Of a DNA stretch of 64,000 nucleotides, positions 1 through 64,000 are shown one piece after another. The stretch's first letter is position 1. Each line of letters begins with the position of its first letter. The DNA comes from Bacteroidales bacterium (GTDB taxonomy: Bacteria > Bacteroidota > Bacteroidia > Bacteroidales > P3), in the NCBI GenBank assembly GCA_017633985.1, contig JAGBOF010000031.1, positions 1 through 64,000 of the forward strand, in the 5' to 3' direction. The translations under genes were made by a program, and so were the position numbers. Under the pieces are notes generated by a model. It was not told where the DNA came from. It did not search any database and saw only the letters and a list, made by a program, of their open reading frames with translations.

Positions 1-109
1 GCCCTGTAGCATAATAATCTAGAAAAAACAGTTTTTTTGAGGTAAAAAAAGGGTTTTTTTAGGGTGAAAAAATAGTTTTTTTCAAATTATTACGGCAAGG
101 GGCAGAAGT
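1..109. repeat. 112-bp palindrome-ended repeat, copy 1 (left 3 bp outside window)
   Basis: By alignment with the three complete copies, this one lacks only its first 3 bp. GC-rich arms (left GCCCTGTAGC, right GGCAAGGGGCAG) flank three A6-7/T7 mini-hairpins with central triplets CAG, GGG and TAG at 22-bp spacing. Its arms have drifted more than those of the other copies. No ORF lies inside. The rest of the gap to 387 holds only the gdhA promoter and AT-rich sequence. Confidence 0.8.
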
Positions 110-304
110 GAAATGCATAGGAGCGTGATTTTATTACAAAAAGGCGGAAATTTCTTAAAGCATCTGCACTACGGATTGTAAAATAATTGACGGTTTATAT
201 TAATTTCATTATATAATGTGCACAAATACAAGGTTGTAAAATCATGTGAATAACTTTTTTGAAAAAAAAACCAAAAAAATTTTCGTTATATTGTTAATTA
301 GTTA

Positions 305-312
305 TAATTTTG
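305..312 (+). promoter_or_regulatory. Bacteroidetes -7 box for gdhA
   Basis: TAATTTTG matches the TAnnTTTG consensus of the Bacteroidetes primary sigma factor, 75 bp before the gdhA ATG. No convincing -33 TTG sits at the usual spacing. Confidence 0.5.
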
Positions 313-387
313 TGCATTATTTCAAACTCTGAATAAGAGATAAAACATAACATTAAATAAATAACTTAAAAACACAAAAGAAATATC

Positions 388-1725
388 ATGGACGTTAAGA
401 AAATTTTAGCTGACGTTGAAGCAAAAAATCCGGGACAACCTTTATTTTTACAGGCAGTTACGGAAGTTTTGGAGACAATTAAAGACTACGTAGATGAACA
501 TCCTCAATACGATGCTCACAAAATAGTAGAAAGAATGGTAGAACCTGACAGAATTTACCAGTTCAAAGTAGAATGGATGGACGATAAGGGAGAAATCCAC
601 ATCAACAGAGGATTCCGCGTTCAGTTCAACAACGCAATAGGACCTTACAAAGGCGGTTTGCGTTTCCACCCTACGGTAACTTTGGATACATTGAAGTTCT
701 TAGGTTTCGAACAAACTTTCAAAAACTCTTTGACTACTTTGCCTATGGGCGGTGGTAAAGGTGGTTCTGACTTCGATCCTAAAGGAAAATCAGATACTGA
801 AATAATGCATTTCTGCCAGGCATTCATGACAGAATTGTTCAAATACATAGGACCAGACCGTGACGTTCCTGCAGGTGATATAGGAGTAGGCGGAAGAGAA
901 ATAGGCTACCTATATGGTATGTACAAAAAACTTGCTTGCGAAAACACAGGCGTTTTGACTGGTAAAGGTGCAGAATTCGGTGGTTCAATCCTTCGTCCGG
1001 AAGCAACCGGATACGGTGCAGTTTACTTTGTAGAGAATATGCTTAAGATGAAAAAAGACACAATCAAAGGCAAAACAATCTCTATATCAGGTTTCGGTAA
1101 CGTAGCTTGGGGTATTGCAAAGAAAGCAACTGAATTGGGTGCAAAAGTTATCGCTTTGTCAGGACCTGACGGATACATCTTGGACGAAGACGGTATGAAT
1201 GAAAAGAAAATTGATTACATGCTTGAACTTCGTGCATCTAACAACAACGTTGTAAAACCTTACGCAACCAAATTCAAAAAAGCTAAATTCGTTGCAGGTA
1301 AAAAACCTTGGGAAGTTAAGGTTGATATAGCAATGTGTTCAGCTATTCAGAACGAATTGGACGACAAAGATGCAAAAACTTTGGTTAAAAACGGCGTTCA
1401 GTTAGTATGTGAAGTTTCCAATATGGGATGTACAGCTAAAGCTATCGAAGTTTTGCAGAAAGCTAAAGTTAATTTCGCTCCAGGAAAAGCTGCAAATGCA
1501 GGTGGTGTAGGAGTATCAGGACTTGAAATGAGCCAGAATGCAGAACATCTTCCTTGGACAGCTGAAGAAGTTGATATGCGTTTACATGCTATGATGGATT
1601 CCATCCACGCTAATTGTGTAAAATACGGAAAACAAAGCGACGGTTACATCAATTACGTAAAGGGTGCTAACGTAGCAGGATTTATCAAAGTTGCTGATGC
1701 AATGATTCAACTTGGCGTTTGCTAA
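388..1725 (+). CDS. gdhA: NADP-type glutamate dehydrogenase
   Basis: It interconverts 2-oxoglutarate plus ammonium and glutamate, linking nitrogen assimilation to the TCA cycle in the cytoplasm. At 445 residues it has the usual length of the bacterial hexameric enzyme. The glycine-rich PMGGGKGG motif (lysine near residue 124) and the following FDPK are the substrate-site signature. GFGNVAWG near residue 236 is the Rossmann dinucleotide loop. The ATG at 388 follows an A-rich leader without a Shine-Dalgarno, as is common in this phylum. It is a single gene, with its own promoter upstream and a hairpin terminator downstream. Cofactor preference is inferred from family resemblance only. Confidence 0.95.
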   Translation: MDVKKILADVEAKNPGQPLFLQAVTEVLETIKDYVDEHPQYDAHKIVERMVEPDRIYQFKVEWMDDKGEIHINRGFRVQFNNAIGPYKGGLRFHPTVTLDTLKFLGFEQTFKNSLTTLPMGGGKGGSDFDPKGKSDTEIMHFCQAFMTELFKYIGPDRDVPAGDIGVGGREIGYLYGMYKKLACENTGVLTGKGAEFGGSILRPEATGYGAVYFVENMLKMKKDTIKGKTISISGFGNVAWGIAKKATELGAKVIALSGPDGYILDEDGMNEKKIDYMLELRASNNNVVKPYATKFKKAKFVAGKKPWEVKVDIAMCSAIQNELDDKDAKTLVKNGVQLVCEVSNMGCTAKAIEVLQKAKVNFAPGKAANAGGVGVSGLEMSQNAEHLPWTAEEVDMRLHAMMDSIHANCVKYGKQSDGYINYVKGANVAGFIKVADAMIQLGVC

Positions 1726-1798
1726 TAAGAATTTGAAAATGCAATAATTCCATTCCTTACAAGGAACACGGAATAAAGCAATAAAGATAACAATAGGG

Positions 1799-1830
1799 GA
1801 GTTTCCGCAAATTGTGGGAACTCTTCTTAT
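1799..1830 (+). terminator. Hairpin terminator after gdhA
   Basis: A 10-bp stem (GAGTTTCCGC / GTGGGAACTC with two G-T pairs) and a 5-nt loop are followed by a T-rich run, 74 bp after the gdhA stop. Confidence 0.6.
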
Positions 1831-1865
1831 ATTTATATATTAGATATGTATATTTAGGATAAGAA

Positions 1866-1975
1866 AAGCTCATATTTATGATAAAAAAACGCATATTTTT
1901 TCTGAAAAATTCGCATATTTTTGCAAGAAACAGGCGCTTTTGGGTAATATTCTTCGCAGAAAAAAATGCGCTTAA
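1866..1975. repeat. Intergenic 21-22 bp periodic array
   Basis: Four to five AT-rich units carry the words CGCATATTTTT and GGCGCTTTT at 21-22 bp steps (CATAT at 1871, 1892 and 1914, then GGCGC and TCGCA words). It fills the gap between the gdhA terminator and the ricT promoter. It is less regular than the arrays further along the window. Confidence 0.5.
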
Positions 1976-2032
1976 AGGATGAGAAAAAATATTACTTAAT
2001 GAAAAAAAGAGGATAAAATCAAAAAGATTTCG

Positions 2033-2040
2033 TAACTTTG
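2033..2040 (+). promoter_or_regulatory. -7 box for the ricT-gldH-PBP operon
   Basis: TAACTTTG, followed by GC and an A-run, is a perfect TAnnTTTG box. It implies a 5' leader of about 140 nt before the ricT ATG at 2183. The leader holds no other feature I recognise. Confidence 0.6.
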
Positions 2041-2182
2041 CAAAAAATAAAAATATTCCTGCATTTTGGGAATATTATTTGCAGATTTGAGTAAAAGATA
2101 ACTTATATATGGTGATTTTTGTGTCTGATTGACGGAAAAAACGCAGGATATAAGTTCTTATGATATGTGAAAATATAATATA

Positions 2183-3397
2183 ATGGATACAAAAGAAGAA
2201 AATATAGCAACAAACAGGACTGAAATTACTGAAAAGAACCAGGAAAACAAGCCGCAACAAAGAACGGTGATAAGGGAACAACAGCCTATGGAGGATGATA
2301 CGTTTTTTATGCAGGAACAGTATGTCCATCCTTATTTTGAAGAAGATCCTACATTGGGATTATGCCCTAAAAATTATAAAGAACCTATTACATTGATGCA
2401 CGGTGCGGCAAAAGAACCTCAAAGTTATAAGACTATAACCACACAGGAATTGAATTCGTGCGAAAAACTCCATGTTACTAATTGGATGAAAAACGTTAAA
2501 CCGCCTTCGTCACAGGGATATTTTGATTATGTGGAGGTTAGGTTTAAAAATTCCCATAAGGACTTTTATAAAATACCTGAAGGATTGGAAATATCTGAAG
2601 GTGACGTGGTTGCTGTAGAGGGAACACCTGGACATGATATAGGAATAGTGTCTTTGACAGGTGAGTTGTGCAGAATCCAGATGAAAAAGAAGAAAGGATT
2701 TAATATTGACAACGTTAAAAAACTTTACAGACGTGCCAAAGCAGCTGATATAGAGAAATGGTTGGAGGTGATGGCAAAGGAAGATGCCACATTGTTCGCA
2801 ACGCGTAAATTTGCAATGGCTGACAATCTGGATATGAAGATTAACGACGTTGAATATCAAGGTGACGGTACCAAAGCTATATTCTATTATACTGCCGACG
2901 ACAGAGTGGATTTTAGATTGTTGATTAAACAACTTGCCGAGGCATTCAGAATAAAGATAGAGATGAAGCAGATAGGTGCGCGGCAGGAAGCAGGACGTTT
3001 GGGAGGTATAGGTACATGCGGCAGGGAATTGTGCTGTTCTACATGGCTTAATAATTTTACTTCTGTAGGAACTTCTGTTGCCAAAGTGCAGCAATTGTTT
3101 CCTAATCCGCAGAAACTAGCAGGGCAATGCGGCAAATTGAAATGTTGTCTTAATTATGAATACGATGTTTATCAGGATGCTTTGAAAGATTTTCCTCCTT
3201 TGGGAATGAATCTTGAGACTATGAAAGGTACTGCCGTATACAAAAAAGCTGATGTTTTAAAGAAAATATTATGGTATTCTTATAAAGATTCTTCTGATAT
3301 GATAGCTTTGTCAGCCGACGGAGTGAAAAAGATTATTGCAATGAACAAGGCAAATAAGAAAGCACAGGATTTGGAATCTTTTAAGGCAGAAGCATAA
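2183..3397 (+). CDS. ricT: PSP1/RicT (YaaT) family protein
   Basis: This 404-residue protein carries the PSP1 domain of the RicT/YaaT family. In Bacillus, RicT joins RicA and RicF in an Fe-S-containing complex that affects RNA processing and development; the Bacteroidetes role is not established. The family cysteines are visible in CGRELCCSTW and CGKLKCCLNYE (about residues 278-330). The first 100 residues are a polar, Gln/Glu-rich extension that is probably flexible. The next gene, gldH, starts 25 bp downstream and the PBP1A gene follows, so the three look like one operon. This order is, to my knowledge, recurrent in Bacteroidetes. Confidence 0.85.
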   Translation: MDTKEENIATNRTEITEKNQENKPQQRTVIREQQPMEDDTFFMQEQYVHPYFEEDPTLGLCPKNYKEPITLMHGAAKEPQSYKTITTQELNSCEKLHVTNWMKNVKPPSSQGYFDYVEVRFKNSHKDFYKIPEGLEISEGDVVAVEGTPGHDIGIVSLTGELCRIQMKKKKGFNIDNVKKLYRRAKAADIEKWLEVMAKEDATLFATRKFAMADNLDMKINDVEYQGDGTKAIFYYTADDRVDFRLLIKQLAEAFRIKIEMKQIGARQEAGRLGGIGTCGRELCCSTWLNNFTSVGTSVAKVQQLFPNPQKLAGQCGKLKCCLNYEYDVYQDALKDFPPLGMNLETMKGTAVYKKADVLKKILWYSYKDSSDMIALSADGVKKIIAMNKANKKAQDLESFKAEA

Positions 3398-3422
3398 ATT
3401 CATTATTATAAAAATACGGACA

Positions 3423-3908
3423 ATGAGAAGTTTTGTTTTAAAAATACCTGCACTTGTTTTATTGCTTTTGGTTATTGTAGCATGCGATGATAAAGTTATT
3501 TTGGACAAAAGCCAAAGTATAGAAAACAGTCAGTGGAATATGCTGGACAAAAAATCTTTCAGCGTCGATATAAGTGACAAAGACAAGGTTTATCAGTATC
3601 GTTTTGCACTTAATATAAGAAATACGGCGGATTATAAATACAATAACGTTTATTTTTTCATCAGTACCGTTTATCCTGACGGAAGTGTTACCCGCAGGGA
3701 TACGGTTGAATGTATTTTGGCAAATGATGACGGTACTTGGAAAGGAAAAGGCAATTCGGGAGTTAAGGATAACAGATTTTGGTTCGCATCAAATGTCAAA
3801 TTTCCGCAAAAAGGTAGGTATGTATTCAATATAGAGCAGGCAACAAAGGACACTGTGTTGTACGGTATCAAAGATATAGGACTGCATATAGAGAAACAAC
3901 CGCTTTAA
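3423..3908 (+). CDS. gldH: Gliding motility lipoprotein GldH
   Basis: GldH is a lipoprotein required for gliding in Flavobacterium, and it is also kept in many non-gliding Bacteroidetes. The 161-residue product has a lipoprotein signal peptide ending in IVAC, with the lipidated Cys at residue 21. The rest is an all-beta-looking domain rich in aromatic residues, with the family-typical VYPDGS and WKGKG patches. It sits between ricT and the penicillin-binding protein gene with gaps of 25 and 19 bp. Its presence agrees with the many T9SS cargo proteins in the window, but does not by itself show that the cell glides. Confidence 0.85.
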   Translation: MRSFVLKIPALVLLLLVIVACDDKVILDKSQSIENSQWNMLDKKSFSVDISDKDKVYQYRFALNIRNTADYKYNNVYFFISTVYPDGSVTRRDTVECILANDDGTWKGKGNSGVKDNRFWFASNVKFPQKGRYVFNIEQATKDTVLYGIKDIGLHIEKQPL

Positions 3909-3927
3909 TTAATAATATTATTGTATT

Positions 3928-6219
3928 ATGGCACAATATAAAGAAACTGAAAGACGGACAAAGAAACAACAAAGCTTTACAAAATACATAAAAAGGATGT
4001 GGATTACTTACGGAGTGTTGCTCGGTATTGTAATCTTGTTCTTTATGTTTCTTTCATTCGGATGGTTGGGTTTTATGCCTTCGTTTGAACAGTTGGAAAA
4101 TCCTAACAGTAATTTAGCAAGCGAAGTGGTTGCCGACGGCGGCGAATTACTTGGATACATAGGAATACAAAACCGAACGAATGTAGAGTATAAGGATTTG
4201 CCTGACAATTTGATTAACGCCCTTAAGGCAACGGAAGACGTACGTTTTGAGAAACACAGCGGCATTGATTCAAGAAGTTTGTTCCGTGTTTTGTTCAAAA
4301 CAGTTTTGGGCGGCAGATCTTCATCAGGCGGAGGAAGCACAATAACGCAACAACTTGCCAAAAACCTATTTCCAAGGGAAGGCAAAAGCAGATTCTCCAC
4401 TCCTTATTATAAATTAAAGGAATGGGTTGTTGCAGTAAAGCTTGAACGCAGATACTCCAAACAGGAAATAATTTCAATGTATCTTAATACAGTTGATTTC
4501 GGTTCCAATTCTTTCGGAATAAAGACAGCATCGCATACATTCTTCGGTAAAATACCTTCCGAACTATCGGTAGAAGAAGCAGCCGTATTGGTAGGACTGT
4601 TAAAAGCCCCTACAACTTACAATCCTGTAAGGCATCCTGACAAAAGTACAGAGAGAAGAAATACGGTTTTGGCGCAAATGAAAAAATACGGATTCATTGA
4701 TGAGGATACTTACCGTAAGGCAGAAGAATCCAAACTTAAAACATTTTACAATCCGCAGACACAGGACGAAGGAATAGCAACATATTTCAGAGAAAAAGTG
4801 CGTCAATTCATGAACCAATGGTGCAAAACCCATTACAAATCCGACGGTGAGCCTTACGATGTGTACAGAGACGGACTTAAGATATACACTACGCTTAATT
4901 ATGACATGCAAAAAAACGCCGAAGAGGCAGTTAAACAGCATTTCACCGAATTGCAGAAAGCTTTTTTCGCACAATGTAAAGGCAGAACGTCAGCTCCGTT
5001 TACAGGCATAAGTCAGGAGAATATAAATAAATATTACGATCAGGCAATGCGGTCTTCGGAGCGTTACAGAAAGCTTACCGAGGAAGGCAAAAACGAAAAA
5101 CAGATACGGCAAAGCTTTAATACTCCTGCGGATATGCGTATTTTTTCATGGGACGGTGATAAAGATACGGTGATGACGCCTATGGATTCTATCAAGTATT
5201 ACAAATATTTTTTAAATACGGGTATGGTTTCCATAGAACCGCAGACGGGACATGTCAAAGTATATGTAGGCGGAATCAATTACAAATATTTTAAGTTTGA
5301 TAACGCACAACTCGGCCGCAGACAGATAGGTTCTACTTTTAAACCTTTTGTTTATGCAGCTGCAATGCGTGATTCGGGCATAGACCCTTGTTTCCAGATA
5401 GAGAATTCGCCTGTTACGTTCCCTGATTACGATGATTGGACACCTAAGAATTCCAATCATGCACGCGAAGGGGAAGTGGTTAATTTGAAATGGGCTTTGG
5501 CTAATTCGGTTAACTATGTCTCGGCAGCATTGATGAAAGATTATACCACTCCGCAAAGTGTTATCAATTTGGTACGTGCAATGGGTATAACCGATCCTAT
5601 ACAGCCTGTGCCGAGTATATGTTTGGGAACACCTGATCTGACTGTTTTTGAAATGGCAGGGGCAATGGCGTCATTCGTCAATCAAGGTATTCATAAAGAA
5701 CCTATGTTTATAACCAAGATAACCGACAATAAAGGTATGGTATTGGAAACTTTTTCTTCCAAATCCAATACTGCGTTGGATGAAAAGACGGCTTATTTGG
5801 TTGTTGAGTTGATGAAAGGCGTTGTGGACGGAGGAACAGGTTCAAGGTTGAGATACAAATACGGTGTTAAGTCTGTTATAGCAGGCAAAACGGGAACTAC
5901 GGACAATAATTCCGACGGTTGGTTTATCGGATTGAATCCTAAATTGGCTACTGCCGTATGGGTAGGCGGTGAGTACAGAAGTATACATTTCACATCCATG
6001 ACATGGGGACAGGGTGCTGCAATGGCGCTGCCTGTTTACGGGTATTTTATGAACAGGTGCGAACAAAATCCGCATCTGGGATTTTATCAAGGCGGTTTTA
6101 CGCGTCCTTCTGATTTGGATTATACGGGTGATTGCAATGCGACGGATAATCCTTCGGATGCGGCGACCGATACGGTTTTGGTAAGACCTGCATCCAACGA
6201 ATATAACAATCCTTGGTAG
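3928..6219 (+). CDS. mrcA: Bifunctional penicillin-binding protein 1A (GT51 + transpeptidase)
   Basis: A class A PBP that polymerises lipid II and cross-links peptidoglycan on the outer face of the inner membrane. A single N-terminal membrane segment spans about residues 25-45. The GT51 domain follows, with EDVRFEKHSGID near residue 101 (catalytic Glu) and GGSTITQQLAKNLF. The transpeptidase has all three active-site motifs: STFK (Ser near 469), SVN near 529 and KTGT near 654. At 763 residues it is full length. It is the last gene of the ricT-gldH operon and is followed by a hairpin in a 21-bp array. Confidence 0.93.
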   Translation: MAQYKETERRTKKQQSFTKYIKRMWITYGVLLGIVILFFMFLSFGWLGFMPSFEQLENPNSNLASEVVADGGELLGYIGIQNRTNVEYKDLPDNLINALKATEDVRFEKHSGIDSRSLFRVLFKTVLGGRSSSGGGSTITQQLAKNLFPREGKSRFSTPYYKLKEWVVAVKLERRYSKQEIISMYLNTVDFGSNSFGIKTASHTFFGKIPSELSVEEAAVLVGLLKAPTTYNPVRHPDKSTERRNTVLAQMKKYGFIDEDTYRKAEESKLKTFYNPQTQDEGIATYFREKVRQFMNQWCKTHYKSDGEPYDVYRDGLKIYTTLNYDMQKNAEEAVKQHFTELQKAFFAQCKGRTSAPFTGISQENINKYYDQAMRSSERYRKLTEEGKNEKQIRQSFNTPADMRIFSWDGDKDTVMTPMDSIKYYKYFLNTGMVSIEPQTGHVKVYVGGINYKYFKFDNAQLGRRQIGSTFKPFVYAAAMRDSGIDPCFQIENSPVTFPDYDDWTPKNSNHAREGEVVNLKWALANSVNYVSAALMKDYTTPQSVINLVRAMGITDPIQPVPSICLGTPDLTVFEMAGAMASFVNQGIHKEPMFITKITDNKGMVLETFSSKSNTALDEKTAYLVVELMKGVVDGGTGSRLRYKYGVKSVIAGKTGTTDNNSDGWFIGLNPKLATAVWVGGEYRSIHFTSMTWGQGAAMALPVYGYFMNRCEQNPHLGFYQGGFTRPSDLDYTGDCNATDNPSDAATDTVLVRPASNEYNNPW

Positions 6220-6289
6220 GAATTTTATGCCTTTTCAGGGTATTTTTAAGGCATTTAGAAGATATTGAAAATTAATTGCTTACGAAAGG

Positions 6290-6325
6290 ACGGCGTTTAA
6301 ATAAAATAAAACGCCGTTTTATTTT
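6290..6325 (+). terminator. Probable terminator after PBP1A
   Basis: ACGGCGTTTA pairs with TAAAACGCCGT around an A/T loop and is followed by TTTTATTTTA. Its right arm is also the first unit of the 21-bp array that follows. Confidence 0.55.
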
Positions 6326-6391
6326 ATTAATCAGCGACGGAAATTTACTGATCAGCGATAAAAATTTATTAATCTGCGTGATTATTTTCAG
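6308..6391. repeat. 21-bp register array (ATCAGCGA word)
   Basis: Four units begin at 6308, 6329, 6350 and 6371, each exactly 21 bp: AAAACGCCG, AATCAGCGACGG, GATCAGCGATAA and AATCTGCGTGAT cores, each followed by an A/T half. The array lies between the PBP1A gene and the large T9SS protein. Confidence 0.8.
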
Positions 6392-6481
6392 GGGAAGGCG
6401 TATAAAAAATCTGCGGTGAAAAAATTTTCGGATTTTATGCAATTTTAATGTCTTAACAATGCTTTTTTGCGGATTAATTTG

Positions 6482-6489
6482 TAAATTTG
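6482..6489 (+). promoter_or_regulatory. -7 box for the large T9SS type B protein
   Basis: TAAATTTG fits TAnnTTTG, 72 bp before the ATG at 6562. Confidence 0.45.
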
Positions 6490-6561
6490 CAATTTTAAAG
6501 ATATACAGGGTATATTTTTTGCAGAATATAGATGTTTTAATTGTAAATAATAATTATAGAT

Positions 6562-9500
6562 ATGATAACAAAACGGTTACTGTTATTGGTGTTTGCTTTG
6601 TCGGCAGCACTGTTTGTTACGGCGCAGGACGTTGTTATTATGCCCGTAAGCGGACATAAGGACACAACTGCAAGCCATATTATTGTATATGACGACGGAG
6701 GCAAAGACGGTGTGCACTCATCACGCTGCGATGCATCTTATACTTTTCATACCGTCAATCCTGACGGCAAATTTTATATAAGCGTTCACTCTAAATTGGC
6801 ACATGGCAATCCCGGTCTTGCATCTTTGAAGATTATAGACGGAGAAGATGATAACGGTTTTTATATTTTCAATGAGGCATACGACATAAAAGGCGTTTAT
6901 TATTCGACAGGAAATTCGGTAACTGTGGTATTTAAGGCAGATGATGACGACCCAACGGACGGATTTGAGATTTCACTGGAAGAATGTTCGCTTGCAGCAC
7001 CTGAAAATGTTACTTGGGAACAAATTGATTCGACAACAATAAAACTTTCATGGACAGAAGCCGACACAACTACGCATTGGGTTATAGACTATACGCAGAT
7101 TAATTTTTCTACATGGAACAATCCTTCGGTTGATTTTGCATACGATGAAGATTATCTTACTGTTTATTCCGATACTAACTATGTTCTTTTGACTGATTTG
7201 CAACCTCACCAATGGCTTTCATATAATGTTTACGGTAAGACATCAGACGGATTGATCGGTTGCGGAGGTTTTTCCGGTTATTGTCCGTGTTTGTATCCTG
7301 AAAATATGGTAATAACCCATGATAAAGACTCTTTGTATTTTAGTTGGGACGAACCAGACACGTCAGTTATATGGTCATTCCATGTATGGGGCAACGGATT
7401 TGAAGAATATCACCATTTGACTGAAAATTATTGGAGTTATCCGTTGTCTTGTTCTCAAAAACTGAATCAGGCTTACATTGTAGGAAACTGTGACGTGTAT
7501 ACGGATTATTTCGGTGCGAATACTTGGTGCGCACATACCTGGTTAGGAGTAAATGAATTGCAATTGACTTGTCCGAATGTGCAGTATGTAAGACCGAGAG
7601 CGATAGGCAATCACTCTATTACTGTAATGTGGACGGAAATAGACACTGTTGATACCTATATTGTCGGATACAGACAGGCAAATATGACAGAAGACGATGT
7701 TATTTTGTATGATACATTCTCCAAGGGTACGAATGTGTGCACCATTGAGGGACTTGAAGAAAATACTTCCTATATTATAACTGTTTACACCTTATGTAAT
7801 GACGGCGGATTGTCATGCGGAACGGAGGAATGGATAACTACGACGTTCGAAAACTGTTTGGATTTCACTAATCTGATAGGTCCGAAAACTTATCTTACAT
7901 GGGGTGACTACGATAACCCACAGGCTGACCTGCATATGAGTAATTACCGATTGGGTGACGAAAGCGTGGAAGACGGTTCCAATGATTGGTTCTGGGGAAG
8001 CGACAGGCATGTAGTGAAAAATGACACTACTGAAATGGATTGGCGTACTAACTGGTTGTTACGCTGTGTACCGGAAGGGGAGTTGGCATCAGTCAGATTG
8101 GGTAATGACAATATTAACCGCGAAGCGGAGAGTATTTCCTATGAATATACAGTTGATACGCTGGATAAGGATATGATTGTGTTAAAGTACGCAGTGGTTA
8201 TGCAGGATCCGGGTCATACAAGGGAGAATCAACCGCGTTTTACGCTTGAAATACTGGATGAAAACAACCAAGTTATAGATACGACCTGTTGTTTTGCCGA
8301 TTTCTATGCTGCAGGTGATTTAGGATGGAACGAAGTCGAGGGCAGCACGACCAAAACAATATGGAAAGATTGGACAACAGTGGGTATTGATATAGCACCT
8401 TACCACGGTAAAACAATACGTGTACGTCTTACAACATACGACTGCGATGAAGGCGGACATTTCGGATATGCTTACTTTAATATTAAGTGTGATAATAAGA
8501 AATTATACATTGTAGACAGATGTAATGCTGGTGATTCCGTTTATTTGGAAGCTCCGCTTGGTTTTGATTACTATTGGCACAAATTAGGAGAGAGCGATAC
8601 ATTGTCCAAAACGTATGATATACTTGTTCCCGTTGATGATAATGTTTACGAATGCGTTGCTTCGTTTGTCGGCAAACCGTCATGTAATTTTACAATAGCG
8701 ACAGTACCTGTTCATGTTAATCCTATGGCTGACGGTTACTATAAGATTGATACTTGCGAATCAGAGATAACTTTCGTCAATAACAGTTATATGGATTTTG
8801 ATTCTACCTTGGATGTGTTTACAAGGCAATTCGTAGATTCTACATATTGGATTTTCGAAGACGGAACTGTTTCTTACGAAGATACTGTCAAGAGAAAATA
8901 TACCGATAACGGAGATTATACGGTTAAGCTTGTATGTAAACTTTCCAATTCCTTGTGTACCGATACTTTGAAGTTTCCTTTGCACATTGACTTTAACTTA
9001 CCTGTCTATTTGAAGGGTGATACGGTGATATGTAACGGCGATAAGGACACATTGCAGGTTATTGTAGATCCGTCATATCAGCACAGCCTGACTTATCTTT
9101 GGGACAACGGGCAGACAACCGATAAGATAGTCGTTTCGCCTAACGAGACCACAATATACAATGTCTCACTTACCACACCTGCTGGTTGCGGAGGGTCATT
9201 AACCAAGACAGTTATTGTCAATCCTTCGTATAACGATACAATATACGACACTATCTGCGGCGGAGAGGTGTATACTTTCCAAGGTAATCAATACACCAAA
9301 AGCGGAGTGTACGAAGTTAAATACCAAACACAGTTCAATAATGCAGGATGCGACAGTATAAAGACATTGATATTGCATGTTAATCCTTCATACGACACGG
9401 TTATAAATGCAACTATATATCAGGGCGAGGCATATTATTACAACGACTCAACGGTGCGTACTTATTCGGGCTCATTTACCGATACCTTAACGACAATAAA

Positions 9501-11208
9501 TGGTTGCGACAGTATTATTCATCTTAATTTATCAGTAGTGCCTAAAAACCCTGGGCAAATGCAGTGTGATATTTCAATTATTCCGCATGATGTTATGTAC
9601 ATAAACCGTGACACCGTTGTGGAATTGAGTTTGGACAAACAGGCTACGTATTACCGTTGGCGTAATGCTGACAATACGGCATCAACAGCCGATATCAATG
9701 ACACTACTTCGCCTAATCCTAAAATAACTCTGCATCCTGGACAAAGAGTTACCTATATTGTCGATTCTTATTTCGAAGATGAAAACAATTTGGTATTTAA
9801 CGGCGATTTTGAAAAGGGTAATATAGGTTTCGAAAGCGAATACAAATATGTTAAAGAAACATCTGTCCTGTATGAAGGGCAATATGCGATAGGTAAGAGT
9901 GCAAGGGATTTCCATCCTTCGCTGTTTGATTGTCCTAATAATAAGACTGATTTCTTTATTGCTAACGGACACGGAACGCCTAACACGAGACTGTACACTA
10001 CCAACGTAAGTGTAGACACTAATGTTACTTATGCGGTTTCTTTCTCTGTAACTAATGTTTCCGATATTATAACTGCATTGCCAAAGTTCCAGTTTTCTGT
10101 CAACAATGTGCAGTTAGGCGGTATTTTTACCATACAATCCCAACAGTGTGACTGGCAAAAATATTATGAATTGTGGAACAGTGGCAGTGATACGTTAGCC
10201 CGCATATCTTTGTTAAATCAAAACAGCGAAATGATGGGTAACGATTTTGCAGTAGACAGTATTCGCTTTGTTAAACTGTGTAAAACTTCCGACACTGTTA
10301 CGCTTGTTGCCCGTACGTATGTATCCGATACCGTCTATGCTGCAATATGCGAAGGTCAGGAGTATGAATTTTTAAATAAGACCTATTCCCAAACGGGTAT
10401 TTACACTGATACGATAGTTTCTTACACATCTTTGACAGATACATTGCAGGTTTTGAACCTTGTTGTCAATCCTGTATACGATACAGTGATAGATGCGGAA
10501 ATTTGTCAGGGACAAACCTACAACGAAAACGGATTTAACGAAAGCGAAGCAGGTTCTTATACTTTGGAATTGCAGTCTGCAGCGGGTTGTGACTCTGTTG
10601 TACACCTTAATCTTACGGTTTATAAGGTTTATAATGACACTATTTTTGCCCGCACCTGCGACGAAGATTATTCAGGATACAATTTCTTGGTATCAGAAAC
10701 GGGAATTTATTACCAATACCTTACTTCATCCGAAGGATGTGATTCTACGGTTACCCTTGCATTCGAAAGAAAACCTGAATTTACGGATACCATTCATGCG
10801 GAAATATACATCGGCGATACGTTTACCTATACTAACTTTACGGAAAGCGAAACGGGTACTTACATATTCGATACCGTTGACATGGATGGCTGTGACAGTA
10901 CGTACATACTGGAATTGAAGGTAATAAATATCGTATTCCCGAATGCGGTTACGCCTAATGGTGACGGGGTCAATGATATTTTCGAGCCTAAAGACTTACT
11001 TGAGCAGACGATGTTCGAAGAAACCAGACTGACTATATATTCCCGTTACGGCAAAGTGATTTATGACAAAACTAATGCGCACGACCGCAAAGATTTGTGG
11101 GATCCTAATGCAACCAATACGCCTACGGGAACATATTTCTGGAGGTTTATAGCAAAGAGTACGTCGAAAAATATAGACATCAAGGGAACTGTTGACGTAA
11201 TTAGGTAA
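6562..11208 (+). CDS. Large secreted multidomain protein with T9SS type B (gliding-type) C-terminal domain
   Basis: A 1548-residue surface or secreted protein of unknown function. A Sec signal peptide ends at about VTAQ (residue 22). Three fibronectin-III-like segments lie roughly at 145-240, 243-335 and 340-425. A beta-sandwich-like region with FGYAYFNIKCD follows at about 433-640, and a PKD-like domain lies near 766-815. At least six short Cys/GCDS repeats occur (near 886, 940, 1254, 1303, 1356 and 1406), with the pattern DT-I-x-C/Y-x-G ... GCDS ... L-x-L. The C-terminus (about 1456-1548) is a CHU_C/gliding-type domain (VTPNGDGVND, then FWRFIAKS), which marks it for type IX export. The architecture suggests adhesion rather than catalysis. 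Confidence 0.85.
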   Translation: MITKRLLLLVFALSAALFVTAQDVVIMPVSGHKDTTASHIIVYDDGGKDGVHSSRCDASYTFHTVNPDGKFYISVHSKLAHGNPGLASLKIIDGEDDNGFYIFNEAYDIKGVYYSTGNSVTVVFKADDDDPTDGFEISLEECSLAAPENVTWEQIDSTTIKLSWTEADTTTHWVIDYTQINFSTWNNPSVDFAYDEDYLTVYSDTNYVLLTDLQPHQWLSYNVYGKTSDGLIGCGGFSGYCPCLYPENMVITHDKDSLYFSWDEPDTSVIWSFHVWGNGFEEYHHLTENYWSYPLSCSQKLNQAYIVGNCDVYTDYFGANTWCAHTWLGVNELQLTCPNVQYVRPRAIGNHSITVMWTEIDTVDTYIVGYRQANMTEDDVILYDTFSKGTNVCTIEGLEENTSYIITVYTLCNDGGLSCGTEEWITTTFENCLDFTNLIGPKTYLTWGDYDNPQADLHMSNYRLGDESVEDGSNDWFWGSDRHVVKNDTTEMDWRTNWLLRCVPEGELASVRLGNDNINREAESISYEYTVDTLDKDMIVLKYAVVMQDPGHTRENQPRFTLEILDENNQVIDTTCCFADFYAAGDLGWNEVEGSTTKTIWKDWTTVGIDIAPYHGKTIRVRLTTYDCDEGGHFGYAYFNIKCDNKKLYIVDRCNAGDSVYLEAPLGFDYYWHKLGESDTLSKTYDILVPVDDNVYECVASFVGKPSCNFTIATVPVHVNPMADGYYKIDTCESEITFVNNSYMDFDSTLDVFTRQFVDSTYWIFEDGTVSYEDTVKRKYTDNGDYTVKLVCKLSNSLCTDTLKFPLHIDFNLPVYLKGDTVICNGDKDTLQVIVDPSYQHSLTYLWDNGQTTDKIVVSPNETTIYNVSLTTPAGCGGSLTKTVIVNPSYNDTIYDTICGGEVYTFQGNQYTKSGVYEVKYQTQFNNAGCDSIKTLILHVNPSYDTVINATIYQGEAYYYNDSTVRTYSGSFTDTLTTINGCDSIIHLNLSVVPKNPGQMQCDISIIPHDVMYINRDTVVELSLDKQATYYRWRNADNTASTADINDTTSPNPKITLHPGQRVTYIVDSYFEDENNLVFNGDFEKGNIGFESEYKYVKETSVLYEGQYAIGKSARDFHPSLFDCPNNKTDFFIANGHGTPNTRLYTTNVSVDTNVTYAVSFSVTNVSDIITALPKFQFSVNNVQLGGIFTIQSQQCDWQKYYELWNSGSDTLARISLLNQNSEMMGNDFAVDSIRFVKLCKTSDTVTLVARTYVSDTVYAAICEGQEYEFLNKTYSQTGIYTDTIVSYTSLTDTLQVLNLVVNPVYDTVIDAEICQGQTYNENGFNESEAGSYTLELQSAAGCDSVVHLNLTVYKVYNDTIFARTCDEDYSGYNFLVSETGIYYQYLTSSEGCDSTVTLAFERKPEFTDTIHAEIYIGDTFTYTNFTESETGTYIFDTVDMDGCDSTYILELKVINIVFPNAVTPNGDGVNDIFEPKDLLEQTMFEETRLTIYSRYGKVIYDKTNAHDRKDLWDPNATNTPTGTYFWRFIAKSTSKNIDIKGTVDVIR

Positions 11209-11235
11209 GTTTTTCGATTGATTATATAAAACAAG

Positions 11236-11280
11236 CGGGCGGCTGTGCATTTCAGATAAACAACCACCCGTTTTATTTTT
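11236..11280 (+). terminator. Terminator after the type B T9SS gene
   Basis: CGGGCGGCTG pairs with CAACCACCCG (two mismatches) and is followed by TTTTATTTTT, 27 bp after the stop codon. Confidence 0.6.
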
Positions 11281-11330
11281 CTTATCATCAAACTTAACTG
11301 ATTTTTTACTGTTTTGTTCATTAAACCTTA

Positions 11331-11453
11331 TGGGCTGAAAATAATAAATGGCTTTTCAAGAATCTATCTGATTTCGATACTGTAAGTGCAGATAACGAAA
11401 GTTTATTAAATTATTTTTATTGTAAAATGTCAAAAGAAAACTTGGTTGGTTGA
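11331..11453 (+). pseudogene. Remnant of a secreted protein gene (possibly metallopeptidase), fragment 1
   Basis: An open stretch without a start encodes WAENNKWLFKNLSDFD, then ADNESLLNYFYCKMSK, and stops at 11451-11453. The same protein segment recurs, more damaged, at 13570-13641, so both are copies of one gene. The 3' end runs into the promoter of the gene at 11514. The pattern of charged residues before LNYFY resembles secreted M6-type metallopeptidases of Bacteroidetes; this assignment is weak. Confidence 0.55.
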
Positions 11454-11618
11454 TAGATTATACATAACTTTGCAAAAAATAGAAGTAAAACATAAATAAA
11501 AAACGAAAGTGCAATGAAAAAGACAATCAAACATATTCTTCTGCTGGTTGCATTAGCAGTTACCGCAGTAACGAACCTATCTGCACAAATTAGCAAAAAC
11601 ATAGTTGATACAACAAAA
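11361..11618 (+). repeat. Direct repeat, copy 1: pseudogene tail + promoter + signal peptide
   Basis: This segment is closely similar to 13609-13854. It covers the end of a decayed gene, the TAACTTTG promoter, the leader, and the first 35 codons of the following T9SS protein. The leader-coding part alone also recurs at 12430-12538. Similarity then drops off abruptly. Confidence 0.85.
11442..11472 (+). promoter_or_regulatory. Promoter of the T9SS type A paralogue pair
   Basis: TTG at 11442-11444, 20 bp, then TAACTTTG at 11465-11472, 41 bp before the ATG at 11514. It is duplicated at 13677-13708. Confidence 0.65.
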
Positions 11619-12419
11619 GTTTGGTATGACGGGCTTATCTATCCAGGAGGAATAAGTACATTTACTTTTCAATTCGGGAAAGATACTATATACAACAATC
11701 AAACATATAAACAACTAATATCATATTCTTATTACTACGATCCTATATCAAACTTCTTATTCAGAGAAGATTCTAACCGAGTTTATTTTGTTCATCTCGG
11801 TGATAACCCATGGGATCCACCTTTGCCGAATAACCAAGAAGAATATCTTTTATATGACTTTAACTTAGAAGTCGGTGATACTGTAACTATATGTGGTCTT
11901 ATCAGTACCGCCTGGTTGGCTAACATTTCTTATAAGGTTGAAAGCACCGATACAGTCATAATTCATGACACTCCATTAAAACATTTAGTCTTAACTGCAG
12001 AACATGATGTTAAAATGGAATGGATAGAAGGTATAGGTTGCATGTCTGGACTGCTACATCGTGAAGTCATTATTGCTGACGGACCTACACCGGAACTATT
12101 CTGTTTCTCACAAGACGGAGAAGTCATATATCAGAGTTCTACAGCGGAACGTTATAAAGAATGCTTCATAGAAGTCGCATTAGATGAAATAAATAATTAT
12201 AATATTAATATTTTTCCTAATCCGACTGAAAATAGAGTTTGTATTACTATCCCAAGGCCAATGTCCGTAATTGTTTCTAACACGGAAGGTAGAGAACTAT
12301 TCCGAAAGAATTTGAACACAAAAGATACTTTGGACTTGACAAATTTAAAATCAGGTGTGTATATTCTAACTTTTTCGGACGGAATAAAAACATTCAGTAA
12401 AACATTTATAAAAGAATAA
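11514..12419 (+). CDS. T9SS type A sorting-domain protein, paralogue 1
   Basis: A secreted protein of unknown function, 301 residues. The signal peptide (MKKTIKHILLLVAL, cleavage after LSAQ near residue 24) and the next dozen residues are almost identical in the genes at 12430 and 13750. The middle region diverges but keeps EDSNRVYF, YLLYDFNLEVGD and WIEGIG motifs shared by the three. The C-terminus (about 225-301) is a typical type A sorting domain: NIFPNPTENRV, then LKSGVYILTFSDG and FIKE. The next paralogue starts 10 bp after its stop, so the two are probably co-transcribed. Confidence 0.85.
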   Translation: MKKTIKHILLLVALAVTAVTNLSAQISKNIVDTTKVWYDGLIYPGGISTFTFQFGKDTIYNNQTYKQLISYSYYYDPISNFLFREDSNRVYFVHLGDNPWDPPLPNNQEEYLLYDFNLEVGDTVTICGLISTAWLANISYKVESTDTVIIHDTPLKHLVLTAEHDVKMEWIEGIGCMSGLLHREVIIADGPTPELFCFSQDGEVIYQSSTAERYKECFIEVALDEINNYNINIFPNPTENRVCITIPRPMSVIVSNTEGRELFRKNLNTKDTLDLTNLKSGVYILTFSDGIKTFSKTFIKE

Positions 12420-12429
12420 AAAATTAAGG

Positions 12430-13389
12430 ATGAAAAAGACAATCAAACATTTTCTTCTGCTGGTTGCATTAGCAGTTGTTGCAGTAACGAACCTATCTGC
12501 ACAAATTAACAAAAACATAGTTGATACAACAAAAGTTTGGTACGAAGAACGATTAAGTTGTGCTGACATTTCTACCACTTGTTTTAAATTACAAGGAGAT
12601 ACAATTATAGATGGCAAAACTTATATGAAAGTCTATGTATCATATTACAATGCTTATACCTATGCTAATTACGACAGTACATATTCATTTAACGGAGTTC
12701 TTTTAAGAGAAGACTCTAACAGAGTTTACTGCCGAATCTTATACGAACCATCTTATTGTTATTATGAAGACGATAGATTCAAAGATGAATTTGTTCTATA
12801 TGACTTTAATTTAAATGAAGGGGATTCTGTTTTTATTTATGAGTTTGATAGAGAATTCACGGGCTCTCGGGAGTTACGTATTGTCAATAAAGTTGATACA
12901 ATAAGTGTAAATGGTATCAATTTCAAACAAATAGAGTTAGAATCTGCTAATAAGATTGGTGATAACTATCCTGGATTAAAATGGATTGAAGGAATAGGCA
13001 GTACATACGGATTTCTTAGTCTATTCTATTACATTGATGCGGGAAATACAAATCTTGCTTGTTGTACACAAGACGGAAACTTGATTTATAGCAATATTTC
13101 TTATGGTAGTTCTAACCGGGAATGTTTGTTTTATGCTTCAGATAATTTAATAGAATTTGTAAACAATATAACAATCTATCCTAATCCGGCAAATAATTAC
13201 ATAACAGTAAAATGCAATACAAGAGATTGCAAACTATTATTATATGACGGATTCGGAAGAATTGTTCGTAATATAGTTTTGAATGATACCAATGTAATTG
13301 AGATTGAAAATCTAACATCGGGTGTTTATACTGCAGTAATATTACGCGGAAATATGATTATAAAAACAGAAAAATTTGTTAAACTATAA
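12430..13389 (+). CDS. T9SS type A sorting-domain protein, paralogue 2
   Basis: 319 residues; the second member of the three-gene family. The first 105 bp are almost identical to the first paralogue, including the cleavage site LSAQ. The middle is diverged but keeps EDSNRVYC, FVLYDFNLNEGD and LKWIEGIG. The C-terminus has IYPNPANNYITV, LTSGVYTAVI and FVKL, a normal type A sorting domain. It has no promoter of its own and relies on 11442-11472. Its stop codon overlaps the former start of a decayed gene (13386). Function is unknown. Confidence 0.83.
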   Translation: MKKTIKHFLLLVALAVVAVTNLSAQINKNIVDTTKVWYEERLSCADISTTCFKLQGDTIIDGKTYMKVYVSYYNAYTYANYDSTYSFNGVLLREDSNRVYCRILYEPSYCYYEDDRFKDEFVLYDFNLNEGDSVFIYEFDREFTGSRELRIVNKVDTISVNGINFKQIELESANKIGDNYPGLKWIEGIGSTYGFLSLFYYIDAGNTNLACCTQDGNLIYSNISYGSSNRECLFYASDNLIEFVNNITIYPNPANNYITVKCNTRDCKLLLYDGFGRIVRNIVLNDTNVIEIENLTSGVYTAVILRGNMIIKTEKFVKL

Positions 13390-13641
13390 AAAAGATTTTA
13401 TTGATAATATTGAGTTTTATTTGTGTACTTCAATTGACCGGACAAACATCTTCATCTGTAAATGATCTGAATTTTACACCTTAAGGGGATTTACGCATTT
13501 TAGTTGTCTTTGTTAGATTCACAATTTTTTTTAGATTATGATGATAATGACTGGCACTCATCCGATACTATACCAGAGTGGGCTCAAAACAATAAATTTA
13601 TTTTTCGTAATCTATCTGATTTCGATACTGTAAGTGCATAA
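13386..13641 (+). pseudogene. Decayed secreted protein gene, fragment 2
   Basis: The frame reads (ATA in place of ATG) KKILLIILSFICVLQLTGQ, a clear signal peptide. It continues to VNDLNFTP, an in-frame TAA at 13482-13484, then GDLRILVVFVRF. The frame then shifts near a T-run at 13525-13532 and continues with DNDWHSSDTIPEWAQNNK and LSDFDTVSA before stops at 13639. At least three lesions are visible: lost start, nonsense and frameshift. The downstream part matches the fragment at 11331-11453. The 3' part is missing, replaced by the promoter of the next gene. LRILVVFVRF followed by acidic residues is reminiscent of M6/M43-type secreted metallopeptidases, but I cannot confirm the family. Confidence 0.7.
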
Positions 13642-13854
13642 TAATCAAAGTTTATCAAATTATTTTTATTGTAAAATTTGGTTGGTTGATAGATTATACA
13701 TAACTTTGCAAAAAATAGAAGTAAAACATAAATAAAAAACGAAAGTGAAATGAAGAAGACAATCAAACATATTCTTCTGCTGGTTGCATTAGCAGTTACC
13801 GCAGTAACGAACCTATCTGCACAAGTTAGCAAAAATATAGTTGATACAACAAAA
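13609..13854 (+). repeat. Direct repeat, copy 2: pseudogene tail + promoter + signal peptide
   Basis: Second copy of the segment at 11361-11618. It lacks a stretch of about 15 bp between GTAAAAT and TTGGTTGGTTG that is present in copy 1. Confidence 0.85.
13677..13708 (+). promoter_or_regulatory. Promoter of T9SS type A paralogue 3
   Basis: TTTG at 13677-13680, 20 bp, TAACTTTG at 13701-13708; 41 bp before the ATG at 13750, the same geometry as the copy at 11442. Confidence 0.65.
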
Positions 13855-14715
13855 CAATGGAATGTGGCTGCTCTTTGTTGGAATGGTATAGTTACTTATT
13901 CGTATAAAGTAAGTAGTAATGACACTATAATTAATGGAAAGAAATATAACGAATTACTCTGTAGTGTTTTTTATGATTCAGATATGGATATATGGTATAA
14001 CTGGGAGCATAGGGATTGGATCAGAGAAGATGGCGGAAAAGTTTATGTGTTTACAACTGACCAGATAGATACAAATGGTTCACTGGGACCGGTAATAACA
14101 AAATCCTCAATTGGAGAGGAATATCTATTATATGATTTTAATCTACAACAAGGAGACACGATAGACTATATTAGGGAAATATATTTTTGGGGTGGATATA
14201 GTTTTCCTGTCTTAGCACCGAATTACGTTACTGAGGTTGATAGTGTAAATATAGACGGAGAGTTATTAAAAAGGATAATTATCGAAAATAACTACGGAGA
14301 CAAAGAAATATGGATACAAGGTATCGGTAGTAACCGAGGACTATTAGAATCTTTTAATGCTGACTATTCATTGGTATGTTGCAAGCAAGATAATAATGTA
14401 CTATTTAATGCTTCCAGATTAACTTGGGGCGATTATAACTCTGATAATACTTGCTATATCGATGTCAGCTTAAATGAAGAAAATATAACTAAATGCAGGG
14501 TATATCCTACAATAACAAAAGACCTATTGAATATAACTTCTATAGATTATCCCATGAGTGTCTATATCATCAACGGAAACGGTCATATCGTGTTACAAAA
14601 AAGACTTTATGATGCTGATGTCCTAAACATTGAACACTTACCACAAGGGAAATATGTAGTAATGGGAGTTCTAAATAATAACAATATATTTAATCAAAAG
14701 ATAATTAAGTTATGA
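13750..14715 (+). CDS. T9SS type A-like protein, paralogue 3 with degenerate sorting domain
   Basis: 321 residues; third member of the family, with the same signal peptide and start of the mature region. Conserved family motifs in the middle are IREDGGKVYVF, YLLYDFNLQQGD and IWIQGIGSNRG. The C-terminus keeps the length and beta pattern of a type A sorting domain, but the hallmark YPNP is changed to YPTITKDLLNI and the GVY turn to QGKYVV. Export may be impaired or the signal merely divergent. Its stop overlaps the start of a short ORF by ATGA. Function is unknown. Confidence 0.8.
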   Translation: MKKTIKHILLLVALAVTAVTNLSAQVSKNIVDTTKQWNVAALCWNGIVTYSYKVSSNDTIINGKKYNELLCSVFYDSDMDIWYNWEHRDWIREDGGKVYVFTTDQIDTNGSLGPVITKSSIGEEYLLYDFNLQQGDTIDYIREIYFWGGYSFPVLAPNYVTEVDSVNIDGELLKRIIIENNYGDKEIWIQGIGSNRGLLESFNADYSLVCCKQDNNVLFNASRLTWGDYNSDNTCYIDVSLNEENITKCRVYPTITKDLLNITSIDYPMSVYIINGNGHIVLQKRLYDADVLNIEHLPQGKYVVMGVLNNNNIFNQKIIKL

Positions 14716-14831
14716 AAAAGAAACTGTTAATGTTAGTTTTAATATCAATTGTTACTACATTGATATCTTTTGCTCAGATTTCGTCTGTTAACGGTGATTT
14801 TGATCGCTATATTTTTGAAAAAATAGCGTGA
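14712..14831 (+). pseudogene. 39-codon signal-peptide ORF, truncated secreted gene
   Basis: An ORF starting at the ATGA overlap with paralogue 3 encodes MKKKLLMLVLISIVTTLI, then SFAQISSVNGDFD, and ends at TGA 14829-14831. It has the same position and a similar signal peptide and SSVN start as the decayed gene following paralogue 2, so it is probably the 5' stub of the same family. The stop lies inside the first unit of a 21-bp array that begins at 14822, so the frame is cut where the array starts. Confidence 0.55.
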
Positions 14832-14970
14832 TTTTTACTAAAAAATAGCCTTTTTTTATTAAAAAATACGCATCTTTTTTAGATTAATACGGTACTTTTT
14901 TTGACTAATACAGCGCTTTTTGATATTAATCCTGCATCTTTTTAAGATTAATACGCTATGGAGTAACGGA
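14822..14970. repeat. 21-bp register array, seven units
   Basis: AATA/AATC words begin at 14822, 14844, 14865, 14886, 14907, 14928 and 14950 (five steps of 21 or 22). Cores are AGCGTG, AGCC, ACGCATC, ACGGTAC, ACAGCGC, CCTGCATC and ACGCTA, each followed by a T-run. The left (TAGCGT) and right (ACGCTA) ends are inverted. Confidence 0.75.
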
Positions 14971-15011
14971 AAATAAACCGTAGGGAATTATCAGATAGTC
15001 AAAAGGCAGAG

Positions 15012-15051
15012 TAAAAAAGCACTGCGGCAGTTTTTTCATTGCTGCCGCAGT
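15012..15051 (-). terminator. Terminator of kbl
   Basis: Read on the minus strand, a perfect 10-bp stem ACTGCGGCAG / CTGCCGCAGT with an 11-nt loop is followed by GCTTTTTTAC, about 80 bp after the kbl stop. Confidence 0.8.
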
Positions 15052-15132
15052 ACCAAACGGGGATTTGATAAGTTTTTACTGCATCTTATTGCCGTAAAAC
15101 AGTCATTCCCGCAATTCAGATGTTAAATCTTA

Positions 15133-16323
15133 TTATTTAAGTATTCCAAGATCCTTTCCAATCTTAACAAAAGCTTCCACACATTTGTCAAGTTGTGCGT
15201 GAGTATGTGCTGCACTTACCTGAACACGTATACGTGCCTGTCCTTTTGGTACAACAGGATAATAGAATCCCGTGACATAAATACCTTCTTGGGACAATGC
15301 AGCTGCAAATTTCTGTGAAAGCGGAGCGTCATACAACATTACTGCGCAGATAGCCGATTGTGTAGGTTTGATATCAAATCCTGCAGCCTTCATCTTCTCA
15401 ACGAAGTAATTGGTATTCTCATGCAACGTATCCTGAAGCTTGTTGTCTCTTGTTATGATGTCCAATGTCTTGATTGCAGCAGCTGCTACCATCGGAGGAA
15501 TGGAGTTTGAGAACAAATAAGGACGTGAACGTTGGCGTAACATCTCTATTATCTCTTTCTTTCCTGTAGTAAATCCGCCTACTGCGCCGCCGAAAGCTTT
15601 TCCTAACGTACCCGTAAGGATTTCTATCTTGCCTCTTAAGTTGTATTGCTCGGTCGTACCTCTTCCCGTTGCGCCTACAACGCCTGCAGAGTGTGATTCA
15701 TCGACCATAACCAATGCATCGTATTTCTTTGCCAACTCGTAAATTTTGTCAACAGGGGCAACGTTACCGTCCATTGAGAATACACCGTCCGTACAAATGA
15801 TTCTGTGACGGCAATCCTTTGCTGCGATAAGTTGTTTCTCCAAATCTTCCATGTCAGCATTGGCATAACGGAAACGTTTTGCTTTGCAAAGACGTACACC
15901 GTCTATAATAGAAGCGTGGTTCAACGCATCGGAGATAATAGCATCCTCTTCACCGAACAAAGGCTCGAACACACCGCCGTTAGCATCGAAGCAAGCAGCG
16001 TAAAGTATAGTGTCCTCCGTTCCGAAGAACTCCGCAATTCTGCGTTCCAACTCTTTGTGCAAATCACCCGTACCGCAGATAAAACGAACAGACGACATAC
16101 CGTAACCTCTTGCGTCCATAGCGTCTTTAGCAGCCTGAATAAGTTCTTTATTGTCCGCCAAACCCAAATAATTGTTGGCACAGAAGTTCAAAACATCCCC
16201 TTCGTCTTTTGTTTTTATTGCCGCACTTTGCGGAGTGATGATAACACGTTCGTTTTTATACAAACCGTCGTCTTTTATTTGCTGAATTTCCTTTTGCAAA
16301 TACTTTTGAAAATTATCGTACAT
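15133..16323 (-). CDS. kbl: Glycine C-acetyltransferase (2-amino-3-ketobutyrate CoA ligase)
   Basis: A PLP enzyme of the alpha-oxoamine synthase family that cleaves 2-amino-3-ketobutyrate with CoA to glycine and acetyl-CoA in threonine breakdown. At 396 residues it has the typical Kbl length. The cofactor lysine is K242 in TGTLGKAFGG, and VDESHSAGVVG holds the PLP-contacting Asp and His. No threonine dehydrogenase gene is adjacent, so a related acyl-CoA:amino acid condensing role cannot be excluded. It is a single gene with its own -7 box and strong terminator. Confidence 0.9.
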   Translation of the reverse strand: MYDNFQKYLQKEIQQIKDDGLYKNERVIITPQSAAIKTKDEGDVLNFCANNYLGLADNKELIQAAKDAMDARGYGMSSVRFICGTGDLHKELERRIAEFFGTEDTILYAACFDANGGVFEPLFGEEDAIISDALNHASIIDGVRLCKAKRFRYANADMEDLEKQLIAAKDCRHRIICTDGVFSMDGNVAPVDKIYELAKKYDALVMVDESHSAGVVGATGRGTTEQYNLRGKIEILTGTLGKAFGGAVGGFTTGKKEIIEMLRQRSRPYLFSNSIPPMVAAAAIKTLDIITRDNKLQDTLHENTNYFVEKMKAAGFDIKPTQSAICAVMLYDAPLSQKFAAALSQEGIYVTGFYYPVVPKGQARIRVQVSAAHTHAQLDKCVEAFVKIGKDLGILK

Positions 16324-16379
16324 TGTTTTAGTATTTTTTTATGTTGTTATACTTAAATGTTTCACTTAAAATAAGACCG

Positions 16380-16387
16380 CAAAATTA
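16380..16387 (-). promoter_or_regulatory. -7 box of kbl
   Basis: TAATTTTG on the minus strand, 57 bp before the kbl ATG. Confidence 0.5.
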
Positions 16388-16440
16388 CAATATTTTTCAG
16401 TTAGAAGGAAATAAAACGGCATTTTTCTAAAAATCTTTTT

Positions 16441-16448
16441 TATCTTTG
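16441..16448 (+). promoter_or_regulatory. -7 box of the SAM adenosyltransferase gene
   Basis: TATCTTTG followed by GCA, 41 bp before the ATG at 16490. It diverges from the kbl promoter about 55 bp away. Confidence 0.6.
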
Positions 16449-16489
16449 CACTTTCAAACACACGGAAAACGGATATAAATTACAGGATT

Positions 16490-17275
16490 ATGCAAATTGT
16501 TACGCTTACTACCGATTGGGGACAGAAGGATTGGTATAACGGTCAGATAAAAGGGCTGTTGTATTCGACAATCAAGGATGTTACTGTGGTGGATCTGAAC
16601 CATAATATAGACAAATTCGATTTGCGTTCGGCGGCATTCGTCGTTAAAAACTCCTGTATGAATTTCCCTGAAGGTACTATCCATATTATTGACGTAAATA
16701 CCTATGAGGATAAAGACAGATCGTTTATCGCCGTAAAATACAATAACCAATATTATATATGTACCGACAACGGTTTGCCGTCTATGGTCTTTGAGGGAAA
16801 TGATGTGGAAATTACTGATTTTACATCGGTTTTTGCCGACAGCAATTACTATACTTTTGCAGTGCTTGACGTATTTGCCAAAGTGGCACAGTTGATTGCC
16901 CAAGACAAATCGGCAGTCAGGGTAGGCAACAGGCAGGAAAAATTCGCAATTGATAAATCCATTCCGCAGGCGAGCATATTCCCGACAAGTATTGCATGTC
17001 AGGTTATATACATTGACGATTACGGCAACGCATATCTTAATATTGACGACGTGACATTCGAAAAAGCATTGGCGGGACGTAATTTTGAATTAAGGGTTGA
17101 TGCAGATTGTACATTGACACGCATTTGTGCTTCATACCAAGACGCAACTATTATAGGCAAAGCATTGCTTACCGTATCTTCAACGCACAATCTTGAACTG
17201 GCAGTAAGAGAGGATAATTTCTCACGGCTTTTGGGTTACGAGATAGGCAGTAAAGTTATAATTAACATAAAGTAA
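16490..17275 (+). CDS. SAM hydroxide adenosyltransferase (DUF62 family)
   Basis: A 261-residue member of the family that cleaves S-adenosylmethionine with water or hydroxide to adenosine and methionine, related to SAM-dependent fluorinases and chlorinases. The N-terminal TTDWGQKDWYNGQIKG and NHNIDKFDLRSAAF motifs form the SAM site. TDNGL and the C-terminal beta-barrel part complete the fold. Physiological role is unclear in most bacteria. It is monocistronic, between a divergent kbl promoter and a good terminator. Confidence 0.85.
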   Translation: MQIVTLTTDWGQKDWYNGQIKGLLYSTIKDVTVVDLNHNIDKFDLRSAAFVVKNSCMNFPEGTIHIIDVNTYEDKDRSFIAVKYNNQYYICTDNGLPSMVFEGNDVEITDFTSVFADSNYYTFAVLDVFAKVAQLIAQDKSAVRVGNRQEKFAIDKSIPQASIFPTSIACQVIYIDDYGNAYLNIDDVTFEKALAGRNFELRVDADCTLTRICASYQDATIIGKALLTVSSTHNLELAVREDNFSRLLGYEIGSKVIINIK

Positions 17276-17302
17276 TTTTTTAGTATTTGATCATTGTTCT
17301 GT

Positions 17303-17336
17303 TCCTGAATACCAAGTTGTATTCAGGACTTTTTGT
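17303..17336 (+). terminator. Terminator of the SAM adenosyltransferase gene
   Basis: A perfect 10-bp stem TCCTGAATAC / GTATTCAGGA with a 6-nt loop is followed by CTTTTTG, 28 bp after the stop. Confidence 0.85.
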
Positions 17337-17367
17337 TTTACAAAAACAAGACAGTGTTAACAAAAAT

Positions 17368-17470
17368 TAATCAGCGGGATTAAAAAATTTTTATCGCTGA
17401 TTAATAAATTTCCGTCGCTGATCAGTAAATTTTTATCGCTGATTAATTTTTTAATACGGCGTCTTATTTT
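17368..17470. repeat. 21-bp register array (TCGCTGAT word, inverted orientation)
   Basis: CGCTGAT cores at 17395, 17416 and 17437 are exactly 21 bp apart, flanked by variant units at 17374 (GCGGGATTAA) and about 17457 (CGGCGTC). The words are the reverse complement of those at 6329-6391. The array lies between two convergent genes. Confidence 0.8.
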
Positions 17471-17502
17471 TGCCGTGTATAAAGTTATGTTTTTAATGTG
17501 CC

Positions 17503-18549
17503 TTATTGATGTACGTCATTGGCTTGCCGTATCGCCGTTCCGAGTAGGAAAAATGCCAAAACCAGTAACATTATAGCCAATCCCGGTATTATAGCCATGT
17601 AGGCGGCGTCAAGGATTATGTAACCGTAGTTTTCTTTTATCATACTGCCCCATGAAGGCATCGGAGGCTGCACACCTATGCCCAGAAATGACAAACCCGC
17701 TTCCTGTAATATGGCTGTTGCGAAATTACTTGCCACTATAACGGTTACTGCGCTTACAACGTTGGGCAAAATATGCTTTATTATTATACGCAAATCGGAA
17801 AATCCCAAAGCTTTACCCGCCAATACGAATTCTTTTTCTTTGAGTTGCATCACCTGTCCGCGTACCATTCTTGCAATATCGACCCACATGGTAAGTCCGA
17901 CGGCGACAAATACCTGCCAAAAGCCTTTTCCTAATGCGAATGTTATGGCTATTACCAACAAAACGGTAGGCAAGGACCACATAACGTTGATTATCCACAT
18001 TATTACGGCATCGGCTTTTCCTCCGTAATAGCCTGCCACGGCTCCGAGGCTTACGCCTATAACCAATGCGATGAATACGGCTATGAATCCTACGCTTAAG
18101 GAAACTCTTGAGCCTATCATAAGTTGTGAAAGCAGATCGCGTCCGTATCTGTCGGTGCCTAAATAATATTTTTGTTCCTTTACTTCGTATTTTGTGCCTG
18201 AAGGCAAAGTTTTTATTTCGCCGTCATTGGGCGTATCGCCTGTATAGGCTTCGTAGGTGAGGCTTCCGTCGGCGTTTTTTACATATTTATATATGGGAAT
18301 ATTGTCAGTAGGAGACGGAGTGCCGAAAAGCATGTGTTTTATAAAGTTCTGCGACGGTTTATCGGACTGATAAACTTTAAGCATCTGTACTTTGAATCCG
18401 GGTTTCTTGATAGCAATCTCCAAATGTTGCTCATTGGCGTAAGGAGTTGAGTCGGGAGTGATTGCATATCCCAATACGGCGATAAGAGTAAATATTACAA
18501 TTACCGACAGTGATATTACAGCCAGCGGATTTCTTAATAAGCGTTTCAT
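17503..18549 (-). CDS. ABC transporter permease, OppC/DppC type
   Basis: An inner-membrane permease of the peptide/nickel ABC importer family, 348 residues from the chosen start. An N-terminal membrane segment begins LAVISLSVIVIF. A long periplasmic insert follows (about 30-135). Then comes the OppC signature LGTDRYGRDLLSQL, and after several more membrane segments the EAGLSFLGIG coupling region. I chose the ATG at 18549, which overlaps the previous stop as TAATG. A longer frame to 18603 would run into the upstream gene. Its OppB, solute-binding and ATPase partners are not in the window. Confidence 0.85.
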   Translation of the reverse strand: MKRLLRNPLAVISLSVIVIFTLIAVLGYAITPDSTPYANEQHLEIAIKKPGFKVQMLKVYQSDKPSQNFIKHMLFGTPSPTDNIPIYKYVKNADGSLTYEAYTGDTPNDGEIKTLPSGTKYEVKEQKYYLGTDRYGRDLLSQLMIGSRVSLSVGFIAVFIALVIGVSLGAVAGYYGGKADAVIMWIINVMWSLPTVLLVIAITFALGKGFWQVFVAVGLTMWVDIARMVRGQVMQLKEKEFVLAGKALGFSDLRIIIKHILPNVVSAVTVIVASNFATAILQEAGLSFLGIGVQPPMPSWGSMIKENYGYIILDAAYMAIIPGLAIMLLVLAFFLLGTAIRQANDVHQ

Positions 18550-18863
18550 TAAATAAGGTTCAGTTCTACTTTTGCTTCGTCTGACAGCATTCTTATGTCC
18601 CATGCGGGTTCAAAAACAACTTGTACCTGCACGTTGGCAACGCCGTCTACGTTTTTTACTGCATTTTCCACATCCAAAGGAAGGCTTTCGGCAACGGGAC
18701 AGTTAGGTGCGGTAAGCGTCATTTCGATTAAAACGAACAAATTGTCATCTATGTCCAATTTGTAGATAAGTCCCATGTCCCAGATATTGACAGGTATTTC
18801 AGGATCGTATATTGTTTTCAATACTTGGATTATCCTGTCCCTTAAAACTTCTTTTTCATCCAT
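18549..18863 (-). CDS. SufT-like Fe-S assembly protein (MIP18/DUF59 family)
   Basis: A 104-residue cytoplasmic protein of the MIP18 family, which helps deliver or mature Fe-S clusters. The signature IYDPEIPVNIWDMGLIY at the N-terminus and TLTAPNCPVAESLP with the conserved Cys are clear. The C-terminal VVFEPAWDIRMLSDEAK is also typical. It overlaps the downstream ABC permease gene (TAATG), so the two are translationally coupled although functionally unrelated. Nfu and Mrp genes lie about 1.2 kb upstream on the same strand. Confidence 0.88.
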   Translation of the reverse strand: MDEKEVLRDRIIQVLKTIYDPEIPVNIWDMGLIYKLDIDDNLFVLIEMTLTAPNCPVAESLPLDVENAVKNVDGVANVQVQVVFEPAWDIRMLSDEAKVELNLI

Positions 18864-18904
18864 CTTTATTATGTATGTTATAGATTTCTTGTTAAATTAT
18901 TTTG

Positions 18905-18912
18905 CAAAGATA
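18905..18912 (-). promoter_or_regulatory. -7 box of the sufT-like/permease operon
   Basis: TATCTTTG on the minus strand, 42 bp before the ATG at 18863. Confidence 0.6.
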
Positions 18913-19053
18913 ATATAAATTTCCGTAAATACGCCTTATAAATGCCGTTCAATGATGTATAAGTATTGTAAAATGTATGTTGTCGCATTTTTGTCAGCAT
19001 ATTATATAAGGTATATGACATATTGTCTTTGAGGTTTGATAACCTGTAATATA

Positions 19054-19087
19054 AAAGCGTTGTACTGCTTTTGCAGTGCAACGCTTT
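19054..19087 (-). terminator. Terminator after the DUF2795 gene
   Basis: A 15-bp stem with one G-T pair (AAAGCGTTG...CTGC / GCAG...CAACGCTTT) and a 4-nt loop, followed on the minus strand by TTTTATATT, about 40 bp after the stop. Confidence 0.8.
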
Positions 19088-19127
19088 GTAATGTTCAAAA
19101 GGTTTCTGTCTTCGTTATAATGCCGTA

Positions 19128-19349
19128 TTAATACTCCTCATCATTGAAGAAGAAATCGTCTTTTGTAGGATAGTCCGGCCAAATATCTTCTATGGAATCG
19201 TAAATATCACCTTCATCTTCTATTTCCGTAAGATTTTCCACTACTTCCATAGGTGCACCCGAACGCTGCGCATAATCAATCAATTCTTCCTTTGTTGCCG
19301 GCCAAGGAGCGTCCTCTAAATGTGATGCAAGTTCTAATGTCCAATACAT
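19128..19349 (-). CDS. DUF2795-family small acidic protein
   Basis: 73 residues, strongly acidic at the C-terminus. The start MYWTLELASHLEDAPWP and KEELIDYAQRSGAPMEVVEN match the DUF2795 family common in Bacteroidetes. Function is unknown; the acidic, aromatic-rich tail suggests a binding partner rather than an enzyme. It is followed by a strong terminator and lies 103 bp after the cobalamin adenosyltransferase gene. Confidence 0.8.
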   Translation of the reverse strand: MYWTLELASHLEDAPWPATKEELIDYAQRSGAPMEVVENLTEIEDEGDIYDSIEDIWPDYPTKDDFFFNDEEY

Positions 19350-19452
19350 AATCCGTACTTAAATATTTAAATTCCTTAATTTTAATGTTTTCTCTTTAAC
19401 GGATAAGTGCAAATTTTATTATATAAATTTCTTTATATCGGCAAATTTCTGA

Positions 19453-20007
19453 TTATTCTGCGTCTTCCGGACGTTTAAAATACTTTTCCGGACGGTGTTT
19501 TTGCTTCATAATCAGACGGCTCAACGTGAAAAGATAATCACTCAATCTGTTAAGGTATTTGATAGTTACAGGGTTTTGAGGATATGTCTCATTGCATTCC
19601 ACAAGCAACCTTTCGCATCTGCGGGTTTGCGTACGGGCTAAATTAAGCAATGTCGCCGTTTGTGAAGAAGTCGGTATAATGAAATTTTTTAGCGGAGGAA
19701 GGTCTTCGCTCATCACGTCAATTTTTCTTTCCAAGTAAGCAATGTCCACATCCGATATTTGGGCAACTTTGCTTAACGTTTTGGCGTCTTCGCAAGCCAC
19801 CATACTTTCTATTTCAAACAGTTTGCATTGTATAACGAATATTTCGCCGCTGTAGTTTTCGCGTTTTAAAAACGTAGATACGAATCCCAAAAGACTTACC
19901 AAATGATCCAATTCGCCGTAAGTTTGAACCCTTATGTCAAACTTCTTTACTCTTGTTCCGCCTACTAATGACGTAGTGCCGTCATCACCTTTTTTTGTAT
20001 ATATCAT
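19453..20007 (-). CDS. PduO-type ATP:cob(I)alamin adenosyltransferase
   Basis: A 184-residue enzyme of the family that transfers the adenosyl group from ATP to cob(I)alamin to make coenzyme B12. The N-terminal ATP motif YTKKGDDGTTSLVGGTRV is intact, and TRTQTRRCERLL and YLNRLSDYLFTLSRL match the helical core. The usual VDELNS segment after the tyrosine-glycine is YGELDHLVSLLG here, a departure from the consensus. It follows nfu by 26 bp, probably in the mrp-nfu operon. No cobalamin riboswitch precedes it. Confidence 0.82.
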   Translation of the reverse strand: MIYTKKGDDGTTSLVGGTRVKKFDIRVQTYGELDHLVSLLGFVSTFLKRENYSGEIFVIQCKLFEIESMVACEDAKTLSKVAQISDVDIAYLERKIDVMSEDLPPLKNFIIPTSSQTATLLNLARTQTRRCERLLVECNETYPQNPVTIKYLNRLSDYLFTLSRLIMKQKHRPEKYFKRPEDAE

Positions 20008-20033
20008 ATTGTTTAGTATTTTCTGTTTCAGTT

Positions 20034-20291
20034 TTAATTTATAGGATTAATGTTTTCAACCGCTTTTATTTCAGGAATGGCATCCTGAATGGCAAGTTCA
20101 ACATTTTGTTTTAATGTCATCATTGCATAAGGACACGAACCGCAGTGTCCCTGCAACTCAACATTGACTACATAATCGTCCGTAAGAGACACGAATGCTA
20201 TATCGCCGCCGTCCTGTTGCAAATAAGGGCGTATTTGTGATATCGCATTTTTTACTTTTGCCTCTAAAATCTGTCTTTGTTGCGTATCCAT
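20034..20291 (-). CDS. NifU-like C-terminal domain protein (Nfu)
   Basis: An 85-residue single-domain Nfu protein that binds or passes on an Fe-S cluster. The essential CxxC is present in GHCGSCPYAMMTLK, and the N-terminus has the usual IRPYLQQDGGDI. Mrp is encoded 5 bp upstream, an arrangement fitting cooperation in cluster delivery. Confidence 0.92.
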   Translation of the reverse strand: MDTQQRQILEAKVKNAISQIRPYLQQDGGDIAFVSLTDDYVVNVELQGHCGSCPYAMMTLKQNVELAIQDAIPEIKAVENINPIN

Positions 20292-20296
20292 ATTAT

Positions 20297-21127
20297 TTAT
20301 ATGTTTTTTGTTTTCTCAATAATGTTGTCTGCTAACTGCATAAACGCTTTTGCTTCTGGTGAATCGAATATCATCGCAACCGGATTGCCGTTATCGTTGC
20401 CCGATGACACTTCTTCCGAAATAGGAATCTCACCTAAAAAGTCAGTGTTCAATTCCCGTGCCAAGTTTTTGCCGCCGTCTTTGCCGAAAATGTAATATTT
20501 CTTTTCAGGCATGTCTTTCGGTGTGAAATAAGACATGTTTTCAACCAGTCCCAATACAGGAACTTTTATGTTTTCGTTGTCAAACATGTTTATTGCCCTT
20601 CTTACGTCGGCTACTGCCAGCTGTTGCGGCGTGCAGACAAACAAACAACCCGAAGGACGGAACGTTTGTACAAGCGTAAGTTGTATATCACCCGTTCCCG
20701 GAGGCATGTCAAGTATCAAAAAGTCCAATTCGCCCCAAAGGGTTTCGCTTAACATTTGGGTAAGTGCATTGCTTGCCATAGGTCCGCGCCACATAAGCGG
20801 AGCGTTATTATCAACCATAAAGCCCACACTCATTAGTTTGATGCCGTATTTCTCAATAGGAATCATCAATTCCTGACCGTCTTTTTCCGTAGCCATGACT
20901 TCGGGATTCTCTATATTGAAAAGCGTCGGCAGACTCGGACCGTAAACATCGGCGTCAGCCAATCCTACACGGTAACCTTCTTTTGCCAAAGACAATGCTA
21001 AATTTGCACTTACCGTGCTTTTGCCTACGCCGCCTTTCCCGCTGCCTACGGCAATCAAATACTTAATATCTTTCATTGAAGCGTTAATACGCTCTTGTTT
21101 TTTCGCTCTTTCTTCAAAAGGATTCAT
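20297..21127 (-). CDS. Mrp/NBP35-type Fe-S carrier ATPase (ApbC)
   Basis: A P-loop ATPase that carries Fe-S clusters, 276 residues. The deviant Walker A GSGKGGVGKST lies near residues 28-38, with DADVYGPSLP and DMPPGTGDIQ downstream. It lacks the N-terminal MIP18 domain often fused in Bacteroidetes Mrp proteins, but a free-standing MIP18 protein is encoded at 18549. The CxxC found in many Mrp proteins is replaced by a PEKKYYIFGKDGG region without cysteines. It is the first gene of the mrp-nfu-adenosyltransferase set. Confidence 0.9.
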   Translation of the reverse strand: MNPFEERAKKQERINASMKDIKYLIAVGSGKGGVGKSTVSANLALSLAKEGYRVGLADADVYGPSLPTLFNIENPEVMATEKDGQELMIPIEKYGIKLMSVGFMVDNNAPLMWRGPMASNALTQMLSETLWGELDFLILDMPPGTGDIQLTLVQTFRPSGCLFVCTPQQLAVADVRRAINMFDNENIKVPVLGLVENMSYFTPKDMPEKKYYIFGKDGGKNLARELNTDFLGEIPISEEVSSGNDNGNPVAMIFDSPEAKAFMQLADNIIEKTKNI

Positions 21128-21215
21128 ATATATAATTATTTCCTTATCGTATTAAACCTACAAATAGCGGCTTTAATAAAACATTTACGCCGCCAGCGCC
21201 CGCACATCGGGGTTG

Positions 21216-21223
21216 CAAAGATA
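21216..21223 (-). promoter_or_regulatory. -7 box of the mrp operon
   Basis: TATCTTTG on the minus strand, 89 bp before the mrp ATG. Confidence 0.55.
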
Positions 21224-21245
21224 CAAAATAATTATTAAAAACTAA

Positions 21246-21692
21246 TCAAATATCTTTAATTTTCTTTTTTATCACAGGATGAACCCATTCGGGAATAATT
21301 TGTTTTAAAGGAATCATGACAAATTGCCGCAAATGCAAAAGAGGGTGCGGAACGGTTAAATCAGGAGTGTTTATTATCATATCTCCGTAAAACAATATGT
21401 CAATATCGATTACCCTGTTCTCATATCCCGCCGACATGTTGCGTATGCGTCCCAGTTCTTTTTCGATTTGGTTGATTATTTTCAGGCATTCTTCAGCCGA
21501 ATATTCCGTTTGAAAAACTGCGACGGAGTTGGCAAACAATTCTTCGGATGTAAAACCCCAGGGTTCGGTCTGAATAATGTCCGAAGTCTTTATTTGCTTA
21601 CCCAATCTTGCCTGCAAAAGACCGTATGCCTTCAAAATGTTTTCTTTTTTATTGCCGAGATTGCTCCCGAATGACAAAACAATTTCTTCCAT
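21246..21692 (-). CDS. folK: HPPK, 6-hydroxymethyl-dihydropterin pyrophosphokinase
   Basis: This 148-residue enzyme transfers pyrophosphate from ATP to 6-hydroxymethyl-7,8-dihydropterin in folate synthesis. LSFGSNLGNKKENI begins the fold, EPWGFTSEELFAN and the RVIDIDILFYGD Mg/ATP site follow, then VPHPLLHLRQFVMIPL. It has its own -7 box and is monocistronic. No other folate gene is nearby. Confidence 0.93.
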   Translation of the reverse strand: MEEIVLSFGSNLGNKKENILKAYGLLQARLGKQIKTSDIIQTEPWGFTSEELFANSVAVFQTEYSAEECLKIINQIEKELGRIRNMSAGYENRVIDIDILFYGDMIINTPDLTVPHPLLHLRQFVMIPLKQIIPEWVHPVIKKKIKDI

Positions 21693-21736
21693 TTGTACAG
21701 TGTCGGATTTTTATTTTATAGTGTTGTTTTAAGGTG

Positions 21737-21744
21737 CAAAATTA
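21737..21744 (-). promoter_or_regulatory. -7 box of folK
   Basis: TAATTTTG on the minus strand followed by GCACC, 45 bp before the folK ATG. Confidence 0.55.
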
Positions 21745-21814
21745 ATGCATTTTTTCCGCATTTTGACCCCTTGAGAACGCATTTGAAAATCACATAGTTA
21801 CAAAAGGCAAAAAT

Positions 21815-21898
21815 AATCAGCGATAAAAATTTACTGATCAGCGACGAAAATTTATTAATCTCGCTGATTATTTTCGTAAAACGGCATTTTATTTTCAC
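21815..21898. repeat. 21-bp register array (ATCAGCGA word)
   Basis: Four units begin at 21815, 21836, 21857 and 21878, all exactly 21 bp: AATCAGCGATAA, GATCAGCGACGA, AATCTCGCTGAT and AAAACGGCATTT. The array lies between the divergent folK and symporter genes. Confidence 0.85.
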
Positions 21899-21979
21899 AA
21901 GCATCGTTTTTAAAGTCTTATTTTTAGAAAATATGTATTAATTTCGCAGTTTGATTCGGTTAATTTATTACAACGTTTT

Positions 21980-23449
21980 ATGGAGACAATAATTTTTATT
22001 GCATTTGTGACATATACGCTTTTGCTTTTCGCAGTTACTTACATTACTTCGCATAAAGCGGACAGCAAAGCATTCTTTCAAGGCAGCAGAAAATCACCTT
22101 GGGCGGTCGTTGCATACGGAATGATAGGCGCATCGCTTTCGGGAGTGACTTTTATGAGCGTTCCCGGTTGGGTAAACGACAGAATGTTTACTTATATGTT
22201 GATGGTAGTGGGTTATTTTCTGGGTTACTTGGTTATTTCCTTTGTTTTGATGCCCACATACTACAGGTTGAATTTGGTAAGTATCTACAAATACCTTGAA
22301 ACACGGTACGGAAAGTATTCGCACCGCACGGGAAGTTTCTTTTTTATGCTTTCAAGGTGTTTGGGTGCAAGTTTAAGGATGTTTATCGTTATAATAGTTC
22401 TTTATAACTTTGTCTTCAAGGCATGGGGACTGCCTTTTGAAATAACCGTTGCGCTGTTTTTGGGACTTATATTGCTTTTCACCATAAGGGGAGGGGTGAA
22501 AACCATCGTATGGACCGATACCCTTCAAACGACATTTATGTTGGCGGCACTTATTATGTGTTTTGTCATGGTTTCCCATGAACTTGGTTTTTCCGTTTCG
22601 GGAATGTTTTCCAAGATTACGCATTCTGATTATTTTACATTCATAGAAACCGATTCCATGTCACGTAACTGTTGGTGGAAACAGATATTGGGCGGAGCTT
22701 TTATATGTATTGCCATGACGGGATTGGACCAAGAGATGATGCAAAAGAATTTAAGTTGTAAGGATTTGCGTTCTGCGCAGAAGAATATGATAACCTTTTC
22801 GCTTATTTTGTTTGTTGTCAATTTTATTTTCTTGCTTTTGGGCAGTGCGTTGTATATTTATAAGGCTCAAAACGGGATTGAAGCCACGGGGGATGCGCTT
22901 TTCCCCGAGATAGCGATAAATTATCTGCCTCCTGTAGCGTCTATCGTCTTTATTATCGGGTTGATTTCGGCTCTTTTCCCGAGTGCCGACGGTGCTTTGA
23001 CGTCTTTGACAACTGCTTTCTGCATTGATTTCCTTAATTTCGGTGCAAAGCAAAACGAAACTAAAGAACAGAATCTTCAAAGAGAGAAAAAAGAAACCAA
23101 GATACGCCACCGTGTACATTTATCGTTTGCTTTGTTGTTTACATTGATAATAATATTTTATTACCATAACCAAAACGACCATTTGATTGACATTTTGTAT
23201 CAGGTGGCAAGCATTACATACGGTCCTTTATTGGGTTTATTCTTTTTCGGTTTGACAACAAAGCGGCAGGTTAAGGATAAGTTTGTACCTGTTGTCTGTG
23301 TAGCGGCACCGCTTATATGTTTTGTTTTAAACAACAACTCAAAACAGTGGTTCAATTACTCATTTGATTTTGAACTTTTGCTACTTAACGGTCTTTTAAC
23401 GTTTATTGGTTTGATGTTTATAAGCAAAAAATCTGCTGAAAAGAATTAA
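21980..23449 (+). CDS. Sodium:solute symporter (SSS family)
   Basis: A 489-residue inner-membrane transporter with about 13 hydrophobic segments. YGMIGASLSGVTFMSVPGWV near residue 50 is the family's unwound TM1 region. A charged cytoplasmic loop (KQNETKEQNLQREKKE) precedes the last four membrane segments. Substrate cannot be read from sequence; Bacteroidetes relatives are annotated only as solute symporters. A weak TAATTTCG element at 21939 may be its -7 box. nadD begins 23 bp after its stop. Confidence 0.88.
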   Translation: METIIFIAFVTYTLLLFAVTYITSHKADSKAFFQGSRKSPWAVVAYGMIGASLSGVTFMSVPGWVNDRMFTYMLMVVGYFLGYLVISFVLMPTYYRLNLVSIYKYLETRYGKYSHRTGSFFFMLSRCLGASLRMFIVIIVLYNFVFKAWGLPFEITVALFLGLILLFTIRGGVKTIVWTDTLQTTFMLAALIMCFVMVSHELGFSVSGMFSKITHSDYFTFIETDSMSRNCWWKQILGGAFICIAMTGLDQEMMQKNLSCKDLRSAQKNMITFSLILFVVNFIFLLLGSALYIYKAQNGIEATGDALFPEIAINYLPPVASIVFIIGLISALFPSADGALTSLTTAFCIDFLNFGAKQNETKEQNLQREKKETKIRHRVHLSFALLFTLIIIFYYHNQNDHLIDILYQVASITYGPLLGLFFFGLTTKRQVKDKFVPVVCVAAPLICFVLNNNSKQWFNYSFDFELLLLNGLLTFIGLMFISKKSAEKN

Positions 23450-23472
23450 CGCTTGGATAAAATTCATTGAAA

Positions 23473-24063
23473 ATGACACAAAGCAAAGAAAAAATCGGGT
23501 TATACTTCGGTTCGTTCAATCCTATTCATATAGGACATTTGATTATTGCTGATTATATTGTACAGGATACCGATTTGGATAAAATTTGGTTCGTAGTCTC
23601 TGCACAAAATCCGCTTAAAGAACTGTCGTCATTGGCAGACAATCAAACGAGATATCAATTGGTGCAATCGGCAATACAGGATAATCCTGATTTTTATGCA
23701 TCCGATGAAGAATTTTCGCTTCCTATACCTTCTTATACGGTAAATACATTGGCTTTTTTTGCTGAAAAATATAAGGATAAGGAGTTTTCGTTGATTATGG
23801 GGCAGGATAACCTCTGTGTTTTCGATAAATGGAAAGATTATAACAGCATTTTGAATAACTATAATATATATGTATACCCGAGAAAGGACTGTTCGGTTAC
23901 GCAGTTTGACAATCATCCGCATGTACATTACGTTAACGCTCCGCTTATTGATATTTCCGCAACGTTTATACGCCAGAGGATAAAACAAGGACGGTCGGTA
24001 AGATACCTTGTATGCGCAAAAGTTCTTGATCAAATAGAAAAAAAAGGTTTGTACAGGCAATAA
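23473..24063 (+). CDS. nadD: Nicotinate-nucleotide adenylyltransferase
   Basis: It makes deamido-NAD from nicotinate mononucleotide and ATP. About 196 residues from the ATG at 23473, which I prefer to the upstream TTG at 23467. The nucleotidyltransferase motif GSFNPIHIGHLIIA lies at the N-terminus, and the ISATFIRQRI motif near the C-terminus. GQDNLCVFDKWKD matches the substrate region. It is probably co-transcribed with the upstream symporter; rpoD follows after 91 bp. Confidence 0.93.
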   Translation: MTQSKEKIGLYFGSFNPIHIGHLIIADYIVQDTDLDKIWFVVSAQNPLKELSSLADNQTRYQLVQSAIQDNPDFYASDEEFSLPIPSYTVNTLAFFAEKYKDKEFSLIMGQDNLCVFDKWKDYNSILNNYNIYVYPRKDCSVTQFDNHPHVHYVNAPLIDISATFIRQRIKQGRSVRYLVCAKVLDQIEKKGLYRQ

Positions 24064-24154
24064 TTTTAAAATTTTGCGTTAATAATGCAACATTATTTTA
24101 ATTTTAACGTAATAAGAATTGTAAGTTTTTAATCAAAAGTATTGTAATAATTTT

Positions 24155-25018
24155 ATGAGGCAGTTAAAAATTTCAAAGCAATTAACAAACAGAGAGATTA
24201 CTTCATTGGATAAGTATCTTCAGGAGATTGGACGTTTGGAAATGATTTCTCCCGAAGAGGAAGTGCAGTTAGCTCAAAGGATAAAGCAAGGAGACCAGAA
24301 AGCATTGGACAAATTAACTAAAGCCAATTTGCGTTTTGTCGTTTCCGTTGCAAAGCAATACCAAAATCAAGGAATGAGTTTGCCGGATCTTATCAATGAA
24401 GGAAATGTCGGTTTGATAAAAGCGGCACAACGTTTTGACGAAACAAGAGGATTTAAATTCATTTCCTATGCCGTATGGTGGATTCGTCAGAGCATATTGC
24501 AGGCTTTGGCAGAACAAAGCCGCATAGTCCGTCTGCCTTTGAACAAAATCGGCTCCCTTAATAAGATTAATAAAGAATTCGCACGTTTGGAACAAGAATT
24601 CGAACGTACACCTAATCATGAAGAAGTGGCTGCTTCGTTGCATTTAACCGATGCCGAGGTAAGGGAATCGTTGAGAAATTCGGGTAAGCACACTTCAATG
24701 GACGCTCCTATAGACAATGACGGTGAGAATACGATGTATGATTTTATGAAATCAGACGACGGAACGACTCCTGAAAGTGAATTGATGTACGAAAGTCTGA
24801 AAACGGAGATCAACAGAGCCATTTCAACACTTACACCAAAGGAACAAGATATTTTAAAAATGTTTTTCGGTCTTGACGGTTACACGCCGATGACTTTGGA
24901 CGAGATAGGGGAGAAATTCGACCTTACAAGGGAACGCGTACGTCAGATAAAAGAAAAAGCAATCAAGAGATTAAAACATACATCACGCAGCAAAATCCTA
25001 AAATCCTATTTGGGATAA
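24155..25018 (+). CDS. rpoD: Primary sigma-70 factor (short Bacteroidetes type)
   Basis: The housekeeping sigma factor that recognises the TTTG/TAnnTTTG promoters seen across this window. At 287 residues it lacks the long N-terminal region of proteobacterial RpoD, as expected for Bacteroidetes. Region 1.2 is [18 protein letters not shown], region 2 spans [18 protein letters not shown] and [14 protein letters not shown], and the region 4.2 helix-turn-helix ends in [19 protein letters not shown]. It is followed by a clear terminator. Confidence 0.96.
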
Positions 25019-25049
25019 TCCCCAAATGATTTAATACTATAAGCAAAGG

Positions 25050-25078
25050 CCGTATTCTTGACAGAATGCGGTTTTTTA
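25050..25078 (+). terminator. Terminator of rpoD
   Basis: An 8-bp stem CCGTATTC / GAATGCGG with a 6-nt loop and a TTTTTTATTTG tail, 31 bp after the rpoD stop. Confidence 0.8.
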
Positions 25079-25160
25079 TTTGTTTTTAATGCCCTAAAAA
25101 AGTATTAATTTGACGTTTTGTAACAGTTTTATTATCAGTTGTTTCAAAAAAGACACTTTC

Positions 25161-25258
25161 CCCTGAAATTAATCACGCAGATTAATAAATTTTTATCGCT
25201 GATCAGTAAATTTTTATCGCAGATTAATAAATTAAAACGCCGTTTTAATTTTTCAGGG
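25161..25258. repeat. 21-bp register array bounded by CCCTGAAA / TTTCAGGG
   Basis: CGC cores at 25176, 25197 and 25218 are 21 bp apart, with one more at 25238 (20 bp). Words are AATCACGCAG, TATCGCTGATCAG, TATCGCAGATTAAT and AAAACGCCGTTTTA. The whole array is enclosed by an inverted pair, CCCTGAAATTAA and TTAATTTTTCAGGG. Confidence 0.75.
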
Positions 25259-25312
25259 TGCCGTTATTTGTGAAAAATATATTATTTTCGCACTCTCAAT
25301 AAACCTTTTGAT

Positions 25313-28240
25313 ATGAAAAAAACGATATTTATACTGATTGCATTACTGTGTTCGGTTAATATTTTTGCGGATAATTACCCTATAGCAAAGCGTAAGGGCA
25401 GGGCTAAAGCGGTTAAGAAGATTATGATGTCAATGACCGAAAAGCAGATGATAGGGCAGATGTTCATGATAGATTCTTATTCAGTTTATGATACGCTTCA
25501 GATAAAGAAAGTGTTCAGACAGATTGACAGTAACTGTGTCGGCGGAGTTTGTTTCTTCAAAGGCAACCAAAAAGACCTTGTCCGTATGAATAAGGCATAT
25601 AACCGGCGCAGTAAAATTCCTTTGTTTACGGCTATTGATGCGGAATACGGCCTTGGGATGCGTATGACAGACGGTACCGTGATACCTATGGCTATGACAA
25701 TGGGTGCTTTGCCTGAAAATGAATATTATCTTGTCAATGAAATAGCAAAAAATGAAGCCCGTCAGTGTAAATCATTGGGTATAAACATAAATTTTGCTCC
25801 CGATGCCGACATTAATATCAATCCCGACAATCCTGTGATAAATATGCGGTCATTCGGGCAGGATAAAACAAAGGTTGCGCACCTTGCAAAAGAATATTTC
25901 TCGGGTCTTCAGTCACTTAACGTAATGGCGACGGTAAAACATTTTCCCGGACACGGAGATACCAAAACCGATTCGCATAAAGCAACGCCTGTTATTACGC
26001 ATGACAAAAATTTTATAGATTCTTTGGACAGTTATCCGTTCAGATATGCCGTTGATAACAAGGTTTGGGGCGTTATGGCTGGGCATTTGGAGATAGCTTC
26101 GCTGACAAAGAATCCCAATATTCCGTCTTCGGTCAATGAAGATATCATAAACGGATATTTAAATGACGATTTGGGTTTTGAAGGCTTGGTATTTACCGAC
26201 GCAATGAACATGAAAGGGCTTACGGACAGATACGGCAAAGGCGAGGCAGAGGTATTGGCTGTTTTGGCAGGCGTAGACATAATACTTATGCCCGAAAATA
26301 CGGATACGGCTATAAGTGCGGTTATCAGGGCTGTGAATGAAGGCAGAATACCGCGTAAACTTATCAAAGAAAAATGCAGAAAGATTTTGTTATGGAAGTA
26401 TGACATGGGATTGTTTGACAATAACTGTGAATTTAAAGTCCCTGACAGTAAAATAACAGACCAATCCGATACATTGTCTTATAAGATTTACCGCTCGGCA
26501 GTAACATCCGTTATGAAAAACTCCGATGCCACGGGATTGGAAGCCTATAATGATACGGTGGTCTTGCTGGCTGTGGGACCGACGCAATATAATACATTGG
26601 TAAACGGACTAAATGAAAAAATACCTGTTGTGTTCAAGAGGATAACTGCGGAAATGAAAGCCAAAGAATGTGATTCCGTTTTGGCGTCCTTGCCTAAAGA
26701 TAAACGTATATATACTCTTGTGGCAGGAGGTAAGTTTGCCAAATCATCGTCTTATTACGGCGTACCTACGGGAACGTTTCCCGTTTTGAAGAAGATATGT
26801 AATGCGGTAGAGAATAATAATTATATGGTATTGTTCGGCAATGCCTATTTCTTAAAGTACATTGATACGGCGTTCAGGTTCGATGATATTTTGGTGGCAT
26901 ACGAAAACAACACCCTTTCCCAACGTGCCGTTGCCCACGTATTGCTTGACAATCAAATACCGCGCGGAGTTTTGCCTGTAACTGCCCGTAAAGAGCACGT
27001 TATTATAGAGCAACAACCTGAAGAAACCGCAAATGAAAGCGGTTATGAATTGTTTGCCGATCAGGGTGTGGATACAAATGTTCTTAAAAGCATAGACAGT
27101 ATAGCACAAGAAGGTATAAAACAGCATGCATATCCCGGTTGTCAGATATTGATTGCGAAAGACAATAAAATAATATTTGACAAAAATTACGGATATCACA
27201 CATACGATTCGCTTATACCCGTAGCGGATAACACGGTGTATGACATTGCTTCTTTAACGAAGGTTATGGCGACAACGCTTGCGGTAATGAAACTGACACA
27301 AACGGGAAAAATTCATTTGGATGACCCGATAAAAAAATACGTACCCGAATACAAGCATGTAAAATTCGGTAAACTTACCGTCAGGGAGTTGCTTTCCCAT
27401 TACACTACGCTGCCTGCGACTTATCTTTTCTGGACAAAAACTCTTAAAGACGGTAAATTGGATATGGATGTGTATGATTACAACGTCAGAATGGATGAAA
27501 ACTACATTCCTGTTACCGATTCGTTGTTTATAAAGAAGTCTCATTTGGCTACGATGCGTAAACAATTGAAAGACGTCAAGCTTAAAGACCAACAATATAC
27601 CTATTCGGATTTGAATTTTCTGCTTTTGCAATACATGGTTGAGAATGTAAGCGGAAAGAGTCTTGATAAATATATGGAGGATGAGTTCTACAATAAGATG
27701 GGACTGCACAATACTTGTTTCAATCCGCTTGACAAAGGAGTAAGCAAAGAAAATATTGCACCGACAGAGTATGACACCGTATTCAGACATCAATTAATTC
27801 ACGGCACTGTGCACGATCCTATGGCGTCATTGCACGGCGGAGTTTGCGGTAACGCAGGCGTTTTTTCCGATGCACATGATATTTACAAAATATGCAGTAT
27901 GCTTTTGAATAACGGCGAGTTTGACGGAGTAAGATATCTTGACAGCACAACTATCGCCATGTTCAACCACAGATGGTATCAAGATAAAAACATAAGACGC
28001 GCATTGGGATTTGACAAACCGTTTATTTCTTCGGTAAGTACGCATTGCAGCAAATATGCACCGCAGTCTTCTTACGGTCATTCGGGATTTACTGGAACTT
28101 ACTTCTGGGTAGATCCGGATAACAAGACGGTGTTTATATTTTTGTCCAACAGAGTGCAACCATACGCAACGCCTAACAAGTTGGCATCAATGAATATAAG
28201 GACGGATATCAACGATTTAATCTATAAACTCTTCAAATAA
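25313..28240 (+). CDS. GH3 beta-N-acetylhexosaminidase-like/serine beta-lactamase-fold fusion
   Basis: A secreted 975-residue envelope enzyme with a signal peptide (cleavage near residue 19). The N-terminal GH3 domain (about 30-390) has the NagZ-like KHFPGHGDTKTDSH motif near 208 and the TDAMNMKG nucleophile region near 296. A GH3 C-terminal-like domain spans about 420-580. The C-terminal part (about 600-975) is a class C beta-lactamase/DD-peptidase fold with SLTK near 645, YSD near 763 and HSG near 922. This fusion is widespread in Bacteroidetes and fits peptidoglycan turnover. The third position of the YSD motif is Asp-like rather than Asn. The TIGR02757 gene starts 5 bp downstream. Confidence 0.9.
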   Translation: MKKTIFILIALLCSVNIFADNYPIAKRKGRAKAVKKIMMSMTEKQMIGQMFMIDSYSVYDTLQIKKVFRQIDSNCVGGVCFFKGNQKDLVRMNKAYNRRSKIPLFTAIDAEYGLGMRMTDGTVIPMAMTMGALPENEYYLVNEIAKNEARQCKSLGININFAPDADININPDNPVINMRSFGQDKTKVAHLAKEYFSGLQSLNVMATVKHFPGHGDTKTDSHKATPVITHDKNFIDSLDSYPFRYAVDNKVWGVMAGHLEIASLTKNPNIPSSVNEDIINGYLNDDLGFEGLVFTDAMNMKGLTDRYGKGEAEVLAVLAGVDIILMPENTDTAISAVIRAVNEGRIPRKLIKEKCRKILLWKYDMGLFDNNCEFKVPDSKITDQSDTLSYKIYRSAVTSVMKNSDATGLEAYNDTVVLLAVGPTQYNTLVNGLNEKIPVVFKRITAEMKAKECDSVLASLPKDKRIYTLVAGGKFAKSSSYYGVPTGTFPVLKKICNAVENNNYMVLFGNAYFLKYIDTAFRFDDILVAYENNTLSQRAVAHVLLDNQIPRGVLPVTARKEHVIIEQQPEETANESGYELFADQGVDTNVLKSIDSIAQEGIKQHAYPGCQILIAKDNKIIFDKNYGYHTYDSLIPVADNTVYDIASLTKVMATTLAVMKLTQTGKIHLDDPIKKYVPEYKHVKFGKLTVRELLSHYTTLPATYLFWTKTLKDGKLDMDVYDYNVRMDENYIPVTDSLFIKKSHLATMRKQLKDVKLKDQQYTYSDLNFLLLQYMVENVSGKSLDKYMEDEFYNKMGLHNTCFNPLDKGVSKENIAPTEYDTVFRHQLIHGTVHDPMASLHGGVCGNAGVFSDAHDIYKICSMLLNNGEFDGVRYLDSTTIAMFNHRWYQDKNIRRALGFDKPFISSVSTHCSKYAPQSSYGHSGFTGTYFWVDPDNKTVFIFLSNRVQPYATPNKLASMNIRTDINDLIYKLFK

Positions 28241-28245
28241 CGGTT

Positions 28246-29004
28246 ATGGTAAGCGTTGAAGATGCACGGCTATTAAGAGATTTGGCATTAAAGTACGAAA
28301 CTACGGAATTTATAAGCGACGATCCCGTAAGTTTTCCGCACCGCTACAAAGAGGTATGCGATATAGAAATATCGGCATTCATTGCCCAGTGGTTGGCTTA
28401 CGGTAAAAGGGAAATGTTTCTGCGTGTTTTGGATATGTTGGGGCAAAAAATGGGAACCTCACCGCATCTGTATATAAAAAACCGCGGCTTTGAAGAATTT
28501 AAAGACGATGATACCTGTTTGTACAGGTTTTATAAAAAACGGGATCTGTATTTCCTTTGTTCAAAGTTGCATGAGGTTTATTTCGAATGTTACGGCGGCG
28601 GATTGACAATGCAGGAAGTTCTGAAAAAACGCATAGACACGGATTTTCCGTGCAGTTTCAAGGCGGTATTGGAGTGTCTTGCTTCGATTTTCGGCTCTGT
28701 TAACGGAATACCTGATAATACAGCATCGGCATGTAAGCGTCTTTGCATGTTTTTGCGTTGGATGGTAAGGAAAAGTTCGCCTGTGGATTTCGGTTTATGG
28801 AATATTGTCAAAACGGAAGATTTGATTATTCCGTTGGATACGCATGTTTTTCAGCAAAGCAAACGGTTTAATTTGACAATGCGCAAAAATGCTGATTTCA
28901 AGACCGCAGTTGAGATAACCGAGGGGCTTAAACAAATTTTTCCCAACGACCCCGTGCGGGCGGATTTCGCCCTTTTCGGTTACGGAGTTAATAACAAAAA
29001 TTAG
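28246..29004 (+). CDS. TIGR02757 (DUF2400) family protein
   Basis: A 252-residue cytoplasmic protein of unknown function. The N-terminus DDPVSFPHRYK and EISAFIAQWLAYGKREM, and the C-terminal PLDTHVFQQSKRFNLT and DPVRADFALFGYGV, match the family. It resembles all-helical HhH-like folds, but a role is not established. It follows the GH3 fusion gene by 5 bp and is probably its operon partner. Confidence 0.85.
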   Translation: MVSVEDARLLRDLALKYETTEFISDDPVSFPHRYKEVCDIEISAFIAQWLAYGKREMFLRVLDMLGQKMGTSPHLYIKNRGFEEFKDDDTCLYRFYKKRDLYFLCSKLHEVYFECYGGGLTMQEVLKKRIDTDFPCSFKAVLECLASIFGSVNGIPDNTASACKRLCMFLRWMVRKSSPVDFGLWNIVKTEDLIIPLDTHVFQQSKRFNLTMRKNADFKTAVEITEGLKQIFPNDPVRADFALFGYGVNNKN

Positions 29005-29126
29005 CTTTAAGCCGATACGGATTATTGATAAGCGTTTTTACGCCCGTAAAGCCTTATTACAGTTTGATCATTTTGTGTTTTTATGCTGCCGTATTTCATA
29101 AAAATACAGCCCATTTGCTTATTGGT

Positions 29127-29238
29127 GCCGCCCCGTGGCTGATTATTTCAGAAAAAACCCTTTTTTTACCCTAAAAAAAGGGTTTTTTTGACTCAAAAAA
29201 ACAGTTTTTTTCGGATTATTACGGCAAGGGGCGGCGGC
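29127..29238. repeat. 112-bp palindrome-ended repeat, copy 2
   Basis: Left arm GCCGCCCCGTGGC and right arm GGCAAGGGGCGGCGGC are inverted. Between them are three A-run/triplet/T-run hairpins with triplets CCC, GGG and CAG at 29158, 29180 and 29202 (22-bp steps). The linkers are ACCCT and GACTC. No ORF and no target-site duplication are evident. The region 29005-29126 before it shows no recognisable feature. Confidence 0.88.
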
Positions 29239-29274
29239 AAAACAATAAAGGGCGGAAATTTTATGCGAATCTGT

Positions 29275-29305
29275 TTTGTTTATACGGAATAATTTTATAT
29301 CTTTG
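29275..29305 (+). promoter_or_regulatory. Promoter of the flippase-glycogen operon
   Basis: TTTG at 29275-29278, exactly 19 bp, TATCTTTG at 29298-29305, followed by GCAAG; 26 bp before the ATG at 29332. This is the best match to the Bacteroidetes consensus in the window. Confidence 0.8.
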
Positions 29306-29331
29306 CAAGTAATTAAAACGGTAAGACACCT

Positions 29332-30786
29332 ATGAAGAAGTTTTTTGTTACAAATCTTTTCTTTTTGCTGACGCTTAATATACTTATTAAGTCGTTTTGG
29401 ATATTGGGAATAGACAGAGGCGTTCAGAATACTTTGCCTTCGGGTGAGTACGGGATATATTACGCTCTTTTGAACTTCACTTATTTGTTTAATATCATAC
29501 TTGATTTCGGTGTAACATCGTTTAACAACAGAACAATAGCACAAAATGCCGTTTTGTTGAAGAAATATTTTGCCAAAATCATACCATTACGCTTTGTTTT
29601 GGCGGGTGTTTACGCCGTAGTGCTGTTTGTGGTGGCTTATTTGACTTCTTACGATTCCTATGCGTTTCATCTGCTTAAGTGGTTGTGCGTATTTCAGATT
29701 CTTACTGCGTTTTTGACTTATTTAAGGAGTAATATTTCGGCTCTTATGCTCTTTAAAACCGACAGTTTGCTGTCCGTGATGGACAAAACACTGACAATAA
29801 TCTTTTGTTCCGTCATGTTGTGGACGCCTTTTCTCAAAGGCGGTCTGAAAGTCGATTATTTCGTATACGCACAAGTCTTGAGTATGGGATTAAGCGTATT
29901 GACGGCATTGATAATATGCCTTTGGAAGACCGGTTTTGTGCGGATTAATTGGGATAAGAAGTTTATGTTAGCGGTTTTAAAGGCTGGTTTCCCTTATGCA
30001 TTGCTCACATTGCTGATGTCTTTTTACAACAGAATGGATACGGTTATGCTTGAAAGAATGCTTAAAGACGGTAAGATTGCTTCGGAAATATATGCTTCGG
30101 GCTTCAGATTGGTGGACAGTGTCAATATGGTGGCTTATCTGTTTTCCGTAATACTGCTTCCTTTGTTTGCGAAGTTGATTAAAGACGGTGGCAACGTAAA
30201 AGAGATAATCAAAATATCGTTCCATTTGCTTTTGCTTATATCAGTGGGTTTTGCGGCAGTGAGTGTGACTTATTCAAATGAGCTTATGGCGCTTTTATAC
30301 AACAAACACATAGAAGAATCTTCGCAGGTGTTCAAAATATTATGCTTTTGTTTTATACCCGTCAGCATGACCTATATTTTCGGAACGCTTTTGACGGCTA
30401 ACGGATCGCTTAAGAAACTTAATAAAGTGGCTGCAGGTGGAATGATAATCAATATAGGCATCAATCTTTTGCTGATTCCCGGGTATGCTGCGCAGGGAAG
30501 TGCTTATGCGGCATTGACTGCACAGACTGTTACGGCATTGTTGCAGATTTTGATAGCAATAAAAATTTTTGATATAAAGATTTCATTAAAATATTGTATG
30601 AAAATAGCGGCGTTTTTACTGCTTTGTGCAATTTTAACCGCCGCTGTAAGTAAATTGGAACTGTATTGGGTTTATAAACTGCTTATTACTTTGGGACTTT
30701 TCGTAGTTTGTGCATTTGTTTGCAGGATATTCTCGGCTAAAGAACTCAAAGCGTATGCATTATCAGTGATAAAGGATAAGATATGA
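29332..30786 (+). CDS. Polysaccharide flippase (Wzx/MATE-like)
   Basis: A 484-residue inner-membrane protein with about 12-14 hydrophobic segments, of the oligosaccharide-lipid flippase superfamily. FYNRMDTVMLERMLKDG near residue 225 is the typical mid-protein loop motif of this family. Its stop overlaps the start of the debranching enzyme by ATGA, so it heads the glycogen gene set even though glycogen is cytoplasmic. Its own substrate is unknown. Confidence 0.82.
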   Translation: MKKFFVTNLFFLLTLNILIKSFWILGIDRGVQNTLPSGEYGIYYALLNFTYLFNIILDFGVTSFNNRTIAQNAVLLKKYFAKIIPLRFVLAGVYAVVLFVVAYLTSYDSYAFHLLKWLCVFQILTAFLTYLRSNISALMLFKTDSLLSVMDKTLTIIFCSVMLWTPFLKGGLKVDYFVYAQVLSMGLSVLTALIICLWKTGFVRINWDKKFMLAVLKAGFPYALLTLLMSFYNRMDTVMLERMLKDGKIASEIYASGFRLVDSVNMVAYLFSVILLPLFAKLIKDGGNVKEIIKISFHLLLLISVGFAAVSVTYSNELMALLYNKHIEESSQVFKILCFCFIPVSMTYIFGTLLTANGSLKKLNKVAAGGMIINIGINLLLIPGYAAQGSAYAALTAQTVTALLQILIAIKIFDIKISLKYCMKIAAFLLLCAILTAAVSKLELYWVYKLLITLGLFVVCAFVCRIFSAKELKAYALSVIKDKI

Positions 30787-32756
30787 AAGAGATTTATTTT
30801 AATAAGGACGAGTTATTGAATCTGGAATTCTCATTAAACCGTGAGATATTGCGTGCCAATATGTCCAATGTGTTTGCATGTACTACTTTGGCGGGATGTA
30901 ATACCCGTAAATACCACGGTCTTTTGATTGCCCCGCAGCCTAAAATAGACAATGAGAACCATGTACTGTTGTCTTCGCTGGACGAAACTGTTGTTATCAA
31001 CAATCAGGAGTTCCATTTGGCATTACATCAATACAAAGGCGGCGTTTATTACCCCAAAGGGCATAAATACCTTGAGTCTTATTCGCTTAAAGATTTACCT
31101 GTAACCACTTTCCGTATTGCAGACGTTATTTTAACCAAGCAAATGCAGATACAGGAACGGCAGGACAGACTTCTGATAAAATATACTTATCCTTCGGACG
31201 GTGCCAATGACTTGTCCTCTGCTGAAAGCATGACAATAAAACTAAATCCTCTGCTGGCATTCCGTCAGGTACATAAACTGTCGGTGAAAAACTCCTCTGC
31301 GGACACTTCATACAGGGAAATAGACGGAGGAGCAGCCTTCAGAATGTATCCTTGTTACACTCCGCTTTGCATACAATTCTCTAAAAAAGTAAAATATGAG
31401 CATGCCCCTGATTGGTATTATGATTTTGAATACATAAAAGAGCGTGACAGGGGTTACGGATATACGGAAGATTTGTTTATGCCGGGAACATTTTCTTTTG
31501 AGATACATAAAGGAGAAAGTGTTTACGTGTCCTGCGGTACGGAAGAGTGCAATCCGTTTTTGCTTTCGCAGGATTTTAAACGTGAGACGTCAAACCGTTT
31601 CAGCATAACAACCATGGAAGACGTGTTAAAGCGGGCTGCGAGAATGTTTTTCTGCCGTAAGGGTACGGACGTTGACGTTATTGCGGGATTTCCGTGGTTC
31701 GGCAGATGGGGCAGGGATACTTTCATTGCTTTGCCGGGGCTTTGTTATGCGGTTGATGATATGCATCTGTTGATTAATGCAACAGATACGATGCTTAAAG
31801 ACTTTAAAGACGGTTTGTTCCCTAATATAGGCAGCGCCGATAAGGCGGCATATAACAGCGCCGATGCTCCTTTGTGGTTTTTCTGGTGTTTGCAACAGTA
31901 TGCGGCAATGACAGGGGAACGTAAATACGTATGGGAACATTACGGTAAGGTAATGAAATTGGTTATCCATGCCTTTGAACAGGGTTTACCTAATATAAGA
32001 ATGGAAAGCAATTATCTTTTGTATCAAGGACAGGACGGAAAAGCCCTTACATGGATGGATGCCGTCATAGAAGGCAATCCTGTTACCCAGCGCAAAGGTT
32101 ATGCCGTTGAAATTAATGCATTATGGTACAATGCCGTCATGTTTACCAAATCTTTGGCGGAGGAATTTTGCGACGATGCTTTTGTAAACAAATGGAATGA
32201 CTTTGCAACCGTATTTCCTAATGTGTTCAAACAAACGTTTTGGAGTAAGGACTTGGGTTATTTGGCAGATTGTGTATACGCAAGCAATAAGGATTTTTCG
32301 GTACGGCCTAACATGATATTTGCCGTGAGTTTGGAATACTCGCCTTTATCAATCAAAATAAGGCAATTGATTGTGGAAAAAGTTAAAAAGGAATTGCTGA
32401 CACCGCGCGGCCTTTGTACATTATCGCCGAAGGATATTAATTATCACGGACATTATTACGGTAATCAGCAACAAAGGGATAGGGCTTATCATAACGGAAC
32501 TGTATGGCCGTGGCTTACGGGGGCGTTTTGCGAAGCTTATTTGCGTGTTTACGGCAGTGAAGGTGTTGATTACGTTATGCAGATATACAAAGGTTTTGAG
32601 GAGGTATTGTGTGAGTATTGCGTAGGCAGTATTGCCGAAATTTATGACGCAGATCCTCCGTTTAAACCAAACGGAAGTATATCCCAAGCGTGGAGTGTGG
32701 GGGAGATTATGCGTATAAAATATTTGACGGAGCAATATAAATACGTTGCGAAATAA
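30783..32756 (+). CDS. Glycogen debranching enzyme (amylo-alpha-1,6-glucosidase type)
   Basis: A 657-residue enzyme with a GDE N-terminal beta domain (about 1-240) and a C-terminal (alpha/alpha)6 GDE_C domain (about 280-650). FPWFGRWGRDTFIALPG near residue 305 holds a catalytic acidic residue, and AYHNGTVWPWLTGAF lies near 580. It removes alpha-1,6 branches from glycogen. It overlaps the flippase gene by 4 bp and precedes the synthase by 16 bp. Confidence 0.92.
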   Translation: MKEIYFNKDELLNLEFSLNREILRANMSNVFACTTLAGCNTRKYHGLLIAPQPKIDNENHVLLSSLDETVVINNQEFHLALHQYKGGVYYPKGHKYLESYSLKDLPVTTFRIADVILTKQMQIQERQDRLLIKYTYPSDGANDLSSAESMTIKLNPLLAFRQVHKLSVKNSSADTSYREIDGGAAFRMYPCYTPLCIQFSKKVKYEHAPDWYYDFEYIKERDRGYGYTEDLFMPGTFSFEIHKGESVYVSCGTEECNPFLLSQDFKRETSNRFSITTMEDVLKRAARMFFCRKGTDVDVIAGFPWFGRWGRDTFIALPGLCYAVDDMHLLINATDTMLKDFKDGLFPNIGSADKAAYNSADAPLWFFWCLQQYAAMTGERKYVWEHYGKVMKLVIHAFEQGLPNIRMESNYLLYQGQDGKALTWMDAVIEGNPVTQRKGYAVEINALWYNAVMFTKSLAEEFCDDAFVNKWNDFATVFPNVFKQTFWSKDLGYLADCVYASNKDFSVRPNMIFAVSLEYSPLSIKIRQLIVEKVKKELLTPRGLCTLSPKDINYHGHYYGNQQQRDRAYHNGTVWPWLTGAFCEAYLRVYGSEGVDYVMQIYKGFEEVLCEYCVGSIAEIYDADPPFKPNGSISQAWSVGEIMRIKYLTEQYKYVAK

Positions 32757-32760
32757 AAAA

Positions 32761-32766
32761 AGGAGG
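32761..32766 (+). promoter_or_regulatory. Strong Shine-Dalgarno deciding the glycogen synthase start
   Basis: AGGAGG with a 6-nt spacer to the ATG at 32773. Most genes in this window have only A-rich leaders, so this one stands out. Confidence 0.75.
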
Positions 32767-32772
32767 CAGTCA

Positions 32773-34089
32773 ATGAAAGTTTTAATGTTCGGATGGGAGT
32801 TTCCGCCTCATATATCGGGAGGTTTGGGTACGGCTTGTTACCGTATGACGGAAGCATTGGTGAAAAGGAATGTAAATATTTTGTTTGTCGTGCCGAAGAA
32901 ATATCAGGATACGGCACAGAACGGTTCCCATATAATAGGGGCTGATTGTACCGACGTACATATAGGCGATATTGACAAGACAAAAGAGATTTTTAAAACA
33001 GTGCAACAAAGCCTTAATCTGTCTTTCATCCAAGTCAATTCTTTATTGGTGCCTTATATCGGGCAGAGAGATTATTATAATATAACCAACCGCAGTTTTG
33101 AGGAGTTGAAAGGACATTATGCCCGTGATTTTCATAATTCCGTATCAATGTACCGCCGTTTTGATTTCAGCGGAGGCTACACTGAAAACCTTATGGAGGA
33201 AGTTGATAAATATGCCGTGGTTGCCGCCCAGATTGCAAAGGAGAATGATTTTGACGTTATACATTGCCACGATTGGCTTACCTACAAAGCGGGCATTATT
33301 GCAAAGCAAATATCGGGTAAACCGCTTATTGTGCATGTCCATGCAACTGAATACGACCGCAGCGGGGAAAATGTAAACAGTAGGGTGTATGATATAGAAA
33401 AGGCGGGAATGGATAATGCCGACCGTATAGTCACTGTAAGTAATTATACCAAGCGTATAGCCGTTAAAAGGTATTTTCAGCCTGCGGATAAGATAACTAC
33501 GGTTTATAACGGTATTGATTACGGCGGTAATATGTTGCAAAAAAAGAAGAATCCGTTTAATAAAAAGATCGTAACGTTTTTAGGTAGGGTTACATTCCAG
33601 AAAGGACCGGATTATTTTATAGAAGCGGCGGATAAAGTGCTTAAAAAAGACAAGAATATTATCTTTGTAATAGCAGGAAGCGGCGATATGTTAAACCGTA
33701 TGGTTGCTTTGGTTGCCAGAAAGCGTATTTCGCAGAACTTTTTCTTCACGGGATTTTTGCGTAATAAGGAAGTGGACGAAATGTTTGCAATGAGCGACGT
33801 ATATGTCATGCCTTCGGTGAGCGAACCTTTCGGAATATCGCCTTTGGAGGCTATGAGGGACGGCGTTCCTACTATTATAAGCAAGCAAAGCGGCGTAAGC
33901 GAAATAGTTTCCTATGCTTTGAAGGTGGATTTTTGGGATATTGATGCGATGGCTGACGCTATTTACGGACTGACGCATTACAAGGCTTTAAGCAATATGA
34001 TTGTCGCCAATGCGGGCAGGGAAATAAGGAAGATAACATGGGATAAAGCCGCCGAAGAATTGGAACAAATTTACAGTAAATTATGTTAG
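32773..34089 (+). CDS. Glycogen synthase-like glycosyltransferase (GT5/GT4 fold)
   Basis: A GT-B glycosyltransferase of about 438 residues. FGWEFPPHISGGLGTACYR at the N-terminus is the sugar-nucleotide/acceptor loop, and EPFGISPLEAM near residue 352 the C-terminal donor-site motif. I chose the ATG at 32773, preceded by a perfect AGGAGG at 32761-32766, instead of the upstream ATG at 32746 inside the previous gene. Together with the debranching and GH57 enzymes it probably forms a glycogen synthesis/turnover unit. Exact donor specificity is inferred. Confidence 0.88.
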   Translation: MKVLMFGWEFPPHISGGLGTACYRMTEALVKRNVNILFVVPKKYQDTAQNGSHIIGADCTDVHIGDIDKTKEIFKTVQQSLNLSFIQVNSLLVPYIGQRDYYNITNRSFEELKGHYARDFHNSVSMYRRFDFSGGYTENLMEEVDKYAVVAAQIAKENDFDVIHCHDWLTYKAGIIAKQISGKPLIVHVHATEYDRSGENVNSRVYDIEKAGMDNADRIVTVSNYTKRIAVKRYFQPADKITTVYNGIDYGGNMLQKKKNPFNKKIVTFLGRVTFQKGPDYFIEAADKVLKKDKNIIFVIAGSGDMLNRMVALVARKRISQNFFFTGFLRNKEVDEMFAMSDVYVMPSVSEPFGISPLEAMRDGVPTIISKQSGVSEIVSYALKVDFWDIDAMADAIYGLTHYKALSNMIVANAGREIRKITWDKAAEELEQIYSKLC

Positions 34090-34091
34090 CA

Positions 34092-34180
34092 AAAAATAAG
34101 ACGCCGTTTTAAGAAATTAAAACAACGTTTGAGTAAAATAATCAGGCGTTTTAAAATGATGAAACAGCGTTTTAATTTTA
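34092..34180. repeat. 21-bp register array (CGTTTTA word)
   Basis: CGTTT words (ACGCCGTTTTAAG, ACAACGTTTGAG, AGGCGTTTTAAAA, ACAGCGTTTTAAT) have their G at 34106, 34127, 34148 and 34169, exactly 21 bp apart. The array sits within the glycogen operon, between synthase and GH57. Confidence 0.85.
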
Positions 34181-34241
34181 TATTAAGCTTTAAAGGCAAA
34201 ACAACAGGATAAAAAGAGGGTATAAAATATATAAAGGAGCT

Positions 34242-35417
34242 ATGAAATCAATATGCTTTTATTTTCAGGTGCATCAACCGTTCCGTTTGAGACCTTATAA
34301 ATTTTTTGAGATAGGCAAACGTCATAATTATTATGATGATGTTCAAAACGCATGGTTGTGCCGCCGTATTGCGGACAAGTGTTATCTGCCTGCCAACGCA
34401 ACTTTTTTGAACCTTATACACAAATACGGCCAGCAGGTGCGAATTGCTTACAGTATAACGGGAACTGCAATGGAACAATTCGCCAGATACACACCCGAGG
34501 TTATAGATTCTTTCAAACGTTTGGTTGATACGGGATGCGTAGAGTTGTTGGGAGAGACATATATGCATTCTTTGGCGGCGTTAAAAAGCAAGGAAGAATT
34601 CCGTGAGCAGGTAAAAATGCATTCGGATCTGATGAAAGAGGTTTTCGGTGTCACTCCGCGGGTTTTCCGTAACACGGAACTTATCTATTCTGACGGAATA
34701 GGCCGCATTGTCCATGATTTGGGATTCAAAGGACAGTTGATGGAGGGAGCCAAACAGGTTTTGGGTTGGCGGAGTCCTAATTTCGTGTACGAACACAGGG
34801 ATAAAAACGGATTGCGATTGCTTATGAAAAACTTCAGATTAAGCGACGATATAGCCTTTCGCTTTTCCCAACAATCGTGGAGCGAATGGCCGCTGACGGC
34901 AGATAAATTCGCAGATTGGATACATGAATTGCAGGATACGGAATGCGTAAATCTTTTCATGGATTACGAAACTTTCGGCGAGCATCAATGGAAGGAAACG
35001 GGTATATTCGATTTCCTTAACGCAATGCCCGAAGAGATTTTCAAAAAAGGCGATATCAATTTCTTAACTCCGGGTGAAATTATAACAACTTACCAACCTA
35101 AAGAACCTATTGCATGTGAATATCCCGTTTCATGGGCAGATGAAGAAAGGGATCTGTCGGCTTGGCTTGGCAATGACCTGCAGGATGACGCATTTGAGCA
35201 GATTTATTCCTTGGAACAGCAGGTTAAAGCAACGGGTAATGAGGATTTGATTTCTGTTTGGCGACATTTGCAGACCAGTGATAACTTTTATTACATGTGT
35301 ACGAAGTGGTTTTCCGACGGAGACGTGCATAAATACTTCAATCACTACAATACGCCGTACGAAGCGTATATTAACTACATGAATATATTGTCAGATTTCC
35401 GTCTTACGCTTAATTAA
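34242..35417 (+). CDS. GH57 family alpha-amylase/glucanotransferase
   Basis: A 391-residue cytoplasmic glycoside hydrolase. Family motifs in order: FQVHQPF at the N-terminus, GETYMHSL near 105, the nucleophile region RNTELIYSDG near 143, and the acid/base region FMDYETFGEHQW near 240. An AAGGAG sequence lies just before the ATG. Its neighbours point to a role in glycogen or maltodextrin remodelling. The next gene begins 3 bp after its stop. Confidence 0.9.
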   Translation: MKSICFYFQVHQPFRLRPYKFFEIGKRHNYYDDVQNAWLCRRIADKCYLPANATFLNLIHKYGQQVRIAYSITGTAMEQFARYTPEVIDSFKRLVDTGCVELLGETYMHSLAALKSKEEFREQVKMHSDLMKEVFGVTPRVFRNTELIYSDGIGRIVHDLGFKGQLMEGAKQVLGWRSPNFVYEHRDKNGLRLLMKNFRLSDDIAFRFSQQSWSEWPLTADKFADWIHELQDTECVNLFMDYETFGEHQWKETGIFDFLNAMPEEIFKKGDINFLTPGEIITTYQPKEPIACEYPVSWADEERDLSAWLGNDLQDDAFEQIYSLEQQVKATGNEDLISVWRHLQTSDNFYYMCTKWFSDGDVHKYFNHYNTPYEAYINYMNILSDFRLTLN

Positions 35418-35420
35418 ACC

Positions 35421-36395
35421 ATGGATTGTAAGAAAGAATATATTGAGTATTGCAATTGTCCTGACAATGAGATACCTTTTTTCATGCAACCGCAGTATTT
35501 GGACATTGTGTGCATGAAAGATTGGGACGTTATGAGGTTTTGCAAAAACGGGGAAGTTGTTGCATGGCTTCCTTATTACATATACAAACAACGTTTCTTC
35601 CTTTCGCTGCGGCCGACGGCTTTTATGCCTTACCAAGGCTTGGTTTTGGATAAGGCATACAAGGAAAAACATTTTTCACCAAGCACAGGCAACCATGCTG
35701 TCTATCATTTGGAAAATGAGATAAGCGAATACTTCGCCTCACAGATAGATTCCATGGGATTGAGCGCATGTTTTTTACGTTTTATGCCCAATTTCTTTTG
35801 CGCAACACCCTTTATACAGCACGGATTCGCCGCCAAAGTCGAATATACCTACATCTTGGATATATCAAAAGACGATTGTTTCCCGTTGTTTTCGCCTGCG
35901 ATGAGAAAGAAACTCCGCAAGGCGGAAAAGGAATTGCATATTACCCAACAGGATTATGATTTAAAGGAAATATACACCGTCCTTAACTCCACATACAAAC
36001 GTCAAAATACCGCAATACCTTATAGTTTTGAATTGTTTTCGCAAATCGTCACTTTTGCAACGCAAAACAATCTGGGCAGGATGTTTGTCAGCGAAGATGA
36101 AAGCGGAAAAATCTGCAGCGTATTGTTTATTGTTTGGGACAAAACTACGGCTTATTCGCTTATTGGGGGTAATAACAATGACAATATGCAAAGGGATGCG
36201 GGTGCATTCACGCAATACGAAAGTATTAAGTTTGCCCGCTCCATAGGTCTTACAACTTACGATTTCGAAGGGTCGATTTTAAAAGGCATAGAGGAGTTTT
36301 TCCAACATTTCGGGGCTGTCCGCACGCCTTATTTGTCATTGTCCAAATATTATTCGAAGCTTTACCGCCATTTAAGGGCAATTAAAAACTCATGA
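35421..36395 (+). CDS. GNAT/FemAB-like acyltransferase
   Basis: A 324-residue protein with two GNAT-like halves, of the BioF2-like/Acetyltransf_6 type. MRKKLRKAEKELHI near residue 155 and YSLIGGNNNDNMQ with FARSIGLTTYDFEGS near 245-285 match the C-terminal acyl-donor domain. Substrate is unknown. It is separated by 3 bp from the GH57 gene and 1 bp from rlmH, so all are likely on one transcript. Confidence 0.75.
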   Translation: MDCKKEYIEYCNCPDNEIPFFMQPQYLDIVCMKDWDVMRFCKNGEVVAWLPYYIYKQRFFLSLRPTAFMPYQGLVLDKAYKEKHFSPSTGNHAVYHLENEISEYFASQIDSMGLSACFLRFMPNFFCATPFIQHGFAAKVEYTYILDISKDDCFPLFSPAMRKKLRKAEKELHITQQDYDLKEIYTVLNSTYKRQNTAIPYSFELFSQIVTFATQNNLGRMFVSEDESGKICSVLFIVWDKTTAYSLIGGNNNDNMQRDAGAFTQYESIKFARSIGLTTYDFEGSILKGIEEFFQHFGAVRTPYLSLSKYYSKLYRHLRAIKNS

Positions 36396-36396
36396 T

Positions 36397-36891
36397 ATGA
36401 ATATAAAATTAGTGGTTACGGGAAAGACGGTAAAAGGATTCGTTGAGGACGGAGTGAATGAGTATGTCAAACGGTTAAAGCATTATGTAAATTTTTCCGT
36501 TGAGGTTATTGCGGACGTAAAGAATGCAAAAAATCTTTCGCCTTCGCAACTTAAGGAAACGGAATGCAATAATTTGCTTGCCTTTTTGGAGAAAAACCAA
36601 CTCACTGCGCGTAATTCTTCGCTTGTCGTGCTTTTGGACGAACACGGACAGGAGTTTAAAAGCACTGAATTCGCTTCTTATTTACAAAAACAGATGAACG
36701 GCGGAATTAAAAACTTGGTTTTTGTTATCGGCGGGGCATACGGTTTTTCGGATGCGTTGAAAGATAAATTCAAAGATAAGATTTCCGTAAGCCGAATGAC
36801 GTTTTCCCATCAGATGATACGTCTTTTGTTCACCGAACAACTTTACCGCGGCTTTACGATAATAAAAGGAGAACCTTATCACAACGAATAA
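36397..36891 (+). CDS. rlmH: 23S rRNA pseudouridine-1915 N3-methyltransferase
   Basis: A 164-residue SPOUT-fold enzyme that methylates pseudouridine 1915 in 23S rRNA helix 69. LLDEHGQEFKSTEFA and VFVIGGAYGFSDALK form the knot, and the C-terminus MIRLLFTEQLYRGFTIIKG and YHNE is diagnostic. It is the last gene of the cluster that starts at 29332. Confidence 0.95.
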   Translation: MNIKLVVTGKTVKGFVEDGVNEYVKRLKHYVNFSVEVIADVKNAKNLSPSQLKETECNNLLAFLEKNQLTARNSSLVVLLDEHGQEFKSTEFASYLQKQMNGGIKNLVFVIGGAYGFSDALKDKFKDKISVSRMTFSHQMIRLLFTEQLYRGFTIIKGEPYHNE

Positions 36892-36898
36892 TTTTTTC

Positions 36899-37024
36899 AT
36901 TAAGGCGCTTTACTTCCGTATTATGCCGATCTACCGAAGCCTTAAGACACTTTTTTATTGCCTTAAGTGATTTTTTCATCGCTTTAAGGCAATTCTTCAC
37001 CGCCTTATATCACTTTACTGCCGC
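36899..37024. repeat. 21-bp register array, six units, running into a 112-bp repeat
   Basis: Units begin at 36899, 36920, 36941, 36962, 36983 and 37004, all exactly 21 bp. Units 3-5 share CTTAAG or TTTAAGG starts with CACTTTTTTATTGC-like tails; units 1-2 are more divergent. The last unit ends in TGCCGC, which is already the left arm of the 112-bp element starting at 37020. Confidence 0.8.
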
Positions 37025-37131
37025 CCTGTGGCGTTTTAATCTGAAAAAAAGGGTTTTTTTACACTGAAAAAACCCTTTTTTTGAGTCAAAAAAACTGTTT
37101 TTTTGAAAATAATACGCCACGGGGCGGCGGC
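37020..37131. repeat. 112-bp palindrome-ended repeat, copy 3
   Basis: Left arm GCCGCCCTGTGGC, right arm GCCACGGGGCGGCGGC; triplets GGG, CCC and CTG in three A-run/T-run hairpins 22 bp apart; linkers ACACTG and GAGTC. The total length is the same as copies 2 and 4. Confidence 0.88.
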
Positions 37132-37243
37132 AATAAGGCAATGGACGTGAAAAAAACATAAAAGGGCGGGGATTTTATTATTGAATAAATATGTAAAAAA
37201 GCAGCTTAAAAGTTTTAACGGCGTTTTTTTGAGGATAAATGCG

Positions 37244-37251
37244 TATCTTTG
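37244..37251 (+). promoter_or_regulatory. -7 box of the M1 peptidase gene
   Basis: TATCTTTG followed by GCAAAA, 55 bp before the ATG at 37307. Confidence 0.6.
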
Positions 37252-37306
37252 CAAAATCAAACGTCAGGATAAATATTTTAATTGACTTAAAAAGCATATA
37301 ATTGAT

Positions 37307-39532
37307 ATGAAAAAGGGAGTTTTATTGCTTGTAAGCATTTTGATGTGCGGATTTACGCTGTTGAAAGCCCAAACCGACAGTATTGACGTGCAGCATTATA
37401 CGATTGATTTGAATATTGACAATATTATTAAGGGCGGACATTGCGGCAGTACAACCGTTACATTCAATCTGATAACGGATAATTACCGCAAGGTGCAGTT
37501 TGATTTGCTTTCGCAGACTGTTGACAGTGTTTATACGGGCAATGCCTCGGTCAATGAGCCTTTACGCAAGACGGAATTCACATACGACGGCAAAAAACTG
37601 ACGTTTTCTTTGCCTGATTACCCCGTTAAGGAGAATTATACGGCAATTGTCTATTACCATGGGTCTTCTACGGTGGAGAATAACTCAAGGGCATGGGGCG
37701 GATTGCATTATGATGCGGATATTATATACTCTATGGGCGTCGCTTTCGCCGATTATCCGCATACATACGCAAGAAGTTGGTTTGTTTGCCACGATATTTT
37801 TACCGACAAGGCGTCTTTTGACTTTAATATATCGGTTGATAAAGATAAAGAGGCGTTTTGCAGCGGCAATCTGACGGCAAAACAAGAGCATGAAACGTTT
37901 GACACTTACAAATATTCGTTACCGCAAAAGATTGCGCCGTATTTGGCAGCCGTTACGGTGGGTAAGTTTTTTACTTATACGAAAAACGTTCACAGCAAGA
38001 CATACGGATATGACATTCCGCTTGTTGTCAAATATGTTTATGCCGACGATTCGGTCAATATAGCTCATAATTTCAGTGGGATAGAGGATGCGTTCAATGC
38101 ATTGGAGCAACATTTCGGCAGATTCCGCTTCAACCGCATCGGTTATTGCGTTACTCCCAAAGGAAGCATGGAGCATGTGGACAATATATCGCTTTCGCGC
38201 GGTGTTATATTGGATACGAGCATTGATGCGGTAAGTAACATCGTTCATGAGCTGGGACATTCTTGGTTCGGCAATCTTGCGACCTGCGAAAATGAGAAAG
38301 ACATGTGGCTTAACGAGGGTTGGACGACTTATACGACATCCGTTTCCCTTGAAGCGATATACGGCAAAGACCGTTTGAAGGAATATTGGGACAAAAAGCA
38401 CAGATGGGTTTTGGAATCGCTGCCGCAAAGTGAGGGGCACGTATCTGTTTACGGTATTGATTCGTCTATGACTTATTCGTCCACGGTTTATGAAAAAGGA
38501 TCGATGGTTGCCAAAACTTTTCAGGGATATTTCGGAGACAGTGTGTTCTTTGATGCCGTTAAAGCAATGCTTGACAGTTTCCAATTCGCTAATTACAACT
38601 CTTATCAGGTAAGGGATTTTCTTTGTTCATACACAAAAGATGCTCATTTTGCGGAATTTTTCAATCATTTGGTGTTTGAAGACAAGCAAATCAACTATGA
38701 TATGTACAAAAAGGCTGACGGCAGCATCGGTTTTACGTTTTCACCTTCCGATTATACGGGTCTGGTGAATATTCCGGTGACTTATATCAATGATGAACCT
38801 TTTGCCGATATTGACAATACGCTTATGACGCTTACAACGGATTGTTACAAAAATATAAAGACTGCGGGAATGCATAAAATGGATAATACCTATTCTTATT
38901 TATATGTAAGGGAGTTGGAAGACAGCATAATGTTCAGATCTGTTCTGCATTGGGCGGCGCCTTTATATGATTCGCTTCCTAAAGGAGTCGAAAAAATATC
39001 TTCGCAGCACTATTGGACCATACAAGGCGTCAATACGGATAAAGCAAACCTGCGTTTAAACCTTCATTATGAGCTTTCCGATTATCCTAGTTCGTTTGAC
39101 AGTACATTGTTCAGCAGTTATGATGCCGTTGATTCGGTTATTCTTTTGTACAGAAGCGATATTAATCATCCTTGGGTGTCAATTCCGTTTTCGGGTGTGA
39201 CTTCCAATAAAGGTGAAGCGGTAACTGATTTTGTCCACAGCGGAGATTATGCGTTTGCAAAGGGTGATAAATCCACTGTTGGGCTGAATGAACAAGCCCA
39301 AATGTCAAAAGGCATTAAGATTTACCCCAATCCGTCAGACAATGCGGTGAATATTTACGTTAAAGATTGGAGAAATACCGTTGTCAGCGTGTATTCTTTA
39401 CAAGGCAAGCAATTAGACAGAATTGATTTGACAGGAAAAAACACTGTATACAGGTTTAAAGACAAGGGAACATACATTCTGGGAATTAAAACGAAAAGCG
39501 GAGTTTATTCAAAGACCGTTATAATCAAATAA
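37307..39532 (+). CDS. Secreted M1-family metallopeptidase with T9SS type A sorting domain
   Basis: A 741-residue exported zinc aminopeptidase-like protein. The signal peptide ends near LLKAQ (residue 22). The M1 N-terminal beta saddle precedes the catalytic domain, where HELGHSWFGN (near 314) and NEGW (near 336) give the HExxH...E zinc site. The exopeptidase GxMEN motif appears as GSMEH, so substrate specificity may differ. The C-terminus (about 665-741) is a type A sorting domain: IKIYPNPSDNAVNI, then KGTYILGIKT and VIIK. Confidence 0.9.
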   Translation: MKKGVLLLVSILMCGFTLLKAQTDSIDVQHYTIDLNIDNIIKGGHCGSTTVTFNLITDNYRKVQFDLLSQTVDSVYTGNASVNEPLRKTEFTYDGKKLTFSLPDYPVKENYTAIVYYHGSSTVENNSRAWGGLHYDADIIYSMGVAFADYPHTYARSWFVCHDIFTDKASFDFNISVDKDKEAFCSGNLTAKQEHETFDTYKYSLPQKIAPYLAAVTVGKFFTYTKNVHSKTYGYDIPLVVKYVYADDSVNIAHNFSGIEDAFNALEQHFGRFRFNRIGYCVTPKGSMEHVDNISLSRGVILDTSIDAVSNIVHELGHSWFGNLATCENEKDMWLNEGWTTYTTSVSLEAIYGKDRLKEYWDKKHRWVLESLPQSEGHVSVYGIDSSMTYSSTVYEKGSMVAKTFQGYFGDSVFFDAVKAMLDSFQFANYNSYQVRDFLCSYTKDAHFAEFFNHLVFEDKQINYDMYKKADGSIGFTFSPSDYTGLVNIPVTYINDEPFADIDNTLMTLTTDCYKNIKTAGMHKMDNTYSYLYVRELEDSIMFRSVLHWAAPLYDSLPKGVEKISSQHYWTIQGVNTDKANLRLNLHYELSDYPSSFDSTLFSSYDAVDSVILLYRSDINHPWVSIPFSGVTSNKGEAVTDFVHSGDYAFAKGDKSTVGLNEQAQMSKGIKIYPNPSDNAVNIYVKDWRNTVVSVYSLQGKQLDRIDLTGKNTVYRFKDKGTYILGIKTKSGVYSKTVIIK

Positions 39533-39630
39533 GATATTGATTTACTGCGGTAAAGCAGTATGTGCTGAAAATTTTTTATAAAAAAGTCAGATTTTTTTAC
39601 CTACTTTTTGCATTCTTTTTTATTATTAGG

Positions 39631-40194
39631 ATGATGAAAGAAGAAATAAAGGACTTAAATCATATTATCAGCGGGTGTAAACAAGGTAAAGACAGTGCTA
39701 AAAAGGCGTTGTTCGAGGCTTTTTCACCGAGAATGAAGGCTCTTTGTTGCAGATATCTGGGTAACATGCAGGATGCCGAGGATGTTATGATTGACGGCTT
39801 TATTTCGGTGTATGAAAATATCGGCAAATATAAGGATAATAATTTTTACGGATGGATTTACCGTATTATGGCAAACAGTTGCATCGCTTATTTGAAAAGA
39901 CAAAACAAGTTTTTGTTTAAAGATGACGATGAATTCTTTGAAAGCGACAGCGAAACGGAGATTGACAACATTCAGAGGTTCTCCAAAGAAGATTTGATGC
40001 AGGCTTTGCTTTCTTTGCCGCAGTCTTACAGGATTGTGTTCAATATGGCGGTGATGGATGATTATTCTTATGAAGATATTTGTACGGAGTTATCATTGGA
40101 AAAGCAAACAGTGAAGACTATGATGTACAGAGCGAGAAAAAAATTGAGGGATTATTTGACAGAAACAGAAAAAAGCAGGAGTGAAAACAGATGA
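39631..40194 (+). CDS. ECF-type RNA polymerase sigma factor
   Basis: About 187 residues from the ATG at 39631; an upstream frame to 39562 adds a hydrophobic stretch unlike sigma factors. Region 2 includes RYLGNMQDAEDVMIDGF and WIYRIMANSCIAYLKR; region 4 includes LPQSYRIVFNMAVMDDYS and LEKQTVKTMMYRARKKL. It overlaps the next gene by 4 bp (ATGA), a gene whose product looks like its membrane-bound partner. A weak TACTGC/GCAGTA hairpin after the M1 gene separates the two transcription units. Confidence 0.88.
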   Translation: MMKEEIKDLNHIISGCKQGKDSAKKALFEAFSPRMKALCCRYLGNMQDAEDVMIDGFISVYENIGKYKDNNFYGWIYRIMANSCIAYLKRQNKFLFKDDDEFFESDSETEIDNIQRFSKEDLMQALLSLPQSYRIVFNMAVMDDYSYEDICTELSLEKQTVKTMMYRARKKLRDYLTETEKSRSENR

Positions 40195-40994
40195 AGATAG
40201 ACGAATTATATAAAAATACCTTATCGGATGACACAATGCCTGTCAGCAGCGGTGCATGGGATAAGTTAAACAGTAAGATGAATGCTTCTGTTTCACCGTC
40301 CGATGCAGCGTCTTTGCCTGCAAAAGGTATTTCGGCGGCTACTAAATATATTCTTACGGCAATAGGCGGAATAGCCGTCAGTGTTGTGTCGGTTGTGATA
40401 TACAATAATATTAATAATACAGCGGAAGATACAACCAAAACGGCTTTGGAAGAAAATATAATAACTGATAACTCCGCTCAAGAGACTGAAGAATATACAA
40501 AAGACACACTTCAAACAATTATAATGTCTGCAAAGGAATATAAGATGCCGTCCGATGAGTTTGAAATAACGGATGATGAAATTATTGCACAGCAATTGCC
40601 AGGTACGGTACTGCCTCCGCAAACTTTCGTATCAGTCGCTCCTGATGTAAAGGCAGAAGATTTGATTAAAGTTGAGCCTGCGGAAAATAAAAATACGGTT
40701 GAACAAAACAATACGCAGGACAGCAGTTTTAAGGCTGATATCTTAATACCTAATGTGATAACTCCTAACGGTGACGGGGTAAATGATTGTTTTGTGATAA
40801 AGAATATTGAGAATTATCCCGACAATACACTTACCGTTTTTAACAGAAACGGCAAGGCAGTTTATATAAAAAGGCATTACAATAATGAATTTTGTCCGCA
40901 AAACATTAATCCGGGAGCGTATTTTTATACATTGAAGATAAGAATAGGGACAAAAGTTAAAGAATTTAACGGTTCTTTGACGGTGATAAGGTAA
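40191..40994 (+). CDS. Putative anti-sigma-like membrane protein with gliding-type (CHU_C) C-terminal domain
   Basis: 267 residues, without a signal peptide. The first 47 residues are cytoplasmic-looking and contain MPVSSGAWDKLNSKM, like the short sigma-facing segment of Bacteroidetes anti-sigma proteins. One membrane segment follows (about 50-71). Residues 75-185 are low-complexity, Asp/Glu/Thr-rich and probably periplasmic. The C-terminus (about 188-267) is a gliding/T9SS type B domain with ITPNGDGVNDCF and GAYFYTLKIR. Translational coupling to the ECF sigma gene supports a sigma-control role. The type B domain on a protein anchored by an internal membrane segment is unusual. Confidence 0.65.
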   Translation: MKIDELYKNTLSDDTMPVSSGAWDKLNSKMNASVSPSDAASLPAKGISAATKYILTAIGGIAVSVVSVVIYNNINNTAEDTTKTALEENIITDNSAQETEEYTKDTLQTIIMSAKEYKMPSDEFEITDDEIIAQQLPGTVLPPQTFVSVAPDVKAEDLIKVEPAENKNTVEQNNTQDSSFKADILIPNVITPNGDGVNDCFVIKNIENYPDNTLTVFNRNGKAVYIKRHYNNEFCPQNINPGAYFYTLKIRIGTKVKEFNGSLTVIR

Positions 40995-41018
40995 AAGACA
41001 GAATGTTTTTTGACTTTG

Positions 41019-41058
41019 AAATTCAAGAAATTAACGTTTTTTCTTGAATTTTTTTTAT
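41019..41058 (+). terminator. Terminator of the ECF sigma operon
   Basis: A 12-bp perfect stem AAATTCAAGAAA / TTTCTTGAATTT with a 9-nt loop is followed by a run of Ts. Confidence 0.8.
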
Positions 41059-41122
41059 TAAAATGGACCTGTATAATGAAAAAAGTAATTAATATTGCAA
41101 AAAATTTTAATAAAAAGGCAAT

Positions 41123-41599
41123 ATGGCAGTTCAGAAGAAGAAAAAAGAGACAAAACAAGAGAAGAGAAGACTTATTATAAGCTACGAGAAATTACCTGAA
41201 AAGGATAAAGATGCATTTGAAGCAAAATATGAAGACGGTTTTATGGATTTTGTCCAAAGCGTGATGCGTCCCGACGGAACTCCTATGTTTGTCGTGCCGC
41301 TTGAGACGGATGAAAATGTTTATATGGTGAAGGTTGATTTGCGTGTTGACACCAAAATGACGGACGAAGAGTTTGATAAAGAAATTTTGCACGAAACAAA
41401 ATCCGAAGAAGACGAGATAACATCACTTGTCAACGCTGAAAACGGTAAGGATTCGCGTGATTTCAGACTTAACCACGGAGATTATTCTTCGGTAAATACG
41501 ATTGAGGAAGCCATAGCAAAGGAAGATATGGATGAAGACAACTTTACGTCCATCGATGATATTGACGTGGAGGACGAAAACTCAATCATGGAGATGTAA
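41123..41599 (+). CDS. Hypothetical charged protein
   Basis: 158 residues that I do not recognise. The N-terminus is lysine-rich (KKKKETKQEKRR) and the C-terminal half strongly acidic (DMDEDNFTSIDDIDVEDEN), so the charge is polarised. No signal peptide, membrane segment or cysteine is present. The middle (FMDFVQSVMRPDGTPMFVVPL) is the most conserved-looking part. It is bounded by terminators on both sides. A possible -7 element TAATATTG lies at 41090. Confidence 0.7.
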   Translation: MAVQKKKKETKQEKRRLIISYEKLPEKDKDAFEAKYEDGFMDFVQSVMRPDGTPMFVVPLETDENVYMVKVDLRVDTKMTDEEFDKEILHETKSEEDEITSLVNAENGKDSRDFRLNHGDYSSVNTIEEAIAKEDMDEDNFTSIDDIDVEDENSIMEM

Positions 41600-41639
41600 T
41601 CAGATGATTTACATGCCCAAAATTTCATTATAATTAAAC

Positions 41640-41696
41640 AAAACGGAAATTTACGGACTTCAAAAGCCGTAATAATCCGTTTTGATTCCGTTTTTT
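41640..41696 (+). terminator. Terminator after the charged hypothetical gene
   Basis: Nested inverted repeats AAAACGGA / TCCGTTTT and TTACGG / CCGTAA form a long hairpin followed by CCGTTTTTTATCC. Confidence 0.6.
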
Positions 41697-41721
41697 ATCC
41701 GTTATACCCCATAATATTGTA

Positions 41722-43071
41722 ATGATAAATACTTTTCTTAAAAAGACAATATCGTTTTGTGTCTTTATTATGTTGTTTTATACCGTAGGTTACACGCAGG
41801 ATAAAGACAAAATATTAAGCGTGAAAGATATGCACGCAGATATTGATTTTTATTTGTCTTCTTTACAAGACGTTCACCCCAATCCTTTTACCGTTCTTAC
41901 CACAGAAGAATTTAAAACCAAGACGGACAGCATCAAAAATACCATAACGCAACCTTTAAGCAAGAAAGAATTTTATTTAATTATCTCTTCAATGAACAAA
42001 TACACCGATTTGCATACCCGCATCGTGCCTTCAAAGAAGATGGTTAAGCAAAAGGATTCTTATTTCCAACTTCCCGTATTTACAAGAACCGAAGACGGCG
42101 TTTTCTTTTCCCTGAAAAATTCGGTAAAATATCAATTGACGGCAATTAACGGTATGGATATACAGGCAATTGACAGTTTCTTTCTTTCAAGACGTAATTT
42201 GGTTGAGGTAAATAATACTTATAATTTTTTGGACGAACTGAATTATTGCAAAAATCATTATTTCTGGGAGGGTAGGCTTGTCTTTTCTTATATTAATGAC
42301 AATAATCAACAGGATACATTGACTATTTATTCCGTCAAACCTGATAAAAAGAAATCCGATAAGGCGCAACAAGCCAAAGGAGAGAGAATTTGCAACCTTA
42401 TATATGACAGTGTGCAAAGTACGGCGGTATTTGAATTGAATACCTTTCTGCCCCAGACATTCAAGGGTAAGATGAATTTTACCAAGAACGTAAATTCTGT
42501 TTTTGATACCTTGAAAGCAAAGAAAATAAAGCGGTTATATATAGATTTGACATGCAACGGCGGCGGTTTAATCGCTTTTGAAGAATTTCTTTTAAACTAT
42601 TTTATTACGGATAACCGCTCATTGGTTCTTTGGGATTTGACTTGGAAACAATCACCGCAAAGAAGAAAACAACGGGGTAATATTGCGTTTGTTGCCGACG
42701 GCAATTTCTATCAACAAAGCAGACAGTTCAATCCTTCGGATATCTCAAACAAGTTTACGGGTGAAGTTTACGTTATTCAATCGCGCAGTTCGTTTTCGGC
42801 GGCTTCCACATTGGCTTCGCAATTGCGTAAGTTCACAAGTGCGAAAATCATAGGGGAGGAATGCCAAATCAAAGCAGTTTACACAGACCCTGTCGTATTG
42901 GAGTTTCCTCATTCAAAATTGAGATTTTCATGCGCAACGGGTTTTATAAAGAATGTAGGCGGAGCAAAAACACGCGGAGTTATTCCCGATATTCCTTACA
43001 ATATTTATAATATTTATGATCCCGTTTCAATACAAGAGGCGGAAAAAATGAGGATGTCGCACGGCGGTTAA
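41722..43071 (+). CDS. S41 family (C-terminal processing-like) peptidase
   Basis: A 449-residue secreted serine peptidase. The signal peptide ends near GYTQ (residue 25). The S41 core has LYIDLTCNGGGLIAFEEFL near 273 and the catalytic serine region QSRSSFSAASTLASQLRKF near 352. A PDZ-like segment may lie around 115-180 (VKYQLTAINGMDIQAIDSF). It lacks a T9SS tail, so it is probably periplasmic or outer-membrane associated. It is followed by a 21-bp array and the M28-like gene. Confidence 0.82.
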   Translation: MINTFLKKTISFCVFIMLFYTVGYTQDKDKILSVKDMHADIDFYLSSLQDVHPNPFTVLTTEEFKTKTDSIKNTITQPLSKKEFYLIISSMNKYTDLHTRIVPSKKMVKQKDSYFQLPVFTRTEDGVFFSLKNSVKYQLTAINGMDIQAIDSFFLSRRNLVEVNNTYNFLDELNYCKNHYFWEGRLVFSYINDNNQQDTLTIYSVKPDKKKSDKAQQAKGERICNLIYDSVQSTAVFELNTFLPQTFKGKMNFTKNVNSVFDTLKAKKIKRLYIDLTCNGGGLIAFEEFLLNYFITDNRSLVLWDLTWKQSPQRRKQRGNIAFVADGNFYQQSRQFNPSDISNKFTGEVYVIQSRSSFSAASTLASQLRKFTSAKIIGEECQIKAVYTDPVVLEFPHSKLRFSCATGFIKNVGGAKTRGVIPDIPYNIYNIYDPVSIQEAEKMRMSHGG

Positions 43072-43073
43072 AT

Positions 43074-43178
43074 AAGACGCCGTCTTAAAAAATTAATCAG
43101 CGACGAAAATTTACTAATCAGCGACGAAAATTTATTAATCAGCGATAAAAATTTATTAATCACGCAGAATAATTTTCA
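43074..43178. repeat. 21-bp register array, five units
   Basis: Units begin at 43074, 43095, 43116, 43137 and 43158, all exactly 21 bp. The first is an AAGACGCCGTCTT palindrome, three are ATCAGCGA(C/T)(G/A)AAAATTTA, and the last is ATCACGCAGAATAATTTT. The array starts 3 bp after the S41 stop codon. Confidence 0.9.
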
Positions 43179-43202
43179 GAGAAATAATATAAATTCAAAG
43201 AT

Positions 43203-44675
43203 ATGAGAAAAGTATTGATTTTAACGGTATTGGGATTGATTGTTCCGCTTTTGGCAAACAGCCAAAACGAATTGGAAAACAATCTTTCAAAACATGTGCA
43301 TTACCTTTCCTCTGATGATATGAAAGGAAGGGCGATAGGTTCCGAGCAGCTGCGGCAAGCGGAAGACTATATAAAGAATTATCTTTCGCAGTTGCAACTG
43401 CAAACAACGGATTTCCCTATTCTCAAAGACAGTTTGGATGATCGGGACGATAGTGAGCGGGAAGGTGTAGTTGATACTTCGGTTTATCAGAATTTTTACA
43501 CGGTTATTGCTTCCCACAAGAGTAAATATCCGGGTGAATATATATTGCTGACCGCTAATTATAACGGTAAGGGAACGGATACTATACAAAAACATGTCCT
43601 TATTAATAACGGTGCAAACGACAATGCATCTTCAACAGCCGTTTTGATGGAATTGGTGGGTTATTTGCAACAAAACCGCAGCCTTTTGCAAAGAGACGTG
43701 ATAATTTTGTTTTCTGGATACAGTTATGCACAGAATACGGCTGAATATTTTGCAAAGCATTACGGTAAAGGAATGTTCAAAATGGTTTTTGATTTCGACC
43801 GTTTGGGTTATTTGGGTGATGACGAAGACGAGAGTAAGTATACCTACAGCATATCGCCGAAGATAGAAAATGCAAGTAAGATTCTTCAGCCTTTGTTGCT
43901 CAATGATGTCGATATTCCTACTTATGCGGATTATTACGGTGATGATAATTTCCCTGTGATAAATGTCAGCGGCGGTTATAAAGACAATTACGAAGATTTG
44001 GCTGACGGTTTGAGGTATGATAAAGCCGCAATAATAACGCAGCAGTTGCAAAAAGTTATCGTTACTTTCGATACTGCGGATTTGAAAATAGATACTTCTT
44101 ACATGACATCGGATAAGTCTTCGGTGAATAAGGCGGATGGTTTTTTAGAGAACTTGTTCAACGGAAAGAACATGAGTTATTTCGGATTGAATATAATGAT
44201 GGGAAGCAATAAACATTACTATACTTCGGGTAAAATGACGGGTAAATCGGCTATGTCTTATTCTGCGGGTATTTTTTACAAATTTCAGTTCAGCCGTTCG
44301 TATGCTTTGCGTATAGATGTCAACAGCGAAAGGGCTATGGCAAACAGACATGACGGCAGATTTAAGAGCGATGTGATCAGTGTGCCGTTAAGCATTTTGC
44401 ATTCCGCAGGTTGGAATGATGTTGAGATTTATTACGGTCTGGGAGCGTATTATGACAGGATGTTAGATGCCCAATTAGAAGGTAAAGACGTTGATTGGGA
44501 TTATTTTAAAAAGGCAGAATGGGGATGGCAATTCTCAATAGGATTGCGTTTGGGGCATTTTATCATGGGTTATTATCAAAAGATGGGTATATCCGACATG
44601 ATGAAAGATGCGTTTGCAATTGACGGCAAAATTAAAAACAGAAACCAATATTTTACATTGGGCTGGAAGTTTTAA
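43203..44675 (+). CDS. M28-like pseudo-peptidase with outer-membrane barrel-like C-terminus
   Basis: 490 residues with a signal peptide (cleavage near LANSQ). Residues 25-300 have the M28 aminopeptidase fold order, but the metal ligands are not conserved. The usual AHYD is ANYN (ILLTANYNGKG) and the usual SGEE is SGYS (LFSGYSYAQN); the GANDNASSTA aspartate is kept. Residues 315-490 alternate aromatic and polar residues, with strand-like segments such as SYSAGIFYKFQFS and EIYYGLGAYYD, and end in GWKF, suggesting an outer-membrane beta-barrel half. It is probably a catalytically inactive binding or scaffold protein. Confidence 0.72.
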   Translation: MRKVLILTVLGLIVPLLANSQNELENNLSKHVHYLSSDDMKGRAIGSEQLRQAEDYIKNYLSQLQLQTTDFPILKDSLDDRDDSEREGVVDTSVYQNFYTVIASHKSKYPGEYILLTANYNGKGTDTIQKHVLINNGANDNASSTAVLMELVGYLQQNRSLLQRDVIILFSGYSYAQNTAEYFAKHYGKGMFKMVFDFDRLGYLGDDEDESKYTYSISPKIENASKILQPLLLNDVDIPTYADYYGDDNFPVINVSGGYKDNYEDLADGLRYDKAAIITQQLQKVIVTFDTADLKIDTSYMTSDKSSVNKADGFLENLFNGKNMSYFGLNIMMGSNKHYYTSGKMTGKSAMSYSAGIFYKFQFSRSYALRIDVNSERAMANRHDGRFKSDVISVPLSILHSAGWNDVEIYYGLGAYYDRMLDAQLEGKDVDWDYFKKAEWGWQFSIGLRLGHFIMGYYQKMGISDMMKDAFAIDGKIKNRNQYFTLGWKF

Positions 44676-44728
44676 AAGCGGTAGGTTCACAGACTTATTG
44701 CATACAGAAATATAAACAAAACACTGTT

Positions 44729-44766
44729 CCGTGAAATAAAACATTATTTTATTTTCACGGAATTTT
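44729..44766 (+). terminator. Terminator after the M28-like gene
   Basis: CCGTGAAATAAAA pairs with TTTTATTTTCACGG (one bulge) and is followed by AATTTTATAA, between the stop at 44675 and the DUF3276 promoter. Confidence 0.6.
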
Positions 44767-44786
44767 ATAATTAGAAAAATTTTTTA

Positions 44787-44794
44787 TAACTTTG
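44787..44794 (+). promoter_or_regulatory. -7 box of the DUF3276-parAB operon
   Basis: TAACTTTG followed by GCAACC, 26 bp before the ATG at 44821. Confidence 0.65.
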
Positions 44795-44820
44795 CAACCT
44801 TAATTTAACATATAAAAGAA

Positions 44821-45147
44821 ATGAATAACAGAGAAGAAAATTTAAGAGAAGAAGTTTATACAAAAGCTCTTAAGGCGGGAAAGAGAACTTATTTCTTTGA
44901 TGTAAAACAAACTAAAAACAAAGAAAAATATCTTGTTATAACTGAAAGTAAAAAGGTTTTTAACCAAACTGACGGGTCGTTTGATTACGACAAACATAAA
45001 ATCTTTTTGTACAAAGAGGACTACGAGAAGTTTTTAAATACATTGGACAATGTGATTGAGTACATTAAAACCGGTATTGCATTGAAAGAAGAAGTTGATG
45101 CAAAGAGAAACGGCGCAGACTCATTCACGGATGATTTGAAATATTGA
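44821..45147 (+). CDS. DUF3276 (PUR-type nucleic acid binding) protein
   Basis: A 108-residue protein with a single PUR repeat. RTYFFDVKQTKNKEKYLVITESK and KIFLYKEDYEKFLNTLD are the beta-sheet and helix of the PUR fold found in Borrelia BpuR and many Bacteroidetes. It probably binds single-stranded DNA or RNA. The parA gene starts 15 bp downstream, so it leads the partition operon. Confidence 0.85.
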   Translation: MNNREENLREEVYTKALKAGKRTYFFDVKQTKNKEKYLVITESKKVFNQTDGSFDYDKHKIFLYKEDYEKFLNTLDNVIEYIKTGIALKEEVDAKRNGADSFTDDLKY

Positions 45148-45162
45148 TTCCGATATTTTTAT

Positions 45163-45966
45163 ATGATGGCAAAGATAATTGCAATAGCAAATCAAAAAGG
45201 CGGTGTGGGTAAAACCACCACTGCAATTAATTTGGCGGCATCCCTTGCAATAATGGAAAGAAAAACATTGTTGATAGATGCCGACCCGCAGGCAAATGCG
45301 TCTTCGGGATTGGGGGTTGATCCCGATGCTTTGCAAACCAGTGTATACGAATGCATGATTAATTCTGCGGATACCAAACAAGCAATAGTTCAAACAACAA
45401 CTCCCAATTTGGATTTGTTACCTGCGAGGATTGATTTGGTAGGTGCCGAAATAGAATTGACCAAAGCCGAAGGCAGGGAATACAAATTAAGAAGCGTTAT
45501 ATCACCTGTAAAAAATGATTACGAATATATTATTATTGATTGCTCACCTTCTTTGGGTCTTGTGACAATTAATGCTTTTGTTGCGGCAGACAGTATAATT
45601 ATTCCAGTACAATGCCAATATTTCGCATTGGAAGGTTTGGGTAAACTGTTAAATACGATCAAAATCGTGCAGAGCAGTCTGAATAAATCATTGGATATAG
45701 AGGGTATTTTGCTTACAATGTTTGATACGAGGTTGAGATTGAATAAGCAGGTTGCCGAAGATGTACGCCGTCATTTGAAACAGTTGGTTTTCGATACAAT
45801 TATATATAATAATGTAAAACTTGCCGAGGCTCCTTCGCACGGTTTAAGCGCCGTTATGTATGATGCCAACTCTACGGGAGCGATTAATTATATGAATTTG
45901 GCGGAAGAAATAATAAGCAGGGAACATCCTGCGGAGGATATTTCACAAACGCAAAACGAGCAATAA
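45163..45966 (+). CDS. parA: Chromosome partition ATPase ParA (Soj)
   Basis: A 267-residue Walker-type ATPase that, with ParB and parS sites, segregates the chromosome. The deviant Walker [18 protein letters not shown] is at the N-terminus, [11 protein letters not shown] follows, and [16 protein letters not shown] is the Walker B region. A second ATG lies immediately after the first. parB starts 1 bp after its stop. No obvious parS palindrome was seen in the window. Confidence 0.95.
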
Positions 45967-45967
45967 T

Positions 45968-46858
45968 ATGACTAAAATGAAATCACCTGCCTTGGGTAAA
46001 GGATTGGAAGCCCTTTTGGGAAGTATTGATAAAAATTCCGTAAAAACGGAAGATAAGAAAGCGGAAATCAATGCTGAAATAGCGTATATTCCTTTAAGCG
46101 ATATAATTCCCAATCCCGAACAGCCGAGAAAAGAATTTGATGAGCAGTCATTGCAGGAACTGGCAATGAGTATTAAAGAAAACGGCGTTATTGTTCCTAT
46201 TACGGTGAACAAACACGGCGGTAAATACATGATAATCGCAGGTGAAAGACGTTTCCGTGCAAGCAAGCAGGCAGGATTGAAAGAAATTCCGGCATACATA
46301 CGTGTTGTAACCGAGCAACAGTCAATGCAGATGGCGTTGATTGAAAATATCCAAAGGGAAGACCTTAATGCCATGGAGATAGCCCTTTCCATGAAAGCCC
46401 TATGCGAACAGACGGGATTGTCTCATCAGGAACTCGGCAATAAATTAGGTAAAAGCCGCTCCAATGTCGCAAACTATATACGTCTGTTGAATTTGCCTGC
46501 GGAGATTCAACTCTCTATCCGTGCTGATGAACTTTCTATGGGACATGCAAGGGCATTGATTGCCTTGGAGGATGAAAAGCAGCAGATAGAACTTGTAAGA
46601 AAAATAATCAAGGACGGATTGAGCGTAAGGGAAGTGGAATCCGCCGTAAAGAAACTTAAAGAGGCGGAAGTGAAAACTAAAACCAATCAGAAGAAACAAC
46701 TTCCGCAATTGCACAATGAATTTGTCACGGCGATGACGGAGCGTTTGCAAACACCTATAACCGTTAAGCGTTCCCAGAGAGGCAAAGGCACGATAACCAT
46801 TGCATTTAAGAATGATAAGGAGTTCGAACGTATAGTATCCTTATTGAAAAATAAATAA
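45968..46858 (+). CDS. parB: Chromosome partition protein ParB
   Basis: A 296-residue ParB/Spo0J family protein. LGKGLEALLGS at the N-terminus is the ParA-stimulating segment. The CTPase/NTP-binding region contains ENGVIVPITV and the GERRFRASKQAGL box. The helix-turn-helix region follows (LGKSRSNVANYIRLLNLP), with a C-terminal dimerisation domain (RGKGTITIAFKNDKEFERI). It lies in the DUF3276-parA-parB-DUF5683 order common in Bacteroidetes. Confidence 0.95.
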   Translation: MTKMKSPALGKGLEALLGSIDKNSVKTEDKKAEINAEIAYIPLSDIIPNPEQPRKEFDEQSLQELAMSIKENGVIVPITVNKHGGKYMIIAGERRFRASKQAGLKEIPAYIRVVTEQQSMQMALIENIQREDLNAMEIALSMKALCEQTGLSHQELGNKLGKSRSNVANYIRLLNLPAEIQLSIRADELSMGHARALIALEDEKQQIELVRKIIKDGLSVREVESAVKKLKEAEVKTKTNQKKQLPQLHNEFVTAMTERLQTPITVKRSQRGKGTITIAFKNDKEFERIVSLLKNK

Positions 46859-46867
46859 CCGTTGCGG

Positions 46868-47464
46868 ATGAAAACGAAATTTTTATTTCTTATCATCCTT
46901 TCTTTTTTTGTTATTGCGGATTTGTTTCCGCAGACGGATTCCGTAAGTACTGATATAGGAGTAATAACTTACGATACTTTGGAGGTGAGCAATGCAAACA
47001 CGGTGATGCATTCCCCTAAAAAAGCGGTATTGTTATCAACCTTTATCCCCGGAGCAGGTCAAATTTACAACAAACAGGCATGGAAAGTTCCTGTTATATA
47101 TGCCGCTGCGGCGGGAGTGACTTATTTTGCCGTGACAAACGGTAAAAACCGCGTGAAGTTCAAGAATGAATACTACAACCGTATAAACGGGAATACGGAT
47201 GACTTGTTGGAAGATTATGTGTCGTATACTAATGACGGTATATATAATCTTTATAACGCATATAAGAGCAATTTTCAGTTAAGCCTGATTGTCGGAGTAG
47301 CCTTTTATTTGATTCAAGTCGTAGATGCTTATGTTTACGGACATTTATTCAGTTTTGATTTGTCTGAAGACCTTTCCATGTCGGTGGCACCGTGCTATAT
47401 TCCTTCATCTTCACGTTCCGTGAATTCGGGTTCACTTGGCATTTCATTGAATTGGCGTTTTTGA
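46868..47464 (+). CDS. DUF5683 membrane protein
   Basis: About 198 residues from the ATG at 46868; an in-frame TTG lies at 46862. A signal peptide ends near DLFPQ. The family core PGAGQIYNKQAWKVPVIYAA with hydrophobic segments follows, then the C-terminal SFDLSEDLSMSVAPCY. It is a conserved neighbour of parB in Bacteroidetes with unknown function, and 9 bp separate it from parB. Confidence 0.85.
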   Translation: MKTKFLFLIILSFFVIADLFPQTDSVSTDIGVITYDTLEVSNANTVMHSPKKAVLLSTFIPGAGQIYNKQAWKVPVIYAAAAGVTYFAVTNGKNRVKFKNEYYNRINGNTDDLLEDYVSYTNDGIYNLYNAYKSNFQLSLIVGVAFYLIQVVDAYVYGHLFSFDLSEDLSMSVAPCYIPSSSRSVNSGSLGISLNWRF

Positions 47465-47507
47465 TTGATGTCTCAATCTCCGAAAGGATTAAAAACGTAA
47501 ATTGGAT

Positions 47508-48281
47508 ATGTTAGTTGCATTGATTCAAACTCAAATATATGATTACGATACGCAAAAGAATCTGAAGAATCTGACGGATATTACAAACAATTTGTCAAAA
47601 GACACGGATTGGGTGATATTCCCCGAAATGTTTCTGACGGGCTTTGTTACCGATACTTCTTTGTGTGAAAAAAGTCAGACGGACGGCTTATCTTTTTTGC
47701 GGGAACTGGCAAAGAAATTTTCATGTGCCGCAGAAGGGTCATTGTTTATACAGGAAAACGGGAAATACCTTAACCGCCATTATTTTATCACGCCTGCGGC
47801 GGAGGATTATTATGATAAAAACAAACTGTTTTCGCTTTCCGACGAAGCAAAGATATTGACAAACGGAACCAAACCGTCAATAGTCAATTATAACGGATGG
47901 AAAATTAATTTGAAAACATGTTATGATGTCAGGTTTTGCGATATTTGCAAAAACAACTTCATGGGCGGGGAATTTATGTATGATGTTATGACATTTGTTG
48001 CATCTTGGCCGTCAAACAGAAGCAGTCAGTGGAAAATTCTTTTGCAGGCACGGGCAATAGAAAATATGAGTTATGTTATAGGTGTTAACAGATGCGGAAC
48101 CGATTCATCGGGATTGCTGTACAGCGGGGACAGTTGCATTGTCAATACCAAAGGTGAGTTTTTGGAAAAGTTGCCCGAATCCACGGCGGACATACATTAT
48201 TATAATATAGATAAGGATTACCTGGATAAGCAGCGTAAAAAATTCCCTGTACACAAGGATTGGCAGGATATTCAGCGGTAA
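47508..48281 (+). CDS. Carbon-nitrogen hydrolase (nitrilase family, omega-amidase-like)
   Basis: About 257 residues from the ATG at 47508. The catalytic triad is visible: Glu in IFPEMFLTGF (near 42), Lys in YDKNKLFSL (near 107) and Cys in LKTCYDVRF (near 140). The C-terminal GDSCIVNTKGEFLEKL fits the fold. Omega-amidase activity (keto-acid amides) is the usual annotation of Bacteroidetes members; the substrate is inferred. Last gene before a convergent terminator array. Confidence 0.87.
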   Translation: MLVALIQTQIYDYDTQKNLKNLTDITNNLSKDTDWVIFPEMFLTGFVTDTSLCEKSQTDGLSFLRELAKKFSCAAEGSLFIQENGKYLNRHYFITPAAEDYYDKNKLFSLSDEAKILTNGTKPSIVNYNGWKINLKTCYDVRFCDICKNNFMGGEFMYDVMTFVASWPSNRSSQWKILLQARAIENMSYVIGVNRCGTDSSGLLYSGDSCIVNTKGEFLEKLPESTADIHYYNIDKDYLDKQRKKFPVHKDWQDIQR

Positions 48282-48321
48282 TTTTTTGCCTTTGTAACTA
48301 ATTGAAAATCATGATACATTA

Positions 48322-48416
48322 AAAGGCTGAAAAAATAAGCCTTAAAAAAATATTAATCAGGCTGATTAATAAAATAATACGGCGTATTAATTTTTTTTTA
48401 CGCCGTATTATTTTTG
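48322..48416. repeat. 21-bp register array with bidirectional terminator hairpin
   Basis: Units begin at 48334, 48355, 48376 and 48397 (all 21 bp). Palindromes: AAGGCT / AGCCTT, ATTAATCAG / CTGATTAAT, and AATACGGCGTA / TACGCCGTATT with a T-run (48376-48416). It lies between the convergent nitrilase and gcvP genes, where it can terminate both. Confidence 0.82.
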
Positions 48417-48430
48417 TAAGATATAATTTG

Positions 48431-51271
48431 CTATTCAGCCCAAGCGATAACAAGGTTACGGTCTCCGTAAGCGTCATCAACTTTTGAGCATCCTGGCCAA
48501 TATTTATCATCATAAGGCAACGGGAATGCAGCCTGCTGACGTGTGTAAGGTCTGTCCCATGTGTCGGCACATACGACTTGCATAGTGTGAGGGGCATTCA
48601 TAACCACGTTATTGTCTTTTGCAGCCTTTCCGTCCTCAATTTCTTTGATTTCTTTACGGATTTGAATCAATGCATCGCACAAACGGTCCAATTCACTAAG
48701 CGGTTCGCTCTCGGTAGGTTCTATCATAAGCGTACCGTGTACAGGGAATGCAACCGTAGGAGCATGGAAACCGTAGTCCATCAGACGTTTGGCAACGTCA
48801 CCGCACTGAACACCGCTTGAAAGTGAGAATTGGTTGCAATCAAGTATAAACTCGTGTGCGCACATTCCCTTTGCACCCGTGTAAAGTATGTTATAGTGAC
48901 CTTCCAAACGTTTACGCATATAGTTAGCATTAAGTATTGCGTACTGGGTTGCGGCTTTCAAACCGTCACGTCCTAACATCATCAAGTAAGCATAGGAGAT
49001 AGGGAACAGCATAGCCGAACCGAAGCCTGATTCTGCAACAGGTGATCCGCATTTACCGCCTGTTTGCATTATTGAATGGTTAGGTAAATAGTCTTTTAAC
49101 ATATCCGAACAAGCGATAGGGCCTACTCCGGGACCGCCGCCGCCGTGAGGCATTGCAAATGTCTTGTGAAGATTCAAATGGCATACGTCAGCACCCATGT
49201 AACCAGGTCCTGTAAGACCTACCTGTGCGTTCATATTGGCGCCGTCCATATAAACCAAACCGCCGTTATCGTGAATAATCTTTATAATGTCCAAGATTCT
49301 TTCTTCAAACACTCCGTGAGTGGAAGGATATGTGATCATCAAGCAGGAAAGTCTGTCTTTGTTTTCTTCAGCCTTTGCTTTCAAATCGTCAACGTCTATT
49401 TCACCGTCGGCGGTTGATTTAACAACGATGATATCCATACCCGCCATAGCTGCACTTGCTGGATTGGTTCCGTGAGCTGATGCAGGAATCAAGCAAATAG
49501 TGCGGTGAGCCATACCGTTAGCGCGTTGGTAGTTGCGGATTGTGGTCAAACCAGCATATTCTCCCGCAGCACCCGAATTAGGTTGGAAACTTACTTTGGC
49601 AAATCCCGTGATCTTGCAAAGAATGTCGTTCATGTTGTCAATCATTTCCAAGTATCCTTCGGTCTGATCTTTAGGTGCGAAAGGATGAACGTTTGTAAAT
49701 TCAGGCCAAGTGAAAGGTATCATTTCCATTGCGGCATTCAGTTTCATCGTACACGAGCCAAGAGGAATCATTGCGCGGTTCAAAGAAAGGTCTTTTACTT
49801 CCAATTTCTTCAAATAGCGCATCATCTCCGTCTCTGAATGATATAAGGAGAAAACTTTCTGTGTCAAATAAGCGCTTGTACGTTTTAGTTCGGCAGGAAT
49901 AACTTCCGATTTGCTCAATTCTTTTACTTCTGCAGCTTTCTTGCCGCCTGCTGCCTCTGCAAATACTTGTAATATTTCATTAACATCAGCCAATGATGTG
50001 GTTTCGTCAAGAGATATTCCTATTGTATCGGCATCTATCAAGCGGAAGTTCATTTGGTGTTTCAACGCTTCGTTTAAAACATCCTGCGCAGCGATAGGAG
50101 TAGCAAAACGTAGGGTATCAAAGTAAACGTTATTCAATTGTTTGAATCCGTATTGTGCAGCGTTTTCTGCAAGAGTCAATGCCAAAGCATGAATATCCTG
50201 TGCAATTGCTTTAATGCCTTCTGGACCGTGATAAGCTGCGTATTGTGCCGATACGATAGCCATCAATGCCGTTGCAGTACATATATTGGATGTTGCTTTA
50301 TCACGTTTGATGTGTTGCTCTCTTGTTTGAAGTGCCAAACGGAATGCTTTGTTGCCTTGTTTGTCCAAAGTAAGACCGATTATTCTTCCCGGAATATTTC
50401 TTTTGAACTCTTCGGTGCAAGCCATAAATGCAGCGGAAGGACCGCCGAAGCCCATAGGATTTCCGAAACGCTGCGCAGTACCCGTAACTGCGTCTGCACC
50501 TAATTCACCCGGAGCAACAAGCAATGCAAGTGATAATAAATCCGCACTGACTGCTACTTTAACGCCCGCATTGTGCGCATCGGCTATGAATTGTTTGTAA
50601 TCATTAACCTGACCGAAGCAATCAGGATACTGAACTATTGCTCCGTAGAACGTATTGTCCAATTTAACGCTCTGTGCGTTGCCTATAACCAACTCGATAT
50701 CCTTCGGCAAAGCACGTGTTTTCATAACGTCAATGCATTGAGGGAAAAGATTCTCGTCAATGAAGAACTTATTAACGTTATCCTTCACTTGCTGACGGCT
50801 TCTTGAGTAAAAGAACATAAGCATAGCCTCTGCATCTGCAGTAGCTTCGTCAAGCAAAGAACAGTTAGCCAACGGCATGCCTGTCATAGATGCAATAAGG
50901 GTTTGGAATGTGAACAAAGCTTCCAAACGTCCCTGTGAAATTTCTGCTTGATACGGAGTATAGGAAGTATACCATCCGGGATTTTCCAAAATATTCCTCT
51001 GCAAAACTGCGGGTAATATGGTATTGTAGTAACCCATACCTATATAAGAACGGTATATCTTGTTTTTGGCAGCAATAGCCTTGATATGGTTAAGATATTC
51101 GAATTCGTTCATACCTTCTGGCAAATCCAAATCATTTTTTAGGCGGATTTGTTGCGGAATGGTCTTGTCTATTAGCTCATCTATGGATTTTACTCCGATA
51201 GTCTGAAGCATTTTCTTAACGTCTTCGGTTTGCGGACCGTTATGACGCATTGCAAAATTATTTGTTATCAT
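48431..51271 (-). CDS. gcvP: Glycine dehydrogenase (decarboxylating), P-protein
   Basis: A 946-residue homodimer-type P-protein of the glycine cleavage system, which decarboxylates glycine and loads the aminomethyl group onto H-protein. FAMRHNGPQTEDVKKML at the N-terminus and the PLP lysine motif LHKTFAMPHGGGGPG near residue 700 are intact. GvcH and GcvT are not in the window. There is no glycine riboswitch in the 60-bp leader. Confidence 0.97.
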   Translation of the reverse strand: MITNNFAMRHNGPQTEDVKKMLQTIGVKSIDELIDKTIPQQIRLKNDLDLPEGMNEFEYLNHIKAIAAKNKIYRSYIGMGYYNTILPAVLQRNILENPGWYTSYTPYQAEISQGRLEALFTFQTLIASMTGMPLANCSLLDEATADAEAMLMFFYSRSRQQVKDNVNKFFIDENLFPQCIDVMKTRALPKDIELVIGNAQSVKLDNTFYGAIVQYPDCFGQVNDYKQFIADAHNAGVKVAVSADLLSLALLVAPGELGADAVTGTAQRFGNPMGFGGPSAAFMACTEEFKRNIPGRIIGLTLDKQGNKAFRLALQTREQHIKRDKATSNICTATALMAIVSAQYAAYHGPEGIKAIAQDIHALALTLAENAAQYGFKQLNNVYFDTLRFATPIAAQDVLNEALKHQMNFRLIDADTIGISLDETTSLADVNEILQVFAEAAGGKKAAEVKELSKSEVIPAELKRTSAYLTQKVFSLYHSETEMMRYLKKLEVKDLSLNRAMIPLGSCTMKLNAAMEMIPFTWPEFTNVHPFAPKDQTEGYLEMIDNMNDILCKITGFAKVSFQPNSGAAGEYAGLTTIRNYQRANGMAHRTICLIPASAHGTNPASAAMAGMDIIVVKSTADGEIDVDDLKAKAEENKDRLSCLMITYPSTHGVFEERILDIIKIIHDNGGLVYMDGANMNAQVGLTGPGYMGADVCHLNLHKTFAMPHGGGGPGVGPIACSDMLKDYLPNHSIMQTGGKCGSPVAESGFGSAMLFPISYAYLMMLGRDGLKAATQYAILNANYMRKRLEGHYNILYTGAKGMCAHEFILDCNQFSLSSGVQCGDVAKRLMDYGFHAPTVAFPVHGTLMIEPTESEPLSELDRLCDALIQIRKEIKEIEDGKAAKDNNVVMNAPHTMQVVCADTWDRPYTRQQAAFPLPYDDKYWPGCSKVDDAYGDRNLVIAWAE

Positions 51272-51314
51272 TCTGATTATACTTTTGTTTATTTTTAACT
51301 TTCAAATAAGACTG

Positions 51315-51322
51315 CAAAAATA
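51315..51322 (-). promoter_or_regulatory. -7 box of gcvP
   Basis: TATTTTTG on the minus strand followed by GCAGTC, 44 bp before the gcvP ATG. Confidence 0.5.
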
Positions 51323-51389
51323 CAAAAACTTTTGAAATCAAGCATAAAAAAACACACTAAATCTTACCGTCAAATTGCATTAAAAAATT

Positions 51390-51473
51390 AAGACGCCGTT
51401 TTACGAAATTAATCTGCGTGATTAATAAAATAATACGGCGTAAAAATTTATTAAAACGCCTTAATATTTTACC
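51390..51473. repeat. 21-bp register array
   Basis: Units begin at 51390, 51411, 51432 and 51453, exactly 21 bp: AAGACGCCGTTTTA, AATCTGCGTGATTA, AATACGGCGTAAAA and AAAACGCCTTAATA. The array separates the divergent gcvP and T9SS genes. Confidence 0.85.
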
Positions 51474-51535
51474 CGAATGTATATTGCTGATTATAAAAAT
51501 GTTGCAAGGGTGTAAAAAATGTGAAAAAAATGTAC

Positions 51536-51543
51536 TAATTTTG
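51536..51543 (+). promoter_or_regulatory. -7 box of the small T9SS gene
   Basis: TAATTTTG followed by GCACC, 25-37 bp before the alternative starts at 51569 and 51581. Confidence 0.55.
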
Positions 51544-51568
51544 CACCTTAAAACATTAACAAATTAAC

Positions 51569-52285
51569 ATGTTAAAGCAAATGAAGAAAAAAGTTTTATT
51601 ATTGGCATTGACCATTTTGGGAATGGAAGGTCTGTCTTGGGCACAACAGACAGAAGGAACTTCAAACGTTAAATCGTTAGGCGCAACGGTAACCGTTGTC
51701 AGCAGAGGTGAGCAGGAATTTGCAGAAAACGGCGGAGCGATACGGGATCTTACCGTAAAAATAACTCCTGACGAAGGTACACAAACTACGGCAGCCCTTT
51801 GTTTTCAAAAAGGTGAGATGGAATTCTATAATACAGGCGGATATTCTGCATTGGAAATGTTCAATCTTTATGAAGATGCTTATGCACAAAAGATAGGCGG
51901 AAGTATGTTCAAAGAAGGTACGTACGATACTACATTCCATTCTTTGTGGGATACGGTTGTGAATGTTATTTGGGTTTGTTGCACACAGGGAGCTGACACT
52001 ACGGTTGTTTCGCAGGATATTTCTGCATATTCGGAAACGGGAATAGCAGTTATTGACATCAACTTGAGTGTTTATCCTAATCCTGCAACAGGAAATTTAA
52101 ATATATCTTCATCTGATAACATTATTTCCTGCGAATTGATAAGCAATATGGGACAAACGGTTATGAACAAGACAGTAAATGCCGATAGTTTTATGATTAA
52201 TACTGATTTATATACAAAGGGTGTTTACTTTTTGAGATTAAGAACCGGCAAAAACACAATTCTTAAGAAAATTGTAATAGAATAG
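51569..52285 (+). CDS. Small secreted protein with T9SS type A sorting domain
   Basis: 238 residues from the first ATG; an in-frame ATG at 51581 gives a more typical signal peptide (KKKVLLLALTILGM, cleavage near SWAQ). The mature part before the tail is only about 130 residues and matches no family I know; VKITPDEGTQTTAALCF and the paired Cys in WVCCTQG may be structural. The C-terminus (about 160-238) is a normal sorting domain: NLSVYPNPATGNLNI, then YTKGVYFLRLR and KIVIE. Confidence 0.82.
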   Translation: MLKQMKKKVLLLALTILGMEGLSWAQQTEGTSNVKSLGATVTVVSRGEQEFAENGGAIRDLTVKITPDEGTQTTAALCFQKGEMEFYNTGGYSALEMFNLYEDAYAQKIGGSMFKEGTYDTTFHSLWDTVVNVIWVCCTQGADTTVVSQDISAYSETGIAVIDINLSVYPNPATGNLNISSSDNIISCELISNMGQTVMNKTVNADSFMINTDLYTKGVYFLRLRTGKNTILKKIVIE

Positions 52286-52357
52286 GTTTATATATCGGTG
52301 CATCTTAATATCGGAAGATGCGCTATATAGGCGGAGTAAAAGGCAGTTTACAAGAAT

Positions 52358-52397
52358 AAAACGGCGTTTCATTTTACTGAAACGCCGTTTTATTTTT
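52358..52397. terminator. Bidirectional terminator between T9SS gene and metG
   Basis: A perfect 13-bp stem AAAACGGCGTTTC / GAAACGCCGTTTT with an 8-nt loop is followed by TATTTTTG; the opposite strand has A/T-rich ends too. The two arms start 21 bp apart (52358 and 52379), as in the 21-bp arrays. Confidence 0.85.
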
Positions 52398-52450
52398 GCA
52401 ATATTATATCCTACGATCCTTATATTATAAACTATGCGGATAATAAGCCG

Positions 52451-54505
52451 TTATCTTACACTGCAGCCCGCATTGAAAGGCTTTTCAGGAGTTACGAATG
52501 ACAGTTCACCCAATGCATTTTCAGCCATCAGTATCATGCCTTGGCTTTCTATGCCTTTGAGTTGTTTAGGAGCAAGATTAACAAGTACGCATACGCGTTT
52601 ACCTATAATATCTTCGGGTTTGTAATGCTCGGCTATGCCGCTGACGATAGTACGCTGGTCAATGCCCGTATCAACTTTGAGTTTCAAAAGTTTTTTTGTC
52701 TTTGCCACTTTCTCCGCTTCCAATATCACGCCCGTACGAATGTCCATTTTTTCAAACAGATCAAATTGTATATTTTCTTTTTGCGGTTCTGCGGCAGTGT
52801 TGTTAAGTTCGTTTTGTTTTTTACTCTCGTTAAGTTTGTCTATTTGCTTTTGTATTGCCTCGTCTTCTATTCTTTCAAACAATAATTCGGCAGGATTAAT
52901 AGGTGAATTGACACTTAAAATATCTATGTTGCCTGCCTGCGTCCATGAATTGCAGTCAAGATTTAACATTTTCTGCAATTTCTTTGCTGAAAACGGTAGG
53001 AAAGGAGAACAAAGCACTGCAAGGTTGGCACAAATCTGCAAACTGATATTCAAAACAGTTGAAGTACGCTTTTCATCAGTCTTGATAGTTTTCCAAGGCT
53101 CGTTTTCGGTTAAATATTTGTTGCCTAAACGGGCAAGATTCATAAGTTCAAACAGTGCATCACGGAATTTGTAAGTTTCAACCAACGTGCCTATTTTTTC
53201 AGGATAAGCTTTGATTTCTTCGATTGCCGCTTTGTCGGTATCGTTGAGTTCATAACTCTGCGGAACTTTGCCTTCGAAATATTTATGTGTCAAAACAACG
53301 GTACGGTTTACGAAATTACCCAAAATAGCAACCAATTCGCTGTTGTTACGTGTCTGAAAATCTTTCCAAGTAAAGTCATTGTCTTTTGTTTCAGGTGCGT
53401 TGGCACAAAGAACATAACGCAATACGTCCTGTTTGTTAGGGAAGTCTTCAAGGTATTCATTCAACCAAACAGCCCAATTGCGTGATGTGGAAATCTTATC
53501 ATTTTCCAAGTTAAGGAATTCATTAGCCGGTACGTTTTCAGGCAGGATAAATTCGCCGTGTGCTTTTAACATTGCAGGGAAAACTATACAGTGAAAAACG
53601 ATATTGTCTTTGCCGATGAAATGAACCAGTTTCGTGTCTTTGTCTTTCCACCATTTTTCCCACGAAGAGCCTAATTTTTCTATTGTATTGGAGATATATC
53701 CAATCGGGGCGTCAAACCAAACGTACAAAACCTTACCTTCCGCTCCTTCAACAGGAACTTTGATTCCCCAATCCAAATCACGGGTAACCGCTCTTGGTTG
53801 CAAGCCGTTGTCAAGCCATGATTTACACTGACCGTATACGTTTGTTTTCCATTCTTTGTGGTTTTCAAGTATCCAATCTTTCAAAAACGCTTCGTAATCA
53901 TTCAACGGCAAGAACCAATGCTTGGTTTCTTTGAGTACAGGTACGTTTCCGCTTAAAGCACTCTTGGGATTAATCAAATCGGTTGCGTTAAGCGATGATC
54001 CGCATTTCTCACACTGGTCGCCGTATGCGTGTTCGTTGCCGCATATAGGGCAGGTGCCCGTTATATATCGGTCGGCAAGAAAAGTTTTTTCCTTTTCGTC
54101 GTAATATTGTTTGGTAGTCTGTTCAATAAACTTGCCTTCATTGTAAAGTTTAGTGAAAAACTCCGAAGCAGTCTTATAATGGGTTTGGCTGGTTGTCCTT
54201 GAATACACGTCAAACGACATTCCGAAATCTTCGAATGACTTTTTGATGATTGCATGATACCTGTCCACAACGTCCTGCGGCGTACAACCTTCTTTTTTCG
54301 CCCTTATGGTAACGGGAACTCCGTGTTCGTCGCTTCCGCCTATGAAAAACAATTCTTCACCCTGCAGTCTCAAATACCTTGCATATATATCTGCGGGAAT
54401 ATAAACGCCTGCCATGTGACCGATATGTATAGGCCCGTTAGCGTAAGGCAAAGCCGTTGTAACCGTATAACGTTTGAATTTTTTTTCTTTATCAGTGTAT
54501 ATCAT
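52451..54505 (-). CDS. metG: Methionyl-tRNA synthetase
   Basis: A 684-residue class I synthetase. HIGH motif in [16 protein letters not shown] at the N-terminus; zinc knuckle with [18 protein letters not shown] near 140-160; the KMSKS loop appears as KISTSRNW near 337, a form usual in this phylum. The C-terminal tRNA-binding EMAP-like domain (about 570-684) contains [14 protein letters not shown]. Convergent with the T9SS gene across the terminator at 52358. Confidence 0.97.
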
Positions 54506-54509
54506 AATA

Positions 54510-55982
54510 TTATTGTTTTTTATTTATAACCGTGATTAGTTTACTGTCATGCAGCATAAACAGAGTTTTATATGAGTACAAGCTGTCAATTCTTTCGATA
54601 TTGCTGTTATAACTGACTAAAACGTTAGAATTATTTGTTATGCTGTCTACAGGAACAAAAGAAATATTATAATTTTGTTTTGTTAGAATGTGTTGGTAAA
54701 ACAGTGCATCCTGACGGAATTCCTCTTTCAGAGCATAAAGAGTATTATCCTTTAGTTTTATTTTGTTTTTAACAATGTCATCATATATTTGAATACTTGC
54801 ATTATATTGCACAAGGCCGCCCTTTTCGTAAGTATGAAAACTGCCATTCCTTCCTAATATATTATTGTATAATGGATAACCGAATACCAGTAATGCAAGT
54901 AATATTTGTACAGGAATAATATAATTCTTTTTAGTGTATTTCTTTACTAATTGCGATATAGTATCGAAACATATTGCAATTGTTATACTAAAGACAGGTA
55001 TTACAGGGTAAATATACCATTCCCATCTTGTTTTTGAACAAGATGCAATAATAAAATAGAATAATCCTATGCAGAAACTGAATATTGATAATCTTTTAAG
55101 ACTTTTGTCCTTGTTATAAAGATTGAAAATAAAAGCAAAGGGCAATAATGAAAAGAAAAGAGGCCAAGAAGATTTTTGAAACCATTCAAAATAATTTATT
55201 ATATATTCGTTTGCCTGATCCAATCCTTCATTATACCTTCCGGTAACGTTATTAAACCAAAATGCTTTCATGTATCCGGGCGACAAACTTTCCCTTAAAA
55301 GAAAGAAACCGCCAAGGCATAGAATAAAAAAGCCCAAACCTATCCATAGTTGTTTGCTTTTTACGGTTATTGAAAGTTTTTTTGTTATTATAAGGTAAAG
55401 TAACATTACAGGGGTGAAGATTAAGGCTTGAATATCTTTGGTTAATGCCGCTAATGTCAAAAATAAGAAAAAATAGGAGAGATGGCGTTTTTGGGAAGTG
55501 TCTTCCGTATACAACCAAAAATGAATTACATAAAGTACAGTAAATAATAACAGTACTGCGTCATATTCTCCTGTTCTTGAACAATGCCAAAACAATATAT
55601 TCCACGAGCAATAAGTGATAAGAGCCGAGAAAAAACCTATGTAAGGATAGTTTATTTTTCGTCCGAACCATATAAAAACCAATCCGAGAATAAAAGCAGC
55701 CAAAACAGAAGGTATTCTTAATGCAATAACATTCTGTCCGAAAATATACATTAGCAGGCTTTGTAACCAAATCATTAACGGAGGTTTTGTGTTCCATAAA
55801 TCAGGTTGATGGTTGAATGTTACGACAATCGGATTATGACTTTCGTGCATCTCAAGAGCAGAAACACCCAAACGGGCTTCATCCCATTGCCGTACGGGAA
55901 GTGATCCTAAATGAGGCAAAAGACACAACAACGCAATGATACTATATATGATAACTATTATATAAAGTTCTTTTTTTCTCAT
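54510..55982 (-). CDS. Membrane glycosyltransferase, GT39/ArnT-like
   Basis: About 490 residues from the ATG at 55982; the frame extends to 56033 but that overlaps the HEPN gene. About 11 membrane segments follow, with the N-terminal periplasmic motif [15 protein letters not shown] and [16 protein letters not shown] of the dolichyl-phosphate-mannose/ArnT superfamily. It probably transfers a sugar from a lipid carrier to an envelope acceptor; the substrate is unknown. It ends 4 bp before metG. More AT-rich codon use than its neighbours gives a mild hint of separate origin. Confidence 0.82.
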
Positions 55983-56022
55983 TTCCGTTAAGATTCGGTA
56001 TTGATCCAATATCAAGAGTTGT

Positions 56023-56433
56023 TTACAGCCCAACCTGTTGTTTAGCCATCAAACTTACCGCATTAATAAGTTTCTTCGTCGGTTCAATCATAGGTAAGAC
56101 ATCCGTTTCATCTAAATTGTAGTTGTCGGAATAGTCTCCCGTTATTCTTAAGTTTAATAAACGTCCGTAATGTTTTGTCAGTGCTGCATCAACTTTGCCT
56201 GTCTTGCCGAAATATCGGTTGAATAAAAGACTTGCACCTGTATGTGTATTTGCAAAAATATTATTAGCGAGAAGTAACGCAGAAACTGCATAGTATGCAG
56301 CAAAATATAACCTATTTACAGTGAGATTAAAGTACTTTAATCTTACTAACTCTGAAATCTGGTCAAAAGTTTCTATCGCTTTATTAATTCTAAATAAGAC
56401 AATTACTTGTTTATCTTCTTCATTTGGGTACAT
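56023..56433 (-). CDS. HEPN-domain protein (UPF0332-like)
   Basis: A 136-residue all-helical HEPN protein. LTVNRLYFAAYYAVSALLL near residue 36 is the diagnostic helix, and LRITGDYSDNYNLD near 95 replaces the RxxxxH RNase motif of toxic HEPN proteins. The nucleotidyltransferase (MNT) partner that often accompanies such genes is absent: glmM lies 51 bp upstream and the GT39-like gene downstream. It is either an orphan or a non-toxic HEPN. Confidence 0.78.
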   Translation of the reverse strand: MYPNEEDKQVIVLFRINKAIETFDQISELVRLKYFNLTVNRLYFAAYYAVSALLLANNIFANTHTGASLLFNRYFGKTGKVDAALTKHYGRLLNLRITGDYSDNYNLDETDVLPMIEPTKKLINAVSLMAKQQVGL

Positions 56434-56484
56434 AAAAGTAATTTATCTAATTCTAAAATATCAAAAGTTAAGTCTTCCGTTTGT

Positions 56485-57885
56485 TTAAAGATTCTTTCTG
56501 ATTATGGAGGTTATGTCTTCAATAATCACATTAGCCAAATGCTCGGCAGTGGTCAATGAATCACTCTCGGCATATATGCGTATAATCGGTTCGGTATTGC
56601 TTTTACGCAAATGAACCCACTCATTTTCGAAATTAATCTTCACCCCGTCAACGGTATTTACGTCATAATTTTTATATTTCTCCGCCATGGAGGAAAGAAT
56701 CATGTCCACGTTGATTTCAGGCGTAAGTTCCATCTTCTTTTTTGCGATAACATAGTTAGGATACGTATCACGCAGATCCTGACAAGACATCTTTTTCTTT
56801 GCAAGCAACGTTAAAAACAAAGCAATGCCCACCAAAGCGTCCCGTCCGTAGTGAATAGCAGGATAAATCACCCCGCCGTTACCTTCACCGCCTATAACGG
56901 CGGAAATTTCCTTCATCTTCTTAACCACATTCACTTCACCCACAGCCGCAGCCTCGTACTGCATGCCGTATTTCTTCTCCGTAATATCGCGCAAAGCCCT
57001 TGAAGAAGAAAGATTGCTCACCGTATTGCCCGGAGTGTTGGAAAGAACGTAATCGGCAACTGCTACAAGCGTATATTCCTCCACAAAAGGTTTACCCGTA
57101 TTGGAAACAATTGCCAATCTATCTACATCAGGATCGACAATAAACCCGCAATGACAGTGTTCCTTCTCAACAAGGTTGCAAATATCGGTAATATTTTCAG
57201 GAAGCGGCTCCGGATTGTGTGCAAACAGTCCCGTAGGTTCGTCATTCAACGCAAAAACATGCTCAACACCCAAAGCCTTTAACAGTTTCTTCAAAACAAA
57301 TCCGCCTGTAGAGTTTACAGAGTCAAAAGCAATGCGGAAATCAGCCTCTTTTATCGCTTGGGTATCCACCAAGTCCAGTGCTAATACTTTTTCTATATGT
57401 TTGTCTACCGCATCATCAACAGTTGTGTAAGTGCCAAGCTTTGTCGCTTCGGCGAAAGTGAAATTCCCTTCGGCTGCAAGTTGTAATACCTTTTCGCCGT
57501 CTTCTTTTGATATAAATTCTCCGTCACTGGCCAAAAACTTCAGTGCATTCCATTGAACGGGATTGTGCGAAGCGGTAAGGATTATACCTCCGTCGGCATG
57601 GTTATCCACTACTGCTATTTCGGTTGTAGGAGTTGTCGAAAGGCCTGTGTCAATTACATCAACGCCCATGCCCATCAGCGTTCCCGATACCAAATTGCTT
57701 ACCATCTGACCCGATATTCTGGCATCTCTTCCTATTAATATTGTAATTTTATCTTTACCTGCTTTTTCTTTTATAACAGTTGCGAAAGCGGCAACGAATC
57801 CCACCAAATCCACAGGGGTTAAGTTATCGCCCGCTTTGCCTCCTATTGTTCCTCTGAAGCCTGAAATTGATTTAACTAATGACAT
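56485..57885 (-). CDS. glmM: Phosphoglucosamine mutase/phosphohexomutase
   Basis: About 466 residues from the ATG at 57885 (a TTG at 57897 is an alternative). An alpha-D-phosphohexomutase: ISGFRGTIGG at the N-terminus, the phosphoserine loop TASHNPVQWNALK near 105, Mg-binding DPDVDRLAIV near 250, sugar loop GEGNGGVIYP near 330 and phosphate loop RKSNTEPIIRIYAES near 435. It makes glucosamine-1-phosphate for peptidoglycan and lipopolysaccharide; the GlmM rather than phosphomannomutase role is inferred from the family. Confidence 0.88.
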   Translation of the reverse strand: MSLVKSISGFRGTIGGKAGDNLTPVDLVGFVAAFATVIKEKAGKDKITILIGRDARISGQMVSNLVSGTLMGMGVDVIDTGLSTTPTTEIAVVDNHADGGIILTASHNPVQWNALKFLASDGEFISKEDGEKVLQLAAEGNFTFAEATKLGTYTTVDDAVDKHIEKVLALDLVDTQAIKEADFRIAFDSVNSTGGFVLKKLLKALGVEHVFALNDEPTGLFAHNPEPLPENITDICNLVEKEHCHCGFIVDPDVDRLAIVSNTGKPFVEEYTLVAVADYVLSNTPGNTVSNLSSSRALRDITEKKYGMQYEAAAVGEVNVVKKMKEISAVIGGEGNGGVIYPAIHYGRDALVGIALFLTLLAKKKMSCQDLRDTYPNYVIAKKKMELTPEINVDMILSSMAEKYKNYDVNTVDGVKINFENEWVHLRKSNTEPIIRIYAESDSLTTAEHLANVIIEDITSIIRKNL

Positions 57886-57915
57886 TTTTATATTCAATTT
57901 ATTAAATTAACTTTG

Positions 57916-57923
57916 CAAAGTTA
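57916..57923 (-). promoter_or_regulatory. -7 box of glmM in a palindrome
   Basis: TAACTTTG on the minus strand, 31 bp before the ATG. It forms half of the perfect palindrome TAACTTTGCAAAGTTA (57908-57923), so a -7 box also points the other way. Confidence 0.6.
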
Positions 57924-58037
57924 TGAAAAATCCGCCGAATACAAAAGTTAAAGGCGGAAAATTTACATAATAATTTTGCAAATACGGTGTGTAAGAATGC
58001 TTTTTTGCGGAAAACTGCCGCCTTCAACCGCATTGCT

Positions 58038-58149
58038 GCCGCCCCGTGGCGTTTTAATCTGAAAAAAATAGTTTTTTTGAGTCAAAAAAACAGTTTTTTT
58101 ACCCCGAAAAAACAGTTTTTTTCAAAATAATCAGCCACGGGGCGGCGGA
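58038..58149. repeat. 112-bp palindrome-ended repeat, copy 4
   Basis: Left arm GCCGCCCCGTGGC and right arm GCCACGGGGCGGCGG are almost perfectly inverted; hairpin triplets TAG, CAG and CAG lie at 58069, 58091 and 58113 (22-bp steps); linkers GAGTC and ACCCCG. It lies in the 680-bp gap between glmM and the MFS gene, next to a long 21-bp array. Confidence 0.9.
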
Positions 58150-58209
58150 CATACGCCTTAAGGCGCAGATAAATCATCATTGGGCAGCAATCTTTATGTA
58201 ATAAAACGA

Positions 58210-58482
58210 ACCTTTTCAAGGTGTTGAAAAACTATTATAAGGTATTTTAATAATATTATAAGGTATTGAAAGAATATTATGAAGTATTAAACGAATATCA
58301 CAGCGTATTATAAAAATAATATGATGTATTGTAAAAATATTATACTGTATTGTCAGGGTATTATAGTGTGTCATAAAAATATTATATGGTATTGAAAGAA
58401 TATTATGACAGGTAATAAAAATATTATAGAATGTTGCGGGGATATTATAAGGTATGGAAAAAATATTTTAGGGTGTTTGTAA
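58210..58482. repeat. Long 21-bp array (AATATTATAAGG word), 13 units
   Basis: Twelve units start at 58231 and repeat exactly every 21 bp to 58482. The consensus AATATTATAAGGTATTGAAA is followed by one variable base. A weaker unit at 58210 (ACCTTTTCAAGGTGTTGAAA) and perhaps one at 58189 are in register. No indels interrupt it, but most units carry several substitutions. There is no spacer between units, so it is not a CRISPR. I find no ORF in it; the rest of the gap to 58579 is AT-rich and featureless. Confidence 0.92.
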
Positions 58483-58579
58483 AATAAATCTTATTAAAAA
58501 TAAGTTATTGGGGAGATTCGGTTTTTGCATTTGGTGTAAGGACGGATTTTTATAATAAATTGAAAAGACAAAAGGCGGC

Positions 58580-59761
58580 ATGACGGCTATGGAAAAGCTT
58601 TGGAATAAAGAATATTGGAAAGTGATGACGGCGAATTTCTCTTTGTTTTTCGCCTTTTATCTGCTTACTCCCTTGTTGCCGCTGTATTTGAGCGAGAATT
58701 TCCATGCTACCAAAGACGTAATAGGTGTTGTTTTGTCAGGATATACGCTTACCGCCCTTATATCCCGTCCTGTAAGCGGTTATTTGGTTGATTCATATCC
58801 GAGAAAGAAGGTTTTATTGTGGTGTTTCTTCTTTTTCTTTATATTTTTCGGCGGATATTTGGCTGCAGGTTCGCTTGTATTGTTCGCAATCGTAAGAACG
58901 CTTCACGGATTACCCTTCGGAGCTTTGGCAGTTGCCAATTCGACTGCGGCAATAGACGTTTTGCCCTCCTCACGCCGCAATGAAGGAATAGGTTATTACG
59001 GATTGAGCAACAATTTGGCTATGGCAATAGCACCGACAGCGGGTTTGTTTATCTACCGCGCTACCGACAGTTTTGATATACTGTTTATATTGTCGTTTGT
59101 CGTTGCGGGATTGGGCTTTTTTGTGGATTCGACACTAAAATTACCTAAAAAGGAATTGATAAAAAACAAAAGCAAACTGTCTTTTGACCGATTCTTTTTA
59201 ACAAGAGGCTGGTTGCTTGCCGTGAATATGGTATTCTTCGGATTTTGTTACGGAGTTTTGGGCAGTTATTTGGCTCTTTATGCCAAGGAAAGGATGAATA
59301 TCAATTCGGGTACGGGAGTTTATTTTACTTTGTTGTCAATAGGTCTGATTCTTTCGAGACTTCAAGGCAATAAAGGGTTGAAAGAGGGTAAACTGACACT
59401 TAATGCCGCCGAAGGCGTGATAATTTCTTCCGTCGGTTATACGCTTTTTGTCGCTATGCCGAATGTTTACGGATTTTATCTGTCGGCATTGTTTATCGGA
59501 TTGGGTAACGGGCACATGTATCCTGCATTTCAGAATATGTTTATAAACATTGCCCGCCATAATGAAAGGGGTACGGCGAATTCTACGATACTTGTCGCTT
59601 GGGATATAGGCATCGGTATAGGTGTAGTGGTAGGAGGGTTCGTTTCGGAATTGTTTGATTACACTGCGGCGTTTTGGGTTGTCGCTTTGGCGCAGATTTC
59701 GGGTGCTGTTTTGTTTATTGCCGCAGGCAGAAAGTTCTTTAACCGCAGAAAATTGTATTAA
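58580..59761 (+). CDS. Major facilitator superfamily transporter
   Basis: A 393-residue inner-membrane protein with 12 predicted membrane segments. GYTLTALISRPVSGYLVDSY and the following PRKKVL near residue 60 are the MFS loop 2-3 motif. The substrate is not evident; drug or sugar efflux are the usual guesses. The true start could be the ATG at 58580 or the next one at 58589. No convincing promoter is visible downstream of the 21-bp array. Confidence 0.85.
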   Translation: MTAMEKLWNKEYWKVMTANFSLFFAFYLLTPLLPLYLSENFHATKDVIGVVLSGYTLTALISRPVSGYLVDSYPRKKVLLWCFFFFFIFFGGYLAAGSLVLFAIVRTLHGLPFGALAVANSTAAIDVLPSSRRNEGIGYYGLSNNLAMAIAPTAGLFIYRATDSFDILFILSFVVAGLGFFVDSTLKLPKKELIKNKSKLSFDRFFLTRGWLLAVNMVFFGFCYGVLGSYLALYAKERMNINSGTGVYFTLLSIGLILSRLQGNKGLKEGKLTLNAAEGVIISSVGYTLFVAMPNVYGFYLSALFIGLGNGHMYPAFQNMFINIARHNERGTANSTILVAWDIGIGIGVVVGGFVSELFDYTAAFWVVALAQISGAVLFIAAGRKFFNRRKLY

Positions 59762-59818
59762 AGGAAGCTGCAAGCGCAATTAAACGCCCCGATATTACCG
59801 TTTTAGAAAAAAAAGTCG

Positions 59819-59826
59819 TAATTTTG
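59819..59826 (+). promoter_or_regulatory. -7 box of alaS
   Basis: TAATTTTG followed by GCAAACTT, 77 bp before the ATG. A short hairpin (ATCCC ... GGGAT, 59847-59865) lies in the leader. Confidence 0.5.
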
Positions 59827-59903
59827 CAAACTTAAATTATTGTTTTATCCCGATAAAAGCGGGATTTATTGAAATTTTAGTTGATTATACAATTATTATA
59901 TAT

Positions 59904-62519
59904 ATGAAAACTTCTAATGAAATAAGACAGGCATTCATTGAATACTTCAAAAGCAAAGGACATACGATAGTTCCTTCTGCTTCGATGATTGTTAAAAACG
60001 ACCCGACCTTGCTTTTTACCAATGCGGGTATGAATCAATTCAAAGACATCTTCTTGGGCAACGTTGAAAAGCCGTACAACCGCGCTGCAGACACACAAAA
60101 ATGTCTCCGCGTGAGCGGTAAGCACAACGATTTGGAAGAAGTGGGTCACGATACGTATCACCACACCATGTTTGAAATGTTGGGTAACTGGTCGTTCGGG
60201 GATTATTTCAAAAAGGAGGCTATCGCATTCGCTTGGGAGTTACTTACCGAGGTTTATAAGATAGATAAGAAAAATCTTTACGTAACTTATTTCGGCGGGG
60301 ACGAAAAAGAAGGTCTTAAAGCCGATGAAGAAGCCCATGAATACTGGAAGCAATATTGCGAAGAGTCACATATACTTCCCGGAAACAAGCATGACAATTT
60401 CTGGGAGATGGGAGAAACAGGTCCTTGCGGGGCTTGCAGTGAGATTCACATAGATTTGCGCAGTGAAGAGGAAAAACAACAGATTAAAGGGGCGGATTTG
60501 GTAAATAAAGACAATCCTTTGGTGATTGAAATATGGAATCTTGTCTTTATGGAGTTTAACCGCAAAGCCGACAAGTCACTTGAACCGCTTAAGGAGAAGA
60601 ATATCGATACGGGTATGGGCTTTGAAAGACTTTGTATGGTATTGCAAGGCAAGAAATCCAATTATGATACCGATGTTTTCCAGCCGTTGATTCAGAAGAT
60701 TGCATCTCTTTCAAATAATATATACGGTAAGGATGAGAAGAAGGATATTGCAATGCGTGTTTGTGCAGACCATTTGCGTGCAGTTGCGTTTGCTATTGCT
60801 GATGGGCTGATGCCGTCCAACAATAAAGCAGGTTATGTTATCCGCAGAATACTCCGCCGAGCTGTAAGGTACGGTTATACATTCCTTTCGTTCAACGAAC
60901 CGTTTATGTTCATGCTTGTGGACACTCTTGTGGAACAAATGGGTCATCAATTCCCTGAACTACAAAAGAATCACGAGCTTATCATTAAGGTTATAAAAGA
61001 AGAAGAGTCTGCGTTCTTAAAAACATTGGCAGGAGGAATACAAAAATTTGACAAATACATAAAAGACAATCCTCAAGGTAAGATTGACGGCGGTTTTGCC
61101 TTTGAATTGTTCGATACTTACGGATTTCCTGTTGATTTAACTTGTCTTATGGCAAAAGAACAGGGACGAGAAGTGGATATGGCGGCATTTGAAGACAACC
61201 TGAAGAAACAAAAAGAACGCAGTAAGAATGCTGCGAGCGTTAAAGCAGGAGATTGGGTTGAGATTATCAAAGATTTCAAAGACGAAAACTTTGTCGGTTA
61301 TGATGAGTTGGAATGCACGTGCCGTATAGTTAGATACCGTCAAGTTGAAACCAAAGGACAGGCTCTTTATCAAATAGTTTTAGACCGTACTCCTATGTAT
61401 GCAGAGATGGGAGGACAGATTGGCGACCAAGGAGTTTTGATTTCGGGCGAAGAAAAAGTCGCAGTAATTGATACAAAGAAAGAAAACAATCTTCCTATTC
61501 ATATAACTAAAGCATTGCCAAGCGATGTTACTGCGGAGTTTACTGCAAAGGTTAATGCAACCCGCCGACACAATATAGAGAGAAACCACACGGCTACCCA
61601 CTTATTGCATTTTGCGTTAAGAAAGGTGTTAGGTAATCACGTTGAACAGAAAGGTTCTTACGTTGATGACAAACGTCTGCGTTTTGACTTCTCACATCAC
61701 AGCAAACTTACGGACGAAGAAATCCGCAATGCCGAGAAATTGGTTAATCAAATGATACGCGAAAACTTTGATGCCGATGACCATCGCAATGTTCCTATTG
61801 AGGAGGCTAAACAAATGGGAGCAATGGCACTGTTTGGCGAGAAATACGGCGACAGTGTGCGTGTTATACGTTTCGGAGAGAGTATTGAACTTTGCGGAGG
61901 CACACATGTAAAGAGTACAGGCACGATAGGAATGTTTAAAATCATAAACGAGAGTGCCGTTGCCGCAGGAATACGCCGTATTGAAGCCGTTACGGGCGAG
62001 GAGTTTGAGAATTACATGTACAAACTTCAGGACGTAATGCAACAATTACGCTCTTTCTTTGAGGCATCGCCTGACTTAGTCAAATCAATTCAAAAGACGG
62101 TTGAGGAAAACGCCAACTTGAAAAAGCAAGTTGATGATTTCAAACAGCAAGCAGCGGGAAACATTTATCAAACTGTCAAAGAAAAGGCAGAGAATATCAA
62201 CGGAATAAATTATTTTGAGGCTTGCCTGCCTGTTGATGCCGACACGATGAAAGATATTGCGTATCGGTTCCGCGGAGAATACAAAGAATTTTGTTTTGCA
62301 GGTGCAAACATAGTCGGAGATAAGGTAATGCTGACCGTAATGTTAAGCGACAGTATGGTAGAAAAAGGATTGGATGCAGGCAAGATAGTCCGCGAGGCAG
62401 CCAAATTCGTCAAAGGCGGAGGCGGAGGTCAAAAATTCTACGCAACTGCAGGGGGCAAAGACAAAGACGGCATATCCACCGCCCTAAACTTCATCAAAGA
62501 CCAGGTACAGAGCGTATAG
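59904..62519 (+). CDS. alaS: Alanyl-tRNA synthetase
   Basis: An 871-residue class II synthetase. The catalytic domain has FTNAGMNQFKDIFLG and HHTMFEMLGNWSFGDYF. The editing domain zinc site is HTATHLLH (near 572) plus CGGTH (near 667). The C-Ala domain ends in GGGGGQKFYATAGGKD. All domains are intact. The acetyltransferase gene begins 1 bp after its stop. Confidence 0.97.
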   Translation: MKTSNEIRQAFIEYFKSKGHTIVPSASMIVKNDPTLLFTNAGMNQFKDIFLGNVEKPYNRAADTQKCLRVSGKHNDLEEVGHDTYHHTMFEMLGNWSFGDYFKKEAIAFAWELLTEVYKIDKKNLYVTYFGGDEKEGLKADEEAHEYWKQYCEESHILPGNKHDNFWEMGETGPCGACSEIHIDLRSEEEKQQIKGADLVNKDNPLVIEIWNLVFMEFNRKADKSLEPLKEKNIDTGMGFERLCMVLQGKKSNYDTDVFQPLIQKIASLSNNIYGKDEKKDIAMRVCADHLRAVAFAIADGLMPSNNKAGYVIRRILRRAVRYGYTFLSFNEPFMFMLVDTLVEQMGHQFPELQKNHELIIKVIKEEESAFLKTLAGGIQKFDKYIKDNPQGKIDGGFAFELFDTYGFPVDLTCLMAKEQGREVDMAAFEDNLKKQKERSKNAASVKAGDWVEIIKDFKDENFVGYDELECTCRIVRYRQVETKGQALYQIVLDRTPMYAEMGGQIGDQGVLISGEEKVAVIDTKKENNLPIHITKALPSDVTAEFTAKVNATRRHNIERNHTATHLLHFALRKVLGNHVEQKGSYVDDKRLRFDFSHHSKLTDEEIRNAEKLVNQMIRENFDADDHRNVPIEEAKQMGAMALFGEKYGDSVRVIRFGESIELCGGTHVKSTGTIGMFKIINESAVAAGIRRIEAVTGEEFENYMYKLQDVMQQLRSFFEASPDLVKSIQKTVEENANLKKQVDDFKQQAAGNIYQTVKEKAENINGINYFEACLPVDADTMKDIAYRFRGEYKEFCFAGANIVGDKVMLTVMLSDSMVEKGLDAGKIVREAAKFVKGGGGGQKFYATAGGKDKDGISTALNFIKDQVQSV

Positions 62520-62520
62520 C

Positions 62521-63087
62521 ATGACGGAACTTGAGAAAATAAATGCAGGATTGCCGGGTTGCTTTGACGATGAAGAAATGGTAAAATTAAAGGAACAGGC
62601 TATGATAAATTGTAATATATACAACAACATAGCCGAATCGGATTACCAAGCACAGTATGACCACTTGAAAAAGATGCTCGGCAGTGTAGGAGAAAAAGTT
62701 TGGATTGCCAAGACGTTCAATTGCGACAGAGGAAAGAATATTTTTATAGGTGATAATTTTATCGGCAATTTTAATATTACAATATTAGATATCAGAGAGG
62801 TGTATATCGGTAATAACGTAATGATTGGACCGAATACATTGATAACAACCGTAGGCCATCCTATAACTCCGAAAGGCAGAAGAGAACATATATCGCTTGC
62901 AAGTCCTGTATATATAGGCAATGATGTGTGGATAGGTGGTAATTGTACGATATTACCGGGCGTGAAGATAGGTAATAATGTTGTAGTTGCAGCAGGTGCA
63001 GTTGTTACCAAAGATATCCCCGATAATTCTCTTGTCGGTGGTGTTCCCGCAAAAATTATCCGACAAATAGAAAACGATATAGAATAA
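62521..63087 (+). CDS. Hexapeptide-repeat O-acetyltransferase (Maa/LacA type)
   Basis: A 188-residue left-handed beta-helix acetyltransferase that moves acetyl from acetyl-CoA to sugar hydroxyls. Hexapeptide repeats run through IGDNFIGNFNITI to IGNNVVVAAGAVV; the catalytic His is in TTVGHPITPKGRREH, and VGGVPAKIIRQI is the usual C-terminal signature. The acceptor (maltose, galactoside or other) is not determined. It is coupled to alaS by a 1-bp gap. Confidence 0.9.
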   Translation: MTELEKINAGLPGCFDDEEMVKLKEQAMINCNIYNNIAESDYQAQYDHLKKMLGSVGEKVWIAKTFNCDRGKNIFIGDNFIGNFNITILDIREVYIGNNVMIGPNTLITTVGHPITPKGRREHISLASPVYIGNDVWIGGNCTILPGVKIGNNVVVAAGAVVTKDIPDNSLVGGVPAKIIRQIENDIE

Positions 63088-63131
63088 TAACAAATCGGAA
63101 GATTAGATAATTAATATAAAACAAAAGAAAA

Positions 63132-64000
63132 ATGCAGAATATTCGCAACGTAGCAATAATAGCTCATGTTGATCATGGAAAAACAACATTGGTTGATAGG
63201 ATGCTTTACCAAGCTAAACTATTCCGCGACAACCAAGAGAAAAAGGAATTAATACTTGATAACAACGATTTGGAAAGGGAAAGAGGTATTACCATTCTTT
63301 CAAAAAACGTTTCCATACGTTACAAAGATTTTAAGATAAATATCATTGACACCCCGGGGCACAGTGACTTCGGAGGTGAGGTTGAACGTGTGCTTAATAT
63401 GGCTGACGGAGTGCTTTTGGTCGTTGATGCTTTTGAAGGTCCGATGCCGCAAACACGTTTTGTATTACAGAAAGCCATTGAATTGAATTCGAAACCTATC
63501 GTTGTAATCAATAAAGTTGATAAACCGAATTGCGACCCTATTGCAACGCAGGAGAAAGTCTTTGATTTGATGTGTGCATTGGGTGCAACGGAAGACCAAT
63601 TGGATTTCCCTACTGTTTATGGTTCGTCAAAGGAAGGTTGGATGGCTGAAGATTATACCAGACCTACAACAGACGTTTCTTATTTGCTTGACACCATTAT
63701 TAAATATATACCCGAATATCCGCACATTGAGGGCAACACTCAACTTATGATTTCCTCATTGGATTATTCCTCTTATGTAGGACGTATAGCCGTGGGAAGA
63801 TTGCACCGCGGTACTTTGCAGGCAGGACAGGATATTACACTGTGTAAAGCAAACGGCGAAAGATATACGAGCAAGATTAAGGAATTGTATGTCTTTGAGG
63901 GATTGGCAAAGGAAAAGATAAAAACGCCTGTACAAGCAGGAGAAATAGTTGCACTGTTGGGAATAGAGAATTTTGACATCGGCGACACGGTTTGCGATAA
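63132..64000 (+). CDS. typA: Translational GTPase TypA/BipA (3' end outside window)
   Basis: The first 289 codons of a ribosome-binding GTPase. G1 AHVDHGKTT, G2 RGITI, G3 DTPGHSDFGGEVERVL and G4 NKVDK are all intact, and domain II begins at about residue 205 (SSLDYSSYVGRIAVGRL). The start ATG at 63132 follows an A-rich leader, 44 bp after the acetyltransferase stop. Full family length is about 600 residues; the rest lies beyond 64000. Confidence 0.95.
   Translation, partial: MQNIRNVAIIAHVDHGKTTLVDRMLYQAKLFRDNQEKKELILDNNDLERERGITILSKNVSIRYKDFKINIIDTPGHSDFGGEVERVLNMADGVLLVVDAFEGPMPQTRFVLQKAIELNSKPIVVINKVDKPNCDPIATQEKVFDLMCALGATEDQLDFPTVYGSSKEGWMAEDYTRPTTDVSYLLDTIIKYIPEYPHIEGNTQLMISSLDYSSYVGRIAVGRLHRGTLQAGQDITLCKANGERYTSKIKELYVFEGLAKEKIKTPVQAGEIVALLGIENFDIGDTVCD

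Follow-up and report, generated by a model that had tools for sequence, protein, structure and literature searches.

Plasmid iterons are direct repeats of about 20-22 bp that serve as binding sites and are stacked in phase with the helix. In the Bacteroidales, the BrickBuilt repeats of Porphyromonas gingivalis are made of 23-nt units that lie within a miniature transposable element with a leader, a tail and terminal inverted repeats, and they form one family of about 19 copies (PMC4596501). On a broader scale, a survey of prokaryotic satellites describes these as tandem repeats of 10-200 nt in at least four copies (PMC6749651). Here we describe a tandem array of 21-bp units from a Bacteroidales bacterium, located in a window of 64,000 nucleotides (the whole stretch of DNA that was analysed), together with the wider class of repeats to which it belongs.

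The 21-bp array and its neighbours

The array sits between two divergent gene starts, that of a minus-strand mutase and that of a plus-strand MFS transporter, and the features of the locus are as follows.

56485..57897, minus strand: phosphoglucomutase/phosphomannomutase gene, the divergent partner (gene calling, Pfam)
57916..57923, minus strand: TAACTTTG, -7 box of TAnnTTTG type near the mutase start (sequence reading)
58037..58147, no strand assigned: copy of the 112-bp element, with inverted ends CCGCCCCGTGGC at 58039-58050 and 58134-58145 and three 22-bp A7-N3-T7 units
58210..58230, plus strand: weaker thirteenth unit (consensus match)
58231..58482, plus strand: core array, 12 x 21 bp, consensus AATATTATAAGGTATTGTAAA (TRF, lag identity, substitution counts)
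58580..59761, plus strand: MFS transporter gene (PF07690, E 2e-49), starting 97 bp past the array

The earlier note, made from this DNA alone, had placed the array in a non-coding gap at 58150-58579. The gap is non-coding, but its true extent is 57898-58579 and it includes the 112-bp element, a copy of which was correctly recognized beside the array. The note also remarked that the MFS gene lacks an obvious promoter; no exact TTG-N20-TAnnTTTG promoter occurs in the gap. Near the mutase start, TAACTTTG is a -7 box of TAnnTTTG type, a promoter type of Bacteroidota, and two relatives of the same genus, G001 and G005, have TAATTTTG at the matching place.

The core of the array comprises twelve 21-bp units in perfect register with no indels, and the same array was recovered by TRF. 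The thirteenth unit is in register and agrees with the consensus at 14/21 positions (7/21 mismatches), while the 21-bp block after 58482, at the 3' edge, has 13/21 mismatches to the consensus and does not match. The thirteen indel-free units reported previously are thus present, twelve of them clear and that at 58210 weaker. Identity within the array is 0.62 at lag 21, 0.64 at lag 42 and 0.60 at lag 63, compared with 0.34±0.03 at lag 21 (highest 0.42) in 1000 dinucleotide shuffles. With head-to-tail units of at least 10 bp repeated beyond chance, the array is a tandem repeat of the minisatellite type.

Across the twelve core units there are 57 substitutions relative to the consensus, or 2-8 per unit. 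Heavy substitution had been noted before, yet the statement that many units differ at a third of positions was too strong, as this holds for 3 of the 12 core units and for four when the 58210 unit is included. Identity between units is flat with distance, at 0.63-0.69 for all spacings, and since adjacent units are no more similar than units far apart, the array is not freshly grown. The substitutions are unevenly distributed over the positions of the unit (variance 4.9 versus 2.0 for random scatter, p ~1e-4): positions 10-11, 17-18 and 21 are variable, and two blocks, TATTAT (positions 3-8) and GTRTT (positions 12-16), are nearly fixed.

On either strand the neighbouring 112-bp element is predicted to form one long hairpin (z -8 to -10), and the genome has about 40 further copies of it. 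Eighteen of the 30 copies examined lie in divergent gaps, which make up about 20% of all gaps. A RAYT transposase (PF01797), as a possible mover of the element, is absent from the genome. The element is probably not part of the 21-bp array and merely its neighbour.

Searches by pattern and by DNA place the array at a single locus: the genome has no other copy, and 13 further genomes from the genus and order yielded only short matches at chance level. G001 and G005, which represent two species, keep the divergent mutase/MFS pair, with a gap of about 130-160 bp versus 682 bp in the target genome, and this gap contains neither the 21-bp array nor the 112-bp element. Because both relatives keep the gene pair without it, the array is lineage-specific, and it is either dispensable or new.

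A genus-wide 21-bp period with turnover of unit sequences

The target array is a long non-coding 21-bp minisatellite and an extreme case of a genus-wide class of short intergenic arrays with a 21-bp step, a class that keeps its period while its unit sequences turn over. In sampled stretches of the target genome amounting to 464 kb, 85 of 122 non-coding TRF arrays have a period of 21 or 22. These fall into several sequence families; ATCGCTGATTAATAAATTTTT and TTAAAACGCCGTTTTAATTTT are two of them, and the 22-bp A7-N3-T7 units found in the 112-bp element are another. Non-coding identity at lag 21 is raised in all ten members of the genus tested (z 2.9-11.1); in the target genome the array itself was masked out, so that the signal there is independent of it. 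The unit sequences of the lag-21 arrays vary from one species of the genus to the next. Beyond the genus, two of three further genera in the family carry a 21- or 22-bp signal, and five genomes from elsewhere in the order, outside the family, have no lag-21 excess (z 0.9-2.6). No excess at lag 10/11 was detected in the target genome, G001 or G005, and the basic unit is therefore 21 bp rather than a generic 10.5-bp composition wave. The target array has the properties of this class, being non-coding, of period exactly 21 and without net indel, and is among the longest 21-bp arrays so far seen in the genus.

Several further arrays were encountered in the course of this survey. Short 21-bp arrays, mostly of about three units, lie near gene 3' ends at 6323, 17378, 25176, 43092 and 36939 in the window, with many more in the sampled stretches. 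A second long degenerate array of at least 16 TTTAATAATAAAACACACT-like units is located at about 39.6-40.0 kb of contig C18 of the target genome, in a gap between tandem genes that has no 112-bp element. In genome G007, three long intergenic arrays (L084:3885-4095, L085:16912-17121 and L082:15532-15720) keep strictly to 21-bp steps while shuffling words of about 10 bp, namely AATTTTCTA, AAAACAAAG, CTCTTTGTTTTA and the complements of these. The target genome also has a separate repeat class of heptamer-like (TGTAGTA)n arrays with a 7-, 14- or 21-bp period (C9:150624, C9:176543, C18:36930 and C21:3989).

The earlier note had proposed that across related genomes unit number may change while inter-unit length should not. 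We ran this check on the orthologous intergenic gaps of the sister species G001 and G005, which are about 95% identical, and the outcome was as predicted. In most of the 158 gaps the lengths agree to within 2 bp. Thirteen gaps show a length difference of 5-100 bp, and in seven of them it is an exact multiple of 21 (-21, -21, +21, +42, +42, +42 and +63), against an expectation of fewer than one; TRF scored no array in three of these seven, probably on account of the shortness of their arrays. Within TRF arrays we counted 193 substitutions and four indels (-45, -1, +1 and +21), the only 1-bp indels being one mutually cancelling pair. This gives 0.021 indels per substitution, compared with 0.061 in array-free gaps, although the counts are small. 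Arrays and their flanks diverge equally (0.092 versus 0.093), and an apparent faster evolution of arrays in 80 kb (0.147 versus 0.059) disappeared in this larger set. A few arrays were largely rewritten between the two species without change in length.

One such case is the G001 array at C151 49237-49392, which differs by 33% from its ortholog on C17 of G005 with zero length change, between flanking genes that are about 95% identical; its sequence has been replaced at constant length.

The constraint on spacing suggested in the earlier note is therefore supported for the class of 21-bp arrays, with the reservation that 21-bp steps would also arise if a neutral array slipped by whole units. That the target array is functional does not follow.

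The class has a preferred genomic position. Period-21 arrays occur in 48% of convergent versus 20% of divergent gaps (p = 0.013), and in tandem gaps they are closer to the upstream stop in 26 of 34 cases (p = 0.003). They also fold somewhat better than comparable 3'-end sequence (z -2.9 versus -1.6, p = 0.03), and a role at transcript ends is plausible for many of them. Only 8 of 61 sampled arrays are in divergent gaps. The target is an exception of this kind, lying neither near gene 3' ends nor in a convergent gap, and since most of the class is near gene 3' rather than 5' ends, the target may not share the function of its 3'-end kin. Two other arrays of individual sequence are also found in divergent gaps, each with a copy of the 112-bp element on one side and a plus-strand gene on the other (C9, about 138.7 kb; C6, about 5.2 kb). 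The best alignment of these units to those of the target is in the same rotation, with a weak likeness of 0.46-0.52 versus a mean of 0.32.

Candidate explanations for the conserved step

Our tentative preference, held at somewhat less than even odds, is that the target array provides a row of protein sites, each two helical turns from the next, and is kept in spacing more than in sequence. As 21 bp corresponds to two helical turns, each unit would display the same face of the DNA, and TATTAT and GTRTT, about ten bases apart, would act as weak AT-rich sites. These sites would be filled side by side and cooperatively by a DNA-binding protein, probably one associated with the nucleoid or a regulator, in which case the spacing of the units would outweigh the exact sequence of any one of them; at this locus the row would exert its effect from a position upstream of the MFS promoter. 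Such a cooperative row would account for the conserved spacing, the kept TATTAT and GTRTT blocks and the free sequence elsewhere. The perfect register and the uneven substitutions argue for it, as do the prevalence of period 21/22 in several sequence families (85/122), the genus-wide lag-21 excess, the lack of a lag-10/11 excess in the target genome, G001 and G005, the 21-, 42- and 63-bp length steps with few other indels between sister species, and the two other arrays at 5' ends. Counting against it are the absence of the array from the gap in two relatives, the mostly 3'-end location of the class, the ability of slippage alone to yield 21-bp steps and the weakness of the likeness to the two other 5' arrays. 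It is possible, though we think it unlikely, that the genus employs 21-bp spacing as a conserved signal in its own right, with intergenic DNA made up of two-helical-turn units of species-specific words and constant spacing, and that a clade-specific DNA-binding protein or its polymer would read the phase together with AT-rich words instead of a single fixed motif.

Almost as likely as a row of protein sites is a neutral minisatellite, in which slippage or unequal exchange multiplied a stretch of 21 bp that has since decayed by point mutation, the register being kept since small indels are rare relative to substitutions in bacteria. In its favour, the target is locus-specific and absent in relatives, and arrays and flanks diverge equally between the sister species. 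With a background ratio of 0.061, about 3.5 indels would be expected alongside the 57 substitutions; the chance of seeing none is about 0.03, which is weak counter-evidence, as the locus was picked for its register. Neutral decay is harder to reconcile with the crowding of substitutions at few unit positions and with an identity between units that does not drop with distance, and it leaves unexplained why one period is found with different sequences in so many arrays of the genus. The positional preference and folding of the class would suit an element of transcript 3' ends, in RNA or DNA, for example a bidirectional terminator. We regard this as quite improbable for the target, which lies between two gene starts, has no dyad symmetry, unlike several family arrays tested, and folds mildly on one strand only (z -2.2, versus 0.1 on the other), short of a structured non-coding RNA; no Rfam family was matched in the window.

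The array could also be cargo or a satellite of the neighbouring 112-bp element. Both are missing from the relatives' gap, and an individual 21-bp array lies beside a copy of the element in three divergent gaps. Such an array is nevertheless found at only 1 of 13 further copies, and the inverted ends bracket the element alone. A general link between the two was also rejected, the best lag-21 score being 0.491 in gaps with and without the element (p = 0.94), and we consider this origin highly improbable. Very little credence can be given to curved DNA, in which the DNA ahead of the MFS promoter would be bent by helically phased A/T runs: the target is AT-rich and 21 bp is near two helical turns, yet a wedge model predicts 25 degrees per 84 bp versus 35 in composition-matched shuffles (p = 0.87), and the bend is also below that of column-permuted arrays. 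Least credible is a decayed or hidden seven-codon coding repeat. One reverse frame is open throughout the array and would encode YNIFSIP-like heptapeptides, but substitutions in this frame are highest at second codon positions (18, 23 and 16 at the first, second and third), there is no start codon near its head and no Pfam match, and the other five frames have 6-12 stops over the 294-bp translated stretch.

Comparison with known systems

The target array resembles plasmid iterons in being made of direct repeats of similar unit length. It differs in being chromosomal and in lying between a mutase and an MFS transporter gene, without the adjoining replication or partition gene that would be expected of an iteron origin or centromere. 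A genus habit of species-specific intergenic arrays with a 21-bp step is apparently undescribed, and in the open-licence full texts searched we came across no description of a non-coding 21-bp period shared by a whole genus. Tandem repeats usually have a fixed sequence and a loose period; this genus has the reverse, a fixed 21-bp period and free sequence, in what by extrapolation would be hundreds of gene gaps. If protein binding is the cause, this would be a chromosome-organising or transcript-end system that is invisible to motif searches; if the arrays are neutral, it would point to a mutational process that favours steps of 21 bp, which is also unexplained. The target, being long, isolated and adjoined by two identifiable genes, is a convenient test piece.

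Like the phased A-tracts and 10-11-bp intergenic periodicity treated in two studies (PMC516772, PMC3940949), the target array is intergenic, AT-rich and related to the helical repeat; its signal is instead at 21, 42 and 63 bp and is without predicted curvature. Heptamer STRRs such as TAACTGA are also intergenic short direct repeats and have been reported in some Bacteroidetes (PMC4679880), but their 7-bp unit is nearly invariant, whereas the target has no heptamer period (lag-7 = 0.26, lag-14 = 0.28). In unit length and copy number the target fits the prokaryotic satellites; the part of that survey available to us describes few satellites in most species, many of them tied to coding repeats, and says nothing of a 21-bp period in non-coding DNA throughout a genus (PMC6749651). 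The nearest relative in kind is BrickBuilt of P. gingivalis, likewise an intergenic tandem array of the Bacteroidales with a unit near 20 bp, whose unit number varies by whole units between strains (PMC4596501). BrickBuilt is a single transposon-like family, whereas the target array is single-copy and has no terminal inverted repeats of its own, the only inverted ends nearby being those that enclose the 112-bp element.
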